This document shows, piece after piece, positions 1 through 64,000 of a stretch of DNA of 64,000 bases. The DNA lies in NCBI GenBank assembly GCA_005882275.1, contig VBAK01000114.1, forward strand, positions 1 through 64,000. The letters run 5' to 3'. A model generated the notes under the pieces. That model searched no databases and was not told where the DNA came from. It saw only the letters and a list, made by a program, of their open reading frames with translations. Each line of letters begins with the position of its first letter. Positions within the stretch are counted from its first letter, which is position 1. Position numbers and translations under genes: made by a program. Origin of the DNA: Candidatus Segetimicrobium genomatis. Its GTDB lineage: Bacteria; Sysuimicrobiota; Sysuimicrobiia; Sysuimicrobiales; Segetimicrobiaceae.

Positions 1-170
1 CTCCGGTTACGGTGGAGGTCGCCGGCGGCGACTACTCAGCGATGTTCCGCCGTTCGTGCCGCCCCTTCGGGGTCCATTCCTCTCCGGCGTCCTCCCGCGC
101 TCGCACCGTCCACGCGGGTCTCTCGTTAGGACCGGCCGGGAGTACTCGCCCCCGTCATCGGGTTTTGGTA
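1..170 (-). promoter_or_regulatory. T-box leader, probable tryptophan specificity, partial
   Basis: Read on the minus strand, this region has the order of stem I of a T-box leader: GAGTAC at 147-142, an apical GGTGCGAGC at 107-99, then GAATGGACCCC, and GAGTAG at 37-32 followed by a GCCGG-type closing segment. The flanks of the presumed specifier loop pair (CCGGC with GCCGG, GTCC with GGAC, GGGG with CCCC). The triplet in the usual specifier position after GAA is TGG (76-74), which would read tRNA-Trp. The antiterminator and the regulated gene lie beyond position 1. T-boxes sense uncharged tRNA, so the missing gene is probably trpS or a trp biosynthesis gene. Inferred by eye, without covariance-model support. 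Confidence 0.62.
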
Positions 171-176
171 CCCTAC

Positions 177-182
177 ACTATA
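177..182 (-). promoter_or_regulatory. Extended -10 promoter for the T-box transcript
   Basis: On the minus strand the hexamer TATAGT is preceded by TG with one base between, an extended -10 element. It sits about 7 bases upstream of where the T-box leader would start. A TTGACT lies too close (8 bases) to be its -35 element, so recognition probably depends on the extended -10. Confidence 0.45.
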
Positions 183-297
183 ACACAAGAAGTCAAGGGA
201 TTGTGCGCAGGAGAGCCGGAACAGGGGCGAAAAGACGGGGGATGGCGGATCACCACCCTCAGACGGTGCCCGCGCGGCGAGGTTGTGGGTGCGCAAA

Positions 298-1086
298 ATG
301 AGTCACGCACGCGAGTCATCGGATAAGAAGACCGAAGGCGCCCGCTCGTTTTTCGAGGCCATCAAAGCCGGGGATCTGGAGACCGTCCGGCGGATGATTC
401 AGAGCGATGGGGACCTCCTTTTCTACGGAAGTCCGGTCAGAGAGGCGATCGACTATTATCCGGAGATTGCCGACTTCCTGGCGCGCATTGAGTTGAAGCG
501 GCTCAAGGAAGGCAGCGTCTCAAGAGAGCATCTGTACGGCGCCATCCACGATCTTGGCGAAGCCGCGCATTCTAAGACAGGGTATCGTGGCTGTGAGAGT
601 CTTCGCGCAGAGGCCGAGCCCGTGGTCGCAGCGTTCCTGACTGACGACGATGACCAGATTCGATACATTGTCATGAGTGTGCTGGCTCTTCACTGGGACT
701 TGAAGCACTATGCCCAGGTATTCCAGTCGATGGCCCAGACCGATCCAGACGAATTCGTCAGGCAGATGGCCCTCTCCAATGTTGGGTTTTTGCTTCGCGG
801 CTCACGCGACCGCGATGCCGGCGGATTCCTTCTGGGGATCTTCCGCGATCCTGTTCAGCCGGGGGACATGCGGGAGGAGGCCTATGAAAGTCTCGTGGAG
901 ATCTGGCAGGGGTGGAACGCTGCTCAAGCCTTGAGGGTTCGGAAGCGCGGGCAGAAAGATGTTCGGCGCGCGGAAGCTGAGCGGGCAGGCGAGGGATTTG
1001 AAGCAGCCCAAAATGCGTGGGAGGCGTTGGTTGACTGGAAATTTGTGGCACAGGTCGAACAGGCAGTAACGGATGGGGATTTGTAA
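298..1086 (+). CDS. HEAT-repeat-like protein of unknown function
   Basis: A 262-residue soluble protein without signal peptide or membrane segments. It is mostly helical, and its middle (about residues 95-210) looks like HEAT/Armadillo-type helical pairs, for example the stretch around AEPVVAAFLTDDDDQIRYIV, so a protein-interaction scaffold is likely. The C-terminus is charged, with an Arg/Lys-Glu-rich helix. The ATG at 298 is preferred over an in-frame TTG at 283; the ribosome-binding site is weak in either case. It stands alone, divergent from the T-box transcript and convergent with the tauE end of the aro operon. No specific family was recognised. Confidence 0.7.
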   Translation: MSHARESSDKKTEGARSFFEAIKAGDLETVRRMIQSDGDLLFYGSPVREAIDYYPEIADFLARIELKRLKEGSVSREHLYGAIHDLGEAAHSKTGYRGCESLRAEAEPVVAAFLTDDDDQIRYIVMSVLALHWDLKHYAQVFQSMAQTDPDEFVRQMALSNVGFLLRGSRDRDAGGFLLGIFRDPVQPGDMREEAYESLVEIWQGWNAAQALRVRKRGQKDVRRAEAERAGEGFEAAQNAWEALVDWKFVAQVEQAVTDGDL

Positions 1087-1200
1087 AGTACACACTATTT
1101 CACAAAACGGGCATATTCTGAAATAAAACCTTCGATCGAGCCGCGGTATTAACAGTTTGCTAAACATGCCTCTCCAAGGCGGCCCGCGCGGCTTCCCAAT

Positions 1201-1947
1201 CTACCGGGGCAGGCTTCTGGCCAGCAAATTGAGCCCGGCGAGGAAAACCACGGTCAGCACGATCCGCTCGAACATCCTGGCCGGCAGCCGGTCCTGCAGC
1301 GCGAGGCCAGCGAGCGTGCCGGCCGCCATCGGCAGGCAGGCGGCGAGCGCGCCGGTCAGGACGGGCCCCGGATAGAGGCCCAGCTTGAAGTAACTGGCGA
1401 CCTGCACGATGTTCACGACGAAAAACATCATGGTGATCCAGAAGACGAATTCGCGCTTGGCGAGACGGCGGAAGTGAAGGTAGCTGGCGAGGAGCGGCGA
1501 TGAAATCCCCGTCGACCCCCCCATCAAGCCCGCGAGCAGGCCGATGACGGGCCCGGCCCGATTGCCCGCGGCGGCGGGGACCTTGAGCGTCAACCGGCCC
1601 GCGGTGGCGAGCACGTAGAGCAGCGCCACCGCGCCGACCAAGCCCGACAGCAATCGGTGGCTCAGCGACCCGAACAGCAGCGCGCCTCCCACCGTGCCCG
1701 CGGCGAGCGAGACCAGCAGCGCCGCCATGCCGGCGCCCGCCCCGCCGGCGCCCCCACGGCGGACGACGAGGAAGTTGCTGAGGAGCGTGGGGATGGCCAC
1801 CACCGGGATCGCCACCCGCGGACCGATGATGGACGACAGCAGCGGAACCGCGACGAGCGGAAACCCGAACCCGATGGCGCCCTTGAGCATCGAGGCGCCG
1901 CACACCACCAGCGCCCCGGCGATCATCTGCCAGGGATCGTATGTCAT
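1201..1947 (-). CDS. TauE/SafE-family membrane permease
   Basis: A 248-residue membrane protein with about eight hydrophobic segments and the pattern near the N-terminus (GASMLKGAIGFGFPLVAVPL) that marks the TauE/SafE sulfite or organosulfonate exporter family. The ATG at 1947 overlaps the aroA stop by four bases (ATGA), so it is the last gene of the shikimate operon and translationally coupled to it. That position suggests a substrate connected with aromatic metabolism rather than sulfite, but this is inference. A long upstream extension of the reading frame inside aroA is not coding. Family assignment is good; the substrate is unknown. Confidence 0.82.
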   Translation of the reverse strand: MTYDPWQMIAGALVVCGASMLKGAIGFGFPLVAVPLLSSIIGPRVAIPVVAIPTLLSNFLVVRRGGAGGAGAGMAALLVSLAAGTVGGALLFGSLSHRLLSGLVGAVALLYVLATAGRLTLKVPAAAGNRAGPVIGLLAGLMGGSTGISSPLLASYLHFRRLAKREFVFWITMMFFVVNIVQVASYFKLGLYPGPVLTGALAACLPMAAGTLAGLALQDRLPARMFERIVLTVVFLAGLNLLARSLPR

Positions 1948-3224
1948 CCGCCGGTGGCCCGGCGGAGCGCCTCTGCAAACCCGGGAAACGACGTCTCGAT
2001 GTTGCCGGGGTCGTCGACGGTAACGGACCCCCCGGCGCACAGCCCGGCCACGGCCAGGCTCATGGCGATCCGGTGGTCTCCGCCGCTCGTGACGCGGCCA
2101 CCCCGCAGCGGCCGGCCGCCGGCGATCACCATGCCGTCCGGCCGCGGCTCGACCCGGGCGCCGAGGCGCCCCAGTTCCCTCGCCAGCGCCTCCACGCGAT
2201 CCGACTCCTTCACCCGCAGTTCGGCGGCATCGCGGATCACCGTCTCCCCCTCCGCGAGACACGCCGCGACCGCCAGCACCGGCAGCTCGTCGATCGCGCG
2301 CGGCACCAGGTCCCCGCCGATCACCGCGCCGTGCAGCGGCGTCGCCCGAACGGCGACGGTCCCCACGGGCTCTCCGCCCTCCTCCCGGAGATCCGCCACC
2401 TCCACGCGCGCGCCCATCATCGTCAAGATGTCCAGCAGCCCGGTGCGCGTAGGATTCAATCCGACATCGCGGATTTCGACCCGGGAGCCCGGCACGAGCG
2501 ACGCGGCGACAATAAAGTAGGCCGCAGAAGAAAAATCGCCCGGCACCCGCACCTGCGCGGCCCTGAGGGCCACCGGCCCGCGCAGCCGGGTGGTCAGCCC
2601 GTCGCGCTCCACCGCCGCGCCGAACACTCCCAGCATGCGTTCGGTGTGATCGCGGCTCTGGGCCGGCTCACGCACCGAGGTGGGTCCCGCGGCGAAGAGG
2701 CCGGCCAGGAGCACCGCCGACTTCACCTGCGCGCTCGCGACCGGGGTGGCGTAGTCGATGCCGCTCAGCCTGCCGCCGTCGATGGCGAGCGGGGCGAGGC
2801 GGCCTCCCTGACGCCCGGAGACCCGGGCGCCCATCCGCCGGAGCGGATCCGCGATCCGATCCATCGGCCGCCGGCGGATCGACGCGTCGCCGGTGAGCAC
2901 GCTGTGAAACGGGTGCCCGGCCAGGACGCCGGCGAGCAGGCGGATCGTCGTCCCGGAGTTGCCGACGTCCAGCACCTCCTCGGGCTCCTGCAGCGGCCTG
3001 CCGCGGACTTCGATCTCGTCGACCCGTTCGTCGATGGGGACGCCGGCCGCCCGCAGGCAGCGCAGGGTCGACCGGCAATCATCCGCCTGGAGGAACCCCG
3101 ACACCCGGGTGGTGCCGTGCGCGATGGCGCCGATGATGGCCCCGCGGTGGGAGATGGATTTATCCCCCGGCACGCGGAGCACGCCCTGGAGCGCGCGCCC
3201 CGGGGAGACGACCAGCGGGGTCAC
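1944..3224 (-). CDS. aroA: 3-phosphoshikimate 1-carboxyvinyltransferase (EPSP synthase)
   Basis: A 426-residue EPSP synthase that joins shikimate 3-phosphate and phosphoenolpyruvate in the sixth step of the shikimate pathway. The N-terminal VPGDKSISHR carries the PEP and shikimate-phosphate binding Lys, Ser and Arg. Further conserved blocks are LDVGNSGTTIRLL, the DASIRRRPM loop, VPGDFSSAAYF, and near the C-terminus RVKESDRV and GGDHRIAM. The GTG at 3224 overlaps the aroH stop by four bases, which fixes the start; frame upstream of it belongs to aroH. Length is normal. The class I versus class II distinction, which bears on glyphosate sensitivity, was not resolved by eye. Confidence 0.95.
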   Translation of the reverse strand: MTPLVVSPGRALQGVLRVPGDKSISHRGAIIGAIAHGTTRVSGFLQADDCRSTLRCLRAAGVPIDERVDEIEVRGRPLQEPEEVLDVGNSGTTIRLLAGVLAGHPFHSVLTGDASIRRRPMDRIADPLRRMGARVSGRQGGRLAPLAIDGGRLSGIDYATPVASAQVKSAVLLAGLFAAGPTSVREPAQSRDHTERMLGVFGAAVERDGLTTRLRGPVALRAAQVRVPGDFSSAAYFIVAASLVPGSRVEIRDVGLNPTRTGLLDILTMMGARVEVADLREEGGEPVGTVAVRATPLHGAVIGGDLVPRAIDELPVLAVAACLAEGETVIRDAAELRVKESDRVEALARELGRLGARVEPRPDGMVIAGGRPLRGGRVTSGGDHRIAMSLAVAGLCAGGSVTVDDPGNIETSFPGFAEALRRATGG

Positions 3225-3589
3225 GATCGCGTGAGGTCGGGGCGGAGGCGCTCGGCGTCGCGGAGGTAGACGTGCCGGACCTCCGCCGCGGTCTTGGTCG
3301 TGTTCACGAGCATGAGGATCCGCACGCACCGCGGCAGGGCGCCGGGCACCGGCACCTCCTGAGCGCACATCAGCGGGACGTGCGTCCAGCCCGGCAGGCG
3401 CCGGCAGGCCTCGGCGGGAAACACGGCGTTCAGGTCCGCGGTCACGGTAAAGAGCACGCCCGCCACATCGTCGGCGTCGATCTCGTTGATCCGGATCATC
3501 GCCCGCAGGAGCTCGAGGGTGGCATCGAGGATCGCCTGTTCCGTGTTCGCATCGACCGTGATCGCCCCCCGAACCCCGCGGAACCGCAT
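3221..3589 (-). CDS. aroH: Chorismate mutase, AroH type
   Basis: A 122-residue monofunctional chorismate mutase of the trimeric alpha/beta-barrel AroH class of Bacillus subtilis, converting chorismate to prephenate for Phe and Tyr synthesis. The start MRFRGVRGAITVDANT, the acidic middle around EIDADDVAGVLFTVTADLNA, and the sequence VPVPGALPRCVRILMLVNT with its active-site Arg match the class. The ATG at 3589 follows a strong AGGAGG. The stop overlaps the aroA GTG. Its presence shows the operon branches past chorismate. Confidence 0.93.
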   Translation of the reverse strand: MRFRGVRGAITVDANTEQAILDATLELLRAMIRINEIDADDVAGVLFTVTADLNAVFPAEACRRLPGWTHVPLMCAQEVPVPGALPRCVRILMLVNTTKTAAEVRHVYLRDAERLRPDLTRS

Positions 3590-3663
3590 GGTCTCCTCCT
3601 GCCGGCCCGCGGCGCCGGTTTGCGGTGTCAGGCGCGCGGGCTGGCTGTTGCTTCGACGGGCGC

Positions 3664-4233
3664 TCAGGGCCTCCTCTGCGGGGCGCGACGCCGGCGCGAC
3701 GCGCCGCCGCTGTGCGGCGCACGGCGCGACCCGTCCTCCGTCATCGCCGCAGCCGGGTCCTCCAGGCCCGCACCAGCCCGGGACCGGGGGGTGGGGGATG
3801 GACGGGCGGCGACGGCCAGCGCGGCGCGGAGCCCCAGCAGATAGCTGTCCGCGCCAAATCCGCTGATCTGCCCCCGGACGACCGGGGCGATCACGGAGAC
3901 CCGGAACGCCTCGCGGGCATGGATGTTCGAGAGGTGCACCTCGATCACCGGCACCGAGATCGCCGCGATCGCATCGCGCAGCGAGTAACTGTAGTGGGTC
4001 AGCGCTCCCGCGTTGAGCACGATCGCGTCATAGCGCCCCTGCGCGGCGTGCAGCCGGTCGATGATCGCGCCTTCGTGATTGCTCTGATACGTGTCGACGC
4101 CGGCCCCTTCGGCGCGCGCCAGCGCCGCGAGCCTGCGGTCGATCTCGGCGAGCGTCGTCGTGCCGTAGATGTCCGGCTGCCGCTGCCCGAGCAGGTTGAG
4201 GTTGGGGCCGTGGATCACCAGCACCTTAGCCAT
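3664..4233 (-). CDS. aroQ: Type II 3-dehydroquinate dehydratase with C-terminal tail
   Basis: A type II dehydroquinase that dehydrates 3-dehydroquinate to 3-dehydroshikimate. The first 145 residues are typical: [17 protein letters not shown] with the catalytic Tyr, [29 protein letters not shown], and [16 protein letters not shown] with the catalytic His. After [16 protein letters not shown] the protein continues about 40 residues into an Arg/Pro/Ala-rich tail; family members usually end near 145-150 residues. The tail may be disordered or may reflect loss of the ancestral stop. The ATG at 4233 overlaps the aroKB stop by 8 bases. Confidence 0.92.
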
Positions 4234-5920
4234 CGGTGAGGACCTCCTCGATGAGCGCCGGGGGAACGTCGTCCCGGATGACCGTCCGGCCCGGCGCCTG
4301 CGGGAGCACGAACCGCAGCCGGCCGGCGGCGGCCTTCTTGTCGTGCGCCATCGCCGCCCGCACCGCGCGCGGCGCCGGCGGCTTCCGGCGCGAGAGCGCC
4401 GCGCGCCTGACAGGCAGGCCCAGCGCTTCCAGCAGCCGCGTCTGGCGGTCGAGGAGCGCCGGCGCGCACACCCCCAGGCGCACCGCCAGGCGGGCCTCGA
4501 GCGTCATCCCCACCGAGACGGCCTCGCCGTGGGTGAGCCCGCGGTAGGACGCCGCGGCCTCGAACGCATGGCCGAAGGTGTGGCCGTAGTTGAGCACCAT
4601 CCGCGGGCCCGCCTCCCGCTCGTCGCGGGCCACAACGTCCGCCTTGTAGGCCGCGCACCGGGCCACGATCCACTCGAGCGCGGCGGGATCCCCGCGGCGG
4701 CACTCCGCCGCGTGGCTCTCCACGTAGTCGAACAGGTCGGGCGCGCCGATCACGCCGGTCTTGACCACCTCGGCCATCCCCGAGCGCAGCTGGCGCGGCG
4801 GCAGCGAGCGGAGCGTGTCGGGATCCGCGAGGACGACCGCGGGCTGGTGGACGGCCCCGATCAAATTCTTGGCGCGGAAGTTGATCCCCGTCTTGCCGCC
4901 GATGCTGGCATCCACCTGCGCGAGCAGGGTCGTGGGCGCCGAGACCCAGGCGATCCCCCGAAGAAAGGTGGCCGCGACGAACCCGCCGAGATCTCCCGCC
5001 ACTCCGCCGCCGAGGGCCAGCAGCGCGCAGCTCCGGTCGAACCCGGCATCCACCAGCCTGTCGAACACCCGCGCCGCCGCGCGCAGGCTCTTGCTGGACT
5101 CGGCCGGGGGCACGATGACGGGAACGACCTCGTACCCGGCCTTGCGGAGCCGCCTGGCGAGCGGGCGGCCGTACAGCGCGTCGATGCGGGGATGGGTGAG
5201 CAGCGCCAGCCGGCCGCGGAGGCCGCACCGGTCGAGGTACGCCGCAGCGTCCGCCAGGATCCCCTTGCCGATCCAGACGTCGTACCCACGCGGGCCGAGG
5301 TCCACCCGGACCGCCCGGGCCGCGCCGGCGGCCGGGCGGTCGCCGGCCGACCCGGCGGCGGGACGCGCGGGGTCCGAGATGGCGGCCCCGCGGAGCGCGT
5401 CCTCGCGCGCGAGGACGAACGCGACCACCCGATCGGCCACCGCATCGAGCGAGAGCGCCGAGGTCTCCACGACGACATCGGCCTCGCGGTAGAACTCGCT
5501 ACGCTCTTCGAGCAGGCGGTGCACGCGGCCCTCGGGATCGTCGCCCAGCAGCGGGCGATCCCCGGCGCGCCCCACCCGGGCGAGGATCGCCTGGGGATCG
5601 GCCCGGAGCGCGACGATCAGCCCGTGCTGGCGCAGGCGGTCCATGTTCTTGCGGCTGAGCACAACGCCGCCCCCCGTGGCAATGACGCTCCCGCCCGGCC
5701 CCGCCGCCCGAGCCACAGCCTGGGCCTCGAGCCTGCGGAACGCGGCCTCGCCGTCCTCGGCAAAGATGCGCGGGACCGACCGGCCGGCCTCCGCCTCGAT
5801 CAGCGCGTCGGTGTCCACGAATGGGCGGCCGAGGCGGGACGCAACGATGCGGCCCACCGAGGTCTTGCCCGTCGCCATGAAGCCGATGAGGACGATGTTG
5901 GGCGGCACGCGCGCGGTCAC
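4226..5920 (-). CDS. aroKB: Fused shikimate kinase / 3-dehydroquinate synthase
   Basis: A 564-residue bifunctional enzyme. Residues about 1-175 are shikimate kinase (Walker [16 protein letters not shown], and the shikimate-binding ATGGGVVL). A Pro/Ala-rich linker follows, then residues about 205-560 are 3-dehydroquinate synthase ([44 protein letters not shown] with the metal His residues). It therefore performs pathway steps 2 and 5 in one chain. Such fusions are known in a few thermophiles such as Thermotoga. The GTG at 5920 overlaps the aroC stop (GTGA). No frameshift is needed; the frame is continuous. Confidence 0.94.
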
Positions 5921-7056
5921 CCCGCCGGCGCGGGGGGACCGCGCCTGGCCCACCGCTGGTGCGCGTCGTAGGCGACGCGCATCTGGTCGAGGCTGTCCCC
6001 CCCGAATTTCTCGATCATCGCATCCGCCAGGACAAACGCGACCATGGCTTCGCCGATCACCCCGGCCGAAGGGACGGCGGTGACGTCGCTGCGAACCACC
6101 GCCGCTTCCACGCGCTCTTTGGTGACGATGTCCACGGACGCGAGCGGGCTGCGCAGGGTGCTGAGCGGCTTCATCGCCACCCGGGCGACCAGCGGATCGC
6201 CGGTCGACATGCCGCCTTCGGTGCCCCCGGCCCGGTTCGTCGCCCGGTGGAAACCCCGCTCCGGATCGTAGAAGATCTCGTCGTGCGCCGAGGATCCCGG
6301 CAGCCGCGCCTCCTGAAACCCCTCGCCGATCTCCACGCCCTTGATGGCGTTGATGGACATCAGCGCCTGCGCGAGCCGGCCGTCCAGCCGCCGATCCCAG
6401 TGCACATAGGTGCCGAGCCCGACGGGGAGCCCGAGCGCGACGACCTCGAAGACGCCGCCCAGCGTATCGCCCGCCTCCCGCGCTTTATCGATGGCGGCGA
6501 TCATCCGGGTCTGGGCCTCGGGGTCGACGCACCGCAGCGGGGACGCTTCGGCGAGCGCGGGGATGTCCTCATACCGGTCCGGGCGGCGGCCGATCGCGAT
6601 CCCGCCGAGCTCCACCACGTGACTCGCCAGGGTGATCCCGAACTGGGCGAGGAGGGCCCGGCAGATCGCGCCCGCCGCAACGCGGGCGACCGTTTCGCGG
6701 GCGCTCGACCGCTCGAGCACCCGGCGCACGTCGTCGAAGTGGTACTTGAGGGCGCCGGCGAGATCGGCGTGTCCGGGCCGGGGCCGGGTGAGCGGAGGCT
6801 CCGCCGTGCGCCAGTCCTTGTTGCCGATATGCAGGCCGACCGGCGCCCCGATCGTCGTGCCGCTCATCACGCCCGCATAGATCTCCGCGCGGTCCTGCTC
6901 GATCTGCATCCGGCCGCCGCGGCCGTAGCCGCGCTGCCGGCGGGCGAGCTGGACGGTGATGTCCTCCTCGCTCAGAGGCAGGCCCGCCGGGATGCCTTCC
7001 AGCACGACCAGCAGGCCGCGCCCGTGGGACTCGCCCGAGGTCAGAAACCGCAGCAC
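5917..7056 (-). CDS. aroC: Chorismate synthase
   Basis: A 379-residue FMN-dependent enzyme that converts EPSP to chorismate, the last step of the pathway. The N-terminal LTSGESHGRGL, the RQRGYGRGGRM block, the internal RSSARETVARVAAGA and the late GGISTG-equivalent GGMSTGDPL followed by KPLSTL are family signatures. It starts with ATG 12 bases downstream of aroE and its stop overlaps the aroKB GTG. Length and motifs are complete. Confidence 0.96.
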   Translation of the reverse strand: MLRFLTSGESHGRGLLVVLEGIPAGLPLSEEDITVQLARRQRGYGRGGRMQIEQDRAEIYAGVMSGTTIGAPVGLHIGNKDWRTAEPPLTRPRPGHADLAGALKYHFDDVRRVLERSSARETVARVAAGAICRALLAQFGITLASHVVELGGIAIGRRPDRYEDIPALAEASPLRCVDPEAQTRMIAAIDKAREAGDTLGGVFEVVALGLPVGLGTYVHWDRRLDGRLAQALMSINAIKGVEIGEGFQEARLPGSSAHDEIFYDPERGFHRATNRAGGTEGGMSTGDPLVARVAMKPLSTLRSPLASVDIVTKERVEAAVVRSDVTAVPSAGVIGEAMVAFVLADAMIEKFGGDSLDQMRVAYDAHQRWARRGPPAPAG

Positions 7057-7067
7057 CGGCGATGCTC

Positions 7068-7958
7068 CTACGATTTCGAGGCCGCTTCCCGCGGCAGGCC
7101 CAACGCGTCGCGCATCACCTGCAGGGGGGCCTGGCGGCCGGTCCAGATCTCAAAGGCGCGTGCGCCCTGGTAGAGGAGCATCGGGAGGCCTCCCAGCGTG
7201 CGGCATCCCGCCGCGCGGGCCTCGCGCAGCAGGACCGTTTCTCGAGGATCGTAGACCATGTCCATCACGAACAGCCCGGGATGCAGCAGGGTCCCGGGGA
7301 CCGCCGACAGCGCGCGCTGCCCGCCGGCGCCGGCCGTCGTCGCCTGCACCAGCAGGGTCGCTTCGCGCAGCGTCACGGCGACCCCGGCGCCGTCGAGCGG
7401 CGCCGCGTCGACCGCGCAGGTGACGGTCCGACGGACGGCATCCGCCAGCGCGGCGGCGCGATCCCAGTTGCGGTTGATGATCGTGACGGCGCCCGCCCCC
7501 GCGCCCGCGAGGGCGAACGCGGCGGCCCGGGCCGCGCCGCCCGCGCCCACGATGACGGCCCGCTGCCCTTCCGGCGTCACGCCGCCGTCGAGCCGGAGGG
7601 CATCGAGCAACCCGGCGGCGTCGGTATTGTAGCCGATCAGGCGGTCACCGGACACCTGCACGGTGTTCACCGCGCCGATCACGCGGGCGTCGTCCGTGGT
7701 CTCGTCGAGATACGCGAGGGCGGCCTCTTTGTGGGGGACGGTGATATTGGCGCCGGCGGCGCCGAGCGCGGCCAACCCCCGCAGCGCCGCTTCCAGGCGA
7801 TCCCGGGGCACCCGGAACCCCACGTAGCACCAGTTGAGCCCCAGGGCCGCGAACGCTGCGTTGTGGAGCCGGGGAGAGAGGCTTCCCCGAACCGCATCTC
7901 CGATGACCCCGACGACCGTTGTCGCCCCGTCGATCTCCGTATGTTCCCCCCGATCCAT
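7068..7958 (-). CDS. aroE: Shikimate dehydrogenase
   Basis: A 296-residue NADP-dependent dehydrogenase that reduces 3-dehydroshikimate to shikimate. Visible motifs are the substrate-binding GDAVRGSLSPRLHNAAF, the catalytic Lys in NITVPHKE, GAVNTV, GYNTDAAG, and the nucleotide fold VGAGGAARAAAFAL followed by NRNW. It is the first gene of the aro operon; the ATG at 7958 is the only canonical start upstream of the fold and has a poor ribosome-binding site. The short upstream region to 8040 contains a GC-rich palindrome (CAGGCCTGG) but no recognised leader. Confidence 0.94.
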   Translation of the reverse strand: MDRGEHTEIDGATTVVGVIGDAVRGSLSPRLHNAAFAALGLNWCYVGFRVPRDRLEAALRGLAALGAAGANITVPHKEAALAYLDETTDDARVIGAVNTVQVSGDRLIGYNTDAAGLLDALRLDGGVTPEGQRAVIVGAGGAARAAAFALAGAGAGAVTIINRNWDRAAALADAVRRTVTCAVDAAPLDGAGVAVTLREATLLVQATTAGAGGQRALSAVPGTLLHPGLFVMDMVYDPRETVLLREARAAGCRTLGGLPMLLYQGARAFEIWTGRQAPLQVMRDALGLPREAASKS

Positions 7959-8102
7959 TCACCAGGCCTGGTCTCCAGATCTCTGAGAGAGCCTTTATTT
8001 ATCAGGCCTCCACGCATATCCTTCCTGACTTCTCTCTAGGGCTGATCCTCGTGAAAGCAGGGTACTATGGTCCTTGTCCAACATACCACGGAGGTGACAC
8101 CC

Positions 8103-8369
8103 ATGAGGACAATCCTGGTCGGTCTGGCGCTCGCGGGCGCCGCGCTGTTCGGCGTGTTGCTGAATCCGGCGTCATCCGTCAGCAACGAACGGGCGAAGAT
8201 GACCGTCACCCTGGCAGGGAAGATGAGCGAGGGGCCGGACTGGGTGGACACAAAAATTCTGTGCGACAGCCACGACAACGAGATCGTGGTGGTCAAGAAC
8301 AGGGAACAAGGCCTGAGAGGCTCCGACATGCAGATGGGTGTCGTGGCGATTCCCGGCGGCTGCAGGTAA
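8103..8369 (+). CDS. Small secreted protein of unknown function
   Basis: An 88-residue protein with an N-terminal hydrophobic segment (MRTILVGLALAGAALFGVLL) typical of a signal peptide or anchor, followed by a small polar domain holding two cysteines (ILCDSHDNE and GGCR) that could form a disulfide. The ATG at 8103 is chosen because GGAGGTG lies 8 bases upstream; an upstream GTG-type start at 8067 would bury the signal peptide. It precedes the phosphoribosyltransferase gene by about 80 bases. No family was recognised. Confidence 0.65.
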   Translation: MRTILVGLALAGAALFGVLLNPASSVSNERAKMTVTLAGKMSEGPDWVDTKILCDSHDNEIVVVKNREQGLRGSDMQMGVVAIPGGCR

Positions 8370-8452
8370 GCTCGGCGATTCGCTAGACAGACCGCGGCCC
8401 CGCATGCCAGAATGGCGTGTGGCGCAGAGGCGCGTGCGGCCGGGGGGCGCAG

Positions 8453-9031
8453 ATGAAATACGAGGGGCAGGAGTCCTATGAGATCGAGGTGGTGGGAATC
8501 CGGCGCAGACTGCCCGTCGTTCCCATCACCGATGCTCTGTGGATCGCCGCGTTCGTCCTGTGGGGCGACGTCGAGCTGACCAATGCCTGCGCCCGGGCGA
8601 TCGCCGCCAGGCTCCAGCCCTTCGAGTTCGATTGCGTGGTCTCCATCGAGGCCAAAGCCCTCCCGCTCGTCCACATGGTCGCCACCTACCTGTCCGATCC
8701 CGTCGCCGGCCGGTACTTCCCGTACATCGTCTTCCGCAAGAGCGTGAAGGGTTATATGAAGCGCCCGCTGACCGTGAAGGCGAAATCGATCACCACCGCG
8801 TCAACGCAGACGCTCGTCCTCGACGGGCCCGAGGCCGAGCGTCTGCGGGGGAGCCGGGTCGTCGTGGTGGACGACGTCGTGAGCACCGGGGGCAGCCTCC
8901 GGGCCGCCGATGAGCTGCTGACTCAGGTGGGCGCGCGCGTGGTGGCGAGGGCCGCGGTGCTGCACGAGGAGGGGGGGTACGTGAACCCCGCCCTGATCAC
9001 GCTGGGCACGCTGCCGATCTTCACGAAGTAA
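8453..9031 (+). CDS. Phosphoribosyltransferase, adenine/xanthine type
   Basis: A 192-residue type I phosphoribosyltransferase. The PRPP-binding loop VVVVDDVVSTGGSL lies near residue 140, and the N-terminal SIEAKALPLVHMVA is the hood region seen in adenine and xanthine phosphoribosyltransferases, so a purine-salvage role is likely. The ATG at 8453 follows a GGGGGG stretch and is preferred to a start at 8417. It is convergent with tatA, ending 41 bases before it. The base it uses cannot be told from the motifs. Confidence 0.82.
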   Translation: MKYEGQESYEIEVVGIRRRLPVVPITDALWIAAFVLWGDVELTNACARAIAARLQPFEFDCVVSIEAKALPLVHMVATYLSDPVAGRYFPYIVFRKSVKGYMKRPLTVKAKSITTASTQTLVLDGPEAERLRGSRVVVVDDVVSTGGSLRAADELLTQVGARVVARAAVLHEEGGYVNPALITLGTLPIFTK

Positions 9032-9072
9032 CCGGCCGCGCGGTGCCACGCCCGCGCCGCGCCACCGGGGGG

Positions 9073-9510
9073 CTACTCCTTGCGCTGAATGAGCTCCTGA
9101 ACCGCTTGGGCGGACGGCTCCGACGCCAGCGAGTCGCGCCCCTCATGCTCGGAGGGGTCGACCGGGACCTGGCGGTGGAGAGGCGCCGCGCCGGGCGCGC
9201 CAGGTGACGCCGCGGCGGCCGCGCCGGCGGAGGACTCTGGGGTCGCGGGAATCGGCTCCGGAGCCGCCGGGTCGGGCGCGGGCAGCGCCGGGGGGACCGC
9301 GGGATCGGTGGCGGCCGGATCGGCCTCCTTGACCGACTCCTTCAGATCGGCCATCTGCTCCCTGAAGGAGTCCTGGGCGCCCCGGACGGCATTGCGGAAG
9401 TCCCGGATCGATTTCCCGATGGTCCCTCCGAGGCTGGCCATCTTCGACGGACCGAAGATGAGCAGGGCGATCGTCAGGAGCACCAGGAGCTTGAACTCAT
9501 TCTCGAACAT
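9073..9510 (-). CDS. Twin-arginine translocase subunit TatA/TatB family
   Basis: A 145-residue protein with the short hydrophobic N-terminal helix (LLVLLTIALLIFGPSKMASL), the FGP hinge and the amphipathic helix GGTIGKSIRDFRNAVRG of TatA/E, followed by an acidic coil and a long Pro/Ala-rich tail. It would form the export pore for folded proteins. The ATG at 9510 has AGAGGTG upstream. No tatC lies in the window. The tail is longer than in typical TatA, so a TatB-like role is possible. Confidence 0.88.
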   Translation of the reverse strand: MFENEFKLLVLLTIALLIFGPSKMASLGGTIGKSIRDFRNAVRGAQDSFREQMADLKESVKEADPAATDPAVPPALPAPDPAAPEPIPATPESSAGAAAAASPGAPGAAPLHRQVPVDPSEHEGRDSLASEPSAQAVQELIQRKE

Positions 9511-9648
9511 CGAGCACCTCTACAGAACTCTGCTGCCGCTCGGTGCACATCCAATTCTACACCGGATATGCCCTGTGCCGGTATGTTTGAGGCGATGCGA
9601 TCGGGCGTGGAGCGTCGTCGATGCCGCGGGGAACCGGCGGCGCCGTCC

Positions 9649-10164
9649 CTACCGGCGGCCGCGGGTCCGGCGGCGGCGCGGTGCGGTGCGGGCGGCGGCG
9701 GAAGGGCGCGGCGGGAGCAGGGTCGGGGCGCCGTTCCCGGCAACGACCCGGGCGCGGCGGCCCGCGGCGGGGGGATGTCCGGCGCCGTGCCTGGTGGCGA
9801 GGAGCCGGCGGTACAATCGCTCGACGGTGCGGCGGGTGATCCGGAAGCTGGGGGTGCGGTGCGGTCTGATCGCTCCGCTGAACGTCCGGGGAATGTGCAG
9901 GAGCTCGTGGATCAGCACGCGGTCCTGCTCGTCCTTGGGAAGCCGGCTGAACTCCGGCTCGATGATCTCGACGACGTACGCGGGGCGGGTCTCCAGCACC
10001 TGCTGCCACAGCGTCGGCAATCCCCAGATGCGCGCCCACGCTTCCGAGGTCGACCCGTAGCCCCGGACGCAGAAGATGCGTGAGGGGTCCACGTGGGTGA
10101 ACCCGAGCGCGCGGGCGATCCGCTGGAGACGGGTATGGGTCTTGCGGCACAGCTCCCAACGCAT
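9649..10164 (-). CDS. Putative zinc metallopeptidase (HELLH motif)
   Basis: A 171-residue protein with a central IHELLHIP, a gluzincin-type HExxH zinc site. A downstream HRTP could offer a third ligand. The remainder before it (GSTSEAWARIWGLPTLWQQV and PAYVVEIIEPEFSRLP) matches no family I can name with certainty, although small putative metallopeptidases with this motif are known in archaea and phages. The last 40 residues are Arg/Pro/Ala-rich and may be disordered. The ATG at 10164 is chosen; the frame is open further upstream but overlaps the DinB gene. Confidence 0.7.
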   Translation of the reverse strand: MRWELCRKTHTRLQRIARALGFTHVDPSRIFCVRGYGSTSEAWARIWGLPTLWQQVLETRPAYVVEIIEPEFSRLPKDEQDRVLIHELLHIPRTFSGAIRPHRTPSFRITRRTVERLYRRLLATRHGAGHPPAAGRRARVVAGNGAPTLLPPRPSAAARTAPRRRRTRGRR

Positions 10165-10178
10165 GGATCTACTCCACG

Positions 10179-10664
10179 TCAGCGCGCGCGGGCTTCGCGA
10201 GGAGCGGTCTGCGCCATCTTCAACAAGAGCAGCGCCTGACCGCGATGATAGCCGAGGTGTTCGAGGTAATGCAGCAGCGCCCACAACTTCGTCGGCCGCC
10301 GGGGCGGCTTGCCGACCGTGACCGTCGGTGTTGTCTCCGCCTCCAGGTCCCGCATGGACACGGATCCGAGGACCTGCCGGGTGAGACGTCGCGCCTCCTC
10401 CACACTGCCGAGCACGTCGTCGCGGCGCGGGCGGTCATGGTGAAACTCCGCATCGCGCACACGGCGGCTCGGGATCCCGCCAATCGCCTCACCAATCCAA
10501 TACCGCTCGCTGCCGGCCAGGTGGCGGAGCAGGATCGCCACGGAGTTGAACTCCGGACCGGGGGCCCACTGGAAGTCGACATCGTTCGCCTCGGCCGCCG
10601 CTTTGAGCAGCGAATCCCACGTCTCGTCGAGGTGCGCCGCGATCCCCTGCACTCCGGCATCCAT
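10179..10664 (-). CDS. DinB-like (DUF1572) four-helix protein
   Basis: A 161-residue protein of the DinB/YfiT-like superfamily, whose members fold as four helices around a metal held by three histidines. Candidate ligands are in AILLRHLAGSERYW and LLHYLEHLGYHRGQALLLL. Some relatives are thiol transferases, but no function can be assigned here. The ATG at 10664 follows an excellent AAGGAGG. It lies downstream of gyrA, beyond a strong hairpin, and ends 14 bases before the metallopeptidase. Confidence 0.82.
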   Translation of the reverse strand: MDAGVQGIAAHLDETWDSLLKAAAEANDVDFQWAPGPEFNSVAILLRHLAGSERYWIGEAIGGIPSRRVRDAEFHHDRPRRDDVLGSVEEARRLTRQVLGSVSMRDLEAETTPTVTVGKPPRRPTKLWALLHYLEHLGYHRGQALLLLKMAQTAPREARAR

Positions 10665-10975
10665 TGAGGCCCTCCTCCTTGCTCGGACGCCGCGGCGTCC
10701 GCCGACCTCGGTGGTCACGTTTCTACGCTTCGATGGCCCTTTGGCTCTTATCCTGCCACGACTTCTGTCCGATCAACAGCCCTCCCTGCCGCGCACGAAT
10801 CGAGGATGCCGGCGCCATCGACAGAGGACGCGCGCGACGCACGCGGGCCTTGACAAAAGAGAAACCCCGCGCGTCCAGGTGGACCGGCCTGCCTCTCGAT
10901 GCCGCCGCAGACGTCAGGGACCGGGAGCGTCCTCCCGGTCCCTGACGTGGCACGCTGAGCTCGGCGGGGACGAAC
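10665..10975. other. Non-coding stretch downstream of gyrA with a large hairpin
   Basis: No gene is seen here. The notable element is a perfect 17-bp inverted repeat, 10911-10927 with 10932-10948, around a 4-base loop, just after the gyrA stop. The stem contains GGGACCGGGAG and its complement. No T-tract follows on either strand, so it is either a non-canonical terminator or an RNA-processing or stability element at the gyrA 3' end. Confidence 0.7.
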
Positions 10976-13417
10976 CTATCCGGCGGCGGCCTCATCCGCG
11001 GCGGCGATGGGAGCGATCGCGGATACGCGGTCGCCCTCGTCGAGCCGCTGCAGTCTCACCCCCTGGGCCTCGCGCCCCTGCGTGGAGATGTCCTTGACCA
11101 GGAGGCGGCTCACGATCCCCTGGGCCGTGATGACCAGCACCTCGTCTTCGTCATCCACCGCCCGGATCGCGGCCACCTTGCCGGTCCGGGCCGTCAGCCG
11201 GATGTTGCGCACGCCCGAGCCCCCACGGCGCTGCAGGCGGTACTCGCTGAGCAGTGTGCGCTTGCCGAGCCCGAGCTCGCTGGCGACCAGCAGGTACTTG
11301 CCCTCGCTGCTGATCGCCATCCCGACCAGCGCGTCGTCGCGGCGCAGGGTGATGCCGATGACGCCGCGCGCCGCCCGGCCCATCTCGCGCACGTTGGCTT
11401 CCTTGAACCGGATCGCCTGCCCGTTCCGGGTCGCCAGGAGCACTTCTTCCTTCCCGTCGGTCAGGCGCACCGCAACCAGCTCGTCGTCCTTGTCCAGGGT
11501 GATCGCCGCGATGCCCGCGCGCTTGGCGTTGATGAACTCCATCAGACCGGTCTTCTTCACGTTGCCGTGCTTGGTCGCGAAGAAGAGATCCCCGGTGTCC
11601 TCGAAGGACCGGATCGGGATGATGGCGTTGACCCGCTCGCCCTGGGCGATGCTGAACAGGTTGACGAGGCTCGTGCCCTTGGCCGTCCGGCCGGCCTCCG
11701 GCACCTCGTAGGCCTTCACCCGGTAGACCTTGCCCCGGTTGCTGAAGAAGAGGACGAAGGCGTGGTTGGTGGTGACGGTGGCGACCTCCACGTAGTCCTC
11801 TTCCTTGGTCCCCATGCCCATGACGCCGCGCCCGCCGCGGTTCTGCCGGCGGTAGGTCTCCAGCGGCAGCCGCTTGACGTAGCCGTTGTGGGTCAGCGTG
11901 ATCACCACCTCGGCGTCCGGGATCAGGTCCTCCACGTCCAGCTCGGCGTCCTTGCCGGTGATCCGCGTCCGCCGCGGGTCGCCGAACCGCTCCTTGACGC
12001 CGACCAGCTCGGCCTTGATGATCTCGAACACCTTGTGCTCGTCGCGCAGAACGTCCTCGTACTGGGCGATCGCCTTGATCAGCTCTTTGTACTCCTCGTC
12101 CAGCTTCTCGCGCTCGAGCTGGGTCAACCGCTGCAGCCGCATCTCTAAGATCGCGTCGGCCTGCAGCTCGCTGAGCTTGAACTTGCTCATCAGGCCGGCC
12201 CGGGCCGCCGGGACGTCCTTGGCCTTGCGGATCAGCGCAATGACATCGTCCAGGGACTTGAGCGCGACCTTGAGCCCCTCCAGGATATGCGCGCGCGCCT
12301 TCGCCTTCCGCAGCTCGTACTCCGTCCGCCGGGTGACGACCACCTTGCGGTGGGCGAGATAGTGCGCGAGGATCTGCTTGAGGGGCAGCACCCGCGGGAC
12401 GCCGTCGACCAGGGCGAGCATGATCGCTCCGAACGTGGTCTGCATCTGGGTATGCTTGAACAGCTGGTTCTGCACGATCTGGGGATTGACGTCGCGCCGC
12501 AGCTCGATCACGACGCGCATGCCCTGTCGGTCGCTCTCGTCGCGGAGGTCGGAGACGCCGGCGAGCTTCTTCTCCCGCACCAGCTGGGCGATCCGCTCGA
12601 CCATGGCGGCCTTGTTCACCATGTAGGGGAGCTCGGTGACGATAATCGCCATTCGGCCTCCCCGCAGCTCCTCGATCGCGGTTTCGGCGCGGACGATCAT
12701 GCTGCCCCGCCCCTCCAGGTAGGCGGCGCGGATCCCGTCCCGGCCGAGGATCCGGCCGCCGGTGGGAAAGTCCGGTCCTTTGACGATCTTGAGCAGCGCC
12801 TCCGGCTCGAGGTTCGGATCGTCGATGAGGGCGACGAGGGCGTCCACCAGCTCGCCGAGATTGTGGGGCGGGATGTTGGTGGCCATCCCGACCGCGATGC
12901 CCGAGGCGCCGTTCATCAAGAGGTTGGGCACCCGGCTGGGCAGCACGACCGGCTCCTGCATCGACTGGTCGAAGTTGGGGACGAAGGGCACGGTCTCTTT
13001 GTCGATGTCGGCGAGCAGCTCCATCGCCATCCGGGAGAGGCGCGCCTCCGTGTAGCGCATCGCCCCCGGCGGATCGCCGTCCACGCTGCCGAAGTTGCCC
13101 TGCCCGTCGATCAGCGGGTAGCGGAAGCTGAAGTCCTGCGCCATCCGCACGAGGGCTTCGTAGACCGGCACGTCCCCGTGCGGGTGGTACCGGCCCATCA
13201 CGTCCCCGACGACGCGCGCGCACTTCCTGTACGGCCGGTCGGGCGCCAGGCCCATCTCGGACGCGCCGTAGAGGATGCGGCGCTGCACCGGCTTGAGCCC
13301 GTCACGGACGTCCGGGAGCGCCCGGCTGACGATGACGGACATCGCGTAGTCCAGATACGATGTCCGCATCTCCTTTTCGATTGGTTGCTGGATGATGTTC
13401 TCTTCGGTCGCCGCCAT
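10976..13417 (-). CDS. gyrA: DNA gyrase subunit A
   Basis: An 813-residue type IIA topoisomerase subunit that breaks and rejoins DNA during supercoiling at and ahead of forks. The catalytic Tyr122 lies in AMRYTEARL. The quinolone region reads [20 protein letters not shown], with Val at the position of E. coli Ser83 and Glu at Asp87. The C-terminal six-bladed domain carries NRGGRG and later QRRGGSG, so one of these is the GyrA box needed for DNA wrapping. The ATG at 13417 has GAGGAG upstream; it is 50 bases after gyrB and co-transcribed with it. Confidence 0.97.
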
Positions 13418-13467
13418 ATCACTCCTCGGGTCGCAGGTCAGGTCGTGCGGGCCGGGTCACCCCGGCC

Positions 13468-15477
<2,010 letters not shown>

Positions 15478-15486
15478 CTACAATAT

Positions 15487-15515
15487 ACATTACCAAAAAT
15501 CACGACCGCGGTCAA
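15487..15515 (-). promoter_or_regulatory. Promoter of gyrB-gyrA
   Basis: On the minus strand TTGACC (15515-15510) and TAATGT (15492-15487) are separated by 17 bases, in an A+T-rich patch within otherwise GC-rich sequence and about 110 bases upstream of the gyrB start. This leaves a leader of roughly 100 bases. The remaining 223-base gap between remB and gyrB holds no gene. Confidence 0.6.
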
Positions 15516-15601
15516 ACCACAGAGAGTTCCTGGGCCTGCTAGGGCTCCTCCCTACCACAGGTCCCCCCAGAGGGGCGGGCAGCCAGCGGCCATCTCCCCG
15601 C

Positions 15602-15871
15602 TCACTCGGCCTCCGACTGGAGCCCCCACTGGACGTTGGTGACCCGCTTTTGAAGCGTGAGGGAAGAGATGGCCGAGGTGTAGACACCGGTGGTCGTTAC
15701 AATCACCGATTTTCGGTCGTCCTTGGCTACTTCCGAGCGTATACGAGAGTGGGAGCGCGCCATATCCATAAACCGCTGATTATCTTCGTTTCCTTCTAGC
15801 AATCGCGCGTCAAATATTCCAATGATCTCCTGGAATGAGACCACCACGTCGCCGCCCAGGTGCAGATACAC
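15602..15871 (-). CDS. remB: RemB/YaaB-like DUF370 protein
   Basis: An 89-residue protein beginning MYLHLGGDVVVSFQEIIGIFD, the hallmark of DUF370 (RemA/RemB) proteins. In Bacillus subtilis yaaB (remB) lies in the same place, between recF and gyrB; its paralogue RemA is a DNA-binding regulator of matrix genes. The position supports orthology to RemB. It starts with GTG at 15871 close behind an AAGGGG, and 13 bases downstream of the DUF721 gene. Confidence 0.88.
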   Translation of the reverse strand: MYLHLGGDVVVSFQEIIGIFDARLLEGNEDNQRFMDMARSHSRIRSEVAKDDRKSVIVTTTGVYTSAISSLTLQKRVTNVQWGLQSEAE

Positions 15872-15884
15872 CCCTTACCTCACC

Positions 15885-16214
15885 TCACCCTACCTTAGGC
15901 TCCACTCCACCGCTCTCCCGGCCTTCGCCCGCCGGGCGCAGCACGACGCGGATCTCGTCGATCACCCGCTCGCCCACGCGTTGGTTGAGCGCCTCGACCA
16001 ACGCCGAGCGCCGCAGGCCGAGCTCGTGGGAGAGCGCCGGCAGATCGGTCATCACGATCAAGGCACTCCCCCGGATGCCCGCCGCGCGGGCGTGCCGGGC
16101 CCGCGCTTCCCCGACGACCTCCGGCCACGCGTCGAGCACCCCGGCCTGCCGCGCCCGCCGGGGGCCGACGAGCGCTCCCAGCGCCTCCCCCAGCAGGTCC
16201 TTAAGCCGAAACAC
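15885..16214 (-). CDS. dciA: DciA-type (DUF721) helicase-loading protein
   Basis: A 109-residue DUF721 protein. Members named DciA help load the replicative helicase DnaB in bacteria lacking DnaC or DnaI loaders. The conserved core is visible as WPEVVGEARARHARA, then IRGSALIVMTDLPALSHELGLRRSALVEALNQRVGERVIDEIRVVL. It overlaps the end of recF by 14 bases, so the two are co-translated, an arrangement also seen in actinobacteria. No dnaC, dnaI or dnaD is seen in the window. Confidence 0.87.
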   Translation of the reverse strand: MFRLKDLLGEALGALVGPRRARQAGVLDAWPEVVGEARARHARAAGIRGSALIVMTDLPALSHELGLRRSALVEALNQRVGERVIDEIRVVLRPAGEGRESGGVEPKVG

Positions 16215-17286
16215 CGGATTCCTCGACGATGCGCCCGGTGCGCACGCGCAGCACCCGCATCGGCGCCGCCCCGAGCGCGGGCCGCTCGGTATGGGTCAGC
16301 AGCACCTGGGGCCCGGCGATCTCGCGCACAAGCAGCGCCTGACGGGCAGCATCCAGGTGCGCCAGCACGTCATCGAAGAGGACGACGGGCCACTCCCCCC
16401 GCTCTTCCTTAAGCAAGTCCACCTCCGCCAGCCGCAGGCTGAGCGCGGCGGTGTGGTGCTGACCTCGTGACCCATAGGCGCGCAGATCGACCCCGTTGAC
16501 CGTCAGCCGCAGATCGTCACGGTGCGGCCCGACGAGGCTCGCGCCGCGCCGGAGCTCATCCTGCCGGCGCGCCGCCAGCGCGCGCGCCAGCGCCGCCCGG
16601 TCCCCGCCTTCGCCCACGGCGCAGACGTACGCGATCTGCAATCGCTCTTCCCCGCCCGCCAGCCGGGCATGCCGCGCGGCCGCCCGCGCGCCGAGCCGCG
16701 CGACAAATTCGCGACGGCGCTCGATCACCACGGCCCCGAGGTCCACCAGCTGCTCATCCCACGGCGCCAGCGCGGCCCCATCCGCCGCCGCGCGGAGCAG
16801 CCGATTGCGCTGTCTGACCACCCGGGTGTAGCGCGTCAGCGCAAAGAAGTACGACGGGCTGACCTGGCTCAGCGCGGCATCCATCACCCGCCGCCGGTAT
16901 TCCGGAGCGCCCCGAATCACTTCGTCGTCGAGCGGTCCCGCCAGCACCACCATGAGCCGGCCGAGCAATTGGCCGCGATCCACCACGACGCCGTTGACCT
17001 TGAGCCGCCGCTCACCCGTGGCGCGGTCGAAGGCCACCTCCAGCACCTGCTGGCGCTCCCCCTGGACGCCGGCCCGAATGTGGGCCCGGTCCTGGCCAAA
17101 CCGGATCAGTTCGACGTCGCGCGTCACCCGCGGGCTCCGTCCCAGCGCGGCGGTGTAGACGGCCTCCAACAGGTTGCTCTTCCCTTGGGCGTTCGACCCG
17201 ATGAGCAGCAATACGCCCTGGTCGAGCGCGAGATCCACCGCCTCGTAGTTTCGAAAGTTCCGAAGACGAAGCTCAGCCAACCACAA
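16201..17286 (-). CDS. recF: DNA replication and repair protein RecF
   Basis: About 361 residues, an SMC-like ATPase that loads RecA onto gapped DNA. It opens with WLAELRLRNFRNYEAVDL, with Walker A in IGSNAQGKSNLLEA, signature near LSLRLAEVDLL, and Walker B in VVLFDDVLAHLD. No ATG fits; a TTG at 17286 (or a second at 17280) gives the family N-terminus and lies inside the 3' end of the S4 gene. A longer frame reaching 17355 would simply be out-of-frame S4 sequence. Confidence 0.93.
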   Translation of the reverse strand: MWLAELRLRNFRNYEAVDLALDQGVLLLIGSNAQGKSNLLEAVYTAALGRSPRVTRDVELIRFGQDRAHIRAGVQGERQQVLEVAFDRATGERRLKVNGVVVDRGQLLGRLMVVLAGPLDDEVIRGAPEYRRRVMDAALSQVSPSYFFALTRYTRVVRQRNRLLRAAADGAALAPWDEQLVDLGAVVIERRREFVARLGARAAARHARLAGGEERLQIAYVCAVGEGGDRAALARALAARRQDELRRGASLVGPHRDDLRLTVNGVDLRAYGSRGQHHTAALSLRLAEVDLLKEERGEWPVVLFDDVLAHLDAARQALLVREIAGPQVLLTHTERPALGAAPMRVLRVRTGRIVEESGVSA

Positions 17287-17482
17287 TCCGGTACTCCCGG
17301 TTGCCCACCGCCACCCGGTCGCCGGCGCCGAGGCGCCGGCCCCGCCGGCGTTCAACCACCCCGTTGACCATCACCCGCCCCGTCTGCACCAGCACCTTCG
17401 CCTGCCCCCCGGTCGTGACCGCGCCCGCCCACTTGAGCGCCGCTCCCAGCGTGATCTCCCGGGTCGCGATCGCGACCGGAAT
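17273..17482 (-). CDS. yaaA: YaaA-type S4-domain RNA-binding protein with unusual start
   Basis: A 69-residue S4-domain protein between dnaN and recF, the same position as B. subtilis yaaA. The conserved core reads EITLGAALKWAGAVTTGGQA, then VLVQTGRVMVNGVVERRRGR and LGAGDRVAV. YaaA relatives act in ribosome-related RNA binding, but the exact role is unsettled. The frame has no ATG, GTG or TTG between the in-frame stop inside dnaN and the conserved core. The ATT at 17482 would reproduce the family N-terminus; a CTG at 17449 has GGGAG six bases upstream but removes the first conserved residues. The gene overlaps recF by 14 bases. Confidence 0.85.
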   Translation of the reverse strand: MPVAIATREITLGAALKWAGAVTTGGQAKVLVQTGRVMVNGVVERRRGRRLGAGDRVAVGNREYRIVVG

Positions 17483-17510
17483 CGGGCCGCGCGCGGCCTC
17501 GCGGCCGCGC

Positions 17511-18620
17511 CTATGCGTAGACCCTCACCGGCGCCAGCACGTAGACGTACTCCGCGTGATCGACCGGCCGCAGCATTCCGGGGCTCAACGACCCGGTCAA
17601 CTCGAACACCACCTCCGCGCTGTCCATGTTGGTCAGCGCATCCAGGAGAAACTTGGCATTAAAGGCGACCTGAATCGTCTCCCCGTCGGCCTGCACATCG
17701 ATCTCTTCCTGCGCCTTGCCGACCTCGGGGGTATTCGAGCTCACCGTCAGCGTCCGTTCCGCGGCGCTCAACCGAACCACGTTGGCCGAGTCCCGCGCGG
17801 TAATGCTCGCCCGGCGCACCGCCCGCAGCAGGCGCTCGGTCCCAACTTTGATCCGCTGCTTGAATTCCGACGGAATCACTTTTTCATACGGGGGAAACTG
17901 TCCGGCGATCAGCCGCGAGATAAACCGCATGCTCCCGACCGCAAAGATCAACTGGTTCTCGTGCGCCGTGATCGTGACTTCACCCTCGGCGGCCCCAAGC
18001 GCCCGGACGAGCTCGGCCATCGTCTTGCTCGGGACGATCGCCGAGATCTTCTCCCGCACACTCTTCGTCAGCTTCGCCGTGCGGAGCGCCAGCCGGCCCC
18101 CGTCGGTGGCGACCAACCGACCGTCATGACCCTCAAACACCACATAGACCCCGGTCAGGAACGGGCGCGTCTCATCGGTCGACACGGCAAAACTCGTCTG
18201 CCGGATCATCGTCCGCAGCAGCCCCGTATCGATCTGCGCGACCGTATCTCCGCCATTTGAGGGCATCAACGGGAAGTCGGCCGCCGGCAATCCCAGGATC
18301 TCAAACTTGATGCTCTCGCACGTAATCCGGGTCTTCGTGTCGCCTTCGCTGACATCAATCGTAATCGGGGCCGAGGGCAAATTGACGATAATGTCACCGA
18401 AAATACGCGCGGGAACCGTAATGCTCCCAGATTCGAGGACCGAGGCGCGAACCTGTGATTCGATTCCCAGCTCAAGGTCGGTTGCGGTGATGCGTAAAAT
18501 CTCTCCCGTAGAGTCGAGCAATAAATTACTGAGTATAGGCATACTCGCCCGGCTTGAGATAGCTCTGGTAACAATTTGAACCTCGCGCATGAGTTGCTCT
18601 TGAGAACATTGAACCCGCAT
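17511..18620 (-). CDS. dnaN: DNA polymerase III sliding clamp (beta subunit)
   Basis: A 369-residue beta clamp that encircles DNA and tethers polymerase III. The three repeated clamp domains are recognisable: MRVQCSQEQLMREVQIVTRAI at the start, the central RQTSFAVSTDETRPFLTGV, and the end PVDHAEYVYVLAPVRVYA with the MPMR-like terminal motif replaced by APVRVY. The ATG at 18620 follows a strong AGGAGG. It is separated from dnaA by 199 bases that hold DnaA boxes. Confidence 0.96.
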   Translation of the reverse strand: MRVQCSQEQLMREVQIVTRAISSRASMPILSNLLLDSTGEILRITATDLELGIESQVRASVLESGSITVPARIFGDIIVNLPSAPITIDVSEGDTKTRITCESIKFEILGLPAADFPLMPSNGGDTVAQIDTGLLRTMIRQTSFAVSTDETRPFLTGVYVVFEGHDGRLVATDGGRLALRTAKLTKSVREKISAIVPSKTMAELVRALGAAEGEVTITAHENQLIFAVGSMRFISRLIAGQFPPYEKVIPSEFKQRIKVGTERLLRAVRRASITARDSANVVRLSAAERTLTVSSNTPEVGKAQEEIDVQADGETIQVAFNAKFLLDALTNMDSAEVVFELTGSLSPGMLRPVDHAEYVYVLAPVRVYA

Positions 18621-18819
18621 GATTTCGCCCTCCTAGGGGCTTCTCTCTAAGTATAATTCGTCGTACCCGTAGTAGAACCTGTGGATAATGTGCATATCGG
18701 CTTCTCCTTCATATTTTATCCGGCTTTAGGGCTGTGGGTAACACCAGGAAGATCTTCGACGGAATCTTCCGGGTTGTCCACGGATGGATAGGCCGGGACT
18801 CCAGGGTGGACTCGCCGGT
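18621..18819. other. dnaA-dnaN intergenic origin element with DnaA boxes
   Basis: This gap contains a perfect DnaA box (TGTGGATAA, 18680-18688), a one-mismatch box (TGTGGGTAA, 18733-18741) and a weaker TTGTCCACG (18774-18782); another TTGTCCACA lies just inside dnaA (18857-18865). An inverted repeat, 18747-18753 with 18764-18770, follows the dnaA stop. A TATACT near 18650 may be the -10 element of dnaN. It resembles the downstream half of a bipartite origin (B. subtilis incC). Confidence 0.72.
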
Positions 18820-20208
18820 CTATTGGTCCACCACGGTCGGTCGCTCTATCCGGAAGTTGTCCACAAGGTTCTTGATCCCGGCGGCCAGGTGAGCGTCTTG
18901 AAGCAATGCCGTCTTGACGCGGTCGCAGGCATGCATGACCGTGGTGTGATCGCGACCGCCGAACTCTTCGCCGATCCTGGGAAGCGAAGCGTCGGTGAGT
19001 TCGCGGGAGAGGTACATGGCGACTTGTCGGGGGAAGGCCACGCCTTTGGTGCGCCGCTCAGATTTCATCTCGTCGACCCGGATCCCAAAGAACTCAGCAA
19101 CCGCGCGCTGGATGGCCGGGATCGTGACCGGGCGAACGCGGGTTTGGGGCAGCACCTCCCGGAGCACCTGGGTGGCCAGCTCGATGGACAGCGGGGTGCT
19201 CGTCATCTGCGCGTGGGCGCGGAGATGGCTGAGCGCGCCTTCCAGCTCTCGGATGTTCGAGGAGATGTGCTGCGCAATGTACTGGGCGGTCTCGTCGGGC
19301 AGGGCGACGCCGTCCAGTTCGGCTTTTTTGCGCAAGATGGCGATGCGGGTTTCGTAGTCGGGCGGTTGGATGTCCGCAATCAGCCCCCACTCGAACCGGG
19401 AGCGCAGCCGGTCCTCCAGTGTCGGGATCTCTCTCGGCGGACGGTCGCTGCTGATGATCAACTGCCGGTTGGATTCGTGGAGCGCGTTGAAGGTGTGGAA
19501 GAACTCTTCCTGGGTGCGCTCCTTGCCGGCGAGAAACTGGATGTCGTCGATGAGCAGCACGTCGGCGGTCCGGTACTTGTTGCGAAACTGGACGGTCTTG
19601 TCGTCCCGGATCGAGTTGATGAGGTCGTTGGTAAAATGTTCCGATGAGACGTACATGACCCGGGCCATCTGTTTGAAGGTGAGCACGTGGTAGCCGATGG
19701 CCTGGAGGAGATGGGTCTTGCCCAGGCCGACGCCGCCGTAAATGAACAGGGGGTTGTAGGCTTTCGCCGGGGCTTCGGCGACCGCCAGCGCGGCCGCGTG
19801 AGCGAAGCGGTTGCCGTTGCCGATGACGAATGTATCGAACGTATACTTGCCGTTGATGAGGGTCTCGGACGGAAGCGGGCGGGTGACCGCCGGATCGCGC
19901 GGGGCGGGAGATGCGGGCGGTGCGGTCGGTGCGGGAGCCGACGGCTCCCCGTCGGCGATGACAAACTGGACATCCACCCCGTGGGTGAGGACCTCTTCGA
20001 GCGTGTCGAGGATGAGTCTCCGGTAGCGGCCTTCGACCCATTCCTTCGCGAACAGGCTGGGGACCGAGAACACGAAGATCCCCTGGTCGAGCGCCATCGG
20101 TCGCATCGCTTTCAGAAATGTCTCGAAGCTCGGCTTGCTGAGTTGCCGCTCGATCCTGGGCAGAGCTTCCCGCCAGACCTGGCTGGCGGCGAGGTTCTGA
20201 GACTCCAT
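18820..20208 (-). CDS. dnaA: Chromosomal replication initiator protein DnaA
   Basis: A 462-residue AAA+ initiator. Domain I spans about 1-85, then a Pro/Ala linker (85-125). Domain III carries YTFDTFVIGNGNRFAHAAA, Walker A GGVGLGKTH, Walker B VLLIDDIQFLAGKERTQEEFF and sensor II near residues 340-350. Domain IV ends with the DnaA-box-binding helix FGGRDHTTVMHACDRV. The ATG at 20208 follows GGGAGG and lies 36 bases after the ATPase-winged-helix gene, so the two are probably one operon, unusual for dnaA. Confidence 0.97.
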   Translation of the reverse strand: MESQNLAASQVWREALPRIERQLSKPSFETFLKAMRPMALDQGIFVFSVPSLFAKEWVEGRYRRLILDTLEEVLTHGVDVQFVIADGEPSAPAPTAPPASPAPRDPAVTRPLPSETLINGKYTFDTFVIGNGNRFAHAAALAVAEAPAKAYNPLFIYGGVGLGKTHLLQAIGYHVLTFKQMARVMYVSSEHFTNDLINSIRDDKTVQFRNKYRTADVLLIDDIQFLAGKERTQEEFFHTFNALHESNRQLIISSDRPPREIPTLEDRLRSRFEWGLIADIQPPDYETRIAILRKKAELDGVALPDETAQYIAQHISSNIRELEGALSHLRAHAQMTSTPLSIELATQVLREVLPQTRVRPVTIPAIQRAVAEFFGIRVDEMKSERRTKGVAFPRQVAMYLSRELTDASLPRIGEEFGGRDHTTVMHACDRVKTALLQDAHLAAGIKNLVDNFRIERPTVVDQ

Positions 20209-20244
20209 GCGCGGCCTCCCGTTTTGGCCCGCGGTCGCCGGGCG

Positions 20245-21045
20245 CTAGGGCTCAAACACCGTGTCGAGGTACGCGATGCCTTCTTCCGTCAGGGTGCGTT
20301 TGCCGGGCCCTCGGGTCGCCACCAGTTGCAGCGTCTCGAGGGCGTAGAGCTCGCGGTAGGCGGTGCTGGGGCTCATGCCGAGTTCCTTGGCAATCGATGT
20401 GGGCCCGGCGGACCCCAGCTCGTTGATGAGCAGGAGGACCTTGCGCTGCCGGGGGGTGATGCGCACCGGCGCCGGGGCCGCCGCCGGAGCGGACGGGGCC
20501 GCCGGCCGGGGCGCGGGCCGAGCGCTCGGCTGCGGGGGACCCACCTGCAGGGTGACCACCGTGCCGCGTTCCAGGTTGTCCTCGATCGAGATCGCGCCGC
20601 CGAGGAAGGCCAGCTGTTCGCGCGCGACCGGGAGACCGGACCCCACGCCCTTGATGAACTGGCGCATGTCGCGCGTCGCGGTCGTGAACCCGGGGAGGAA
20701 GGCGCGCTCCTTGTCCTTGATGCCTGGGCCGTGGTCGGAGATGCGGATGGTGTTGCCGTTGTCCATGATGGTGACGATGGCGTCCTGGAAGAACGCGTGG
20801 ATCAGGTTCTCCATGATTTCCCTGATGACGACGAACGGGATCCGTCCCCCGCGCTCGCGGGCAAAGGCGTGGGTTCGTGAGGCGAGCTCTCCAACAAGTT
20901 CGTTGAAATCCTCCGCGGAGAGGGAGACGATTTGCGGCGGCGACAGCAGCGAATCGTACACGGCGACGCGCACTTCGGGTGGCTGTCCTGCATCTTCCGG
21001 CGTCTCCTTGGCCTTCGACGTGAGGCGCAGGAAGAAGTCCTGCAT
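20245..21045 (-). CDS. HATPase_c domain fused to winged helix, upstream of dnaA
   Basis: A 266-residue cytoplasmic protein. Residues about 70-168 form a histidine-kinase-type ATPase: N-box REIMENLIHA (Glu76, Asn80), G1 DHGPGI (104-109), G2 GVGSGL (133-138) and the final GT (161-162). There is no phospho-accepting His domain and no membrane segment, so it is more like a stand-alone GHKL switch of the RsbW or SpoIIAB kind. A Pro/Ala linker (170-200) leads to a MarR-like winged helix (203-266; PTSIAKELGMSPSTAYRELY). It starts with ATG after CGGAGAG and lies between the DnaA-box cluster and dnaA. A role sensing nucleotide state and acting at dnaA or oriC is inference only. Confidence 0.8.
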   Translation of the reverse strand: MQDFFLRLTSKAKETPEDAGQPPEVRVAVYDSLLSPPQIVSLSAEDFNELVGELASRTHAFARERGGRIPFVVIREIMENLIHAFFQDAIVTIMDNGNTIRISDHGPGIKDKERAFLPGFTTATRDMRQFIKGVGSGLPVAREQLAFLGGAISIEDNLERGTVVTLQVGPPQPSARPAPRPAAPSAPAAAPAPVRITPRQRKVLLLINELGSAGPTSIAKELGMSPSTAYRELYALETLQLVATRGPGKRTLTEEGIAYLDTVFEP

Positions 21046-21626
21046 GGGATTCTCTCCGGTATGTGCAGCCCGAGTATTGGCCCGCGCGGAGCGCCCTTCC
21101 TGCCCGCCCGGCGTCGGCCGCAGAGTTTTTTCGCCTGTCGCTGACGTGCCGGCGGATGGTCACCGCTGTGGAAAGATGATCATCCGCAAACTCAGAATTT
21201 CCTGGTGACGATCCTGTGGTGGGGGGCGAGCCGGAGCGCATAGATATGGAGATTATTTGGGCTGGGCCCGGTTATCCACAGGTGTGGAAAAGATTGTTGA
21301 TAACTTAGAGAATCTCCTCCAACCATCCGGAAAATTTCTCCCCTGGCGGGTTCTTCCGCCGAGGTCGGGCTCGTCGCTCTCGCGGCGCTCAGACGAGATC
21401 TTGATAACTGGGATGGTTGTCACCAGGTTATCCACAGGGGTCCAATGGCGGGGTGTGGGGAGCGGTCCCTCCCTAGGGGGTTGGGTTAAGCGGGACGGTG
21501 TGGCCCCGTAGAGCCCGGCGCGTTGAACGGCGCGGCGGTCCTATGCTATAGTGAGGGGAACTGCCGGGCCCGGTCCTCTCCGGCGGGGGGTAGCCCGACC
21601 GGGTGTGACAGGAGGGGGACGGCCAG
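21046..21626. other. Putative chromosomal origin (oriC), upstream DnaA-box cluster
   Basis: A 581-base non-coding stretch. Perfect DnaA boxes TTATCCACA occur at 21272-21280 and 21428-21436. One-mismatch boxes are TGTGGAAAA (21283-21291) and TGTTGATAA (21295-21303); TGTGGAAAG at 21167-21175 is weaker. The dense group 21272-21303 adjoins an A+T-rich patch (about 21240-21260 and 21290-21312) that could be the unwinding element. Genes diverge from this point on both sides, as expected of an origin. The window to the left also carries boxes in the dnaA-dnaN gap. Confidence 0.85.
21523..21552 (+). promoter_or_regulatory. Promoter of the rpmH-rnpA-yidC operon
   Basis: TTGAAC (21523-21528) and TATAGT (21547-21552) are spaced by 18 bases, about 75 bases upstream of rpmH, pointing away from the origin. 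Confidence 0.6.
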
Positions 21627-21764
21627 GTGAAGCGGACTTTCCAGCCAAGCAGACGCCATAGAAGCAAAGTACACGGGTTCCGCGTCAGAATGCGCACCCC
21701 GGGCGGGAGAAACGTGCTCAGGCGGCGGCGGTCGAGGGGACGGCACCGCCTCGCGCCTTCTTAG
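21627..21764 (+). CDS. rpmH: Large ribosomal subunit protein bL34
   Basis: A 45-residue, very basic protein of the 50S subunit starting [20 protein letters not shown] and continuing [19 protein letters not shown], the invariant L34 pattern. It starts with GTG at 21627 behind AGGAGGGGG. It is the first gene of the right-hand operon, directly followed by rnpA as in nearly all bacteria, and lies next to the DnaA-box cluster. Confidence 0.96.
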
Positions 21765-21768
21765 GGGG

Positions 21769-22179
21769 TTGCGAAGCCCACCCTCTGGCGATGTGAACGG
21801 GCGCGGGCGCCCCAACGCCGCTCGTGGGGAACGGTCAAGGCATCTCCAACCCATTGTGTTCTCCAGAGTCTATCGCGAAGGCCGGCGGTTCCCAGGGACC
21901 AACCTGGTGCTCTACGTTCGCCCGACGGAGCAGCTGCGCCGGGTCGGGATCACTGTGGGACGGCGATTCGGCGGCGCGGTCTCGCGCAACCGGGCCAAGC
22001 GGAGGTTGCGGGAGGCCCTCAGGCGACTGGAAGGCCGCCTTCGCGATCGGGGGGACATCGTGCTGGTCGCGCGCCCGCAGACCCTGACCGCCCCGTTTGT
22101 GGAGATCGTTTCGGAGATCGAAGCCCTGTGCGGCGCCGGCGGGATCCTGACGGAGGGCGCCATTGACGCGGATGGGTGA
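21769..22179 (+). CDS. rnpA: Ribonuclease P protein component
   Basis: About 136 residues, the protein subunit that helps RNase P RNA process tRNA 5' ends. The RNR signature reads [20 protein letters not shown], and [12 protein letters not shown] precedes it. The start is uncertain: a TTG at 21769, 4 bases after the rpmH stop, gives a longer Arg/Gly-rich N-terminus, while a GTG near 21793 would give a more typical length. The end overlaps yidD. Confidence 0.92.
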
Positions 22180-22384
22180 AGCGGCCGGGCTGGTCCTGAT
22201 CCGATTCTACCAGCGGTGGATCTCCCCCTATACGCCTCCATCCTGCCGGTTCGATCCGTCGTGTTCCGAGTACGCGGCCCAGGCGGTCGGGCGGTACGGG
22301 CTGGCGCGGGGCGGATGGCTGGCCCTGCGCAGGCTCTTTCGCTGTCATCCGTTTCACCCCGGCGGCCATGACCCGGTGCCGTGA
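22163..22384 (+). CDS. yidD: Membrane protein insertion efficiency factor YidD
   Basis: A 73-residue amphipathic protein with the family pattern [27 protein letters not shown] and [15 protein letters not shown], including the three conserved cysteines. YidD aids YidC in membrane insertion. Starts are a TTG at 22163 or ATG at 22172, both inside the end of rnpA. The gene lies in its standard place between rnpA and yidC. Confidence 0.93.
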
Positions 22385-22404
22385 GGTCCAAGGAGGCTCG
22401 GTGA

Positions 22405-23196
22405 GTGGATGTTCTGAACAAGCTGCTTAGCGGGATCGCCGATGCGCTGCACGACGTGCTGCGGTTCTTTTATGGGTTTGCGCACGACTACACCCTCGCG
22501 ATCGTTCTGCTGACCCTGGTCGTCAAGCTCGCGCTGCACCCGCTCACCAGAACGCAGCTGCGTTCGATGAAGGGGATGCAGGTGATCGCGCCGCACATGG
22601 AAGCCCTCCGGCGGAAGTACAAGGACGACCCGAAGGCCCTCAACCAGGAAATGATGGCGCTCTACCGCGCCCACAACCTCAACCCGATGATGGGATGCCT
22701 CCCGATGCTCGTCCAGATGCCGGTGTTCATCGCCCTGTGGCGGCTGCTGTACACCAAGGGGCTCTTCGGGACCGCGGCCGTCTTCGGGGTTCCCTGGATG
22801 CGGCTCGACCAGGCGCCGAACCTCGGGCAGGTGTTGTCCGCCGTCGCGGCGGGCCGTCCCGAGCAGCTCCTCCTGCTGCTGTTCCCGGTGCTGGTGGGCG
22901 CGACGATGTACTTCCAGCAGCGCATGACGATCACGGATCCTTCGCAGGCCCGAATGTTTGTCTTCATGCCGATCATGATGGGGTATTTTGCCACCATTTA
23001 CCCGATCGGCGTGTCGATTTACATGATCGTGTCCACCCTGGCGTACATCATGGAGTACTTCCTGGTCGTGGGTTCGCCTCCGCCGATGTCGGCCTCCCCG
23101 CCGAAGTCGCAGGCGGCGGCCGCGGCCTCGTCGGGCGGCGGGGGGCGGGCGCCGGCGCCGATGCCGCAGGGCAAGAAGGGGGCCAAGCGGGCGTGA
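22405..23196 (+). CDS. yidC: Membrane protein insertase YidC/SpoIIIJ
   Basis: A 263-residue insertase of the short Gram-positive type. Hydrophobic segments are seen at about 25-45 (with the conserved Arg in LTRTQLRSMK), 105-120, 150-170, 185-200 and 203-222; a coiled loop carries KYKDDPKALNQEMMALYR. The C-terminal tail is Ala/Gly/Pro-rich, then Lys-rich (QGKKGAKRA), which may contact ribosomes. No lipobox is seen at the N-terminus. The GTG at 22405 lies 8 bases after AAGGAGG. Confidence 0.95.
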   Translation: MDVLNKLLSGIADALHDVLRFFYGFAHDYTLAIVLLTLVVKLALHPLTRTQLRSMKGMQVIAPHMEALRRKYKDDPKALNQEMMALYRAHNLNPMMGCLPMLVQMPVFIALWRLLYTKGLFGTAAVFGVPWMRLDQAPNLGQVLSAVAAGRPEQLLLLLFPVLVGATMYFQQRMTITDPSQARMFVFMPIMMGYFATIYPIGVSIYMIVSTLAYIMEYFLVVGSPPPMSASPPKSQAAAAASSGGGGRAPAPMPQGKKGAKRA

Positions 23197-23972
23197 AGTC
23201 GGCTGAAGGGTCCGGCCGGACCGTCGAAGAGGCGATTCGCGAGGCCCTCCGAATCCTCGGCGCGCGCCGGGAAGACGTCGATCTCATGGTGTTGGACGAA
23301 GGAAGCCGCGGCGTCCTCGGGCTGGGGTCCCGCACGGCGCGCGTGCGATTGACGCTGCTCTCGGAGATGGAAGAGGACGACACCGCCGCCGGAGGCGCGG
23401 CGGGCGCGAGGGCGGCCGCGCCGGCGGCCGAGGCGACCGGGGAGCTCGCGCAGCTCGCCCAGCGCACCGTCATCTCGCTGATCGAGGCCATGGGGTTCCG
23501 CGCGACGGTGAACGCCGAGGAAGAGGGAGGCGCGGTTCAGGTGTCGATCACGGGGCCGGAACTGGCGCCGCTGATCGGGCGCCGGGGGCAGACCCTGGAG
23601 GCCCTGGACCTGCTGGTCAACCTGATCGTGGCTCACAGCTGCGGCCGCCGGGTGCCGGTCGTCGTGGATGTGGAGCGCTACCGGGAGCGCCGGCGGGAAA
23701 CGCTGGAGGAAATGGCGTGGCGGTTTGCGGAGCGGGTGCGCCGGACCGGGCGGCCCGTCGCCCTCCGGCCGATGTCCTCGGCGGAGCGCCGGATCATCCA
23801 CACCACGCTCGCGCAGGACTCCGGGATCACCACGCACAGCGAGGGCGAGGACCCGGAGCGCCGCGTGGTGATCGCTCCACGCGGCGGCGCTTCGGCGGCG
23901 CCCGCCGAGCCGACGCCGGCCGCCCGCCTCCCCGAGTCCCCGCCGCAGACGCCGGACGAGTCCACGCCGTAG
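23193..23972 (+). CDS. jag: RNA-binding protein KhpB/Jag
   Basis: A 259-residue protein with an N-terminal Jag domain (about 1-55: TVEEAIREALRILGARREDV and GVLGLGSRTARVR), an Ala-rich linker, a KH domain with ITGPELAPLIGRRGQTLEAL (about 120-150), and an R3H domain with the RRIIHTTLAQDSG region (about 195-215). It acts in RNA binding and cell-envelope control. The GTG overlaps the yidC stop (GTGA). The last 35 residues are Pro/Ala-rich. Confidence 0.94.
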   Translation: MKSAEGSGRTVEEAIREALRILGARREDVDLMVLDEGSRGVLGLGSRTARVRLTLLSEMEEDDTAAGGAAGARAAAPAAEATGELAQLAQRTVISLIEAMGFRATVNAEEEGGAVQVSITGPELAPLIGRRGQTLEALDLLVNLIVAHSCGRRVPVVVDVERYRERRRETLEEMAWRFAERVRRTGRPVALRPMSSAERRIIHTTLAQDSGITTHSEGEDPERRVVIAPRGGASAAPAEPTPAARLPESPPQTPDESTP

Positions 23973-23976
23973 CGCG

Positions 23977-24678
23977 GTGGCCGTCGGCCGGATCCTCCAC
24001 TCCGGCGGCGCATCCCTCGGAGTCGAGCTCTCCTCCCGCCAGGGCGAGCTGCTCGACCGGTACGTTGGGCTGGTGCTGGCGTGGAGCCGCCGGCTCAACC
24101 TCTCCGGCGTGAGCACGGAGGAAGAGGCGGCGCGCGTGCTCGTCCTGGATGCTCTGGCGTGTCTTGCGCCCCTCCCGCATCGCGGCACCCTGGTGGACCT
24201 TGGCAGCGGCGCCGGAACGCCGGGCGTGCCGGTCGCCGTGGCGCGCCCGGACCTCCATGTGACCCTGGTCGACGCGTCGCGGAAGAAGGCGGGGTTCCTC
24301 GCGGTGGTCGTTCGCGAGCTGGGCCTGGAGAATGCGGAGGTCCTTCACGCGCGGGCGGAAGAGGTGGGACGCGCGCCGGCGCATCGCGAGCGGCACGACG
24401 CCGTCACCGCGCGCGCGCTGGCGTCGCTGTCCGTGCTGGCCGAGTACGCGCTCCCCCTGCTCCGGATCGGCGGCGTCGCGGTGTTCCCGAAGGCCCGCCG
24501 CGCGGCGGCGGAAGTTGCCCGGGCCGCCGGCGCGGTGGCGCTCCTCGGCGGCGCCTCCGGGGTGGAGGTGCGTCCCCTGCCCTCCGGGGGCGATCTCATG
24601 ATTGTCCGGAAGGCTGCGCCGACCCCCGACCGCTACCCGAGGCGTCCGGGCGTGCCCGCCCGGCGCCCGTTGCCGTAG
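23977..24678 (+). CDS. rsmG: 16S rRNA (guanine527-N7)-methyltransferase RsmG
   Basis: A 233-residue SAM-dependent methyltransferase modifying G527 of 16S rRNA. The SAM site is in VDLGSGAGTPGVPVAVARP, with LVDASRKKAGFLA following and TARALASLSVLAEYALPLL later. It starts with GTG 4 bases after jag. mnmE and mnmG, which often sit nearby, are absent here. The C-terminal 20 residues are Arg/Pro-rich. It is convergent with the ABC permease 24 bases away. Confidence 0.94.
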   Translation: MAVGRILHSGGASLGVELSSRQGELLDRYVGLVLAWSRRLNLSGVSTEEEAARVLVLDALACLAPLPHRGTLVDLGSGAGTPGVPVAVARPDLHVTLVDASRKKAGFLAVVVRELGLENAEVLHARAEEVGRAPAHRERHDAVTARALASLSVLAEYALPLLRIGGVAVFPKARRAAAEVARAAGAVALLGGASGVEVRPLPSGGDLMIVRKAAPTPDRYPRRPGVPARRPLP

Positions 24679-24702
24679 GCGCCGCAGAGGCGCTCATCGC
24701 GA

Positions 24703-25593
24703 TCACCGCACGCGCGGGTCGAGCCGGTCACGCACCGCGTCGCCGAGGAGGTTCGCGCCGAGCACCGTGACCATGATCGCGAGGCCCGGGAACGTCGCCA
24801 GCCACCACCCCGTCGCCAGGTAGGCGCGCCCGTCGGCGAGCATGTTGCCCCAGCTGGGCGTCGGCGGCTGAACGCCGAGGCCGAGGAACGACAGCGCCGC
24901 CTCGTACACGATCATCAGGCCGATCTCCAGCGTGCCGACGACGACGATCGAGGGGAGCACCTCGGGCAGCACGTGCCGCAGCATCACGCGGACGTCCGTG
25001 CCGCCGAGGGCGCGGGCCGCTTCAACGAATTCTCGCGACCGGCCGGCGAGGGTCTGCGCGAACGCGACCCGTGCGTACCTCGGCCATCGGGTGAGCCCCA
25101 GGACCAGCACCGTGTGCTCCAGGCCGGGGCCGAGGGCGGCCACGACCGCGATGGCGATCAGCAGGAACGGGATGGACAGGACGAGATCCACAACCCGCAT
25201 CACCACCGCGCCCACCCAGCCGCGATAATACCCGGCCGTGAGCCCCAGGAACAGGCCGAGCGCCCCCGAGCACGCCACGGCGAGGCCCGCCACCGCCAGC
25301 GAGGCGCGGGCGCCGTAGATCAACCGGCTGAGGGCATCGCGGCCCAGTCCGTCTGTCCCGAGCCAGAACACCTCGCCGTGCGGTCCGCGCGTGCCCGGCG
25401 ACATCAGGCGATCCGCGAGGTGCTGGGCCAGCGGGTTTCGGGGCGCCACGGTCGGCGCCCCCAGCGCGGCGAGCGCGACGGCGATGAGGACCCCGATCCC
25501 GGCATTGCCGGCTGGCGCCAGCCCTCGGCGCCGGCGCCGCGCCGGGTCTTCGCGAGGGTCGAGCGCGCTACTCGCCGTGGATGCGGCAGGCAC
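24703..25593 (-). CDS. Peptide-type ABC transporter permease, DppC-like
   Basis: A 296-residue inner-membrane permease of the oligopeptide/nickel family. The N-terminal membrane segment is followed by the GTDGLGRDALSRLIYGAR signature, and the ABC-coupling EAA loop reads EFVEAARALGGTDVRVMLRHVLPEV. The late LSFLGLGVQPPTPSWGNML is the DppC hallmark. The GTG start is 16 bases downstream of the partner permease. No ATPase gene lies within the window, so the transporter must borrow one or have it elsewhere. Confidence 0.9.
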   Translation of the reverse strand: MPAASTASSALDPREDPARRRRRGLAPAGNAGIGVLIAVALAALGAPTVAPRNPLAQHLADRLMSPGTRGPHGEVFWLGTDGLGRDALSRLIYGARASLAVAGLAVACSGALGLFLGLTAGYYRGWVGAVVMRVVDLVLSIPFLLIAIAVVAALGPGLEHTVLVLGLTRWPRYARVAFAQTLAGRSREFVEAARALGGTDVRVMLRHVLPEVLPSIVVVGTLEIGLMIVYEAALSFLGLGVQPPTPSWGNMLADGRAYLATGWWLATFPGLAIMVTVLGANLLGDAVRDRLDPRVR

Positions 25594-25608
25594 CGTGAGG
25601 TGGCCCGG

Positions 25609-26538
25609 CTATGATGGCGCCCCGGCGAGCGCGATCCGCGGGTCCAACAACCCATAGCACACGTCGGTGGCCAGATTGGTGAGGACGAAGACCGCGGTGC
25701 CCACGATCACGACGGCCTGCACCACCGTGTAGTCGCGGGCCTGGATCGCCTCGACCGCCAGCCTCCCAATGCCCGGCCATGCGAAAATGGTCTCCGTGAT
25801 CACGGCTCCGCCGAGCAGGTTGGCCACGTCGAGGGCCGCGATCGTGAGGATGGGGATCGCCGCATTGCGCAGCACGTGGGCGACGATCACGCGCCGGGGC
25901 GACACGCCCTTGGCATGCGCGGTGCGCACGTAGTCACGACGCGCCTCCTCCAGCACGGCCGACCGGCTCATCCGCGCGATCGTGGCGAGGGACAGCCAGG
26001 CGAGCGTGATGGACGGGAGGATTAAGGTCTGGGGAGTGCCCGACCCAGAGGACGGCAGCAGGTGCCACCGAACGCTGACGATCAGGATGAGGAGCAGCCC
26101 GGTCCAAAACGATGGCATCGCCTGGCCGATGAGGATGAGGGGCAGGGCGAGGCGGTCAAACGCGCCGCCTCGGCGCGTGCCCGCAGCGACGCCGAGGGGG
26201 AGGCCGCCGGCGAGGGCCAGCCCGAACGCCGCCGCGGTGAGCTCGATGGTATAGGGAAGACGCTGGAGCACCAGCGGCAGCGCCGGGGCGTCCTGCACGT
26301 AGGAGGTCCCGAGGTCTCCACGCGCGAGCCCGGCAAGAAAACGGACGTACTGCACATGGAGGGGGAGGTCGAGCCCCAGCGTGTGCCGCATCTGGGCGAT
26401 GACGTCTGCCGGTGTGCCCTGCGGGACCATGAGGGCCACCGGATCGCCCGAGAGACGGACGATGACGAAGACGATCGTGGAGACTCCCCAGAGGACGACC
26501 CCCGCCTGCAGCAACCGCCCGGCCATGAACCGTCCCAT
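25609..26538 (-). CDS. Peptide-type ABC transporter permease, DppB-like
   Basis: A 309-residue permease starting MGRFMAGRLLQAGVVLWGVS, with the typical DppB pattern: first membrane helix, RLSGDPVALMVPQGTPADVI loop, RGDLGTSYV, and the EAA loop DYVRTAHAKGVSPRRVIVAHVLRNA, then AVITETIFAWPGIGRLAVEAI. The ATG at 26538 gives the conserved N-terminus; open frame upstream is non-coding. It follows the binding-protein gene by 41 bases. Confidence 0.9.
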   Translation of the reverse strand: MGRFMAGRLLQAGVVLWGVSTIVFVIVRLSGDPVALMVPQGTPADVIAQMRHTLGLDLPLHVQYVRFLAGLARGDLGTSYVQDAPALPLVLQRLPYTIELTAAAFGLALAGGLPLGVAAGTRRGGAFDRLALPLILIGQAMPSFWTGLLLILIVSVRWHLLPSSGSGTPQTLILPSITLAWLSLATIARMSRSAVLEEARRDYVRTAHAKGVSPRRVIVAHVLRNAAIPILTIAALDVANLLGGAVITETIFAWPGIGRLAVEAIQARDYTVVQAVVIVGTAVFVLTNLATDVCYGLLDPRIALAGAPS

Positions 26539-26579
26539 GCTGTCGCCCGGCCGTCTCTCTGCGCGCGCCGGCCGTCGGC

Positions 26580-28085
26580 CTACTGCCCGAGCGACATGTT
26601 GGCGACGAAGAGTTGCTCGTCCACCGTCGGATGCCAGCGCAGGCGCCGATCCGCCCCGTACAGCGCGACGACCTCCCACAGCGGCACAGCGGGGACATCC
26701 CGCTGGAGAATGCTCAGCGCGGTCGTATACGCGGCCGTCCGCGCCGCCACATCGAGCGTCGAGCGGGCGTCATCGACCGCCTTGTCGAAGGCGGGATCGC
26801 CGTAGCTCGACCAGATGCTCCCGGTGTGAAACAGCGGATAGATGACGCCGTCGGCGTCCAGGCACGCACACGACCACTGCCCGTAGCGCAGATCCCCCCA
26901 GTCGTGTTGGGGGGACTGGATCTTCTGCAGGTATGTCCCGAAATCATACGACTGGATCCTCACGGTCACGCCCGCCTGCTCGAGTTGTCCCTGGATCGCC
27001 TGGATGATGCGCTGGTCGTAGGTCGGCGAGGTCGTAAACACGAGCGTCAGGCCGCCGGCATGAGCGCTCTCGGCAAGCAGCTGGGTCGCCTTCGCGAGAT
27101 CGTGAGGGTAGCCCGGGATCTTCGGGTCGTAGCCAACGTGGCGGGACGTCAGGAGCTCGGTGACCGGCCGGGCATAGCCCGCGAGCAGGATCCGGATCAG
27201 CGATGGGGCGTCCACCGCGTGGGCGATGGCCGCCCGCGCGCGCGCGTCCCGCAGCGGACCCGGCCCGAGCGCGTTGAACGCCAGATAGGCGACGCGTTCG
27301 GTCGCGCCGCCGAGGAGTTGGAGCTTGGGGTCGCGTTTGATCGTCTTGACGTCATCGGAGGTGAGGCCGAGCGCGAGTTGGGCCCGCCCGGACTGCAGGT
27401 CGGCGACGCGCGTCGCCGTTTCAGGCACCGTCCGAAACGTGACCTCGTCGATCTGCGGCCGGCCTCTCCAGGAGGCCGGGACCGCCCGCAGCGTCACGTG
27501 GTCGCCGCGGAGCCAGGCGGCGAAGCGGTAGGGACCGCTCCCCATGGGATGCGCGTTGACGTACGGTTGATCATGGGCCTGCACGTACGCTTTGGAGACG
27601 ATGCTGAGGTTGACGAGCTGGGCGAGCAGCGCAGGGTACGGTCGCGACGTGATAATGGTGAGCGTGTCCGGTCCCGTCGCTTTGGCGCTGGCGATCGCGC
27701 TGAAGTTGGCGTACTGAGGACTGTTGAACCGCCGGTCGAGAATGCGCGCGAGGCTCGCCTCCACGTCGGCGGCCGCCAGTGGCGTGCCGTCATGAAACCT
27801 GACGTCGTTGCGGATGGTGAAGTGCCATTCGGTCGGGGTGACGGCCTTCCACGCCGTGGCGACAGAGGCCTCGATGGCGCTCGTTTGGGGGTTGCGGTGA
27901 AGAACGTTGTCGTAGATATTGCGGTAGACGTCATAACTGTTGGTATCGTACTGACGCCCGGGGTCGAGCGTCGCCGGATCCCCCTGCAGATCGACCGTCA
28001 ACGCGGTCGCCCCGGTGGTCACGGTTGGTCCGGCGGCGCCCACCGTAAGCGCGAGCGCCAGCGCCGGCAGGATCCGCATTGACAT
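26580..28085 (-). CDS. Family 5 extracellular solute-binding protein
   Basis: A 501-residue secreted binding protein with a signal peptide (MSMRILPALALALTVGAAGP). Mature sequence shows the SBP_bac_5 pattern: GDPATLDPGRQYDTNSYDVYRNIYDN, VRFHDGTPLAAADVEASLARI, MGSGPYRFAAW. There is no lipobox Cys, so membrane anchoring is not obvious. It probably feeds the two downstream permeases with a peptide, sugar or metal chelate; the ligand cannot be predicted. Confidence 0.88.
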   Translation of the reverse strand: MSMRILPALALALTVGAAGPTVTTGATALTVDLQGDPATLDPGRQYDTNSYDVYRNIYDNVLHRNPQTSAIEASVATAWKAVTPTEWHFTIRNDVRFHDGTPLAAADVEASLARILDRRFNSPQYANFSAIASAKATGPDTLTIITSRPYPALLAQLVNLSIVSKAYVQAHDQPYVNAHPMGSGPYRFAAWLRGDHVTLRAVPASWRGRPQIDEVTFRTVPETATRVADLQSGRAQLALGLTSDDVKTIKRDPKLQLLGGATERVAYLAFNALGPGPLRDARARAAIAHAVDAPSLIRILLAGYARPVTELLTSRHVGYDPKIPGYPHDLAKATQLLAESAHAGGLTLVFTTSPTYDQRIIQAIQGQLEQAGVTVRIQSYDFGTYLQKIQSPQHDWGDLRYGQWSCACLDADGVIYPLFHTGSIWSSYGDPAFDKAVDDARSTLDVAARTAAYTTALSILQRDVPAVPLWEVVALYGADRRLRWHPTVDEQLFVANMSLGQ

Positions 28086-28351
28086 AGAAACCAGCCCCCT
28101 GTCGAACAGAGTCGCGCTGCCAGGACGTTTCGTGAAGGCGCCCGCGACCCCTCCCCCCCTCACATCGGGGCATCCAGTCATAGAGAGATATTTCCATATA
28201 TAGATATACACGAGAGCGGCCCGCCGACGGCCCCCAAGCGCTGCCTCGTGGCGTCGAGATTCCCTCAGGTTGGGGTTCGCTCGACACCCCCCCTCCCCGG
28301 GGGGTTTGCCAGAGGGTGCATGGAGGATTTCAAAGTCGGAGGAGAGAACTG
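28086..28351. other. Divergent intergenic region between binding protein and parA
   Basis: No gene is seen. A sharply A+T-rich island at 28178-28212 (with TATATA and GATATA) probably carries divergent promoters, though no clear -35/-10 pair stands out. A C-run/G-run hairpin followed by TTT at about 28287-28306 could act as an attenuator or terminator ahead of parA. Confidence 0.45.
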
Positions 28352-29284
28352 GTGCTCGATTGCGACCGACCGGCCCCTCCATCGTCGCAGCCGCAGAAGC
28401 CTTATACAGAAATGGGGTCGCAGCCGACGGGGAACACGTTCGCGATCGTCAACCAGAAGGGCGGAGTGGGGAAGACCACCACTGCCGTCAACCTGTCCGC
28501 CGCACTTGCCTCCCTCGGGCGCGTCATCCTGCTTGTGGACCTCGACCCTCAGGGCAACTCGACGAGCGGGGTCGGCATCTCCAAGGCCGGCCTGCGCATG
28601 TCGGTCTATGACGTGCTGATCGGCGGGGATCCCCTCGACCACGTGATCCAGCGGACGGCGACGGCCGGCCTGGACCTCGTTCCATCGGACGTGCGATTGG
28701 CGGGAGCCGAAGTGGAGCTCACGGCCACGATCGCCCGGGAGACCCGCTTGAAGAACGCTCTGAGGACCGCCAGGAACCACTACGACGTCGTGATCATCGA
28801 CTGCCCGCCTTCCCTCGGCCTGCTGACGATCAACGCGCTCACGGCCGCGGACGCGTGCCTCATCCCGCTGCAGTGCGAATACTACGCGCTCGAGGGGCTG
28901 TCGTCGCTCGTGACGACGATCGACCTCGTCAAGCGCCACCTGAATGCCGGCCTCGACGTTTCGGGAGTCCTCCTGACGATGGCGGATCCCCGGACGAAGC
29001 TTTCCGACCAGGTGGCGGCCGAGGTCAGGAACCACTTTGGGAGCAAGGTCTTCGAGACGGTTGTCCCAAGGAGCATCCGGCTGGCCGAGGCCCCGAGTTA
29101 CGGCCAGCCGATCATCGCGTACGCGCCCGGATCGCGGGGCGCGGCAGCGTACCTCACCCTGGCAGGCGAGTTCGCCGACCGCATCGGCCTCCCCCATGTC
29201 TCCAGTCGGGGAGGCGCCGTGCAGGTGCCGGCGGCCGTCGCCGGGATCGACCCCAGAGTGGGTGGAGGCGATCGATATGACTAA
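28352..29284 (+). CDS. parA: Chromosome partitioning ATPase ParA/Soj
   Basis: A 310-residue deviant-Walker ATPase that segregates origins with ParB and, in Bacillus, regulates DnaA. The fold begins FAIVNQKGGVGKTTTAVNLS (deviant Walker A with its signature Lys), followed by VDLDPQGNSTSG and IIDCPPSLGLLTINAL. The GTG at 28352 is chosen because GGAGGAGA lies just upstream; this adds about 20 residues before MGSQPTGN. An ATG at 28412 lacks a binding site. It overlaps parB by 8 bases. Confidence 0.94.
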   Translation: MLDCDRPAPPSSQPQKPYTEMGSQPTGNTFAIVNQKGGVGKTTTAVNLSAALASLGRVILLVDLDPQGNSTSGVGISKAGLRMSVYDVLIGGDPLDHVIQRTATAGLDLVPSDVRLAGAEVELTATIARETRLKNALRTARNHYDVVIIDCPPSLGLLTINALTAADACLIPLQCEYYALEGLSSLVTTIDLVKRHLNAGLDVSGVLLTMADPRTKLSDQVAAEVRNHFGSKVFETVVPRSIRLAEAPSYGQPIIAYAPGSRGAAAYLTLAGEFADRIGLPHVSSRGGAVQVPAAVAGIDPRVGGGDRYD

Positions 29285-30146
29285 GCGAGGGCTCGGCCGC
29301 GGTCTCGGAGCCCTGATTCCAGGGGCAGAGGCGGTGGAGGGGGCGGGTCAGGAGCAGGGAGCGGGTCCGGTGCATGATCTCGAGATTGCATCGCTTTCAG
29401 CGAGCCCATTCCAGCCGAGGCACGAGATCGCGGGACCGGCTTTTGACGAATTGGTGGCCTCGGTCAGACGATACGGCGTTTTGCAGCCCATCGTCGCCCG
29501 CCGGGCCAACGGGGGATACCAGGTGGTCGCCGGTGAACGCCGCTTGAGGGCGGCGCAGGCGGCGGGCCTGACGACTATCCCCGCCGTGGTCAAGGACGTC
29601 TCCGACCGGGAGGCCCTCGAAGTCGCTCTTATCGAGAACCTCCGGCGTGAGGATCTGAATCCCGTCGAGCGCGCTCGAGCCTACCGGCGGCTGGTGAACG
29701 ATTTCGGAATGACCCAGGACCAGGTCGCGGATGCCACGGGGGGAAGCAGGTCGTCCGTCGCCAACACCATGCGGCTCCTCGAACTCCCTCAGGACGTACA
29801 GGACGCCGTCGAAAAGGGGCGGTTGAGCGAGGGACACGGCCGCGCGCTTCTCAGCGTTCCGGACCACGGCCGCCTGGTGCAGATCTGGCAGCACGTTGAG
29901 AAGCGGGGCCTCTCGGTCAGGGAAACTGAGGCGCTGATCAAGGCCACGCTGCGAAATGTTTCACGTGAAACAATTTCTCGGCGCCGGCCCACGCGGGACC
30001 CCGTGCTGGCCGATCTCGCGGCCCAACTGCAGGAGCGGTTCGGCACCGGTGTAAGCATCCTCTCGAAGGGCAAGCGCGGGACGATCCAGATCCAGTACTA
30101 CTCGACAGAGGAACTGGAGCGGCTGGTCGACATCATGCTCCGGTAG
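29277..30146 (+). CDS. parB: Chromosome partitioning protein ParB
   Basis: A 289-residue CTPase clamp that loads at parS and spreads. It starts MTKRGLGRGLGALIPG, with the CTP-binding motifs SPFQPRHE and VAGERRLRAAQAAGL, the ENLRREDLNPVERARAY block, the helix-turn-helix MTQDQVADATGGSRSSVANTMRLLELP and a C-terminal dimerisation domain. The sequence NVSRET is encoded by an embedded parS site. It shares an operon with parA. Confidence 0.96.
   Translation: MTKRGLGRGLGALIPGAEAVEGAGQEQGAGPVHDLEIASLSASPFQPRHEIAGPAFDELVASVRRYGVLQPIVARRANGGYQVVAGERRLRAAQAAGLTTIPAVVKDVSDREALEVALIENLRREDLNPVERARAYRRLVNDFGMTQDQVADATGGSRSSVANTMRLLELPQDVQDAVEKGRLSEGHGRALLSVPDHGRLVQIWQHVEKRGLSVRETEALIKATLRNVSRETISRRRPTRDPVLADLAAQLQERFGTGVSILSKGKRGTIQIQYYSTEELERLVDIMLR
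29957..29972. promoter_or_regulatory. parS centromere site inside parB
   Basis: TGTTTCACGTGAAACA is a perfect 16-base match to the bacterial parS palindrome, bound by ParB, about 8.6 kb from the putative origin. It lies inside parB, as in several Gram-positive species. No second copy was found in the window by eye. Confidence 0.95.
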
Positions 30147-30188
30147 AGACCCGGCACGCCGATACCTGGCCGCCTGACACTTTTCCCC

Positions 30189-31727
30189 TCATACGGTCGT
30201 CACAAACTCCCCTTCCCGTTCCCCCCGGTCGCCCCTTGAGAGGAGCCTGGCAATCGCCCTGGCCAGCCTCCTCACCCCTTCGGCCGCGACATCCTCTGGA
30301 TTGTCGGCGAACGAGATCCGCAACCCTGCGGGCGGAGGCTCGTGGGGCAGGAAGAGGTCGCCCAAAGCGCAGGCCACCCCCTCTTTGAGGCCTTCCTCGA
30401 AAGCCTCGGCGGCCCGGATGCCGTCGGGCAGGTGAATCCACAGATTGAATCCCGCCGCCGGGTGAGTCCACTTCACGCCGGACGGCATGACCTCTTTCAG
30501 CGTCCGGAGAAGCGCGTCCCGCCTGCGCCGGTAGGTCTCCCGCGCCGCCACGAGATCCCTCGTGTACTGGGGCGCCGACAGGTACCGCCAGAGAGTTCGC
30601 TGGATCAGCGGCGACGTGAATCGATCCCCGAGCGACTTGGACTCGGCGAGCCGGGCCATCAGCGGCCCGTGAGCGATCACGCACCCGACCCGCAGTCCCG
30701 GGATGACCGTCTTCGAGAAGCTCACCACGAGCGCCACATGACCGCCCTGATCGAAGGCTTTGATGGCCGGCGGCGCATCGGCATCGTAGGCGAACTCGCT
30801 GCAGCTGTCGTCCTCCAGGATGAGCAGGTTGTGCCGGCGCGCCAGCGAGGCCAGGTGGCGGCGCCGCTCCTCGGCCATGGTGATGCCGGTGGGATTGTGG
30901 CCGGTCGGGATCGTGTACATGAGCCGCGGCCGGTACCGTTCGATCAGTGAGGCGATCTGGTCAACCCGAGGCCCCTCCGCCTCCAGGGGAACGCTGAGCA
31001 GCTTTGCGCCGCGGCCCTCGAGGATGTCCAGGGCTGTGATGAAGGTCGGGCTCTCGACCAGGACGTAATCCCCCGGCCCCACGAACGTGCGGGCGATGAG
31101 ATCGATGGCCTGCTGCGAGCCTGACGTCACGAGGACGTCTTCCGGGCGGGCGGTGATCCCCATCGACGCGCTGCGTTCCGCGATCCACGACCGCAGGTGG
31201 AAATCCCCCTGCGGCGTTCCGTATTGGAGAAACCTCGGATCTTCAAGCGCCATCACGCGGCTCCAGAGGCGGCCAAGTGCGCGGAGCGGGAAGAGACCGG
31301 GATCCGGTGTGCCTCCGGCCAGCGAGATCGTGCCGGGCCGCCGCCCCGGCCGAAGGAGGGATTGCATCGCGCCGATCCTGGGCGCCCGCAGGTAGACGGG
31401 CATCGACGACTGCCAATCGTCGCGGCTTTCTGATCCGCCGGGAGAATCATTGGTCCGGCGCAACGCAGGGTCCGGCCCGCCTTCGTCAGCGATGGCTCTG
31501 ACGAACGTCCCGCGCCCGGCAGAAGCCCCAATGAGCCCTTCGGCGGCCAGGGCGTTATACGCTTGAACGACAGTGATCTGGCTGACCCGGAGAGTTTTCG
31601 CCAGGTTCCTTACAGACGGAAGCTGCGCTCCCGGCGTCAAATCGCCGGCCCGGATGCGTCCGGCGATTCCCGCGTGGAGCTGTCTATAGAGAGGGATCTC
31701 TGACGAGCGATCCAGGGCAATTTGCAT
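30189..31727 (-). CDS. MocR-family (GntR-aminotransferase) regulator, probably PdxR
   Basis: A 512-residue protein. Residues about 1-75 are a GntR winged helix (IPLYRQLHAGIAGRIRAGDL, PSVRNLAKTLRVSQITVVQAY); a linker of about 60 residues leads to a class I aminotransferase domain with the PLP Lys in VVSFSKTVIPGLRVGCV. MocR proteins divergent from pdxS/pdxT are usually PdxR, which sense PLP and activate PLP synthesis. Its operator lies just upstream of its own start, so it is probably self-regulated. The ATG at 31727 has no ribosome-binding site; a near-leaderless mRNA is likely. Confidence 0.88.
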   Translation of the reverse strand: MQIALDRSSEIPLYRQLHAGIAGRIRAGDLTPGAQLPSVRNLAKTLRVSQITVVQAYNALAAEGLIGASAGRGTFVRAIADEGGPDPALRRTNDSPGGSESRDDWQSSMPVYLRAPRIGAMQSLLRPGRRPGTISLAGGTPDPGLFPLRALGRLWSRVMALEDPRFLQYGTPQGDFHLRSWIAERSASMGITARPEDVLVTSGSQQAIDLIARTFVGPGDYVLVESPTFITALDILEGRGAKLLSVPLEAEGPRVDQIASLIERYRPRLMYTIPTGHNPTGITMAEERRRHLASLARRHNLLILEDDSCSEFAYDADAPPAIKAFDQGGHVALVVSFSKTVIPGLRVGCVIAHGPLMARLAESKSLGDRFTSPLIQRTLWRYLSAPQYTRDLVAARETYRRRRDALLRTLKEVMPSGVKWTHPAAGFNLWIHLPDGIRAAEAFEEGLKEGVACALGDLFLPHEPPPAGLRISFADNPEDVAAEGVRRLARAIARLLSRGDRGEREGEFVTTV

Positions 31728-31730
31728 GAT

Positions 31731-31842
31731 GTGTATCTATGTGTACCTATTAATTTTGGCGTTTATTGACAACGATATATGGCATCGTATAATCACTGTA
31801 GCGTTTTCTGCCAAGATCGTCAACGAGTGTTATTAGGTACAC
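31731..31842. promoter_or_regulatory. Divergent mocR/pdx promoter with repeat operator
   Basis: The pdx-side promoter is near-consensus: TTGACA (31766-31771), 16 bases, TATAAT (31788-31793). On the minus strand the same bases give TTGTCA, 17 bases from TAGGTA, so the two -35 elements overlap. Two direct repeats GTGTATCTAT and GTGTACCTAT (31731-31750) and an inverted copy ATTAGGTACAC (31832-31842) flank the promoters. Paired direct plus inverted repeats are the arrangement described for PdxR operators. Confidence 0.75.
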
Positions 31843-31880
31843 TGGAAACGGTGCCCTGGAAGCGGTGATTGGTGTCCGGA

Positions 31881-32450
31881 ATGACCAGAGATGAGGCCTG
31901 GGTGATCCTGAGCGAGCACACGAAAAACCCGAACCTCCTCAAGCACATGGTGGCGGTGGAGGCGGTGATGCGGGCGTATGCCCGGCGGTTCGGTGAGGAT
32001 GAAGCCGCCTGGGGCCTCGCCGGTCTGCTCCACGACCTGGACTACGAGAAGCATCCCTCGCAGGAGGCAGGGCATCCCTTCGTGGGGGTCGAGTTGCTGC
32101 GGAAGCGCGGTCTCGACGAGAGCCTCTGCCGGGCGATTCTGTCGCACGCGGACTACAGCGGTGTACCCAGGGCCACCCGGATGGAGAAGGCCCTGTTCGC
32201 CGCCGACGAGCTCAGCGGGTTCGTGATCGCCGTGGCGCTGGTCAGGCCGACGAAGCGGCTGGCGGACGTCGACGTGGCGTCCGTCAAGAAGAAGATGAAG
32301 GACAAGGCATTCGCGAAGGGCGTCCGCCGCGAGGATATCGTCAAAGGCGCGGAGGAGATGGGCATGCCGCTCGAGGAGCACATCGCCGCCGTCATCGCGG
32401 CCCTTCAGGGGATCGCCCCGGAGCTGGGTCTGGACGGGGTTGGGTGTTGA
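31881..32450 (+). CDS. HD-domain hydrolase, first gene of the pdx operon
   Basis: A 189-residue HDIG-type phosphohydrolase with metal ligands in [12 protein letters not shown] (His), [13 protein letters not shown] (His-Asp) and AILSHADYS (His). Such proteins hydrolyse nucleotides or other phosphates; the substrate here is unknown. The ATG at 31881 is preferred; a GTG at 31872 is possible. It is read from the pdx promoter and ends 28 bases before pdxS, so it is probably controlled by the MocR regulator too. Confidence 0.85.
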
Positions 32451-32478
32451 GAAAATTCGAACCACGGGAGGCGTACAC

Positions 32479-33363
32479 ATGGCGGACGTCGGAACGGTAA
32501 AGCTCAAGCGAGGTCTGGCACAGATGCTGAAGGGCGGCGTCATCATGGACGTGACGACCGCCGAGCAGGCGAAGATCGCCGAAGATGCCGGCGCCTGCGC
32601 GGTGATGGCGCTGGAGCGCGTGCCCGCCGATATCCGGGCGGAGGGCGGCGTGGCCCGGATGGCCGATCCCCTCAAGGTCAAGGAGATCATGGAGGTCGTC
32701 ACGATCCCCGTGATGGCCAAGGCGCGGATCGGCCACTTCGTCGAGGCGCGGGTGCTCGAGGCGCTGGGCGTCGACTTCATCGACGAGAGCGAAGTCCTCA
32801 CCCCCGCGGACGAGCGGTACCACATCAACAAGCACGTGTTCAAGATCCCGTTCGTGTGCGGCTGCCGCGATCTCGGCGAGGCGCTCCGCCGGATCGGCGA
32901 GGGCGCGGCGATGATCCGCACGAAGGGGGAGGCGGGCACCGGGAACGTCGTCGAAGCGGTCCGCCACATGCGCGCGGTGATGGACGGCATCCGCGCGCTC
33001 CAGGCGGCTCCGGAAGAGGAGCTGATGACGATCGCCAAAGAGCTCGGCGCTCCGTATGAGCTCGTGCTCGAGACCCGGTCCCTCGGGCGGCTGCCCGTGG
33101 TGAATTTCTCGGCGGGAGGGCTCGCCACACCGGCGGATGCGGCGCTGATGATGCAGCTCGGGTGCGATGGGAACTTCGTCGGCTCGGGCATCTTCAAGTC
33201 CAAGGATCCGGCCAGGCGGGCCAAGGCGATCGTGGAGGCGACCACGCATTTCAACGATCCGGACGTGATCGCGCGCGTCTCCGAAGGGATCGGCGAGCCG
33301 ATGCGCGGGCTCGACATCCGCAAGCTCCCCGAGGGCGAGCTGCTCCAGGTGCGCGGCGTGTAG
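32479..33363 (+). CDS. pdxS: Pyridoxal 5'-phosphate synthase subunit PdxS
   Basis: A 294-residue barrel enzyme that makes PLP from ribose 5-phosphate, glyceraldehyde 3-phosphate and ammonia. It starts [21 protein letters not shown], with the imine-forming lysines in [11 protein letters not shown] and [20 protein letters not shown]. It forms a dodecamer with PdxT. The ATG at 32479 follows CGGGAGG. It belongs to the HD-pdxS-pdxT operon and shows a normal length. Confidence 0.97.
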
Positions 33364-33431
33364 GGAGCCGCGAGGAAGGCTGTCGGCGGCGGAGCGCTCG
33401 GGGGGCGGCCCGAGAGCGGGAGATCGAAGCG

Positions 33432-34007
33432 ATGAAAATCGGCGTGCTGGCGATCCAGGGGGACGTGATCGAGCACCGGGTCACCCTCCGGCGGATCGGG
33501 GTGGATGCGGTGGAGGTCCGTCTCCCCAAGGACCTCGACGGCGTGGACGGGTTGATCCTGCCGGGCGGGGAATCCACCACCATCGGCAAGCTGATGGTCC
33601 GCTCCGGCCTCGACCGGGCGATTCCGGAGCGGGTCGGGCTCGGCATGGGCCTCTACGGGACCTGCGCCGGGATGATCCTGATGGCCCGCCGGGCCGCGGG
33701 CGGCGAGCCGCCGCTGCTGCGCCTGATGGATATCGCGGTGACCCGGAACGCCTATGGCCGGCAGGTCGACTCGTTCGAGGCCGACCTGGAGATCCCCGTG
33801 CTCGGACCGGCGCCGCTGCACGGCGTCTTCATCCGGGCGCCGATCATCGATGAGGTGGGGCGGGGCGTGCAGGTCCTGGCGTCCCATGAGGGACGTCCGG
33901 TGTTTGCGCGCGAGGGCCGTCTCCTCGTCTCGTCCTTTCACCCGGAGCTGACCCCGGACGATCGGGTGCACCGGTACTTCGTCGAGCTGATTCGCGCGGC
34001 CAAGTAG
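33432..34007 (+). CDS. pdxT: Pyridoxal 5'-phosphate synthase glutaminase subunit PdxT
   Basis: A 191-residue class I glutaminase supplying ammonia to PdxS. MKIGVLAIQGDVIEH opens the fold, the oxyanion region is LPGGESTTIGKLM, the nucleophilic Cys lies in GTCAGMILMA, and the His-Glu pair in SSFHPELT. It lies 68 bases after pdxS. Confidence 0.97.
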   Translation: MKIGVLAIQGDVIEHRVTLRRIGVDAVEVRLPKDLDGVDGLILPGGESTTIGKLMVRSGLDRAIPERVGLGMGLYGTCAGMILMARRAAGGEPPLLRLMDIAVTRNAYGRQVDSFEADLEIPVLGPAPLHGVFIRAPIIDEVGRGVQVLASHEGRPVFAREGRLLVSSFHPELTPDDRVHRYFVELIRAAK

Positions 34008-34041
34008 GCGTGTCCACGATCCTGTTCGGCGAGAGGCGGCC

Positions 34042-35133
34042 ATGACGGAAAAGCGCACGCGCCACCCGTACCACATGTACGACGCGGTCCAGGGGCAGCC
34101 CGATGCGTTTGTTCGGGTGGCCGGCCGGAACGACGCGGAGGCCGGCCGGTTCGCGGCGCGCGCCGCGTCCTGCGACCGGCTCTTCCTCGTCGGCACCGGG
34201 ACCTCGTCCCACGCCGCCCTGGTCGGCGAGCACATCCTGCGCGCGTACGGCGGGGATCTGCCGGTCCACGCGTACCAGGCGTTCGACTTTGCCCTCTACG
34301 GCCCGCGGCTCGGCGCGAAGGACTGCGTCATCGGGGTCAGCCACCGCGGCAACAAGGACTACACCGTCCGCTCCCTGGCCCGGGCGAAAGCAGCGGGATG
34401 CCTCACGGCGCTCGTGACCGGCGAGGGGAACGTCGCGACGAGGCCGGAGGCCGACGCCGTCTTCGTGACGGTCCCCCAGGAGATCTCGTCGGCCCACACG
34501 ATCAGCTACACGGCCGCGCTCGCGGTGCTCTCGACCCTGGCCGGGCACCTCGGCCGGCGCCGGACGGGCGCGCGGCTCCTCCCGGAGGCGGTGCTGTCCG
34601 ACCGCGTGCCCGCGGCCATCCGCACGGCGCTGGCGACGGAACGCGACATGGCCGGATGGGCCCGCGAGCACGTCGGGCGAAGGCGGATCTGGATCGTCGG
34701 CGGCGGGCCGAGCGCCGTGGTGGCGCACGAGGTCGCGCTGAAGATCAAGGAGGCCGCGTACTTGATGGCCGAGGGCCTCGCGGTCGAGACGATGCTGCAC
34801 GGCCCGTTCCAGTGCACGGATCCGAAGGACGTGTTCGTCCTGGTCGCGCCGGCGGGCGCGGCGCAGGCGCGCGTCACGGAGCTGGCCGGCATGATCACCA
34901 AGATCGGGGCGGCCTATCTCGTCGTGGGCGACGGCACGGGGGAATCCATGCGGCCGGGGGCCGCGGGGTGGTGTGTCGTGCCGGAGGTGCCGGAGCCGTT
35001 CACGGCGCTCGTCGGCCTTGTGCCGCTGCAGCTCTTTACCTATCACCTGGCGCTGGAATGCGGCACGAACCCGGACGTCTTTCGCCGCGACGACCCCCGG
35101 TTCGCCCACGCGCTCGAGCCCATCAAGCTCTAG
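34042..35133 (+). CDS. Double SIS-domain sugar isomerase-like protein
   Basis: A 363-residue protein with two SIS domains, the first with VGTGTSSHAALVGEHIL (about residues 49-65) and SHRGNKDYTV, the second with IVGGGPSAVVAHEVALKIKEAA. It resembles the isomerase half of GlmS and stand-alone deglycases or aminosugar isomerases (AgaS, FrlB), lacking any glutaminase domain. The ATG follows GAGAGG and it sits 34 bases after pdxT, so it may be co-transcribed. The substrate is unknown. Confidence 0.82.
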   Translation: MTEKRTRHPYHMYDAVQGQPDAFVRVAGRNDAEAGRFAARAASCDRLFLVGTGTSSHAALVGEHILRAYGGDLPVHAYQAFDFALYGPRLGAKDCVIGVSHRGNKDYTVRSLARAKAAGCLTALVTGEGNVATRPEADAVFVTVPQEISSAHTISYTAALAVLSTLAGHLGRRRTGARLLPEAVLSDRVPAAIRTALATERDMAGWAREHVGRRRIWIVGGGPSAVVAHEVALKIKEAAYLMAEGLAVETMLHGPFQCTDPKDVFVLVAPAGAAQARVTELAGMITKIGAAYLVVGDGTGESMRPGAAGWCVVPEVPEPFTALVGLVPLQLFTYHLALECGTNPDVFRRDDPRFAHALEPIKL

Positions 35134-35180
35134 GTGCAGGTGACGCGGCGACACCGCAGGAAAGCGCGAGAGTTCGTGAC

Positions 35181-35222
35181 GCGCCGAACGGCCGCGGCCG
35201 GCGTGATGCGGCCGTTCGGCGC
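35181..35222. repeat. Perfect 15-bp intergenic hairpin
   Basis: GCGCCGAACGGCCGC (35181-35195) is perfectly complementary to 35208-35222 around a 12-base loop, between the SIS gene and the flavin-oxidase-like gene. No T-run follows, so it is either a weak or Rho-assisted terminator, or an mRNA-stabilising structure close to the next gene's ribosome-binding site. Confidence 0.7.
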
Positions 35223-35241
35223 AGCGTGAGGAGGCCGGGCG

Positions 35242-35745
35242 ATGGGAGTCCTGACCGAGGACATGCAGCGCGTTGTCCGGGAGCAACGGCTCGGCTTCGT
35301 GGCCACCGTCTGCGCCGACGGCACGCCGAACCTGTCGCCGAAGGGCACCACCACCGTGTGGGACGACAACCATCTGATATTCGCCGATATCTGCTCGCCG
35401 GGGACGGTTGCCAACCTGACCCGCAACCCGGCGGTAGAAGTCAACGTCGTCGACCCGATCACCCGGCGGGGTTACCGCTTCAAGGGACACGCCACGATCG
35501 TCGACGGCGGCCCCCTCCTCGAGCGCGCCATGGCCTTCTACAGGAACACGTACGGCCTCAGCGACGCGCTGGCGCGGCGGGTCGAGCGAGTGGTCCTCAT
35601 CGACGTCCGGCAGGCGGCACCTCTCATCTCGCCCGTTTACGATACCGGCGCCAAAGAGGAGGACGTCGTACGCCGGTACGTCGAGTACTACGAAGGTATC
35701 CGCAGGCAGCGCGCCGAGACAACATCCAAGGCCGCAAGGCCGTAG
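35242..35745 (+). CDS. FMN-binding split-barrel (pyridoxamine oxidase-like) protein
   Basis: A 167-residue protein of the pyridoxamine 5'-phosphate oxidase-like family. The N-terminal RLGFVATVCADGTPNLSPKGT and FADICSPGTVANLTRNPAVEVNV match flavin-binding split barrels. Location near pdxST hints at vitamin B6 metabolism, but this short subfamily also includes F420- or FMN-dependent reductases, so the activity is unassigned. The ATG follows GAGG. It ends 7 bases before the LysE remnant. Confidence 0.8.
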   Translation: MGVLTEDMQRVVREQRLGFVATVCADGTPNLSPKGTTTVWDDNHLIFADICSPGTVANLTRNPAVEVNVVDPITRRGYRFKGHATIVDGGPLLERAMAFYRNTYGLSDALARRVERVVLIDVRQAAPLISPVYDTGAKEEDVVRRYVEYYEGIRRQRAETTSKAARP

Positions 35746-35752
35746 CCGCATC

Positions 35753-36022
35753 GTGGACGCGCGCTTCATCGCCTATCTTGTGGTCTCGGCGATCTTGATC
35801 GTGACCCCGGGGCCTGACATGGCCCTGGTCGCGCGCAACGCCGTCAGCGGCGGCTATTCCTCGGCGCGCTCCATGGCATTCGGGGTGGGGGTAGGCATCC
35901 TGCTGTGGGGGATCGGGCTCCTGGTCGCGCGGGCCGCCGCGCGCTTCGGGCCGGGGATCCGGCGCGCCCTGGACGGGGCGGCCGGCGCCGTCATGGTCGG
36001 GCTGGCCGTGGAGCGCCGCTGA
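35753..36022 (+). pseudogene. LysE/RhtB-family exporter with internal deletion
   Basis: An 89-residue frame. The first 60 residues (FIAYLVVSAILIVTPGPDMALV) are a typical LysE/RhtB amino-acid exporter N-terminus with two membrane segments, and the last 25 ([19 protein letters not shown]) resemble the family C-terminus. Full-length members have about 205 residues, so roughly 115 middle residues with several membrane helices are missing, joined in frame near ARAAARFG. Transport activity is unlikely. It starts with GTG and sits tightly between its neighbours, so the deletion kept the operon intact. Confidence 0.72.
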
Positions 36023-36023
36023 T

Positions 36024-36416
36024 ATGGAGCGGCGGCGGTACGCCACCGGCACGCCGTGGGAGCCCATCGTCGGGTACTCGCGGGCCGTTCGGGCCGGGCC
36101 CTTTGTGCACGTCTCGGGCACCACGGCCACCGATGCCTCCGGCAAGATCGTGGGCGCCGGGGACCCGTACGCTCAGACCGTGCAAATCCTCCGGAACATC
36201 GACGCGGCGTTGCGGGCTCTCGGTGGAACGCTCAAGGATGTCGTCCGGACCCGGATCTACGTCACCGACATCGGGGCCTGGGAGCAGATCGGCCGCGCGC
36301 ACGGTGAGGTGTTCCGGGAGATCCGGCCGGCGACCAGCATGGTGGAAGTGAGCCGGCTGATCGCTCCGGAGATCCTCGTGGAGATCGAGGCCGACGCCGT
36401 GCTCGCGGAGGAGTAG
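36024..36416 (+). CDS. RidA/YjgF-family imine deaminase
   Basis: A 130-residue trimeric RidA-family protein that hydrolyses reactive enamines or imines such as 2-aminoacrylate, which arise from PLP enzymes. Conserved parts include [43 protein letters not shown], and [11 protein letters not shown], with the catalytic Arg in RTRIYVTD. It starts one base after the LysE remnant. The cluster of PLP and RidA genes is coherent. Confidence 0.9.
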
Positions 36417-36501
36417 GCTCCGCCGGCGCCCGCAAGGGACACGATCCCAGCTTCCCGAAGTTGAGCCGCGAGGGGACGGCCGGCGGCGGCGGCCGGGGGG
36501 C

Positions 36502-38070
36502 GTGATGCGTGTGTTCGGGATGAATCTGGGGATCCGTGTCCTCCTGATCGCGGCGGCGGTTGGTCTGGCCGGGGCCGGGATGGCCCGGGGCGCCGGGCCG
36601 GCCGCCGGCGGGGTGATCCATGTCGCCACCAACGCCGAGCCGGGCACGCTCGACTGGACGGCCTCCACGGCGACGGCGACCCGGCTGGTGGCCTGGCACG
36701 TCTATGAGACCCTGTTCGCCCTCGACCGGAACTACGACGTCAAACCTCTCCTGGCGGAAGGCTACTCGGTCAGCGCCGACGGCCTCCACTACACGATCCG
36801 GCTGCGCAGGGGGGTCGCCTTCCACACCGGCCAGCCGATGACCGCGGACGACGTTGTGGCGTCCCTGGAGCGCTGGGGGGAGCTGAGCGGCGGCGGGCGG
36901 GAGACGTTCACGTTCATCAAGCACGTGACGAAGGTCGATCCGGCGACCATCGAGATCACCTTGAACCGCGTGTTCGCCCCGCTCATCGACAATCTCGGGG
37001 ATCCCAAGCAGGCGGCGATCATCATGCCGCAGAGCCTCGCCCGCGCGGCCGGCGCGCAGCCGGCCAGGGACTACATCGGCACCGGGCCGTACGCCTTCCA
37101 GAAATGGGAGCAGGGCCGGCAGATCGTGCTGGCGCGAAACCCGCATTATGCGGCGCGCGCGGAGGACTGGGGCGGGCTCACCGGCCGGAAGGTCGCCTAC
37201 GCCGACGAGATCGACTTCCTCCCGGTCCGCGACGATCAGGTCAGGTTCGCCGGCGTGTCGACCGGAGAGTACGACCTGGCCCTGGAGCTCGCGCCCGATC
37301 TCTACCCGCAGATCAAGGGCAATCCGCATCTCACCGCGGACATCGTGAAGGTGTTCACCTGGCGGGGCGTGGTGTTCAACAAGGCCCGTCCGCCCTTCAA
37401 CGACGCGCGGATGCGGCGGGCCGTCCTCTACGCCATCAAGCCGGGCGATCTGATGGCGGCGGTGGGGCCGAAGGAGTTCTGGAGTCTCGATCCGGCGCTC
37501 TTCTTCCCGCAGCAGGACGCCCTGTACACGACCGTGGGAAAGGACGTCTACAACCACCAGAACCTCGAGAAGGCCAGAGCCCTGATGAAAGAAGCGGGAT
37601 ACGCCGGCCGGACGATCGCGCTCCTGGCGACCAAGGACTATGCCTGGAACTACAACCTGAGCCAGGTCCTGGTCCCGCAGCTCCAGGCGGCCGGGTTTGC
37701 CGTGGACGAGCAGGTCTACGACTGGCCGACGCTGCTGAGCCGGCGGACGAAGAAGGACCTGTGGGACATCTTCCTGACCGGGTTTTCGCCGTCGTTCGAT
37801 CCCACCGCGGTGATCTTCTTCGCCAGAACCTGGCCGGGATTCTACGAGAGCGCGGCGATGGACGATCTGCTGAGCCGGTGGGGGCAAACCTCCCCCAGGG
37901 ATGCCGCGGGGCGGAAGGCGCTGATCGAGCAGATCCAGGCGACGTTCTACACGGACGTCCCGGTGGCGAAGATCGGCAACGAGTACGGCCTCGAAGTGTA
38001 CAACGACCACCTGCGCGGCTACACGAGCTACTTCGACGTGCGGTTCTGGAACGTGTGGGTGACGCGGTAG
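36502..38070 (+). CDS. Family 5 extracellular solute-binding protein
   Basis: A 522-residue secreted binding protein with a signal segment (LGIRVLLIAAAVGLAGAGMARG). The mature part carries the SBP_bac_5 pattern NAEPGTLDWTASTATATRLV, YTIRLRRGVAFHTGQPMTADDVV and YIGTGPYAFQKWEQGRQI. It precedes two permeases of the same system. It differs substantially from the binding protein at 26.6-28.1 kb, so the two clusters are not a recent duplication. The start is GTG at 36502 or ATG at 36505. Confidence 0.9.
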   Translation: MMRVFGMNLGIRVLLIAAAVGLAGAGMARGAGPAAGGVIHVATNAEPGTLDWTASTATATRLVAWHVYETLFALDRNYDVKPLLAEGYSVSADGLHYTIRLRRGVAFHTGQPMTADDVVASLERWGELSGGGRETFTFIKHVTKVDPATIEITLNRVFAPLIDNLGDPKQAAIIMPQSLARAAGAQPARDYIGTGPYAFQKWEQGRQIVLARNPHYAARAEDWGGLTGRKVAYADEIDFLPVRDDQVRFAGVSTGEYDLALELAPDLYPQIKGNPHLTADIVKVFTWRGVVFNKARPPFNDARMRRAVLYAIKPGDLMAAVGPKEFWSLDPALFFPQQDALYTTVGKDVYNHQNLEKARALMKEAGYAGRTIALLATKDYAWNYNLSQVLVPQLQAAGFAVDEQVYDWPTLLSRRTKKDLWDIFLTGFSPSFDPTAVIFFARTWPGFYESAAMDDLLSRWGQTSPRDAAGRKALIEQIQATFYTDVPVAKIGNEYGLEVYNDHLRGYTSYFDVRFWNVWVTR

Positions 38071-38092
38071 CGAGAACGATCGTGCCGGCCAC

Positions 38093-39034
38093 GTGACGCG
38101 GTACCTCGCCGGGCGCGTGGCCGCGCTCCTGCCGGTGCTGCTGGCCGTCGGCGTCACGGCGTTCCTGCTCCTTCACCTGATTCCGGGCGACCCGGCCGCG
38201 GTGATCCTCGGCCCGGATGCCTCGGCCGCCCAGGTGGCGCGCCTCCGGCACGCGCTCGGCCTGGACCGGCCGCTGGCCGTTCAGCTGGCGCTGTGGCTTG
38301 GCCGGCTGCTGCGGGGCAACCTGGGGGACTCGATCTTCCTCCGCCAGACCGTGGCGCAGGCGATCTGGCAGCACCTCGGGCCGACGGCAGGCCTGACCGC
38401 GCTCGCCGAGATGCTGGCGATCGGCGCGGCCATCCCCTCGGGTGTGCTGGCGGCGTGGAAGCGGCACAGCCGGTTCGACCAGGTCTTCATGTCCGCCGTC
38501 CTGCTCGGGGTGTCCATCCCATCGTTCTGGATGGGACTCAACCTGATCGCCGTGTTCGCCGTGGCCGCCCGCTGGTTTCCCGTCGCGGGGTACGAGTCAC
38601 CCCTCCGGGGCGTCGGGCCCTGGCTCCGGCACCTGCTCCTCCCGGCTCTGGCGCTGGCGTTCACCCAGGCCGGGCTGATCGCCCGGATGGCGCGGGACGC
38701 CACGATCGAGATCCTGGACGAGGACTACATCCGGACGGCGCGGAGCAAGGGTGTGGCCGACGCGGCGGTGCTCCTCAGGCACGCGCTTCGCAACGCCCTG
38801 ATCCCGACGGTGACGGTCATCGGCACGAGCCTGGCCAACCTCCTGTCGGGGGCCGTGGTCGTGGAGTCGGTGTTCGTCCTGCCCGGGATCGGCAGCCTGG
38901 TGATCCAGTCCGTCAGCCGGCGCGACTATCCCGTCATCGAGGGCGTGGTGCTGTTTGCGGCGGCCGTGTACGTGCTGCTCAACCTGGCCGTGGACCTGCT
39001 CTACGCGGTCATCGACCCGCGCGTCAGGTACTAG
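38093..39034 (+). CDS. Peptide-type ABC transporter permease, DppB-like
   Basis: A 313-residue permease with LLHLIPGDPAAVILGPDASA, LRGNLGDSIF, the EAA loop DYIRTARSKGVADAAVLLRHALRNA and VVVESVFVLPGIGSLVIQSV. It starts with GTG 22 bases after the binding-protein gene. Part of the second oligopeptide-type cluster, which also lacks an ATPase gene in the window. Confidence 0.91.
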   Translation: MTRYLAGRVAALLPVLLAVGVTAFLLLHLIPGDPAAVILGPDASAAQVARLRHALGLDRPLAVQLALWLGRLLRGNLGDSIFLRQTVAQAIWQHLGPTAGLTALAEMLAIGAAIPSGVLAAWKRHSRFDQVFMSAVLLGVSIPSFWMGLNLIAVFAVAARWFPVAGYESPLRGVGPWLRHLLLPALALAFTQAGLIARMARDATIEILDEDYIRTARSKGVADAAVLLRHALRNALIPTVTVIGTSLANLLSGAVVVESVFVLPGIGSLVIQSVSRRDYPVIEGVVLFAAAVYVLLNLAVDLLYAVIDPRVRY

Positions 39035-39038
39035 CCGG

Positions 39039-39884
39039 ATGGCGCGCTTCGTCACACTGCTGGTCCGGCGCCGGCCGATGGCGGCGGCGGCGCTCGCGGT
39101 GCTCGGTCTGCTCTCGCTCGCCGCCCTCGCCGCGCCGTGGCTGGGGCTGCCGGCCCCCGACCGGATCGAGATGGCCGCCCGGCTCCATCCGCCGTCGTCC
39201 GTCCATCCGTTCGGGACCGACAACTTCGGACGCGACGTGTTCGCGCGGGTCCTCTACAGCGGGCGGGTCTCCCTGCCGATCGGGCTCGCCGTGATGGCGC
39301 TCAGCACCGTCCTCGGCACCGCGGCCGGGCTGCTCACCGGGTACTACCGATGGCTGGACACCACCCTGACGCGGCTCCTCGATGGTCTGATGGCCTTTCC
39401 CGCCATCCTGCTGGCCATCGCCCTGGTGGCCGCCCTTGGGGTGGGCGCCCGCAACGAGGTCATCGCCATCGCGCTCGTGTACTTCCCGCGGACGGCGAGG
39501 ATCGTGCGGGCCTCGACCCTGCAGCTGCGGGAACGGGCCTTCGTGGAGGCCGCGGTCGCGTTGGGCGGAGGGGACGTCCGCATCCTGACGGCGCACATCC
39601 TCAAGAACGCGGTCCCTCCGCTGATCGTCCAGTCGACATTCGTCTTCGCGGAAGCGATCCTGGCGGACGCGGCGCTGTCCTTCCTGGGCCTGGGCGTCAA
39701 GCCGCCCACGCCGACGTGGGGGAACATGCTGGACGAGGCCCACGTCTTCATCGCCCTGGCGCCGTGGTTCATCGTCTTTCCGGGGACGGCCATCGTGGCG
39801 ACCGTGCTGTCGCTGAACCTGGTCGGCGACGCCGTGCGCGACCTGGCCGACCCGCACGCGGTCGCCGGACGAGGCCTGGGGTGA
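39039..39884 (+). CDS. Peptide-type ABC transporter permease, DppC-like
   Basis: A 281-residue permease with the DppC patterns HPFGTDNFGRDVFARVLYSG, the EAA loop FVEAAVALGGGDVRILTAHIL and LSFLGLGVKPPTPTWGNML. The ATG at 39039 lies 4 bases after the partner permease. It is convergent with the MFS gene, 8 bases away. Confidence 0.91.
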   Translation: MARFVTLLVRRRPMAAAALAVLGLLSLAALAAPWLGLPAPDRIEMAARLHPPSSVHPFGTDNFGRDVFARVLYSGRVSLPIGLAVMALSTVLGTAAGLLTGYYRWLDTTLTRLLDGLMAFPAILLAIALVAALGVGARNEVIAIALVYFPRTARIVRASTLQLRERAFVEAAVALGGGDVRILTAHILKNAVPPLIVQSTFVFAEAILADAALSFLGLGVKPPTPTWGNMLDEAHVFIALAPWFIVFPGTAIVATVLSLNLVGDAVRDLADPHAVAGRGLG

Positions 39885-39892
39885 GCGCGCGC

Positions 39893-41161
39893 TCAGGCCT
39901 CTGCCGAGAAGACGCGCCCCCTGGGCTCCGGTCCGGCGGCGACCACGATGGCGAGGGCGACCAGCGCCATCGCGATGGTGATCCCGATCGACTGCCCGAG
40001 GGACATGCCGCCCCGGTGGAACAGCGCCTGGAGTGTCGGGGTGAACGACCCGATCGCCGCCCCGACGTGGTAGGCGGCGCCCGGGCCGGCGCCGCGCGCC
40101 GCCGTGGGGAAGCGCTCGGCGAGGTAGGCCGGAGCCACCCCCCACAGGCCGACCCCGATGGCGCCTTCGAGCATGCCGCCGATCAGCACCTGCGTGTGGT
40201 TGAGGGTCAGCGCGTACCAGGGGATGAACGCGAGGCCGACGAGTGCGAAGAGGACGAGGGTGGTCCTGCGCCCGAGACGCTCCGAGATCGGCCCGGCGGT
40301 CCAGTACCCGGCGATGCTCCCCAGGTTCAACAGGACCAGGAACAGGGTCTTCTGCCCCACGGTGAGATGCAGCTCGGTGCTCAGAAAGGTCGGCCAGAAT
40401 GAGGAGATCGCATAGTACGAGAACATCATGGCGCCCATGACAAGAAACGCATGGAGGGTCGTGCCGATCAGGTCCGGACCAAACAAGCGCAGCAGCGACA
40501 CTTGATCGGAGCGGCCTTCCCGGCGCAGCTTCTCGCGCCGCGCGCGCCACACCGGTGACTCCGGCACGCGGCGGCGGATATAGAGGACCAGCAGCGCCGG
40601 CAGCGCGCCGATCCAGAAGAGCGCCCGCCAGCCCCACATCGGGAACACCACGAAGTACACGATCGTGGCCAGCAGATACCCGACCGGCCACCCCCCCTGC
40701 AGGAATCCCGAGGCGACCCCGCGGGATCGCTGGGGCCAGCTCTCCATCGCCAGCGGGGTCCCGGCCGCCCACTCGCCGCCCATGCCCACGCCAAACAGCA
40801 GCCGGAGGACCAGGAACGTCGTGTAATTCGGGGCGAACCCGGAGAGGAGCTCGAAGAACGAGAACGCGATAATGGACACCATCAAGGGCAGCCGGCGCCC
40901 GACGCGATCGGCCCACGTCCCCACCAGCACCCCGCCGATCAGGCGGCAGAACAGCGTTCCGGTGATCACCGCCCCCATCGCGACAAGGCTGACGCCGAAG
41001 GTCCCGGCAATGTTGCCGAGCACCAGCAGGAGAATGGTGAAGTCGAACGCATCGAGCACCCAGCCCGCCCAGGCGGCGAGCAGCGTCCGCCGCTGGTCAG
41101 GTGTGACTTCGGACCACCACGGGGCCTGCGCGCGGGCTCCCATGGCCATGGTCAGGTCCAT
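39893..41161 (-). CDS. MFS transporter, metabolite:proton symporter type
   Basis: A 422-residue carrier with about 12 membrane segments. The loop ADRVGRRLPLMVS between helices 2 and 3 is the MFS signature, and FDFTILLLVLGNIAGTFGVS in helix 1 with RLLFGVGMGGEWAAGTPLAMESW match the sugar/carboxylate symporter group (lactate, benzoate or sialic acid type). The ATG follows AAGGGGGG. The substrate is unknown. Confidence 0.88.
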   Translation of the reverse strand: MDLTMAMGARAQAPWWSEVTPDQRRTLLAAWAGWVLDAFDFTILLLVLGNIAGTFGVSLVAMGAVITGTLFCRLIGGVLVGTWADRVGRRLPLMVSIIAFSFFELLSGFAPNYTTFLVLRLLFGVGMGGEWAAGTPLAMESWPQRSRGVASGFLQGGWPVGYLLATIVYFVVFPMWGWRALFWIGALPALLVLYIRRRVPESPVWRARREKLRREGRSDQVSLLRLFGPDLIGTTLHAFLVMGAMMFSYYAISSFWPTFLSTELHLTVGQKTLFLVLLNLGSIAGYWTAGPISERLGRRTTLVLFALVGLAFIPWYALTLNHTQVLIGGMLEGAIGVGLWGVAPAYLAERFPTAARGAGPGAAYHVGAAIGSFTPTLQALFHRGGMSLGQSIGITIAMALVALAIVVAAGPEPRGRVFSAEA

Positions 41162-41200
41162 GTCAGTTCCCCCCTTCGCACCGAAGCGCTTTGGAACGCG

Positions 41201-41971
41201 CTATTTCATGCCGATCCGCTTGGCGATATCGGGATTGAGCGCGTAGAGGCCGACCGTCTCGCCCAGGGCCAGGATGTGATTCTCCATCGCCCTGAGCGCT
41301 TCGAGTCCGTCGACCTTCCCGTGCACAGCGAGCATGGAGACGTTGAGCGCGTACACCATGAAGTGGTAGTGGTGCGGGATCTCATCGTTCCAGGGCGGGC
41401 AGGGGCCGTCGTACCCGCCGTAGTCGCCCTTCATCGCCGGGTTGCCGGCGAAGAAGGAGCCGTAGTCGTTGACCCCGCGGTTGCCGTACTTGGTCATGCC
41501 CGGCTTCTTGCCGTGCGGGGTGACGCCGTTCGAGTCCGCGCCGGCGGGGATGCTGGTGGTCGTCGCCGGGATATCGACCAGGATCCAGTGGTAGAAGTTG
41601 ATGCGCCTCAGGCTGGCGGGGATGGTCTGGCCTTCTTTATTGACCGCGTCGAAGATCGACGGCACATCGGGGTCGACCACGATGACGGCGTAGGACTCCG
41701 TCCCGTCGGGCCCCTTGGACCAGGAGATCTCCGGGTTCTTGTTGGGGCCGAGGGTGACGTGGCCCTGCGCGGCCGGGACGCAGAAGGCGAACTGGCCGGG
41801 AATGGGCCCATTCGGCTTGACGCCGGCGACGGTGACGTCGATCGCGGGCGCTGCCGCCGCCCGACCGATCAGGCTGTCGCCCGCCGGCCCGGCCGCGCCG
41901 CCGGCCGCCAGGAGCCCGCCGGCCACCGCAAGGAGTGCCGTCCCCCACATGGTCTTCCGGTCTCGCGCCAT
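41201..41971 (-). CDS. Secreted PEBP-family (YbhB/YbcL) protein
   Basis: A 256-residue secreted protein of the phosphatidylethanolamine-binding protein family. A signal segment (TMWGTALLAVAGGLLAAGG) is followed by the ligand-site motif YAVIVVDPDVP, the later YGGYDGPCPPWNDEIPHHYHFMVYAL and a C-terminal helix. Relatives include RKIP and bacterial YbhB, whose ligands are largely unknown. The ATG at 41971 follows a strong AAGGAGG. Confidence 0.88.
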   Translation of the reverse strand: MARDRKTMWGTALLAVAGGLLAAGGAAGPAGDSLIGRAAAAPAIDVTVAGVKPNGPIPGQFAFCVPAAQGHVTLGPNKNPEISWSKGPDGTESYAVIVVDPDVPSIFDAVNKEGQTIPASLRRINFYHWILVDIPATTTSIPAGADSNGVTPHGKKPGMTKYGNRGVNDYGSFFAGNPAMKGDYGGYDGPCPPWNDEIPHHYHFMVYALNVSMLAVHGKVDGLEALRAMENHILALGETVGLYALNPDIAKRIGMK

Positions 41972-42048
41972 CTCCTGCCCTCCTTCTTTTCGCGCTCTTC
42001 GCGATTGCGACGCCGCGGTCCGGCCTGCCGCCGCCGCGATGCGCCGGC

Positions 42049-42945
42049 TCAGCGGAATACTCCTCGGGCCGCGCCCCACAGGAGCACGGCTCCCAGCACG
42101 ATCCGGTACCAGACGAAGACCCAGCTCGTGTGCTCTTTGAGGTAGCGCACCAGTCCCCACAGCGCGAGATAGGACGCCGCGCTGCCCGAGGCCAATCCCA
42201 GCGCCAGCAGCGCCCAGCCGTGGGCGTGCAGCCCGGCCTTGCGGAGGCTCCACAGCTCCACGAGCCCCGCCAGCGCGATCGCCGGCAGGCCGAGAAGGAA
42301 CGAGAACCAGGCGGCGGTGGCGCGCTCCATCCCCAGGGCCAGCGCGGCCGTCAGCGTGGAGCCGGACCGGGACACTCCCGGCACCAGGGCGAACGCCTGG
42401 GCGATCCCGACGGCGATGCCGTCCCCAAGGGTCAGGTCGGATTCCCGGCGCCTGGCCCGGCCCGAGGTGCTCTGCCCGTAGCGTTCGGCGAGCGCCAGCA
42501 GCGCGCCCATGACGATGCACGCCCACCCGATCACCGCGATGTTCCGGAGGGGCGACCCGCACCCCTCCAGTGTCCTCTTCAGCGCGAGCCCGGCGATCGC
42601 GATCGGGAGCGTGCCGAGGACGATCCCGGCCGTGACCCGGAACGAATGGTCCTGCCAGTCTCCCCGCCGGGCCGCCTCCGCCGCGCGCCCGGCGATACGG
42701 AGGGCGTCCCCGCCCAGGAAGCTGATCACGGCGAGGAGGCTGGCCAGCTGCATGGCGGCGGAGAAGGCCGACCCCGGGTCCGGCCACCCCAGGAGGCTCG
42801 GGATGACGCGGAGGTGCGCCGTGCTGCTGATCGGCAGGAGCTCGGTGATCCCCTGGACGATCCCAAGGGTGACCATGCGCCAGACTCCGAGCTGCGTGAA
42901 ACTGATGTTGACCTGACCGGCTTCCGCGCAGGGAACGGGCGTCAT
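42049..42945 (-). CDS. uppP: Undecaprenyl-diphosphate phosphatase UppP (BacA)
   Basis: A 298-residue membrane phosphatase that recycles the lipid carrier for peptidoglycan and gives bacitracin tolerance. The two family signatures are visible: GIVQGITELLPISSTAHLRV (with Glu and Ser of the active site) and LVPGVSRSGSTLTAALALG with its catalytic Arg. About eight hydrophobic segments. The ATG at 42945 follows GGAGGG. Confidence 0.95.
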   Translation of the reverse strand: MTPVPCAEAGQVNISFTQLGVWRMVTLGIVQGITELLPISSTAHLRVIPSLLGWPDPGSAFSAAMQLASLLAVISFLGGDALRIAGRAAEAARRGDWQDHSFRVTAGIVLGTLPIAIAGLALKRTLEGCGSPLRNIAVIGWACIVMGALLALAERYGQSTSGRARRRESDLTLGDGIAVGIAQAFALVPGVSRSGSTLTAALALGMERATAAWFSFLLGLPAIALAGLVELWSLRKAGLHAHGWALLALGLASGSAASYLALWGLVRYLKEHTSWVFVWYRIVLGAVLLWGAARGVFR

Positions 42946-43070
42946 CGACTCCCTCCGTGCAGTCTCCACGAAAAGTTCGCTCCCGAGCCGGTCGAAGCCC
43001 TGCAGCGTGTTGCCGCTTTCGCCGGCCGAAAGGTCTGGGGAGGAAGGCGGGGTCTTCGAGGGCCCGACGC

Positions 43071-43703
43071 CTAGCGCCGGGGCCCGTCTCCCTGGGGGGC
43101 CTGCCGCATCGCGGCAATCTGCGCGGCCGCCGCCTCGGTCGCGCGCTCGAGGTCCTCGCGTTCCTGGCCGGGCGGAGGGATCGGGATCCCGATGCGCACG
43201 ATGACGGGCCGGCGCCGCGGCATGATTCGCCCAAGGGGGAGCGCGTCCGCGGTCCCGGTGATCGCGACCGGGACCAGGGGCGCGCGGGCGCGGGCGGCCA
43301 TGAGCGCCGCGCCCCGGTGGAACGGGCGGAGCCGGCCGTCGGGGCTGATGCCTCCCTCGGGAAAGACGATGAGCAGCGCTCCGTCCCTCAGCGCCTGCAG
43401 GCTGCGCTTGAGCGCCGTCGCGTCGACGCCGCCGCGGTTGAGGGGAATCGCCAGCGGGCCGTAGGCCCGCATCACCAGGCGCACCCCCCGCATCCGCCAC
43501 AGCTCTTCCATTGCAAGAAACGCCGGCTTCCGCGGCATCGCCAGCGGGAGGATGATGGGATCCAGCCAGCTGATGTGATTCGCGACGATCACGGCGGCCC
43601 CGGTTCGCGGCAGCCGCGCCGCACCGATCACGGTCAGCCGGAACAGCGCCCGCGCGAACGCCCAGACGGCCACATAGAGGGCGCGGTAGAGAATGCCGTC
43701 CAG
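43071..43703 (-). CDS. 1-acyl-glycerol-3-phosphate acyltransferase-like (PlsC family)
   Basis: About 210 residues with acyltransferase block I NHISWLDP (His and Asp of HX4D), block II near the LNRGGVDATALK stretch, block III FPEGGISPDG and block IV LVPVAI. It probably makes phosphatidic acid. No ATG, GTG or TTG gives the family N-terminus: a GTG at 43673 cuts into the first helix, and a GTG at 43877 would run 136 bases into the MOSC gene. A CTG at 43703, with AAGGGG 7 bases upstream, fits best, so the start is uncertain. Confidence 0.85.
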   Translation of the reverse strand: MDGILYRALYVAVWAFARALFRLTVIGAARLPRTGAAVIVANHISWLDPIILPLAMPRKPAFLAMEELWRMRGVRLVMRAYGPLAIPLNRGGVDATALKRSLQALRDGALLIVFPEGGISPDGRLRPFHRGAALMAARARAPLVPVAITGTADALPLGRIMPRRRPVIVRIGIPIPPPGQEREDLERATEAAAAQIAAMRQAPQGDGPRR

Positions 43704-43741
43704 GAGAATCCCCTTGGCGTGCGGTGGGACCGGCCGGGACG

Positions 43742-44206
43742 CTACGATCCCTGCACCGGGTCTCCGGGCCGGATCACCCCACCGGTCAGGATCTGCGCGC
43801 GCAGGCCGCCCCGGTGGACCAACCCGGCTCTCACGCCTTCGCGGGTGAGCCCTTCGAGGTGGCCGCAGGGCTCGCACAGGCGGATCCCCCGCAGGCCGAC
43901 GGCGCCGACGGTGAACTCCCGACCGACCAGCTGGTTGAGCGGGACGCCCCGGGTGGCGATGTTGCGGCGGCTGTCCCCGGGATCCAGCGCCACGCGGTAG
44001 TCGCGCTTCAACGCTTCGATCGCCTCGATCTCGATCAAGGTGACCTCGCGGTCGGGCCCGGGCTTCTCCGAGTACGTCCCCTTCCGGTGAAAGTAGCGGT
44101 CCCCCTCCAGGCCCTGCCCGGGAACGGCGCGCACCTCTTTGACCGGGATCATCTTCGCGGCCGCGTCCGGCGCGATATGGATGGCAACGACGGTTCCTTT
44201 GAACAC
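43742..44206 (-). CDS. MOSC-domain protein
   Basis: A 154-residue stand-alone MOSC domain, the C-terminal unit of molybdenum-cofactor sulfurases; relatives bind or transfer sulfur or Moco. VRAVPGQGLEGDRYFHRKGTY begins the core, RRNIATRGVPLNQLVG follows, and the conserved cysteine lies in IRLCEPCGHLEGL. A second Cys three residues later is also typical. It precedes the acyltransferase on the same strand. Confidence 0.87.
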   Translation of the reverse strand: MFKGTVVAIHIAPDAAAKMIPVKEVRAVPGQGLEGDRYFHRKGTYSEKPGPDREVTLIEIEAIEALKRDYRVALDPGDSRRNIATRGVPLNQLVGREFTVGAVGLRGIRLCEPCGHLEGLTREGVRAGLVHRGGLRAQILTGGVIRPGDPVQGS

Positions 44207-44508
44207 CGGCTCAGACTCCCTTCGCCGTCCACCCTCTGGGGTGCCCGGCTGCGCGTCTCGCTAGCCATATTTTGCAGCGGCCATGCAGATCCTGCGCCCG
44301 CCGGGGGCCGCGCCCGCGGGGGGGCCGGACCAACGGGGCGTTTTGCGAGAGCGGAGGATGTGCGGCCCCGGCCTAGAACTGGAAGACACGGAAGCTCAGG
44401 CACGAGCGAACCAGGCCCGGCTCCGCGCGCCGCCGGTGCCCTCGCGGCGTCATCGGCTGGTCGGTGAGCGCAGGACGCCGGAAAAGGAAAGAGGTGGGAG
44501 GCGTGCGA
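44207..44508. other. Non-coding region upstream of the first GH5 gene
   Basis: No gene or recognised riboswitch. Contains GC-rich inverted segments (around 44291-44330) that could form hairpins, but no clear -35/-10 pair. An A+T patch near 44264-44275 (CCATATTTT) is the only promoter-like spot. Confidence 0.4.
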
Positions 44509-45672
44509 ATGGTTCGGTCCGTCCGGATCCTGTGTGTCCTGCTGCTCTTTGCCGCGCTTTCCGTCTACGCAGGGGCCGCCGCCGCCGTCCGCGCGAGTCC
44601 GGGCGCGCGTTCCGGCATCGAGGGTGTTTCCGCCATGGCGTATGGCCGTCCGCCCGGGGCCTCCGTCAAGGCCTGGGTCACCGCCGCCGCGCTGGGGCGC
44701 GGGGTGAACTTCGGCAACATGCTGGAGGGCGTCAACGAAGGACAGTGGGATCCCTCGGGCGCCGTTCCCGTGCGGGACGAGTTCATCGACGTCACGGCCG
44801 CGGCGGGCTTCACCTCGGTGCGCCTGCCTGTGCGCTGGAGCAACCATGCGGCGGCGCGGGCCCCGTTCACGATCAACGACGACTTCTTTGAGCGCGTCGA
44901 ATCGATCGTCGACAAGCTACTCGCCAAAGGCCTCTACGTCGTGCTCGACATGCACCACTACCACCAACTCGACGGCGATCGACTCGACAGCGGGGAGTTC
45001 GCGGTCAGCGCCAGAGTCCTGGACACGCGCTTTGTCGGTCTCTGGCAGCAGATCGCCTGGCGCTTTCGCGACAAGAGCGACCATCTGCTCTTCGAGCTCT
45101 ACAACGAGCCCCACGGGCGGCTCACGCCTTCACGATGGAACGCCCTCGCGGCGCGGGCGCTCTCCGTGGTGCGGCAGAGCAATCCGACCCGCATCGTCGT
45201 CCTCGCTGGAGCCAACTATGACCTCTCTTCCCTGAGCCTCCCCAATGACGCCAACCTCATCGGCACGTTTCACGACTACTCTCCCCTCACCTTCACCCAT
45301 CAGGGCGCGGAGTGGGTATCGCCGCCCTGGCCCATCGGCGTGACCTGCTGCGACGACAGCCAGCGGGCGGCGGCCGTTGCGCCGATCGCGGCGGGCAAGG
45401 CCTGGTCGGACCAGTGGCACTATCCGGTCCTCCTGGGCGAGTTCGGGTCCTACCACTTTGGGGACATGAATTCGCGCGTCGCCTGGACGCGCTTCATGCG
45501 CGAGCAGGCGGAGAGCCGCAGCATCTCCTGGTGCTACTGGGAACTCGCCTGGGGCTTCGGCGCCTATGACCCCATCGGCGGCGGCTCGATCGGCGTCCCG
45601 GGCGACCCCCCGAGCGATCAGGGCGGTTACTGGCGCGAGCCGCTCAAGGAGGCCCTGCTGGGCAGCAGCTGA
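44509..45672 (+). CDS. Secreted glycoside hydrolase family 5 (cellulase-like)
   Basis: A 387-residue secreted glycosidase with a signal peptide (MVRSVRILCVLLLFAALSVYA). The GH5 barrel shows GRGVNFGNMLEG, VRLPVRWSNHA, VVLDMHHYHQLDG, the acid/base Glu in LFELYNEPHG, FHDYSPLTFTHQGAEW and the nucleophile Glu in VLLGEFGSYH. Substrate (cellulose, mannan or another beta-glucan) is unresolved. The ATG at 44509 has GGAGG upstream. It is closely related in DNA to the gene at 48242. Confidence 0.92.
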   Translation: MVRSVRILCVLLLFAALSVYAGAAAAVRASPGARSGIEGVSAMAYGRPPGASVKAWVTAAALGRGVNFGNMLEGVNEGQWDPSGAVPVRDEFIDVTAAAGFTSVRLPVRWSNHAAARAPFTINDDFFERVESIVDKLLAKGLYVVLDMHHYHQLDGDRLDSGEFAVSARVLDTRFVGLWQQIAWRFRDKSDHLLFELYNEPHGRLTPSRWNALAARALSVVRQSNPTRIVVLAGANYDLSSLSLPNDANLIGTFHDYSPLTFTHQGAEWVSPPWPIGVTCCDDSQRAAAVAPIAAGKAWSDQWHYPVLLGEFGSYHFGDMNSRVAWTRFMREQAESRSISWCYWELAWGFGAYDPIGGGSIGVPGDPPSDQGGYWREPLKEALLGSS

Positions 45673-45752
45673 CCGCTCGACTGCTTCGCGAGCACGGGCT
45701 GCCGGATCCACTGGCTCTTGCGCTTCCGCGGAAGGGCCGGGTCGCCGGGACG

Positions 45753-46448
45753 GTGCGGCCCCCTGCCTCGCTGCGCCGCAAGACCGCGCGGGTCGATCGG
45801 ATTCTGGAGGCCCGCTACGGCGGTCCGCGGCGCCGGTTGAGGCTGGACCCGCTCTCGACGCTCATCCTCACCGTCCTCTCGCAGCACACCAGCGACACCA
45901 ACAGCCAGCGGGCGTTCGAGCGGCTGCGGCGGCGCTTCCCGGCCTGGGAGCGTCTGCGCGACGCGCGGGTGGAGGCGGTGATCGACGCGATACGTCCCGC
46001 CGGCCTGAGCAGGCTCAAGGCGCCGCGCATCCAGCGCCTCCTGACGCGCATCACCGCCGAGCGGGGCCGGCTCTCGCTGGATTTTCTCCGGCGGTGGCCG
46101 GTCGATCGCGCGAAGGCCTGGCTTCGGACCCTCGACGGGGTGGGCCCCAAGACGGCGGCGATCGTGCTCATCTTCGGCCTCGGGAAGGCGGCGTTCCCGG
46201 TCGACACCCACGTCTACCGGGTCGGGAGGCGCATCGGGATCATCCCCGAGGGACTGTCCGTGGAGAAGGCGCACGGGTGGGTCGAGGCGCTGGTTCGGCC
46301 CGCCCGCTACGGGCCGTTCCACCTGCTGCTGATCCGCCACGGGCGGGAGATCTGCAAAGCGGTCCGGCCGCGCTGTGTTGTCTGCCCGGTGCGCGGCCAG
46401 TGTGATTTTTTTCGCCGCGCCGCACGATATGGCGCGGCAACGAGATGA
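45753..46448 (+). CDS. Endonuclease III-like DNA glycosylase with Fe-S cluster
   Basis: A 231-residue helix-hairpin-helix glycosylase. The HhH carries the catalytic Lys in TLDGVGPKTAAIVLIF and the Asp in FPVDTHVYRVGR. The C-terminal cysteines C-x6-C-x2-C-x5-C (CKAVRPRCVVCPVRGQC) form the [4Fe-4S] cluster of Nth/MutY. It removes damaged bases, probably oxidised pyrimidines. It starts with GTG, 80 bases after GH5. Nth is more likely than MutY because the adenine-recognition domain is absent. Confidence 0.9.
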   Translation: MRPPASLRRKTARVDRILEARYGGPRRRLRLDPLSTLILTVLSQHTSDTNSQRAFERLRRRFPAWERLRDARVEAVIDAIRPAGLSRLKAPRIQRLLTRITAERGRLSLDFLRRWPVDRAKAWLRTLDGVGPKTAAIVLIFGLGKAAFPVDTHVYRVGRRIGIIPEGLSVEKAHGWVEALVRPARYGPFHLLLIRHGREICKAVRPRCVVCPVRGQCDFFRRAARYGAATR

Positions 46449-46467
46449 AGGGAGGCGACGCAGCGTC

Positions 46468-46833
46468 ATGGCGAAGAGCGGCAGGGACACCCCCGGAGGT
46501 GTGGGAAGCGGCGGCGGGATGAACTGTTACGCGCTGATCTACTATGTGGTCGACGACTTTGTCGCCCGCCGGGCGCCCCACCGGGAGGAACACCTCCGGC
46601 TCGTCAGGGAAGCGCACGGCCGCGGGGAGCTGCTCCTGGCCGGGGCCTTGGGGGATCCCCCGGATCGGGCGCTGCTCGTGTTTCGCGCGCCGGACGCCTC
46701 GATCGCCAACACCTTCGCGCAGCGCGATCCTTACGTGGTCAGGGGCGTGGTGACACGGTGGGAGGTGCAGCCCTGGGCGGTTGTCGTCGGCCACGAACCG
46801 CCCGGCAGGACCCCGATCGGCGGTGTCCGGTGA
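46468..46833 (+). CDS. YciI-like protein
   Basis: A protein of 104-121 residues with the YciI fold: MNCYALIYYVVDDFVARR, HLRLVREAHGRGELLLAGAL and RDPYVVRGVVTRWEVQPW. YciI proteins are small dimers with a His-Asp pair, of poorly known function. The ATG at 46468 follows GGGAGG; the ATG at 46519 gives the exact family N-terminus and may be the true start. It overlaps the next gene by four bases. Confidence 0.82.
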   Translation: MAKSGRDTPGGVGSGGGMNCYALIYYVVDDFVARRAPHREEHLRLVREAHGRGELLLAGALGDPPDRALLVFRAPDASIANTFAQRDPYVVRGVVTRWEVQPWAVVVGHEPPGRTPIGGVR

Positions 46834-47150
46834 TCGCCCGTTTCTGGTCGGCGCGCGCCACCCCCGCCGGGGCCCGAGCCTACGCCGACCACCTGAGGAC
46901 CCGCGTCCTGCCGGCGGTCAGCAAGGTGGATGGGTACGCGGGCGCCGTGCTGCTCGCGCGGGACGTCTCCGCCGCGGTCGAGATCCTCGTCATTACCTGG
47001 TGGCAGTCGCTCGATGCGATACGGCGATTCGCCGGTCCCGACCCGGAGGATGCCGTCGTCGCCGATGACGCCGCCGCTCTGCTGACGACCTTTGACCGGC
47101 GGGTGCGCCATTACGAACTCGTCGTCACGGACGAGGCCGGGAGCCCCTAA
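46830..47150 (+). CDS. Small ABM-like dimeric alpha/beta-barrel protein
   Basis: A 106-residue protein resembling antibiotic-biosynthesis-monooxygenase (ABM) and related dimeric barrels: VIARFWSARATPAGARAYADHL, GYAGAVLLARDVSAAVEILVITWWQSLDAI. The GTG overlaps the YciI stop (GTGA). Its stop overlaps the stop of the convergent isomerase gene by two bases. The reaction is unknown. Confidence 0.72.
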   Translation: MIARFWSARATPAGARAYADHLRTRVLPAVSKVDGYAGAVLLARDVSAAVEILVITWWQSLDAIRRFAGPDPEDAVVADDAAALLTTFDRRVRHYELVVTDEAGSP

Positions 47151-47983
47151 CCGGGACCCGGTTCGACGAGCCGGTGGTAGACGGTCACGGCGTCGTCGAC
47201 CAGGCGCTGGACGGCTTCAGGGGTCCGGGGATCGGGCGGCCCCAATTCCATCATGAACGGTCCGCCGTAGCCGATGCGTCGCAGGCAGGCCAGGAACGGC
47301 GCCCACGCGATTCCGCCTTTCGATGGAAGCCAATGGCGGTCCCCCTTGCCGTCGTTGTCGTGGGCGTGGATCGTGGCCAGGCGCGGTCCCAGGCGGCAGG
47401 CCGCCTCCGCCGCCTGGCCGGCGATCCACCCGTGCCCGGTATCCCAACACGCCTCGAGCCCGACGAGGCCGTACTCACCCTCCAAGCGGAGGAAATCCTC
47501 GGGAGAGACAAAGCGCGCCCCCCCGCGCGGCTGGTTCTCGATCACGAACCGGAGGCCGAGCCGCGCGGCGCCGTCGAGCAGGACGCGCAGGCCGTCGGCG
47601 TAAAGCCGCCGCCGCGCGTCGGCCTGCGCCGGTGAGTCGCCGGTGTGCGGCCGCGCCGCATCGCACACAAAGATCCGGGCGCCGAGTGCCGCGGAGGCGC
47701 GCATGGCCTCCTCCAGCACCGCGCGGGACCGCCGCCGCAGGTCGGCGTCGGACGAGGCCAGGTCGACCGCCTCGCCCGAGGGACTATGGCACGACCAGAG
47801 CCGAATGTGGCAGCGCTCGAGCGCCCGCCGTGTGGCGTCAATGAGCGCCGCGTCGCTGAAATCGAACTCTTCCGGCATATACCCGTGGATCTCGACCCAC
47901 GGGACGCCGGCGGCGCCGAAGACCGCCAGCCCCTCAGGCAGCGCCCCCGGGCCGAGAAGGCTGGTCGACAGTCCTAACTCCAT
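47147..47983 (-). CDS. Sugar-phosphate isomerase/epimerase-like TIM barrel
   Basis: A 278-residue xylose-isomerase-like barrel (AP endonuclease 2 superfamily). Metal-site motifs include VPWVEIHGYMPEE, VIENQPRGGA, EACWDTGHGWIAG, ATIHAHDNDGKGDRHWLPSKG and PFMMELG. The family holds inosose, hydroxypyruvate and tagatose isomerases; the substrate is unknown. The ATG at 47983 gives the conserved N-terminus MELGLSTSLLGPG. It separates the two GH5 genes and runs opposite to them. Confidence 0.85.
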   Translation of the reverse strand: MELGLSTSLLGPGALPEGLAVFGAAGVPWVEIHGYMPEEFDFSDAALIDATRRALERCHIRLWSCHSPSGEAVDLASSDADLRRRSRAVLEEAMRASAALGARIFVCDAARPHTGDSPAQADARRRLYADGLRVLLDGAARLGLRFVIENQPRGGARFVSPEDFLRLEGEYGLVGLEACWDTGHGWIAGQAAEAACRLGPRLATIHAHDNDGKGDRHWLPSKGGIAWAPFLACLRRIGYGGPFMMELGPPDPRTPEAVQRLVDDAVTVYHRLVEPGPG

Positions 47984-48047
47984 CTGCCCGCTCCCGGACT
48001 CTTCCCGTCCCGCCGTCCCGCGGCGGACCCTCGATGTGCGATTACTA

Positions 48048-48192
48048 TTGACGGGCGTCAATCCTGAACGGTATAACTATAACCGAAGGGGTACGCTCCA
48101 AGCGAGTAGACACGTCCAACGCAGCCAGTGTATCAGCCCGCCTTTGACCGCGTAGCTTCTGCTTCTATTGTTTGGACTTCTGTTTGGACTTC
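48048..48192 (+). promoter_or_regulatory. Promoter and repeats upstream of the second GH5 gene
   Basis: TTGACG (48048-48053) and TATAAC (48072-48077) are 18 bases apart. The -35 hexamer is one arm of an inverted repeat TTGACG-GG-CGTCAA (48048-48061), a possible operator. Further down, TGTTTGGACTTC is repeated twice in tandem (48169-48192), about 50 bases before the start codon. Confidence 0.55.
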
Positions 48193-48241
48193 CGGCTGAG
48201 CGTTCCAGCGTTGGCAGTGAGGCGATCCGCAGAGGGGGGGA

Positions 48242-50551
48242 ATGACGGTGGGACTAGTCGCCCGGACCCTGTTGGCGCTGACGCTCATCGGTGTGATTTC
48301 GGTGTATGGCGGGGGCGCGTTTGCGGCCGGCGTGAGCCCGAGCGCGAGCCCCGGCATCGAGGCCTTTCCCCCCATGGCCGGTACCAGCCCGCCCGGGGGG
48401 TCCGGCGCGGCCTGGGCCACGGCCGCGGCGATGGGCCGCGGCGTGAACTTCGGCAACATGCTGGAGGGAACCCAAGAAGGCGTGTGGGTGCCCTGGGGCG
48501 CCCTGCCCGTGCGGGACGAGTTTATCGACGTCACGGCCGCGGCAGGCTTCGCCACGGTGCGGTTGCCGGTGCGCTGGAGCAACCATGCGGCGGCGGCGAC
48601 GCCGTTCACGATCGACCCGGCGTTCTTCACGCGGGTCGAATCGATTATCGACAAGCTGCTCGCCAAGGGCCTCTACGTCGTGCTCGACATGCACCACTAC
48701 CACCAGCTCGACGGCGACCCGCTCGACTCGGGCGAGTTCGCGGTCGACAACGCCGTCCTGGACGTTCGCTTTCTCAGTCTCTGGCAGCAGATCGCCGGGC
48801 GCTTCAGCGGGAAGAGCAACCGACTGCTCTTCGATCTCTACAACGAACCCCACGGCCGGCTCAATGCGTCAAAGTGGAACGACCTCGCGGCGCGGGCGCT
48901 GAACGCAGTCCGGCGGAGCAATCCGACCCGCATCGTCGTCATCGGCGCCGCGGACTTCGACCTCTCCTCCCTGAGCGTGCCCAATGACGCGAATCTGATC
49001 GTGACGTTCCACAATTACTCTCCCCTCTCTTTCACCCATCAAGGCGCGGAGTGGGTGTCGCCGATGCTGCCCACGGGCGTGTCCTGCTGCAACTCCAGCC
49101 AGCAGGCGGCGGCCCTGGCGCCGATCAACCAGGCCAAAGCCTGGTCGGACGCCCGGCACTACCCTGTGTTCCTTGGGGAGTTCGGCGCCTACCACAAGGC
49201 GGACATGGCCTCGCGCGTCAACTGGACGCGGTTCGTGCGCGATCAATCGGAAAGCCGCGGCATCCCCTGGTGCTACTGGGAACTCGCCTGGGGGTTCGGC
49301 GTCTACGACCCGGACGCCCACGCCTGGCGGGCTCCGCTCAAGGACGCCTTGCTCGGCAGCGGTCAAACGCAGCACATCGCCTTGGTCCAGCAGGCGGCGA
49401 ATTCGGGCGCGAACATCACGGCCCTGACCGTGACGCTGCCGCAGGTCCCGCAGGCCGGGGACGTGCTGGTCGTCGCCAACGTCTCCAACAACAACCAGGT
49501 GGACGTGTCGGGGGGCGGGGTGTCGAGTTGGAACTACATCTGGTCGCAGGTGCGCGAGAATACGGTGATCGTGTACGGCATCGTCGACAGCAGCCCATCG
49601 GCGGCGCTGACGATGCGGTTGATCGGCGCGCCCTCTCCGGGGGACCTCAGTTCGATCGTCTCGGAATGGTCCGGGCTGTCGGGGACGCTGGACGGCTTGG
49701 ATACGGCGACCGGGCCGGCGAGCCCGATCGCGACGGCGGCCATGGCCACGGCCAACGGGAACGACCTCCTCATCTCCGTGGGGGGCGACACCGGCGGCAT
49801 GCTTCCGGGCTGGTGGACGGCATTCAGCGCGGCTGCGCAGCAACCGCATGCGAAGATCGAGGCCGCGTACCAGGTCGTCTCCGCCGCGGGGAGGTACGCC
49901 AACACGTGGTCGGACACCGGGTCGACGGGGTGGGACGCCGCCATCGCCGCGCTTCCGGGGAACGGCATCGCCCTGGTGCAGCAGGCGGCGAACTCGGGCG
50001 CGGGCCTCACGGCCCTGACCGTGACGCTTCCGCAGGTCCCGCGGGCCGGGGACGTGCTGATCGTCACGAACGTCTCTAACAACCGGCAGGTGAGCGTGTC
50101 CGGGGGCGGGGTGTCGAGTTGGAACTACATCTGGTCGCAGGCGCGCGAGAACACGGTGATCGTGTACGGCACCGTCGGCGGCAGCCCATCGGCGGCGCTG
50201 ACGATGCGGTTGATCGGCGCGCCCTCTCCGGGGGACCTCAGTTCGATCGTCTCGGAATGGTCCGGGCTGTCGGGGACGCTGGACGGCTCGGGGACGGCGA
50301 CCGGGCCGGCGAGCCCGATCGCGACGGCGGCCGTGAGCACGGCCAACGCAAACGACCTCCTCATCTCCGTGGGGGGCGACACCGGCGGCATGCTTCCGGG
50401 CTGGTGGACGGCGTTCACCGCGCCGGCGCAGCCGCCGCACGCGAAGATCGAGGCCGCGTACCAGGTCGTCTCCGCCGCGGGGAGGTACGCCAACACGTGG
50501 TCGGACACCGGGTCGATCGGGTGGGAGGCGGTGATCGGCGCCCTCCGGTGA
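48242..50551 (+). CDS. Secreted GH5 glycosidase with two tandem C-terminal domains
   Basis: A 769-residue secreted protein. After a signal peptide, residues about 45-375 form a GH5 domain very like that at 44509 (acid/base Glu in LYNEPHG, nucleophile in FLGEFGAYH). Then come two nearly identical 197-residue domains starting ALVQQAANSGA, each predicted all-beta with conserved SGGGVSSWNYIWSQ, EWSGLSG and NTWSDTGS. I did not match the domain to a named binding module; similar beta-sandwich units occur in other secreted proteins. The ATG follows AGAGGGGGG. Confidence 0.9.
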   Translation: MTVGLVARTLLALTLIGVISVYGGGAFAAGVSPSASPGIEAFPPMAGTSPPGGSGAAWATAAAMGRGVNFGNMLEGTQEGVWVPWGALPVRDEFIDVTAAAGFATVRLPVRWSNHAAAATPFTIDPAFFTRVESIIDKLLAKGLYVVLDMHHYHQLDGDPLDSGEFAVDNAVLDVRFLSLWQQIAGRFSGKSNRLLFDLYNEPHGRLNASKWNDLAARALNAVRRSNPTRIVVIGAADFDLSSLSVPNDANLIVTFHNYSPLSFTHQGAEWVSPMLPTGVSCCNSSQQAAALAPINQAKAWSDARHYPVFLGEFGAYHKADMASRVNWTRFVRDQSESRGIPWCYWELAWGFGVYDPDAHAWRAPLKDALLGSGQTQHIALVQQAANSGANITALTVTLPQVPQAGDVLVVANVSNNNQVDVSGGGVSSWNYIWSQVRENTVIVYGIVDSSPSAALTMRLIGAPSPGDLSSIVSEWSGLSGTLDGLDTATGPASPIATAAMATANGNDLLISVGGDTGGMLPGWWTAFSAAAQQPHAKIEAAYQVVSAAGRYANTWSDTGSTGWDAAIAALPGNGIALVQQAANSGAGLTALTVTLPQVPRAGDVLIVTNVSNNRQVSVSGGGVSSWNYIWSQARENTVIVYGTVGGSPSAALTMRLIGAPSPGDLSSIVSEWSGLSGTLDGSGTATGPASPIATAAVSTANANDLLISVGGDTGGMLPGWWTAFTAPAQPPHAKIEAAYQVVSAAGRYANTWSDTGSIGWEAVIGALR
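49376..50548 (+). repeat. Tandem 591-bp duplication coding two beta-domains
   Basis: The unit at 49376-49966 is repeated at 49967-50548 in the same frame. Long stretches are identical in DNA (for example the parts around 49590-49670 and 50190-50270), pointing to a recent duplication or continuing gene conversion. Confidence 0.88.
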
Positions 50552-50581
50552 CGCGGCGGCGCGCTGCCGCGCTCGACGCGC

Positions 50582-53500
50582 CTACCGCTGCTTGGCCAGG
50601 TTCTCGAAGCGGCTGAATTCCTTGTGGAAGAAGAGGTCGATCGTCCCGATCGGACCGTTGCGGTGCTTGGCGATGATGATCTCGCAGACGTTTTCCTTGT
50701 TCTCCCGCTGCGCCTTCTCGACATCGTAGTAGTCCTCGCGGTAGAGGAAGATCACGAGGTCCGCCACTTGCTCGATTTCGCCACTGTTGTGGACGATCAG
50801 CCCGTTGGCCACGAAGTTGTGCGTTTGTGGCATGACGAGATCATAGACTGGGGTTGTCCCCGCAGGCGTGATGCTGACCACTCGATCCCATAACAGGTCG
50901 TTTGAGGCCATCTGCATGATGTGCTTTGCCTTCAGGCGCTCTGCGAGGGCAATAGCTGTTGGGCGGTCGAGCGTCTTGCCTGTTTGGAGCCGGAACCCAA
51001 GCTGCCGCCAACTCAACCCGGCTGCATCCTTCAATGCCCACAATTCGGTGGTGACTGAGTACGGAAGTCTATCAATCCATGGCTTCGCCCGTCGGCCTCC
51101 TCGGACAGCGCGTGGTGTGCCGCGATCCGGTGGTAGCTCTGCTAAGCAGGCATCGGCGAGCACACCCTTTCGACCCTCGATGCCGATCTCTCGGCAGAAC
51201 ACTTCTAAGTGTCGAGAATTTTCAACACATACTCTGTAGATCGGGACCGTTCCCTTCTTGCTTCGATAGCCGGAGCTCATCTGCGCAACGACTCCGAAAC
51301 GAAGAAGAAGGTCGCGGACATCCTCTGCGAGCCCCAGAGATACCGTATCATAATGGAGAGACCACACGATTTGATTGTTCCGGCTGTATTTCCGTCTGGT
51401 CAGGCAGCCGTCGGTCGAGAAGAGCGCCCGCAACAGTGCTCGCAGGCCGCCGCGATCGGCCTCGTAAAACACCTGCTCCGGGATCCGCTTATCATACGAT
51501 GACTGCCCCTCAACACCGAGATCCCGTAGCCATTCGCGCAGAGGGTTACCGTGAGGCCGCCCGTAGGCCCGACTGTTCTTCGGATTCGTCGGGTACACGG
51601 CCACAAAGTCCACATCTGCCGTGCCATTCGCCTGACCACGACGGGAGACAATATTGAACTCATGCTCAGCAATTGCAATGCAGTCCTCGTATGTGAGAGC
51701 GTCCGCACTGATGAAAGAGATACTTCGATGCCGCTTGTAACTTCCGTCACCGATCAGATAACCCAGGAGGCGCAGGCGATCGTTGTTAAGCATAGCCGGT
51801 TTTGGATTGAAGACGGGCAGCGAACGGGCACCTGCTACAAGCGCCCCCGGGCCAAGCTCGCCGACCTTTTTCCAACCGGTCGGGGTCAGCACCGGATGAT
51901 TCGCTGTGGCCCGAAGTCTCCGCCCCGTGGTTGTGCGGACCTCAAAGACTGCGTTTTCGCCCTTTTCGATGAGAGCGGAGGGGCGTACGGGCACCAATTG
52001 ACCGGCTCGGTTAAGCGAAAGGAGGCGCGGCAATCGCGGAGCATTGGCAAGCTCGGCGATTGAGTATCGGCGACCGGTATCTGCGTCCCATACTGAGGTT
52101 TCGCCGGCCACGCACTCCCGGAGATGGCTCAGCATCGGCCGCTTCGATCCCAGGGCCTCCACGGCCCGGCTCAGCTGCGAGATGGCGATGATGGGGATGT
52201 CGAGCTCCTTGGCCAGGGATTTGATGCCCCGGGCGATCTCGCTGAGTTCCTGGGTGCGGTTCTCGGCGCGCTTGTAGGACTGGATCATCTGCATGTAATC
52301 GATGACGATCAGCCCCAGGCCGTGTTCCGCCTTGAGCTTGCGGGCCTTGGCGCGCATCTCCATCACCGACAGGGTCGCCGAGTCGTCGATGAAGATCGGG
52401 GCTTCGCTCAGGCTGCCCATCGCCCGCGCCAGTTTTCGCCAGTCCTCGTCCGCGAGGAACCCGGTGCGCAGCTTGGTGTTGTCCACGCGCGCTTCGGAGC
52501 AGAGAATCCGTTGAACGAGCTGCTCCTTGCTCGTCTCGAGGCTGAACACGGCGACCGGAAGCTTGTTGGTGAGCGCGGCGTGCTGCGCGATATTGGTGCA
52601 GAGGGTGGTATTGTGCACGCAGATGTCGTTGGCCACGAAGTTGTGCGTGTTAGGGATCGTGAGATCGTAGACCTGCTTCGACCCCACCGGCTCGATCGAG
52701 ACGATCTCGTCCCAGTACACGTCGCTCGACGCGAGGCGCCCCAGAGGTTCCTCCCGCACGGCTGGCGCAAGGGCGTCGGGGTTGGGTTTCCGTCCGCCGG
52801 CCGCGACAACGGGAAGGAGCTCCTTCACCCATCTTGCCCTGCCGGGGATCCCGATGCGCTGCGCGAAGGTCAGCGTAGACGCAGGATCGGTGAGCTGGAC
52901 CTCCCACGCGCCGCGAGATGTTTGCCGCAGCCCGGCGATGATCCCGAAGCGAAGCAGCAGGTGCTGGATCTGCCGGGCCAACCGCTCGCTCACCGTCCCA
53001 TAGCCGATCTGCGCCAACCTGGACGCGGGCGTGACGACCGCCCACCCGGCCGCCGCAAACAGGCGATGCAAGAACAGGGCCACCTGTTCGCGGGGGGTCG
53101 TGAACACGGCTGGAGGAATGGGTTCGAGCGATCCGTCCCCGACGGCGTTGGCAATCCGCGTGATCTCGCATTCGCGAAGCGGTCGGGTCCCGAAGGCCTC
53201 GACCTTCCGCGGGACCGCGACCCGATCCCCTGTCCGCAGCGCGGCCAGGGGAAGCCAGCCGTCGATTGTGAGGAAGGGATGGACGGCGGTGCATTCGACC
53301 GCCCGCCCGAGCCGCGTGGTGACGCGGAACACCGGCTTGATTCCATCGTCAACGAATGTCGATGGCTCAGTCCATCTGAGCGTCCAGTCGCTTCCCAGCG
53401 TCAAGAGGCGGCCCTGCCGCCGCTGATAGATCTCCTCGATGGTGGCGAGGCGGCCGTCCTCGAGGAGGATCTCTGAATCGGCGCTGAGGCACTTCCCCAC

Positions 53501-54142
53501 CGATGGCCTCGCCGCGACGATGACCATGTCGGCCGCCTGCAGCCCGGACGTCAGCATGTCGAAATCGGTGAAGCCGGTCGCGACACCGGTGACGGTGCCC
53601 TTCTCCTGGTACCGTTTGTCGATCTTCTCGAAGCTGGCCTTGAGGATCTCTTTGATCGTCTGGAAGTCCTGGATGTTGCGGCGGGCGGAGATCCCGTAGA
53701 CGAGCTTCTCGGCCTGATCGATGAGCACCGCCACGTCGTCCGCCCCCTCGTAGCCGAGCGAGGCGATGTGGGTCCCCGCGCCGATGAGGGCTCGCAGCAT
53801 GGCCTTCTCGAGCACGATGCCGGCGTAGAATTCGGCGTTGGCCGCGGTCGGAACGGTGTTGGGCAGCGACGCGAGGTAGGTGGCGCCTCCGACGTCTTCG
53901 AGTTTGCCCATGCCGCCGAGCTTGTTGGTCACCGTGACGAGGTCGACGGGCTCGCCGCGCTCGAACAGCTCGAGCATGGCCGTGTAGATGGTCCGGTGCA
54001 CGTCGCGATAAAAGTCTTCCGGCCGCAGCGCCTCGACGACGCGGGCGATCGCGTCGCGGTCAAGCAGCATCGAGCCGAGCACGCTCTGTTCGGCGTCCAG
54101 GTTCTGGGGGGGGATCCGATCGATTGGCCTGGCGATGCTCAC
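50582..54142 (-). CDS. dnaB: Replicative DNA helicase DnaB with two inteins
   Basis: A 1186-residue precursor. After removing two inteins, the exteins (217, 165 and 67 residues) give a normal 449-residue DnaB: N-terminal SIARPIDRIPPQNLDAEQSVLGS, Walker A ARPSVGK joined to TTLCTNIAQ, Walker B LIVIDYMQMIQ, and HLRE joined to SGEIEQVADLVIFLYRE. The first intein splits the Walker A between Lys and Thr; the second sits at the ATPase site before SGEIE. Helicase activity would therefore require both to splice. The GTG at 54142 begins the conserved N-terminus; the frame beyond it is open but not coding. A promoter with an SOS-like box lies upstream. Confidence 0.95.
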   Translation of the reverse strand: MSIARPIDRIPPQNLDAEQSVLGSMLLDRDAIARVVEALRPEDFYRDVHRTIYTAMLELFERGEPVDLVTVTNKLGGMGKLEDVGGATYLASLPNTVPTAANAEFYAGIVLEKAMLRALIGAGTHIASLGYEGADDVAVLIDQAEKLVYGISARRNIQDFQTIKEILKASFEKIDKRYQEKGTVTGVATGFTDFDMLTSGLQAADMVIVAARPSVGKCLSADSEILLEDGRLATIEEIYQRRQGRLLTLGSDWTLRWTEPSTFVDDGIKPVFRVTTRLGRAVECTAVHPFLTIDGWLPLAALRTGDRVAVPRKVEAFGTRPLRECEITRIANAVGDGSLEPIPPAVFTTPREQVALFLHRLFAAAGWAVVTPASRLAQIGYGTVSERLARQIQHLLLRFGIIAGLRQTSRGAWEVQLTDPASTLTFAQRIGIPGRARWVKELLPVVAAGGRKPNPDALAPAVREEPLGRLASSDVYWDEIVSIEPVGSKQVYDLTIPNTHNFVANDICVHNTTLCTNIAQHAALTNKLPVAVFSLETSKEQLVQRILCSEARVDNTKLRTGFLADEDWRKLARAMGSLSEAPIFIDDSATLSVMEMRAKARKLKAEHGLGLIVIDYMQMIQSYKRAENRTQELSEIARGIKSLAKELDIPIIAISQLSRAVEALGSKRPMLSHLRECVAGETSVWDADTGRRYSIAELANAPRLPRLLSLNRAGQLVPVRPSALIEKGENAVFEVRTTTGRRLRATANHPVLTPTGWKKVGELGPGALVAGARSLPVFNPKPAMLNNDRLRLLGYLIGDGSYKRHRSISFISADALTYEDCIAIAEHEFNIVSRRGQANGTADVDFVAVYPTNPKNSRAYGRPHGNPLREWLRDLGVEGQSSYDKRIPEQVFYEADRGGLRALLRALFSTDGCLTRRKYSRNNQIVWSLHYDTVSLGLAEDVRDLLLRFGVVAQMSSGYRSKKGTVPIYRVCVENSRHLEVFCREIGIEGRKGVLADACLAELPPDRGTPRAVRGGRRAKPWIDRLPYSVTTELWALKDAAGLSWRQLGFRLQTGKTLDRPTAIALAERLKAKHIMQMASNDLLWDRVVSITPAGTTPVYDLVMPQTHNFVANGLIVHNSGEIEQVADLVIFLYREDYYDVEKAQRENKENVCEIIIAKHRNGPIGTIDLFFHKEFSRFENLAKQR
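50786..52114 (-). other. DnaB intein 2 with LAGLIDADG endonuclease
   Basis: A 443-residue intein beginning CVAGETSVWDADTG and ending VYDLVMPQTHNFVANGLIVHN before the extein Ser. Both LAGLIDADG motifs are visible (LLGYLIGDGSYK and LLRALFSTDGCL), so a homing endonuclease is plausible. The segment 50,820-52,080 is clearly A+T-richer than its surroundings, which suggests recent acquisition compared with intein 1. Confidence 0.94.
52610..53491 (-). other. DnaB intein 1 (Walker A site), degenerate endonuclease
   Basis: A 294-residue intein. It starts with Cys (CLSADSEILLEDG), has the block B TAVHPF, the C-terminal VYDLTIPNTHNFVAND and ends His-Asn before the Thr nucleophile of the extein, so all splicing residues are present. 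The middle retains one LAGLIDADG-like remnant (ITRIANAVGDGS) and a later FGIIAGL stretch, but no clear second motif, so homing is probably lost. Base composition is near that of the host. Confidence 0.93.
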
Positions 54143-54175
54143 GGTTGGGGGCCTCCGTGGGGTTGCTTCGGCCCT

Positions 54176-54204
54176 AGTATACCAAACATATGTTCGATCA
54201 TCAA
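54176..54204 (-). promoter_or_regulatory. dnaB promoter with LexA-like SOS box in the spacer
   Basis: On the minus strand TTGATG (54204-54199) and TATACT (54181-54176) are 17 bases apart. Within the spacer, 54196-54183 reads CGAACATATGTTTG, matching the Gram-positive LexA consensus CGAACRNRYGTTYC at 13 of 14 positions. Binding would block RNA polymerase. The rest of the 225-base gap to rplI holds a C-rich hairpin (54214-54236) that may end the rplI transcript. Confidence 0.62.
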
Positions 54205-54366
54205 CTGTCTGACCCCCACGCCCCCCCGACGTGGGGTGCCGACGTATGCGGGATCGAAGTTGTGGATTCCCTTCTGAACTATTTGGGGATTCGGTGTGTC
54301 TTTCTTGTGCAAAGGCGCCTTGGAGGCGATGAACAGGTTGTGCGTAAACTGGGGATGATGCGGGGC

Positions 54367-54813
54367 TTACGCCGCCCCCACGACGTTGACCTCGACCATC
54401 GCGCTGACATTGGGATGGATGCGCACGGGGATACGGTAAAACCCGGCGGCTTTGATGGGGTCCTGCAGTTCCACCTGTCTTTTGGAGACCTCGACGCCTT
54501 TCCCGGTGATCGCCTCGGCGATGTCCTGGGCGGTCACGGAGCCGAAGAGGCGCCCCCCTTCGCCTGCCTTCGCGGTCACCTCCACCACCAGCGCCTCGAG
54601 GCGGCTCTTGAGGGCGGCCGTCTGCTCGAGGGTTCTGGCGTCTCGATCCTGCGCCACGCGGATCGTTTGCTGGAGGTTCTGGAGGTTGCCGGTCGTCGCC
54701 CGCGCGGCCAGGCCCCGGGGCAGGAGATAGTGCGCGGCGTATCCGTCCTTGACCTCGCGCACCTCCCCGGCCCGCCCGAGCGTGGGCACGTCCCGCAGCA
54801 GGATGACCTTCAT
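54367..54813 (-). CDS. rplI: Large ribosomal subunit protein bL9
   Basis: A 148-residue protein of the 50S subunit: MKVILLRDVPTLGRAGEVREVKDGYAAHYLLPRG is the N-terminal rRNA-binding domain; a long helix (about 40-75) and the C-terminal domain with GRLFGSVTAQDIAEAI follow. The ATG overlaps the yybS stop (ATGA). Order rpsR-yybS-rplI-dnaB is as in Bacillus. Confidence 0.96.
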   Translation of the reverse strand: MKVILLRDVPTLGRAGEVREVKDGYAAHYLLPRGLAARATTGNLQNLQQTIRVAQDRDARTLEQTAALKSRLEALVVEVTAKAGEGGRLFGSVTAQDIAEAITGKGVEVSKRQVELQDPIKAAGFYRIPVRIHPNVSAMVEVNVVGAA

Positions 54814-55937
54814 TGCGGGTGCACCGCCCGGACCGGAGGCGACGGTCGCGCCGGTGCAGACGGCGGCCGCGTGGGACCCGCTCCGCTCGGCCCCGGCCCC
54901 GACGCCGCCGGGCGTGTGAGGCGCCGGTAGTCATACCAGATGTCCAGGATCCCGACCAGCGCGAGCGCCACGAGCGGGAAGACGCCTGCCGTGAGGAGGA
55001 ACAGGCCGGCCATGATCTGCGCCGCCCGCGGGATCTGCCTGCGGTTCATCCAGGTGGCTCCGACGAGGGCGCCCTGGAAGCCGAAGACGAACAGGGTGAG
55101 GATCATGACGTTCCATCCCGCGCCGGTGAGCGAGGGACGCCACCCGCCGAGCAGGGACGCGGCGGCGCACGCCCAGAAGAGGCCGAGCGCCATCTGCGGG
55201 GAGAGGCGCCAGGTGAGGATGGCAGGCACGCCGGGAATGTCGTGGCCGACCCTGCGGAGGACCGACCGGGCGAGCGTGTAGCACAGGTAGGCCCAGAGGA
55301 GCGTGCCCAACGCCAGCAGGACCGGGAAGAGGGTGCGGATCATCTGGGGCACGACCGCGGGGAAGCAGTGATGCTCCACGCACGAGGAGTCCACGAGGGC
55401 GCGAAGCGCCTCCACTTGCTGCGCCGGCGCCCCGAGGCGCTGCTGAAAGGCCAGGCCCATCCGCATGCCCTGGACCTGGACATCGATGAACTGGCTAAGC
55501 ACATCTTGATGGAGCACGAGCATGGTGAGGCCCACGGCGGCCACCGACGCGGCCAGGAACGCGGCCGCACCGGCGAGAACGGTCAGCGGCGCCCCGATCC
55601 GGCGCCGCACCCCCCAGCCCAGCGCCAGGCCGAGGGGGGCGAAGATGCCCGCCATAGACACCGCGTTCAATGGGCCGAAGAACTGCAGCAGGATCAAACC
55701 GGCCACGATCGCGGCGAGGACCGCGGTGCGGAGTCCCCACCGGATGACCAGCAGCATCAACGGGATGGGGGCGATGAGAATGCCGACGAACGGCGCCACC
55801 ATCCCGATAATCCCGGCGGCGGCGCTGAGCGCGGCCAGGATGGCGCCTTCGGTCAGCCCCCGCGCCGGACGCAGCGCGGTGGAGGGGCGCGCGGCGGCGG
55901 GGCGGACGGTGGAGGAACGCGCGGTCGATCTGCTCAG
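54810..55937 (-). CDS. YybS-like DUF2232 membrane protein
   Basis: About 375 residues with roughly eight hydrophobic segments: LTEGAILAALSAAAGIIGMV near the start, then TWRLSPQMALGLFWACAA late; DUF2232 (YybS) sits between rpsR and rplI in Bacillus too. Function is unknown. The C-terminus is Pro/Ala/Arg-rich. No ATG, GTG or TTG occurs between the rpsR stop and the first helix; a CTG at 55937, with GGAG 9 bases upstream, could start it, and the next ATG (55802) would remove the first helix. Confidence 0.8.
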   Translation of the reverse strand: MSRSTARSSTVRPAAARPSTALRPARGLTEGAILAALSAAAGIIGMVAPFVGILIAPIPLMLLVIRWGLRTAVLAAIVAGLILLQFFGPLNAVSMAGIFAPLGLALGWGVRRRIGAPLTVLAGAAAFLAASVAAVGLTMLVLHQDVLSQFIDVQVQGMRMGLAFQQRLGAPAQQVEALRALVDSSCVEHHCFPAVVPQMIRTLFPVLLALGTLLWAYLCYTLARSVLRRVGHDIPGVPAILTWRLSPQMALGLFWACAAASLLGGWRPSLTGAGWNVMILTLFVFGFQGALVGATWMNRRQIPRAAQIMAGLFLLTAGVFPLVALALVGILDIWYDYRRLTRPAASGPGPSGAGPTRPPSAPARPSPPVRAVHPQ

Positions 55938-55941
55938 GAGG

Positions 55942-56205
55942 CTAGTCTCCGGTGTAGGGAAGCAGGGCAAGCTCTCGCGCGCGCTTGATCGCGACCGCCA
56001 GCACCCGCTGGTGACGGGCGCAGTTTCCCGACACCCGGCGCGGCAGGATCTTGCCCCGCTCGGTGACAAACCGGCGCAGCCGGGGAATGTCCTTGTAGTC
56101 GATGAACGTGGCTTTCTCCGAGCAAAATGAACACACCTTACGCTTCGGCCGCCGCCGGTAATCGCGCCGCGGCCGCGCGTCTTTGTCCCCCCTGCCTTCT
56201 GACAT
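55942..56205 (-). CDS. rpsR: Small ribosomal subunit protein bS18
   Basis: An 87-residue protein of the 30S platform. The core reads [20 protein letters not shown], then [41 protein letters not shown]. Two N-terminal cysteines plus the later Cys and His (GNCARHQR) suggest the zinc-binding (C+) form. The ATG at 56205 follows AAGGGG. It lies between ssb and yybS. Confidence 0.96.
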
Positions 56206-56258
56206 CGGTCCCCTTCCGTGTGACCGGGGCGGCTGCGTGCTCACGGCACCCTCCGCGC

Positions 56259-56693
56259 TCAAAATGGAACGTCCTCGTCCGAACTGCCCTGGGCGGCTTC
56301 GTCCGCCGTCGACGAGGCGGGCGCGGCCGCCGCCGCAGTCGCCGCCGCGGTGGCCGTCTCCGCCATGCCCGGCCGGCCGCGATCCAGGAACCGGATCCCG
56401 TCGGCGACGACCTCGGCGACCTTCCGTTTCTGGCCGTCCTGGGTTTCATAGGACCGGAGTTGGAGCCGGCCTTCCACCGCCACCATCCGGCCCTTGGTCA
56501 TGTACTGGCTGACCTGCTCCGCCAGTTTCCGCCAGGCCACGATGTCGATGAAGTCCGTCTCGCGGTTGCCCTGCTGGTCCCGGAACGGCCGGTCGACCGC
56601 CAGCGTGAAGTTCGCGACCGGCGCTCCGCTCGGCACATACCGGAGCTCGGGATCCCGTGTCAACCGGCCGATCAGGATAATGCGGTTATACAT
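56259..56693 (-). CDS. ssb: Single-stranded DNA-binding protein
   Basis: A 144-residue OB-fold protein: [59 protein letters not shown] and [18 protein letters not shown], an Ala-rich linker and an acidic tip SSDEDVPF that binds partner proteins. It overlaps rpsF by 8 bases and precedes rpsR, the standard order. Confidence 0.96.
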
Positions 56694-57138
56694 GGGACGA
56701 GCCCCCAGGCGGGGCCGATGTCTGGCCGGCCGCCGGTGTGGATCGGGTCACCGAGGCCCCGGCCGGGGAGGCCGCCGGAGGTGCGGCCGGCGCGGCGGCT
56801 GCGGGGGTTGCGGGGGCTGCGGGGGCTGCGGGGGCTGCGGCGGTGACCGGCTTGGGGTGATGGGTCGAGAACGCGAACCGGAGCAGGTCCTCGTTCAGCC
56901 CGAGCACCTGCCGCAGCGCGGCCGATCGGTCGGGATCGAGCGCGAAGACGAGCAGGACGTAATACCCGTCCCGGGACTTCTTGATGGGAAAGGCCAGCTT
57001 GCGCTTGCCCCAGCGCTCCTGGCTCTTCAGGGCCCCGCCGTGTTCGGTGATCCGCTGGGTGATCCGTTCGAGGGCCGCGCCCAACCCCGCTTCATCGAGG
57101 TCGGGCCGGAGAACAGCGACAATCTCGTAGGTGCCCAC
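56686..57138 (-). CDS. rpsF: Small ribosomal subunit protein bS6
   Basis: A 150-residue protein: GTYEIVAVLRPDLDEAG, HGGALKSQERWGKRKLAFPIKK and DGYYVLLVFALDPDRSAALRQVLGLNEDLLRFAF are the S6 fold (about 95 residues). A 50-residue Ala/Pro-rich tail follows, partly coded by a 9-bp tandem repeat. S6 tails vary widely between phyla. The GTG at 57138 gives the family N-terminus. It is the first gene of the rpsF-ssb-rpsR-yybS-rplI run. Confidence 0.95.
   Translation of the reverse strand: MGTYEIVAVLRPDLDEAGLGAALERITQRITEHGGALKSQERWGKRKLAFPIKKSRDGYYVLLVFALDPDRSAALRQVLGLNEDLLRFAFSTHHPKPVTAAAPAAPAAPATPAAAAPAAPPAASPAGASVTRSTPAAGQTSAPPGGSSHV
56801..56836. repeat. 9-bp tandem repeat in the rpsF tail
   Basis: Four head-to-tail copies of GCGGGGGCT (the first with TT instead of CT) code for the Ala/Pro-rich tail of S6. 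Copy number changes in steps of nine would keep the reading frame, making tail length potentially variable between strains. Confidence 0.85.
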
Positions 57139-57361
57139 CCGGCACGCTCCCTTCCTCTGGACTGCAACCGGAAGCCGTTCCTCTCGGCGGCGCTCCCGGG
57201 GCGGCCCTGCGCCGGCCCGCCGCAACCGGCGCGGGGTCTCGCAGGGCAGGAAGGATTCGGTCGCGTCACTGCGACCGCTCCCGTATTCGGTTCCAATGTG
57301 CGGTCCGATTGTACCATGGGCGGGAGCGGTTTCACAAGGCAAGGGTTCGGAGTCCCCGGCA

Positions 57362-58456
57362 TCACGTCGCGAACCGGAACGTCACGACGTCCCCGTCCTG
57401 GATCTCGTAGTCCTTCCCCTCCAGCCGGACCAGGCCCCGCTCCCGCGCGGCGGCGACGGACCCGCACGCCACGAGATCCCGGGAGGCGATCACTTCGACC
57501 CGGATGAAGCCGCGCTCCATGTCGGTGTGGATGCGCCCGGCGGCTGCGGGGGCGCGGGTGCCGGCGGGCACCGGCCACGCGCGGACCTCGTCGGAGACGA
57601 TCGTGAAAAACGTCCGCAGGCCGAGGAGCCCCTCGCACGCGCGCACGAGCCTGGTGAGGCCGCGCTCGGCAATCCCCAGCGCGGCCAGGAACGGGGCGGC
57701 TTCCTGCTCCGGCAGTTCGGCCAGCTCCATCTCGAGCTTGGCGCACAGGCCGATCGCCGGCGCGCCCGATGTCGAGGCGTATCCGGCGACCGCGTCCAGA
57801 CACGGGCCGCCGGCCGGATCGTGTTCGTCGAGGTTGGCAACGTAGAGGACCGGGCGCGCGGTGAGGAGGCGCCGGCGCGCGTCCTCGGCGGCCGCCTCGC
57901 TCCCGGCCGAGGGGACCCAGCTCCGGGCCGGCCGCCCTCCGGCCAGGTGGTCCTCCAGCTGGGCGAGCCCGGCCTCTTCCCGGCGCGCCGCCCGGTCTCC
58001 CGCGCGGGCGCGCGGGGCGACCTGCGCGCGGGCCCGCTGCACCGCCGCCAGATCGGCCAGCAGCAGTTCGGTCTCCACGATCCCGATGTCGCGCAGCGGG
58101 TCGACGCCGCCCTCGACGTGGGCCACATCTCCCGCGAAGCACCGGACGACGTGGAGGAGCGCGTCGACCTCGCGGATGCGGGCCAGGAACTGATTCCCGA
58201 GGCCTTCGCCCTTGTGCGCGTTCCGGACCAGGCCGGCGATGTCGACGAGTTCGAGCGCAGCGGGGACGGTCCGCCGGGGGTGGGTGATCCCCGCGATCGC
58301 CTCCAGCCGAGGGTCGGGGATGCGGACGACGCCGACGTTCGGAGCGATCGTCGTGAAGGGGTAGGGGGCGATCTCCGCGGACGCCGCCGTAATCGCGCGA
58401 AACAGCGTGGACTTCCCGGCGTTGGGCAGTCCGACGAGGCCACAGGTGAGGGGCAC
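57362..58456 (-). CDS. ychF: Ribosome-associated GTPase-fold ATPase YchF
   Basis: A 364-residue Obg-family protein that binds ATP rather than GTP and associates with ribosomes. N-terminal [19 protein letters not shown], the switch region [42 protein letters not shown], a coiled-coil middle, and the C-terminal TGS domain with [14 protein letters not shown]. The GTG at 58456 follows GGAGGA. It lies just upstream of rpsF as in Bacillus. Confidence 0.96.
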
Positions 58457-58508
58457 GCGGTCCTCCGGGAGGCGGACCGGCCTCCCCCGATCGGAGACCG
58501 CCGCTCGT

Positions 58509-61229
58509 TTAGGAGGGGTTCGCCACCGCCACCGAGTTTCCGCCGCTGGTCTTGGCCCGGTACATCGAGCGGTCGGCGCCCTCGATCAGGGCTTCCGTGC
58601 TCTTCCCGTCCTCGGGGTACGCGGCCACGCCGAGGCTCAGGGTGACCGAGCCGGCCATGGCCGCGCTGAGCGGGGCGGCCCTGACGGCGCGCCGGACCCG
58701 CTCCGCGATCTCCGCGGCCGCGGTTTTGGCCGTGTGGGGGAGGAGGATCATGAATTCGTCGCCGCCGTAGCGGGCGATGGTGTCGATCTGGGTGCGGTGT
58801 TCCTGCTGGAGCACCCGCGCGACGAGGCGGATGACCTCGTCGCCGCGGAGGTGGCCGTAGGTGTCGTTGAAGCGCTTGAACTGGTCGATCTCGATCATGA
58901 TGAGGGACAGGGGGACGCCGTAGCGCATGGAGCGTTCGAGCTCGCGCTCGAGCGCCTGCCAGAAGGCGCGGTAGTTGAGGAGGCCCGTGAGGCCGTCGGT
59001 GGTGGCGAGCACCTGGGTCCGCTCGTACAGCTGCGCCTTTTCGAGCGCGATCGAGACGTACCCGGCGAGCGTGGTGAGGAGGTCCAGGTCGGCGGAGGTG
59101 AGCTTGGTCTCGATGCCTTCGATGTTGATGATCCCGACGACCTTGTCGTGGCTGATGATCGGGACGCAGGCCTGCTGGGTCACGCGGGGATCCCACCCGT
59201 TGAAGTCGGGGTCGTGGCGCACGTCGGCGACGAGCGCGGCGCCGCCGGTCCGGGCGACCCGGCCGATCACGCCGCTGGTGACGGGCACGGCCGCCGCCAG
59301 GCCGGTGTATCCGCGGGAGGCCGTGAGCTGGATCTGGTCGCCGTCGATGAGGCCGATGAGGACCAGCGGATAGTTGAGCGTCGTGTGGAGCTCGTCGACC
59401 AGCGTGTCGAACAGCTCGCTCGGGCGCAGCGTGGAGGCGACCCGGGTAAACGTCCGGTTGAGGAGGCCGAGCTGGTGGGCCTTGCGCTCCGCTTCTTCGA
59501 GCAGCCGCGCGTTCTGCACGGCGATCGCCACCTGATTGGCGACGGCGCCGCCGAGCGCGGTCTCCGACGATCCGTACGGGCGCACCGCGTCGTGATACAG
59601 CGCCAGCACCCCGATGACGCCGCTGCGGTAAACGAGGGGGAAGGTCGCGATCGTCCGGTACCCGAGCCGCCGTGCCCGCTCGGTGTTGGACCGCCCATCG
59701 GTCTGGGCATCGGCGACGATCACGGGCTCGCCGAGCCGGAGGGTGAGGCCGGTGAGACCGATGCCGGACTGCATCTCGGCGGCGATGTTGCGGACGTCAT
59801 CGTCCCCCAGCCCGCGGGCGAAGATGTGTGTGATCTCCTTGTCGAGCGCGCCGAGATACAGGCCGCAGCGATCCGCCTTGAGCACCTCGCGCGTCCAATC
59901 GGCGATCGTGTCGAAGACCGCCTGGAGATCCTTCTGCGAGTTGATGCGCTCCGAGATCGCCTTCAGCGCTTCCACCCGGGTCAGGTCCTCTTGGGACTTC
60001 GTGTACAGCCGGGCGTTGTTCACCACCAGCGCGGCCTGGGCGGCGAAGGTGGAGACCACGTGTTCCTGGTACGCGGTAAAGAAGCCGGGGATGGGCTTCG
60101 TGACGGTGATGAGGCCGACCGGGTCGCCGCCCGCCAGCAGGGGGACAATCAGGACGGCCCGCACCCGGTCGCCGGGGAACGCGGCCCGGCTCTCAGCGGT
60201 CCGGTGGGCATCCCGCTGGTAGTCGGCGATCCGCAGCGGACGGCGGTGCGCCAGCGTCCACCCCGACGCGCCGTTCGGCAGGATGGCGGGGACGCCGTGG
60301 AGTTGGCCCGGGGGGAGGCCCCGCTCCAGGGCGATCTCGTAGGCATCGTCCGAGTTGCGCAGGGTGATCCAGAGCATGTCGGGTTTCGTCAGCCGGGCGA
60401 CCTTGTCGGCGAGGCGGCTCAGCAGGTCGTCGAGGTCGTGCGTCGCCAGCAGGTCGGTGAGCGCCTCGTGGAGCGCCGCGGCCTCCCGGAGGTCCTGCCG
60501 GTGGGATGTGAAGAGCAGCGCGATGAGGCTGGCGATCACGAGGGGGACCAGCAGCACCGGCGCTTCGCCCCCCCAGATGGCGATCGCGATCGAGAGGCCG
60601 GAGGCCCCGAGCGCGGCCGCGGTGGGGATCCGCCACAACGCGCCGATGAGCAGCACCGCCCCGAGCGGCATCTCGAAGATCGCGGCGAGGAAGAGGCCCG
60701 CCTGCACGGTCGTCGCGAGGGCGTAGACGGCCAGGACGGCCGCGGTCGCCGCCAGGCCCGCGTGCCCCGCCAGGTCGGGGCTGACGCGGTCGAACCCGGG
60801 CGCGTGGCGCAGGTACAGATTCCATGTGGCGCCGGCGAGCAGCGCGGCCAGCGCGCACTGCCCGGTCTCGAAGAACGCCCGGTCCAGCGCGCGGCGGCGC
60901 AGGACCCCGTTGCCGATCGCCGCTCCGAGCGCGCCGATCACGGCGGCCGGCACCGGCCCGAGAATGACGATCGCCGGGAGCGCCACCGCCGGGCCGAAGG
61001 TCTGGGAGCCTCCGCTGGCGAGCGGAATCTGGAAATGCTCGGCCGCGATGGAGAGGAGCAGGAAAATCGCCAGGAGCTCCCAGGACGGCAGAAACACCCC
61101 GGGCGCGGCGACGGCGAGCAGGGCCGCCGCCAGGAGCACGGGTCCCCACGTGACGAGCCAGGCCGTGATGGGGCGAACCTGCCCCGGGCGCAGCGCCACC
61201 CCGGGGGCGGACGGGAGCGGAATCTTCAT
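58509..61229 (-). CDS. Membrane diguanylate cyclase with three GAF domains
   Basis: A 906-residue signalling protein. Residues about 20-245 hold seven or so membrane segments; three GAF-like domains follow (about 255-415, 435-585 and 605-745), then a GGDEF domain (about 755-905) with RYGGDEF intact, so it should make c-di-GMP. The inhibitory RxxD site is not clear: upstream reads RTQIDTIARYGG, with Thr in place of the expected Arg. GAF domains suggest sensing of small ligands or redox state. It follows ychF, an unusual place for a GGDEF gene. Confidence 0.92.
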   Translation of the reverse strand: MKIPLPSAPGVALRPGQVRPITAWLVTWGPVLLAAALLAVAAPGVFLPSWELLAIFLLLSIAAEHFQIPLASGGSQTFGPAVALPAIVILGPVPAAVIGALGAAIGNGVLRRRALDRAFFETGQCALAALLAGATWNLYLRHAPGFDRVSPDLAGHAGLAATAAVLAVYALATTVQAGLFLAAIFEMPLGAVLLIGALWRIPTAAALGASGLSIAIAIWGGEAPVLLVPLVIASLIALLFTSHRQDLREAAALHEALTDLLATHDLDDLLSRLADKVARLTKPDMLWITLRNSDDAYEIALERGLPPGQLHGVPAILPNGASGWTLAHRRPLRIADYQRDAHRTAESRAAFPGDRVRAVLIVPLLAGGDPVGLITVTKPIPGFFTAYQEHVVSTFAAQAALVVNNARLYTKSQEDLTRVEALKAISERINSQKDLQAVFDTIADWTREVLKADRCGLYLGALDKEITHIFARGLGDDDVRNIAAEMQSGIGLTGLTLRLGEPVIVADAQTDGRSNTERARRLGYRTIATFPLVYRSGVIGVLALYHDAVRPYGSSETALGGAVANQVAIAVQNARLLEEAERKAHQLGLLNRTFTRVASTLRPSELFDTLVDELHTTLNYPLVLIGLIDGDQIQLTASRGYTGLAAAVPVTSGVIGRVARTGGAALVADVRHDPDFNGWDPRVTQQACVPIISHDKVVGIINIEGIETKLTSADLDLLTTLAGYVSIALEKAQLYERTQVLATTDGLTGLLNYRAFWQALERELERSMRYGVPLSLIMIEIDQFKRFNDTYGHLRGDEVIRLVARVLQQEHRTQIDTIARYGGDEFMILLPHTAKTAAAEIAERVRRAVRAAPLSAAMAGSVTLSLGVAAYPEDGKSTEALIEGADRSMYRAKTSGGNSVAVANPS

Positions 61230-61311
61230 ACTGAGTACTTGATGCCCGGGGGGGGCGCGGCTTTAGACCTTGTGGCGTCAGGCGGCGGCCGCGGCGCGGC
61301 CTACCTGTGCT

Positions 61312-61554
61312 CTACTCCACGCTTCGATCGGCCTTTCGATCGGCCTCCTCACCACCTCCGCGGCGGACGAATTCCTTGATCCGCCGCTCCAACTTGGGCC
61401 TGGGCATCAGCACGTGCCGCCCGCAGCCGAGGCAGCGAATCCCGATATCCGCCCCCAGGCGCACGATCTCCCACTGATCGCTTCCGCACGGGTGGGTCTT
61501 TCGCGTCCGGACGACGTCGCCGAGGAAGAGCTTCAGCACCGGCATGATGACCAC
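61312..61554 (-). CDS. DUF951 (YyzM-like) protein
   Basis: A small basic protein of 77-80 residues: [28 protein letters not shown] and [25 protein letters not shown]. The single Cys followed by a CxxC-like pair (CLGC) suggests metal binding. DUF951 genes lie near ychF in Bacillus too. The GTG at 61554 has AAGGA just upstream; the ATG at 61545 gives a more typical N-terminus. Confidence 0.88.
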
Positions 61555-61585
61555 CCGGTCCTTCCCTGGGCCGCGCTTTGCGGAG

Positions 61586-63076
61586 CTAGCGGCCCGCCGT
61601 GATCAATGCGTCCGTCGGCGCGTAGTCGTCGGTCAGGAGCGGGACATCGCGGGTCTCGATCGGGGCCTCCAGCAGATCGCCGGCGTCCCGCCGAAGCCCG
61701 TCGATCCGGATCAGCCGGCGCCGCGCCGCCGCCTCTGCCCGGGCGAGCAGCCCGGCGCGGGTGACCCGCGGCCCCGCGGCGCCCACCAGGATGATGTTGC
61801 GGAGCGACTCCGGCGCCCCGCCGCCCACAGGAAACACGTAGACCTCGGCGAAGGCCGACCGAAACGTCTTGTAGATCGCGCGAAACAGCCGGCTCTGGGG
61901 GCCCTGGACCGCGCCGATCACGTTGCCCGCCACCACGCCGCCCGGGGTCAGCCGGGCGGCGGCCGCCTGATAGAACTCCCGGGTGGCGAGGTGGAACGGG
62001 ATCGTATCGATGAGGTACGCGTCCAGGATGATGAGATCGTAGCGCTCGGCCGCCCGGCGCAGCCAGAGGCGGCCGTCCATGACGTGCACCCGGAGGCGGG
62101 CGTCGTCCGGGACGGCGAAGAACCGCCGCGCCGCATCGGCCACGGCGGGATCGATCTCCACGACCTCGACCGCAGCGTTCGGGTAATCGTGGTGGAACCG
62201 GCCGGGCGCGGTCCCGCCCCCCATGCCGACGAAGAGCACCCGGTGGAATCCGGGATCGAACAGGACGGGGAGGTGGAGGTAGTCGGTGTAGGGGAACACG
62301 GTGCGCAGGGGCGCGTCCAGATCCCGGGCGCTCTGCCAGTAGTTGTCCAGCCGCAGATACCGGATCCGGCCCTCGTCCGCCACCGTGATCCGATGGTAGG
62401 CCGTGTCCCGGGCGAACACCGTTCCGCTCTCGCCCGCCGGGGGACCGGCCGTGAGGACCAGCAGGACGCCGGCCGCCGCCGCCGCCCCGGCGGCCGCGCG
62501 CGGCCGCCGGTCCCACACCAGCCCCAGCGCGGCCAGCGCCATCTCGGTTCCCCCCAGGAGTTGCATGATCGCGCTGCCCCCGAACGTGGAGATCAGGACG
62601 AACGCCGCCAGCAGGGTGCCGGCGATGCTGCCGAGCGTGCTCAGCGCGTAGAGCGTCCCGGCGACCCCACCGACGCCCTCGACCGACTGCGCCCGCAGCC
62701 GGATCGCGTACGGGGAGATCGTGGCCATGAGCACGGCCGGGATGAAAAAGAGCGCCGTGCTGCCGAGGAGCGGGTTGCCGCGCGGCCCGTAGTCGTGCGC
62801 GGCGATCCCACCCAGGACCGCGTCCGCGAAATGGGGGATCGGGAAGGTCGCCGCCCCTGCCAGGAAGACGAGGGCGAGGAAGGGCCCCCGGTGCGGCCAC
62901 CGGGTGCTGAGGCGCCCCCCCAGGTAGTACCCAAGGCTGAGGGCGGCCAGGAATACGCCGATCAGGCTGCCCCACACGTAGACCGAGTTGCCGAAGTACG
63001 GCGCCACGACCCGGCTCGCCACGATCTCCAGGGCGAGCAGGACCGCGCCGCTTATGAAGACGACGAGCTCGAGGAT
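61586..63076 (-). CDS. Membrane spermidine-synthase-like protein
   Basis: About 496 residues: six to seven membrane segments (about 5-215) with [20 protein letters not shown] at the N-terminus, then a spermidine-synthase-type Rossmann domain with [32 protein letters not shown] and [15 protein letters not shown]. Members may be aminopropyl- or methyltransferases; activity is unproven. The family N-terminus is reached only by starting at an ATC (63076) or the GTC before it, preceded by GGAGAGGGG; the first canonical start, GTG at 63022, removes most of helix 1. It overlaps clpB by 25 bases. Confidence 0.82.
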
Positions 63077-64000
63077 GACCCGGCCCCTCTCCGCGGGTTC
63101 GCCGGCGCCTTCGGGGCGGCCGCCTTGCGCACGACGACCTCGTCGCCCTTCGCCTCCACGACGACGGTCTCGCCGTCCCGAACCTCGCCCGCGAGGAGCT
63201 GGCGGCTGACGGCGTTCTCCACGGTGCGCTGGATCAGGCGCCGCAGCGGCCGGGCGCCGAAATCGGGATTGTATCCCTCTCGGGCCAGGAAGACCTTGGC
63301 CTCCTTCGTGACCTCGAGCCGGATCCCACGCGCGGCCAGACGGGCGGTCAGGCCCGCCAGCTGCAGGTCGACGATGCGCTCCAGGTCGGCCCGGCTGAGC
63401 GGATGGAAGACGATGATCTCGTCGATCCGGTTGAGGAACTCCGGCCGGAGCGTCCGCCGCAGCTCTTCCAGGATCTGCACGCGGACCAGTTCGAACGCCG
63501 GCAGGTCGTCGGGATCCAGGTTTCTCAAGTATTGGCTCCCCAGGTTGCTCGTCATGATGATGATCGAATTCCTGAAGTCGACCGTCCGGCCGTGGCCGTC
63601 GGTGAGACGCCCGTCCTCGAGGATCTGCAGGAGGATGTTGAACACGTCCTGGTGGGCCTTCTCGATCTCGTCGAAGAGGATCACGCGGTACGGGCGCCGC
63701 CGCACGGCCTCAGTGAGCTGGCCGCCTTCGTCGTACCCCACGTACCCGGGCGGGGCGCCGATGAGGCGGCTGACCGTGTGCTTCTCCATGTACTCGGACA
63801 TGTCGATCCGCACCATCGCCTCCTCGTCGTCGAAGAGGAGGGTGGCGAGGGCGCGCGCCAGCTCGGTTTTCCCCACGCCGGTCGGCCCGAGGAACAGGAA
63901 CGAGCCCACCGGGCGCTTGGGGTCCGCGAGTCCGGCCCGCGACCGGCGGATCGCGTCGGCGACGGCCGCGACGGCGTCGCGCTGGTCGACGACGCGCTCG
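63052..64000 (-). CDS. clpB: ATP-dependent disaggregase ClpB, partial (C-terminal part)
   Basis: The last 315 residues or so of a ClpB/Hsp104 AAA+ chaperone; the gene runs off the window's right edge. Present is the second ATPase module: Walker [17 protein letters not shown], the pore loop in [19 protein letters not shown], Walker [12 protein letters not shown], the [14 protein letters not shown] sensor region and the C-terminal [15 protein letters not shown]. The protein ends in an unusual eight-serine tail, coded where the next gene begins. ClpB fits better than ClpC because of [20 protein letters not shown]. Confidence 0.94.

Follow-up and report, generated by a model that had tools for sequence, protein, structure and literature searches.

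The left edge of the window (the whole stretch of 64,000 nucleotides analysed here, which starts at base 1 of the 89,218-base contig C169 in a genome of 200 contigs) carries on its minus strand, from 185 to 1, a promoter and the 5' half of a T-box whose specifier is TGG (Trp), and the contig end cuts through this T-box. Together with its continuation beyond the window edge, which is supplied by contig C191 (6,238 bases, numbered below as L003), the leader is very probably a class I (transcriptional) T-box riboswitch reading tRNA-Trp. The genes 3' of it follow the order aroF-tyrA-trpE-trpG-trpD-trpC-trpS-trpF-trpB-trpA. It is a real and conserved T-box of ordinary mechanism, located in a genome that groups with Candidatus Segetimicrobium (Sysuimicrobiota), a little-studied and uncultured phylum in which T-boxes are common.

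As listed in Table 1, all stem I landmarks which the first-pass annotation had proposed for the minus strand of this edge were found in the right order, comprising the AGTA/GAA specifier loop, the AGAGA bulge and the GGTG apical loop that characterize members of the Rfam family RF00230. The extended -10 promoter proposed ahead of them could likewise be read in the sequence, and the same type of element precedes the T-boxes of several relatives and, within the window's genome, also that of proC. A strict scan for a -35/-10 promoter at the aroF T-box gave none, and the claim is limited to the extended -10. The covariance search suggested earlier was positive: cmscan placed RF00230 on window positions 167-1(-) with 28.4 bits (E=2e-4), the 3' end of the match being cut by the window edge, and over the complete leader (L003 19-320) the score rose to 50.3 bits (E=5.3e-10; E=6.6e-10 in the whole-genome search). 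Since even the full leader scores below the RF00230 gathering cut-off of 93 bits, this T-box is missed by default annotation; a default Rfam scan of the window returned nothing at the gathering score, and an E-value threshold was needed for RF00230 to appear. The low score probably originates from the high G+C content and the long insertions of the leader. Further weak Rfam matches on the window and L003 (asR3, HgcC, TCV_Pr and others) were discarded as chance.

Table 1 Coordinates of the aroF T-box leader and its surroundings, and the other T-boxes of the genome (window positions unless another sequence is named)
Feature	Position	Strand	Specifier	Basis or remark
Extended -10 promoter element TGTTATAGT of the aroF-trp operon	177..185	-		read in sequence
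T-box leader, 5' part (stem I and stem II region)	1..167	-		RF00230 match 167-1(-)
GATGA motif	159-155	-		sequence
Stem I helices (base, middle, apical)	69..153	-		alignment of 11 family members and pair counts
AGTA motif, 5' strand of specifier loop	143..146	-		sequence; aligns with AGUA of Rfam consensus
GAGAGA bulge motif	119..124	-		aligns with AGAGA of Rfam consensus
GGTGCGA apical loop motif	101..107	-		aligns with GGUGaaA of Rfam consensus
GAA-TGG-A	79-73	-		sequence
Specifier codon (Trp)	74..76	-	TGG	aligned in Rfam match; invariant in 11 family members
Antiterminator/terminator half	L003 186-345 (contig C191), past the window's contig end			full RF00230 match
Antiterminator core GGGUGGUACCGCG with UGGN bulge	L003 279-291; UGGU at 282-285			
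Shikimate cluster aroE-aroC-aroKB-aroQ-chorismate mutase-aroA	1944..7958	-		Pfam; context, not shown to be under T-box control
valS T-box			GTT	by position, by eye
thrS T-box			ACC	by position, by eye
proC T-box			CCA	by position, by eye
T-box before acetolactate synthase-ilvC-leuA cluster			CTC	by position, by eye
pheS T-box			TTC	by eye; weak match (E=0.017), agrees with gene
metG T-box	C169 88455-88744	-	ATG	by eye; weak match (E=0.036), agrees with gene

When the genome was searched with window positions 1-600, C191 was the sole other match. Because its first 185 bases match the window end exactly (185/185 identical to 185-1 on the minus strand), C191 continues from the window edge. The join is nevertheless an overlap of contig ends, which could mean that the window edge and C191 are two separate T-box copies united only by sequence similarity; we regard this as highly improbable in view of the perfect overlap between the only two matching places of the genome. 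On L043, which belongs to a close relative whose aroF is 97% identical, aroA, the permease region, the plus-strand ORF, the T-box and aroF lie unbroken on one piece, and the C169/C191 join is therefore more than an overlap. A second join in this assembly is built in the same way, C191 overlapping contig C12 at its right end by 181 identical bases, and in relatives (e.g. G029, G032 and G033) aroF-tyrA-trpE-G-D-C-S-F-B are found on single contigs. Judged from these identical overlaps and the relatives, the operon would run continuously across the three contigs. On C191 the core GGGTGGTACCGCG is followed by a terminator hairpin and a T-run, in agreement with the earlier demand for an antiterminator: the UGGN-bearing core of Table 1 is present, with an intrinsic terminator behind it. 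The GC-rich hairpin comprises at least 10 pairs (L003 306-330) and is followed by TTTTATGTTTTT, a terminator scan gave a match at L003 303-333, and antiterminator and terminator share the strand CCCGUCCC, like those of other transcriptional T-boxes. The presence of an intrinsic terminator that excludes the antiterminator assigns the leader to class I. In many high-G+C Actinobacteria T-boxes act on translation instead (translational T-boxes are known from Actinobacteria; PMC7778990), and the host genome is also high in G+C. A translational mode for the aroF leader is, however, very unlikely, since the strong hairpin with TTTTATGTTTTT is located ~30 bases before the aroF start, shares its strand with the antiterminator and leaves the ribosome site GAGGAGG outside the terminator hairpin.

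Counting from the stem I base helix gives TGG as the specifier of the aroF leader, as had been anticipated; the codon is aligned in the RF00230 match, it is invariant in 11/11 aligned family members, and it agrees with the downstream trp genes and trpS. At aroF the GAA directly abuts TGG, but one more base separates GAA from the specifier in the T-boxes of valS, thrS and proC in this genome, so that the register could be off by one and a different tRNA (GGA for Gly or ATG for Met) be read. This we consider hardly credible: the count from the base helix (specifier, one base, C-rich strand) that yields TGG at aroF yields GTT, ACC, CCA and ATG for valS, thrS, proC and metG, all agreeing with their genes, and the genes downstream of the aroF leader are trp genes. 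The same register also gives TTC in three other genomes (G002, G035 and G036), together with a UGGU that fits tRNA-Phe. The Trp reading of the specifier is matched by a single tRNA-Trp among 30 scanned tRNA loci (of 46 matches), whose own sequence also finds one match; it has the anticodon CCA and the 3' end GCCA. The UGGN bulge of the aroF leader is thus able to pair with the NCCA end of its tRNA, the UGGU facing G73 of tRNA-Trp in a G-U wobble instead of a Watson-Crick pair. The idea that this pairing is an oddity was dropped, for PMC7778990 reports U at the UGGN position in 46% of the Trp T-boxes in TBDB, their tRNAs carrying G, hence the same wobble without notable difference, and G73 occurs in all 28 tRNA-Trp genes read across the phylum (30 loci examined, two of which held other tRNAs). 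tRNA-Phe has A73 in the three cases read (the window's genome, G002 and G035).

The structure was evaluated on an alignment of the 11 aroF T-boxes of the window's family. In stem I and the antiterminator 98.1% of the 308 cells form standard pairs, a share that is favoured by construction, as the stem I pairs had been defined by the consensus that RNAalifold computed on this very alignment. Eight of the 28 pairs, all in stem I, have changed on both sides (compensatory changes), and the covariation score amounts to 0.266 versus a shuffled mean of 0.110, with 0/500 shuffles reaching it. Sliding the partners by 1-3 columns lowers the paired cells to 31-57%. The antiterminator pairs are invariant in the 11-member set and neutral as to structure.

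C191 carries aroF, tyrA, trpE, trpG and trpD and breaks off within trpC; C12 completes trpC and continues with trpS, trpF, trpB, trpA and a gene for citrate synthase. The first gene, aroF, encodes a DAHP synthase with a ferredoxin-like N-terminal domain. No further DAHP synthase was found in the genome, where PF00793 matches once and PF01474 not at all (genome ~93% complete); trpS also has one match at this completeness. The expectation that the T-box ties to a tryptophan-related gene beyond the window appears to hold, the genes from aroF to trpA making up a tryptophan operon together with its DAHP synthase and its tRNA ligase. The neighbouring shikimate operon, which had been called complete and adjacent, stood up in part. 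The cluster exists and includes a fused aroK-aroB gene (aroKB); it lacks a DAHP synthase, that enzyme being the first gene behind the T-box, and it is separated from the T-box by ~1.8 kb containing a TauE/SafE permease and, on the plus strand, an unrelated ORF. The ORF beside the T-box promoter (window 301-1086(+), 261 aa) gave only a sub-threshold HEAT-repeat match and has a diverged copy in L043.

tRNA binding and switching by the aroF leader would, by analogy with the known T-box mechanism, proceed as follows. With charged tRNA-Trp the leader would fold the GC-rich terminator, and transcription would end before aroF. Uncharged tRNA-Trp, once it accumulates, would base-pair at two places, through its CCA anticodon with the UGG specifier of stem I and through its free GCCA end with the UGGU bulge, the wobble lying at the discriminator. 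In the tRNA-bound leader the antiterminator would form instead, allowing transcription of aroF through trpA. Switching on would raise precursor supply (via the sole DAHP synthase found), tryptophan synthesis and tRNA-Trp charging together. For the organism this predicts joint control of DAHP synthase, tryptophan synthesis and TrpRS by tryptophan shortage.

RF00230 was found in all 43 Sysuimicrobiota genomes searched (E<=0.001), exceeding the gathering score in 15 of them and in none of the matches of the other 28; T-boxes of this phylum often score under the standard cut-off. Relatives of aroF were present in 38/43 genomes (40 matches in total), of which 39 were examined, G040 being left out as its match begins at the contig start, and G020 had no upstream DNA. 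A T-box core was located within 520 bases upstream of aroF in 35 of 38 matches (34/36 by genome), and within this distance none was seen at the second aroF of G033, at G011 and at G012. Behind the core a hairpin with T-rich tail followed in 35/35 aroF T-boxes, compared with 7/175 shuffled and 3/175 random segments under a fixed energy limit. The specifiers, whose final readings were made by eye on the sequences, were TGG in 31 and TTC in three of these T-boxes (G002, G035 and G036, which represent two families), and one (G038) is cut before the specifier. The variable UGGN base is C in 18 of the TGG boxes and U in 13 (the 11 of the window's family, G004 and G037); in the TTC boxes it is U in 3/3.

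In G002 a Phe T-box precedes aroF-tyrA and a Trp T-box (UGGC) precedes trpE and the following genes; in G041 both of these positions are occupied by Trp T-boxes. In G035 a Phe T-box and aroF precede a Leu T-box with an ilvB-type gene, and tyrA-trpE-trpG-trpD lie at a separate locus with a Trp T-box. A second T-box with CTC (Leu) was seen in G035 (L222 ~2691), G036 (L224 ~2752) and G038 (L220 ~1667, all positions with aroF forward), between an aroF copy and an acetolactate synthase-like gene followed by ilvC-like genes (by eye). In a tree of the T-boxes, several branches of which are weakly supported, the two G002 copies group with the T-boxes of family f2 and the two G041 copies with each other, a placement that would fit local duplication. 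Taking these arrangements together, we lean slightly towards a history in which an ancestral single tRNA-Trp switch stood before aroF-tyrA-trpEGDC-trpS-trpFB(A), at least two families recoded the aroF T-box from TGG to TTC along with a UGGN base fitting tRNA-Phe, and a separate Trp T-box was retained, or newly acquired, by the trp genes. In family f5 three trp contigs end within aroF, so that some of its genomes seem to possess another copy of the gene; the history of this family is for this reason not plain recoding in place, and the rewiring is offered as a bold reading and not as a verdict. If true, tRNA-Trp charging would have gated entry to all aromatic synthesis in the ancestral state, and the phylum would offer a naturally occurring series in which one orthologous T-box changes its specificity. 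Because T-box duplication and specificity change have already been described in Firmicutes (PMC3766115), such rewiring of aroF would be an extension rather than a surprise.

G011 seems to have lost its aroF T-box. On L217 (~1405 with aroF in forward orientation) only ~60 bases separate a promoter-like TATACT element from aroF, and the operon of this genome reads aroF-tyrA-trpS without trpE. For G008 no trpE match was obtained at E<=1e-40.

At E<=1 the window's genome gave seven RF00230 matches, none above the gathering score; the T-boxes other than that of aroF are included in Table 1. The CTC read before the acetolactate synthase cluster could be TCT by one register, Leu being favoured by the genes. 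On contig C169 the only other T-box match is the far-off one before metG, which sits at the opposite end of the window's own contig, outside the window.

With the Trp class I T-boxes of trp operons (RF00230; Bacillota) the aroF leader shares the stem I motifs, the specifier, the UGGN bulge, the mutually exclusive antiterminator and terminator and the trp genes downstream. It differs from them in its Sysuimicrobiota host, in an operon that opens with DAHP synthase and tyrA and holds trpS, and in its sub-cut-off score. Trp T-boxes before trp operons are described, as are T-boxes in Chloroflexi, Actinobacteria, Deinococcus-Thermus and Geobacter (PMC2494555, PMC3766115); further reports concern Trp T-boxes at trpE and trpB-like genes of Dehalococcoides (PMC2494555) and tandem T-boxes before trp genes in Bacillota (PMC12452182). 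A term search of the main text of PMC11604079, which names Sysuimicrobiota, gave neither T-box nor riboswitch, and among the ten best literature matches listed for each search no report joined the phylum names with either term; an earlier report may exist. An uncultured phylum of soil and hot springs joins the short list of T-box users, and default annotation misses its T-boxes.

Among 80 aroF loci compared (a sample, not a census, as many upstream parts were short or cut and the pattern was strict) the exact core pattern occurred in 10, three from Sysuimicrobiota (L043-L045) and seven from other phyla. In these seven loci, mostly of Bacillota, the T-box core likewise lies a short distance ahead of a gene for a DAHP synthase belonging to the same family; read by eye, they specify Phe (L069, L082, L087 and L097) or Tyr (L079, L085 and L114), and none Trp. 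Within Sysuimicrobiota the Trp- and Phe-reading aroF T-boxes provide paired material on how many changes switch tRNA specificity.

The T-boxes of family f2 (L214 122-419, L226 899-569(-) and L221) carry an extra stem I insert of ~45-60 nt before AGAGA. It has a common GCCGCCAGGGCG-like hairpin, and the single sequences fold as two hairpins. An unknown riboswitch module was considered for this insert and set aside: the Rfam matches there are to the T-box only, and the insert amounts to two hairpins.

Follow-up and report, generated by a model that had tools for sequence, protein, structure and literature searches.

The window analysed here, a stretch of 64,000 nucleotides from a member of the class CSP1-3/Sysuimicrobiota (relatives by name include 'Armatimonadetes bacterium CSP1-3'; the phylum is described in PMC11604079), carries a replication operon in the order ghkl-dnaA-dnaN-recF-dciA-gyrB-gyrA, with ghkl at its head. 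The spacer between ghkl and the downstream dnaA is 36 bp long (20209-20244), as given in a preliminary description of this DNA, and both genes lie on the same strand, so that transcription in their shared direction reaches ghkl immediately before dnaA. The operon faces rpmH-rnpA-yidD-yidC across approximately 580 bp (21046-21626) that hold a cluster of DnaA boxes. The genes of the locus are as follows.

21627 to 21764, plus strand: rpmH, which opens the divergent rpmH-rnpA-yidD-yidC operon and forms the far border of the origin region
20245 to 21045, minus strand: ghkl (ATG start, 266 aa), encoding a GHKL ATPase-winged helix protein of an unnamed dnaA-linked family kept in three phyla
18820 to 20208, minus strand: dnaA (Pfam Bac_DnaA, 2.8e-76; DnaA_N; Bac_DnaA_C), the sole dnaA of the genome
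17511 to 18620, minus strand: dnaN
16201 to 17355, minus strand: recF, from SMC_N/AAA_23 matches and operon position
15885 to 16214, minus strand: dciA, helicase operator (Pfam DciA, 1.1e-16)
13468 to 15378, minus strand: gyrB
10976 to 13417, minus strand: gyrA, after gyrB

In the stretch 23977-28382, the genes that come after rsmG (gidB) encode ABC transporters and not parA/parB, which often adjoin rsmG near bacterial origins.

By all the usual signs, the ghkl area is the replication origin region. Allowing at most one mismatch, ten DnaA boxes were counted in the 64 kb against 2.15 expected, a number reached in 0/100 shuffles. Seven of the ten fell in the origin area: four in the gap between ghkl and rpmH, within 165 bp (at 21272, 21283, 21295 and 21428), and three at or near the gap between dnaA and dnaN. 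The minimum of the cumulative GC skew lay at 16-18 kb. The ghkl-rpmH gap contains the following features.

21272 to 21303: DnaA-box triplet, read on the minus strand as TTATCAACA-ATC-TTTTCCACA-CC-TGTGGATAA, near-invariant in the window's family (core 0.98)
21428 to 21436, plus strand: fourth DnaA box, an exact TTATCCACA
21136 to 21176, minus strand: conserved origin element TCTTTCCACAGCGGTGACCATCCGCCGGCACGTCAGCGACA, a candidate winged-helix site or operator/promoter

The family-conserved element next to the DnaA boxes (21136-21176) is new in this analysis. Its mean column identity was 0.81-0.83, compared to an average of 0.605 (10 family members), and it follows the pattern TCTYTCCACA-n-TGACCG-n-CGGCACGTCAGCGGCA, is adjoined by a DnaA-like box and sits ~90-130 bp upstream of the ghkl start. 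The core, CGGCACGTCAGCG(G/A)CA, contains GGCAC(G) half-repeats spaced 11 bp, and one further copy of the exact core occurred in the 3.7-Mb genome, which is chance level (reversed-pattern control). We regard this element as a lead, a candidate operator or winged-helix site. The GG-N10-GC spacing within CGGCACGTCAGCGGCA is superficially like that of sigma-54 -24/-12 sequences, although the TT ahead of GC is missing. After masking of the DnaA boxes, a motif search was run on four sets of lineages; the motifs differed from set to set, and no single one emerged across lineages as a winged-helix site. The strongest Coriobacteriia motif, ATGAAA-TTTCTT, was rejected as a site because it is coding sequence (MKSFF start).

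The ghkl product had been described as a GHKL ATPase with intact N, G1 and G2 boxes, devoid of a phospho-acceptor domain and fused to a DNA-binding module, and each part of this was borne out. HATPase_c (PF02518) matched residues 73-168 (E = 1.2e-11; 45.5 bits, Pfam cut-off 26.4) and was found in 77/77 members of the family. Identical in all 77 aligned proteins were E76, N80 and H83 (N-box), D104, G106 and G108 (G1), G119, and G133, G135 and G137 (G2). HisKA had no match in the ghkl protein (Pfam, E up to 1), nor did it occur among the 25 commonest families of the 77 members. HTH_IclR matched residues 203-244 (E = 1.1e-5; 25.6 bits, Pfam cut-off 22) and 60/77 members (E up to 0.01). Within the winged helix, R231 (predicted recognition helix), L236 and L252 were likewise identical in 77/77, and R250 (predicted wing) was kept in 74/77. 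No Pfam or NCBIfam model spans the entire protein, the parts of which are listed here from the N-terminus.

21010 to 21045, minus strand: N-terminal amphipathic/aromatic motif MQDFFLRLTSKA, an AlphaFold2 (AF2) helix at residues 2-12 of low confidence; candidate docking peptide
20542 to 20976, minus strand: Bergerat-fold ATPase domain, residues ~24-168 (Pfam HATPase_c, AF2, Foldseek to histidine-kinase catalytic domains)
20458 to 20541, minus strand: Pro/Ala-rich linker, residues 169-196; its length in homologues ranges from 17 to 148 residues
20257 to 20457, minus strand: winged helix domain, residues 197-263 (Pfam, AF2, alignment)

The AF2 model of the whole protein, made with 77 homologues, had a pLDDT of 84.9. 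The ATPase domain runs in the order beta hairpin (24-43), alpha1 (47-64), N-box helix (71-83), G1 strand, lid and G2, with a helix (137-147), two strands and the disordered Pro/Ala-rich linker after the lid. Modelled alone, this domain gave a pLDDT of 85.3 and a pTM of 0.81, and its closest Foldseek matches were histidine-kinase catalytic domains (probability 1.00, TM ~0.55), the best being CpxA, HK853 and ThkA. The winged helix (198-263) was modelled with very high confidence (pLDDT 90-98), and both the HTH model over its cut-off and the predicted wHTH fold place it in the winged-helix regulator class (IclR/MarR/TrmB-like). Many homologues from gut Coriobacteriia (L093-L111) have a far longer linker between ATPase and winged helix, the proteins being 330-440 aa long.

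Comparison of true N-termini (homologues including L051-L149) revealed a short amphipathic/aromatic motif common to most lineages, followed by a variable, unrelated linker. Its variants comprise MQDFFLRL, MSIREIIARLIEER, MSLRELLDQII, MESYFQRFIDNLE, MKDFLEKI, MKNFLQKLLEE, MKSFFDG and (A/S)xxFYPFVEN, and it is indistinct in a few lineages, e.g. UBP13. This conserved motif on a variable linker is also new in this analysis and is probably a docking peptide.

Known GHKL families share parts of this architecture. Histidine kinase catalytic domains share the Bergerat fold and the N, G1 and G2 boxes with the ghkl protein, which differs from histidine kinases in lacking HisKA/DHp and a sensor, in the beta hairpin and alpha1 ahead of the N-box and in the winged-helix fusion; identity as a two-component histidine kinase was rejected because HisKA is missing. 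SpoIIAB, RsbW and RsbT are likewise stand-alone GHKL kinase-type domains with an E-x3-N N-box, and the ghkl ATPase presumably resembles RsbT. However, the ghkl protein carries a winged helix, and TIGR01925 (SpoIIAB) gave weak matches in 44/77 members and 20.6 bits for the ghkl protein itself, far below the cut-off of 135. The anti-anti-sigma-like partner that the preliminary description proposed to look for was sought at the locus and did not turn up: no sigma factor or STAS partner was linked, the neighbours being only the replication genes dnaA-gyrA and those of the rpmH-yidC operon. Membership of SpoIIAB/RsbW was rejected on the profile score and the absence of a linked partner. With the whole model, the top Foldseek match was 3lmm, DIP2311 of Corynebacterium diphtheriae (E = 4.1e-7; ATPase and C-terminal helices covered), at TMq 0.47, rmsd 14 A and 16% identity. 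DIP2311 is presumably composed of AlbA_2, HATPase_c_4 and wHTH; HATPase_c_4 (PF13749) had no match in the ghkl protein (E up to 1), which therefore does not class as DIP2311-type.

Regulators of DnaA include SirA, YabA and Soj in Bacillus, Hda, DiaA and SeqA in E. coli and HobA in Helicobacter. In its genomic context ghkl is likewise lineage-restricted and dnaA-associated, and to our knowledge none of these proteins has a GHKL ATPase or a GHKL-wHTH architecture. A literature search, with most subscription journals outside it, found no description of the ghkl family or of such a gene beside dnaA. For mycobacteria, the usual DnaA regulators are entered as not found (PMC5720831), and regulators of unknown kinds are the more to be expected for it. 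The operon itself offers a precedent: dciA, once an uncharacterised gene of the dnaA-dnaN-recF-gyrB-gyrA operon, proved to be a replication-initiation factor (PMC5109545). It shares the operon of ghkl, but the DciA protein is unrelated and loads the helicase.

The occurrence of ghkl was surveyed in three phyla. In the Sysuimicrobiota it was present in 38/43 genomes (one partial copy counted), i.e. in 38/38 of those with dnaA; the five class genomes without it reflect assembly gaps, since dnaA is missing there too. All three UBP13 genomes and 120/297 Actinomycetota genomes (even sample) also carried it. A scan of named genomes found at least 80 loci in CSP1-3, UBP13 and Actinomycetota, although it queried two conserved peptides, which other phyla with variant motifs could escape. 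Named actinomycetotal carriers were Aquicultor, Oleimmundimicrobium and Coriobacteriia including Atopobium, Olegusella and Olsenella.

Linkage to dnaA was a refutation test set beforehand, and across the three phyla it held. The gene lay directly upstream of dnaA and co-directional with it in 185/194 loci (some genomes being included twice, from two collections), and the other nine end at a contig end; no counter-example, with ghkl apart from dnaA, occurred among the resolvable loci. Wherever flanks were present, the order was yidC-yidD-rnpA (reversed) followed by ghkl-dnaA-dnaN-recF-gyrB. In six complete chromosomes, one of 3,225,748 bp, dnaA is the first gene and ghkl the last. The gap from ghkl to the first possible dnaA start had a median of 21 bp, with some ATGA overlaps. 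Chance juxtaposition of the two genes was rejected because the linkage recurs across the loci surveyed. The placing of ghkl between dnaA and the main DnaA-box cluster, which the preliminary description had also noted, applied to the window and to other carriers, where the cluster lies upstream of ghkl, but not to one lineage (L151, L157-L166, L187, L189), where the stretch from dnaA to dnaN contains 17-19 of the boxes. In this lineage the origin is shifted relative to ghkl and the ghkl-dnaA pair stayed together. The constant feature is thus adjacency to dnaA, not position beside the box cluster.

The set of ghkl-negative genomes numbered 55 (25, five of them the fragmentary class members, plus 30) and yielded 47 usable DnaA sequences, with no trace of ghkl nearby. 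On the DnaA tree, 38 of these 47 fell in one block, and the presence of ghkl required 8 changes versus 36 in shuffles, demonstrating lineage structure. Distances between ghkl proteins correlated with the corresponding dnaA distances at r = 0.66 and with the dnaN distances at r = 0.83; dN/dS lay at 0.08-0.14 in ghkl, compared with 0.05-0.10 in dnaA. A search of plasmids and phages returned no ghkl homologue in either, and an origin from them was rejected. The gene is inherited vertically with dnaA, under purifying selection. As a large block of Actinomycetota is without it, ghkl is not universally needed. This block probably includes the class Actinomycetes, a membership that we infer. In Actinomycetes, DnaA domain I instead forms a dimer that is conserved there, while most of the residues key to it are not conserved in the other classes (PMC13270200). 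Two close DnaA relatives, L203 (G064) and L178 (G094), differ in that one is without ghkl beside dnaA; this contrast possibly represents a recent loss and could reveal a replacement.

Because the same gene occupies the same place in three phyla, it probably encodes a dedicated regulator of the timing of chromosome copying. Our preferred reading, which we hold to be rather likely from sequence and context, is that the ghkl protein binds DNA under the control of an ATP switch and serves specifically to regulate the dnaA operon, the origin or both. The winged helix would keep the protein on the rpmH-ghkl intergenic DNA, with its DnaA boxes and conserved non-box element. When the GHKL domain, which may dimerise, binds or hydrolyses ATP, the affinity for DNA or the contacts with proteins would change, and in this way the nucleotide state would be reported. 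The N-terminal amphipathic peptide would dock on a protein of the replication machinery, most probably DnaA, and any direct action on the DnaA protein would go through this peptide. In consequence the protein would govern the transcription of dnaA, the assembly of the orisome or both, a task that falls to SirA/YabA in Bacillus and to Hda/DiaA/SeqA in E. coli. A regulator of replication initiation whose DNA binding could depend on its ATP state had been suggested at the outset; with the linkage upheld this best fits the anatomy and context, as a predicted function. As counterpoints, adjacency to dnaA alone can mean co-expression with replication genes and not control of DnaA, and not every carrier has the cluster of DnaA boxes next to ghkl. 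Possible, if rather doubtful, is an undescribed class of control in which the GHKL-winged helix protein would read ATP/ADP at the origin and gate DnaA loading through its N-terminal peptide; as part of the same tentative reading, this class would be paired with DnaA in Sysuimicrobiota, UBP13 and many Actinomycetota.

Other explanations draw on the same evidence. The protein could be a local autoregulator only, repressing or activating ghkl-dnaA(-dnaN) through ATP/ADP or another ligand and leaving DnaA and the orisome untouched. It is built as a one-component regulator whose winged helix is MarR/IclR/TrmB-like, a conserved element lies upstream of its start and it opens the operon in every lineage, all of which is consistent with this; but autoregulation alone leaves the conserved N-terminal peptide unexplained, and simple repressors do not usually sense through a GHKL domain. 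We consider this explanation unlikely. Kinase activity toward a partner is possible, on the evidence of the fold. SpoIIAB, RsbW and RsbT, which phosphorylate anti-anti-sigma partners, provide the model for a GHKL domain acting as a kinase on DnaA or on some other protein of replication, brought to the origin by the winged helix. The N-box, the beta hairpin-alpha1-N-box order and the weak SpoIIAB profile matches fit such a kinase, yet these matches are far under the curated cut-off, PF13581 (HATPase_c_2) matches just 2/77 members and the STAS partner is missing nearby; we consider it quite improbable. Linkage to dnaA might also serve co-expression only, the target lying outside replication, e.g. 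in rpmH-rnpA-yidC, the operon that runs the other way, or far off in the genome. The intergenic region does also serve rpmH-rnpA; against this, ghkl stays with dnaA in the lineages examined, even where the DnaA boxes are elsewhere, and away from the origin the conserved element has a single copy, no more than chance would give. We consider a non-replication target highly improbable.

How bacteria other than E. coli and Bacillus control DnaA has long been a gap in knowledge. Found beside dnaA at all resolvable loci examined in three phyla and with its catalytic residues conserved, ghkl is a strong candidate to fill it, and it is open to immediate testing, since some carriers are in culture (relatives of Atopobium and Olsenella and, presumably, Rubrobacter). 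If the preferred reading, an ATP-switched regulator of the dnaA operon and/or the origin, is true, ghkl would add a new type of nucleotide-sensing control at the origin.
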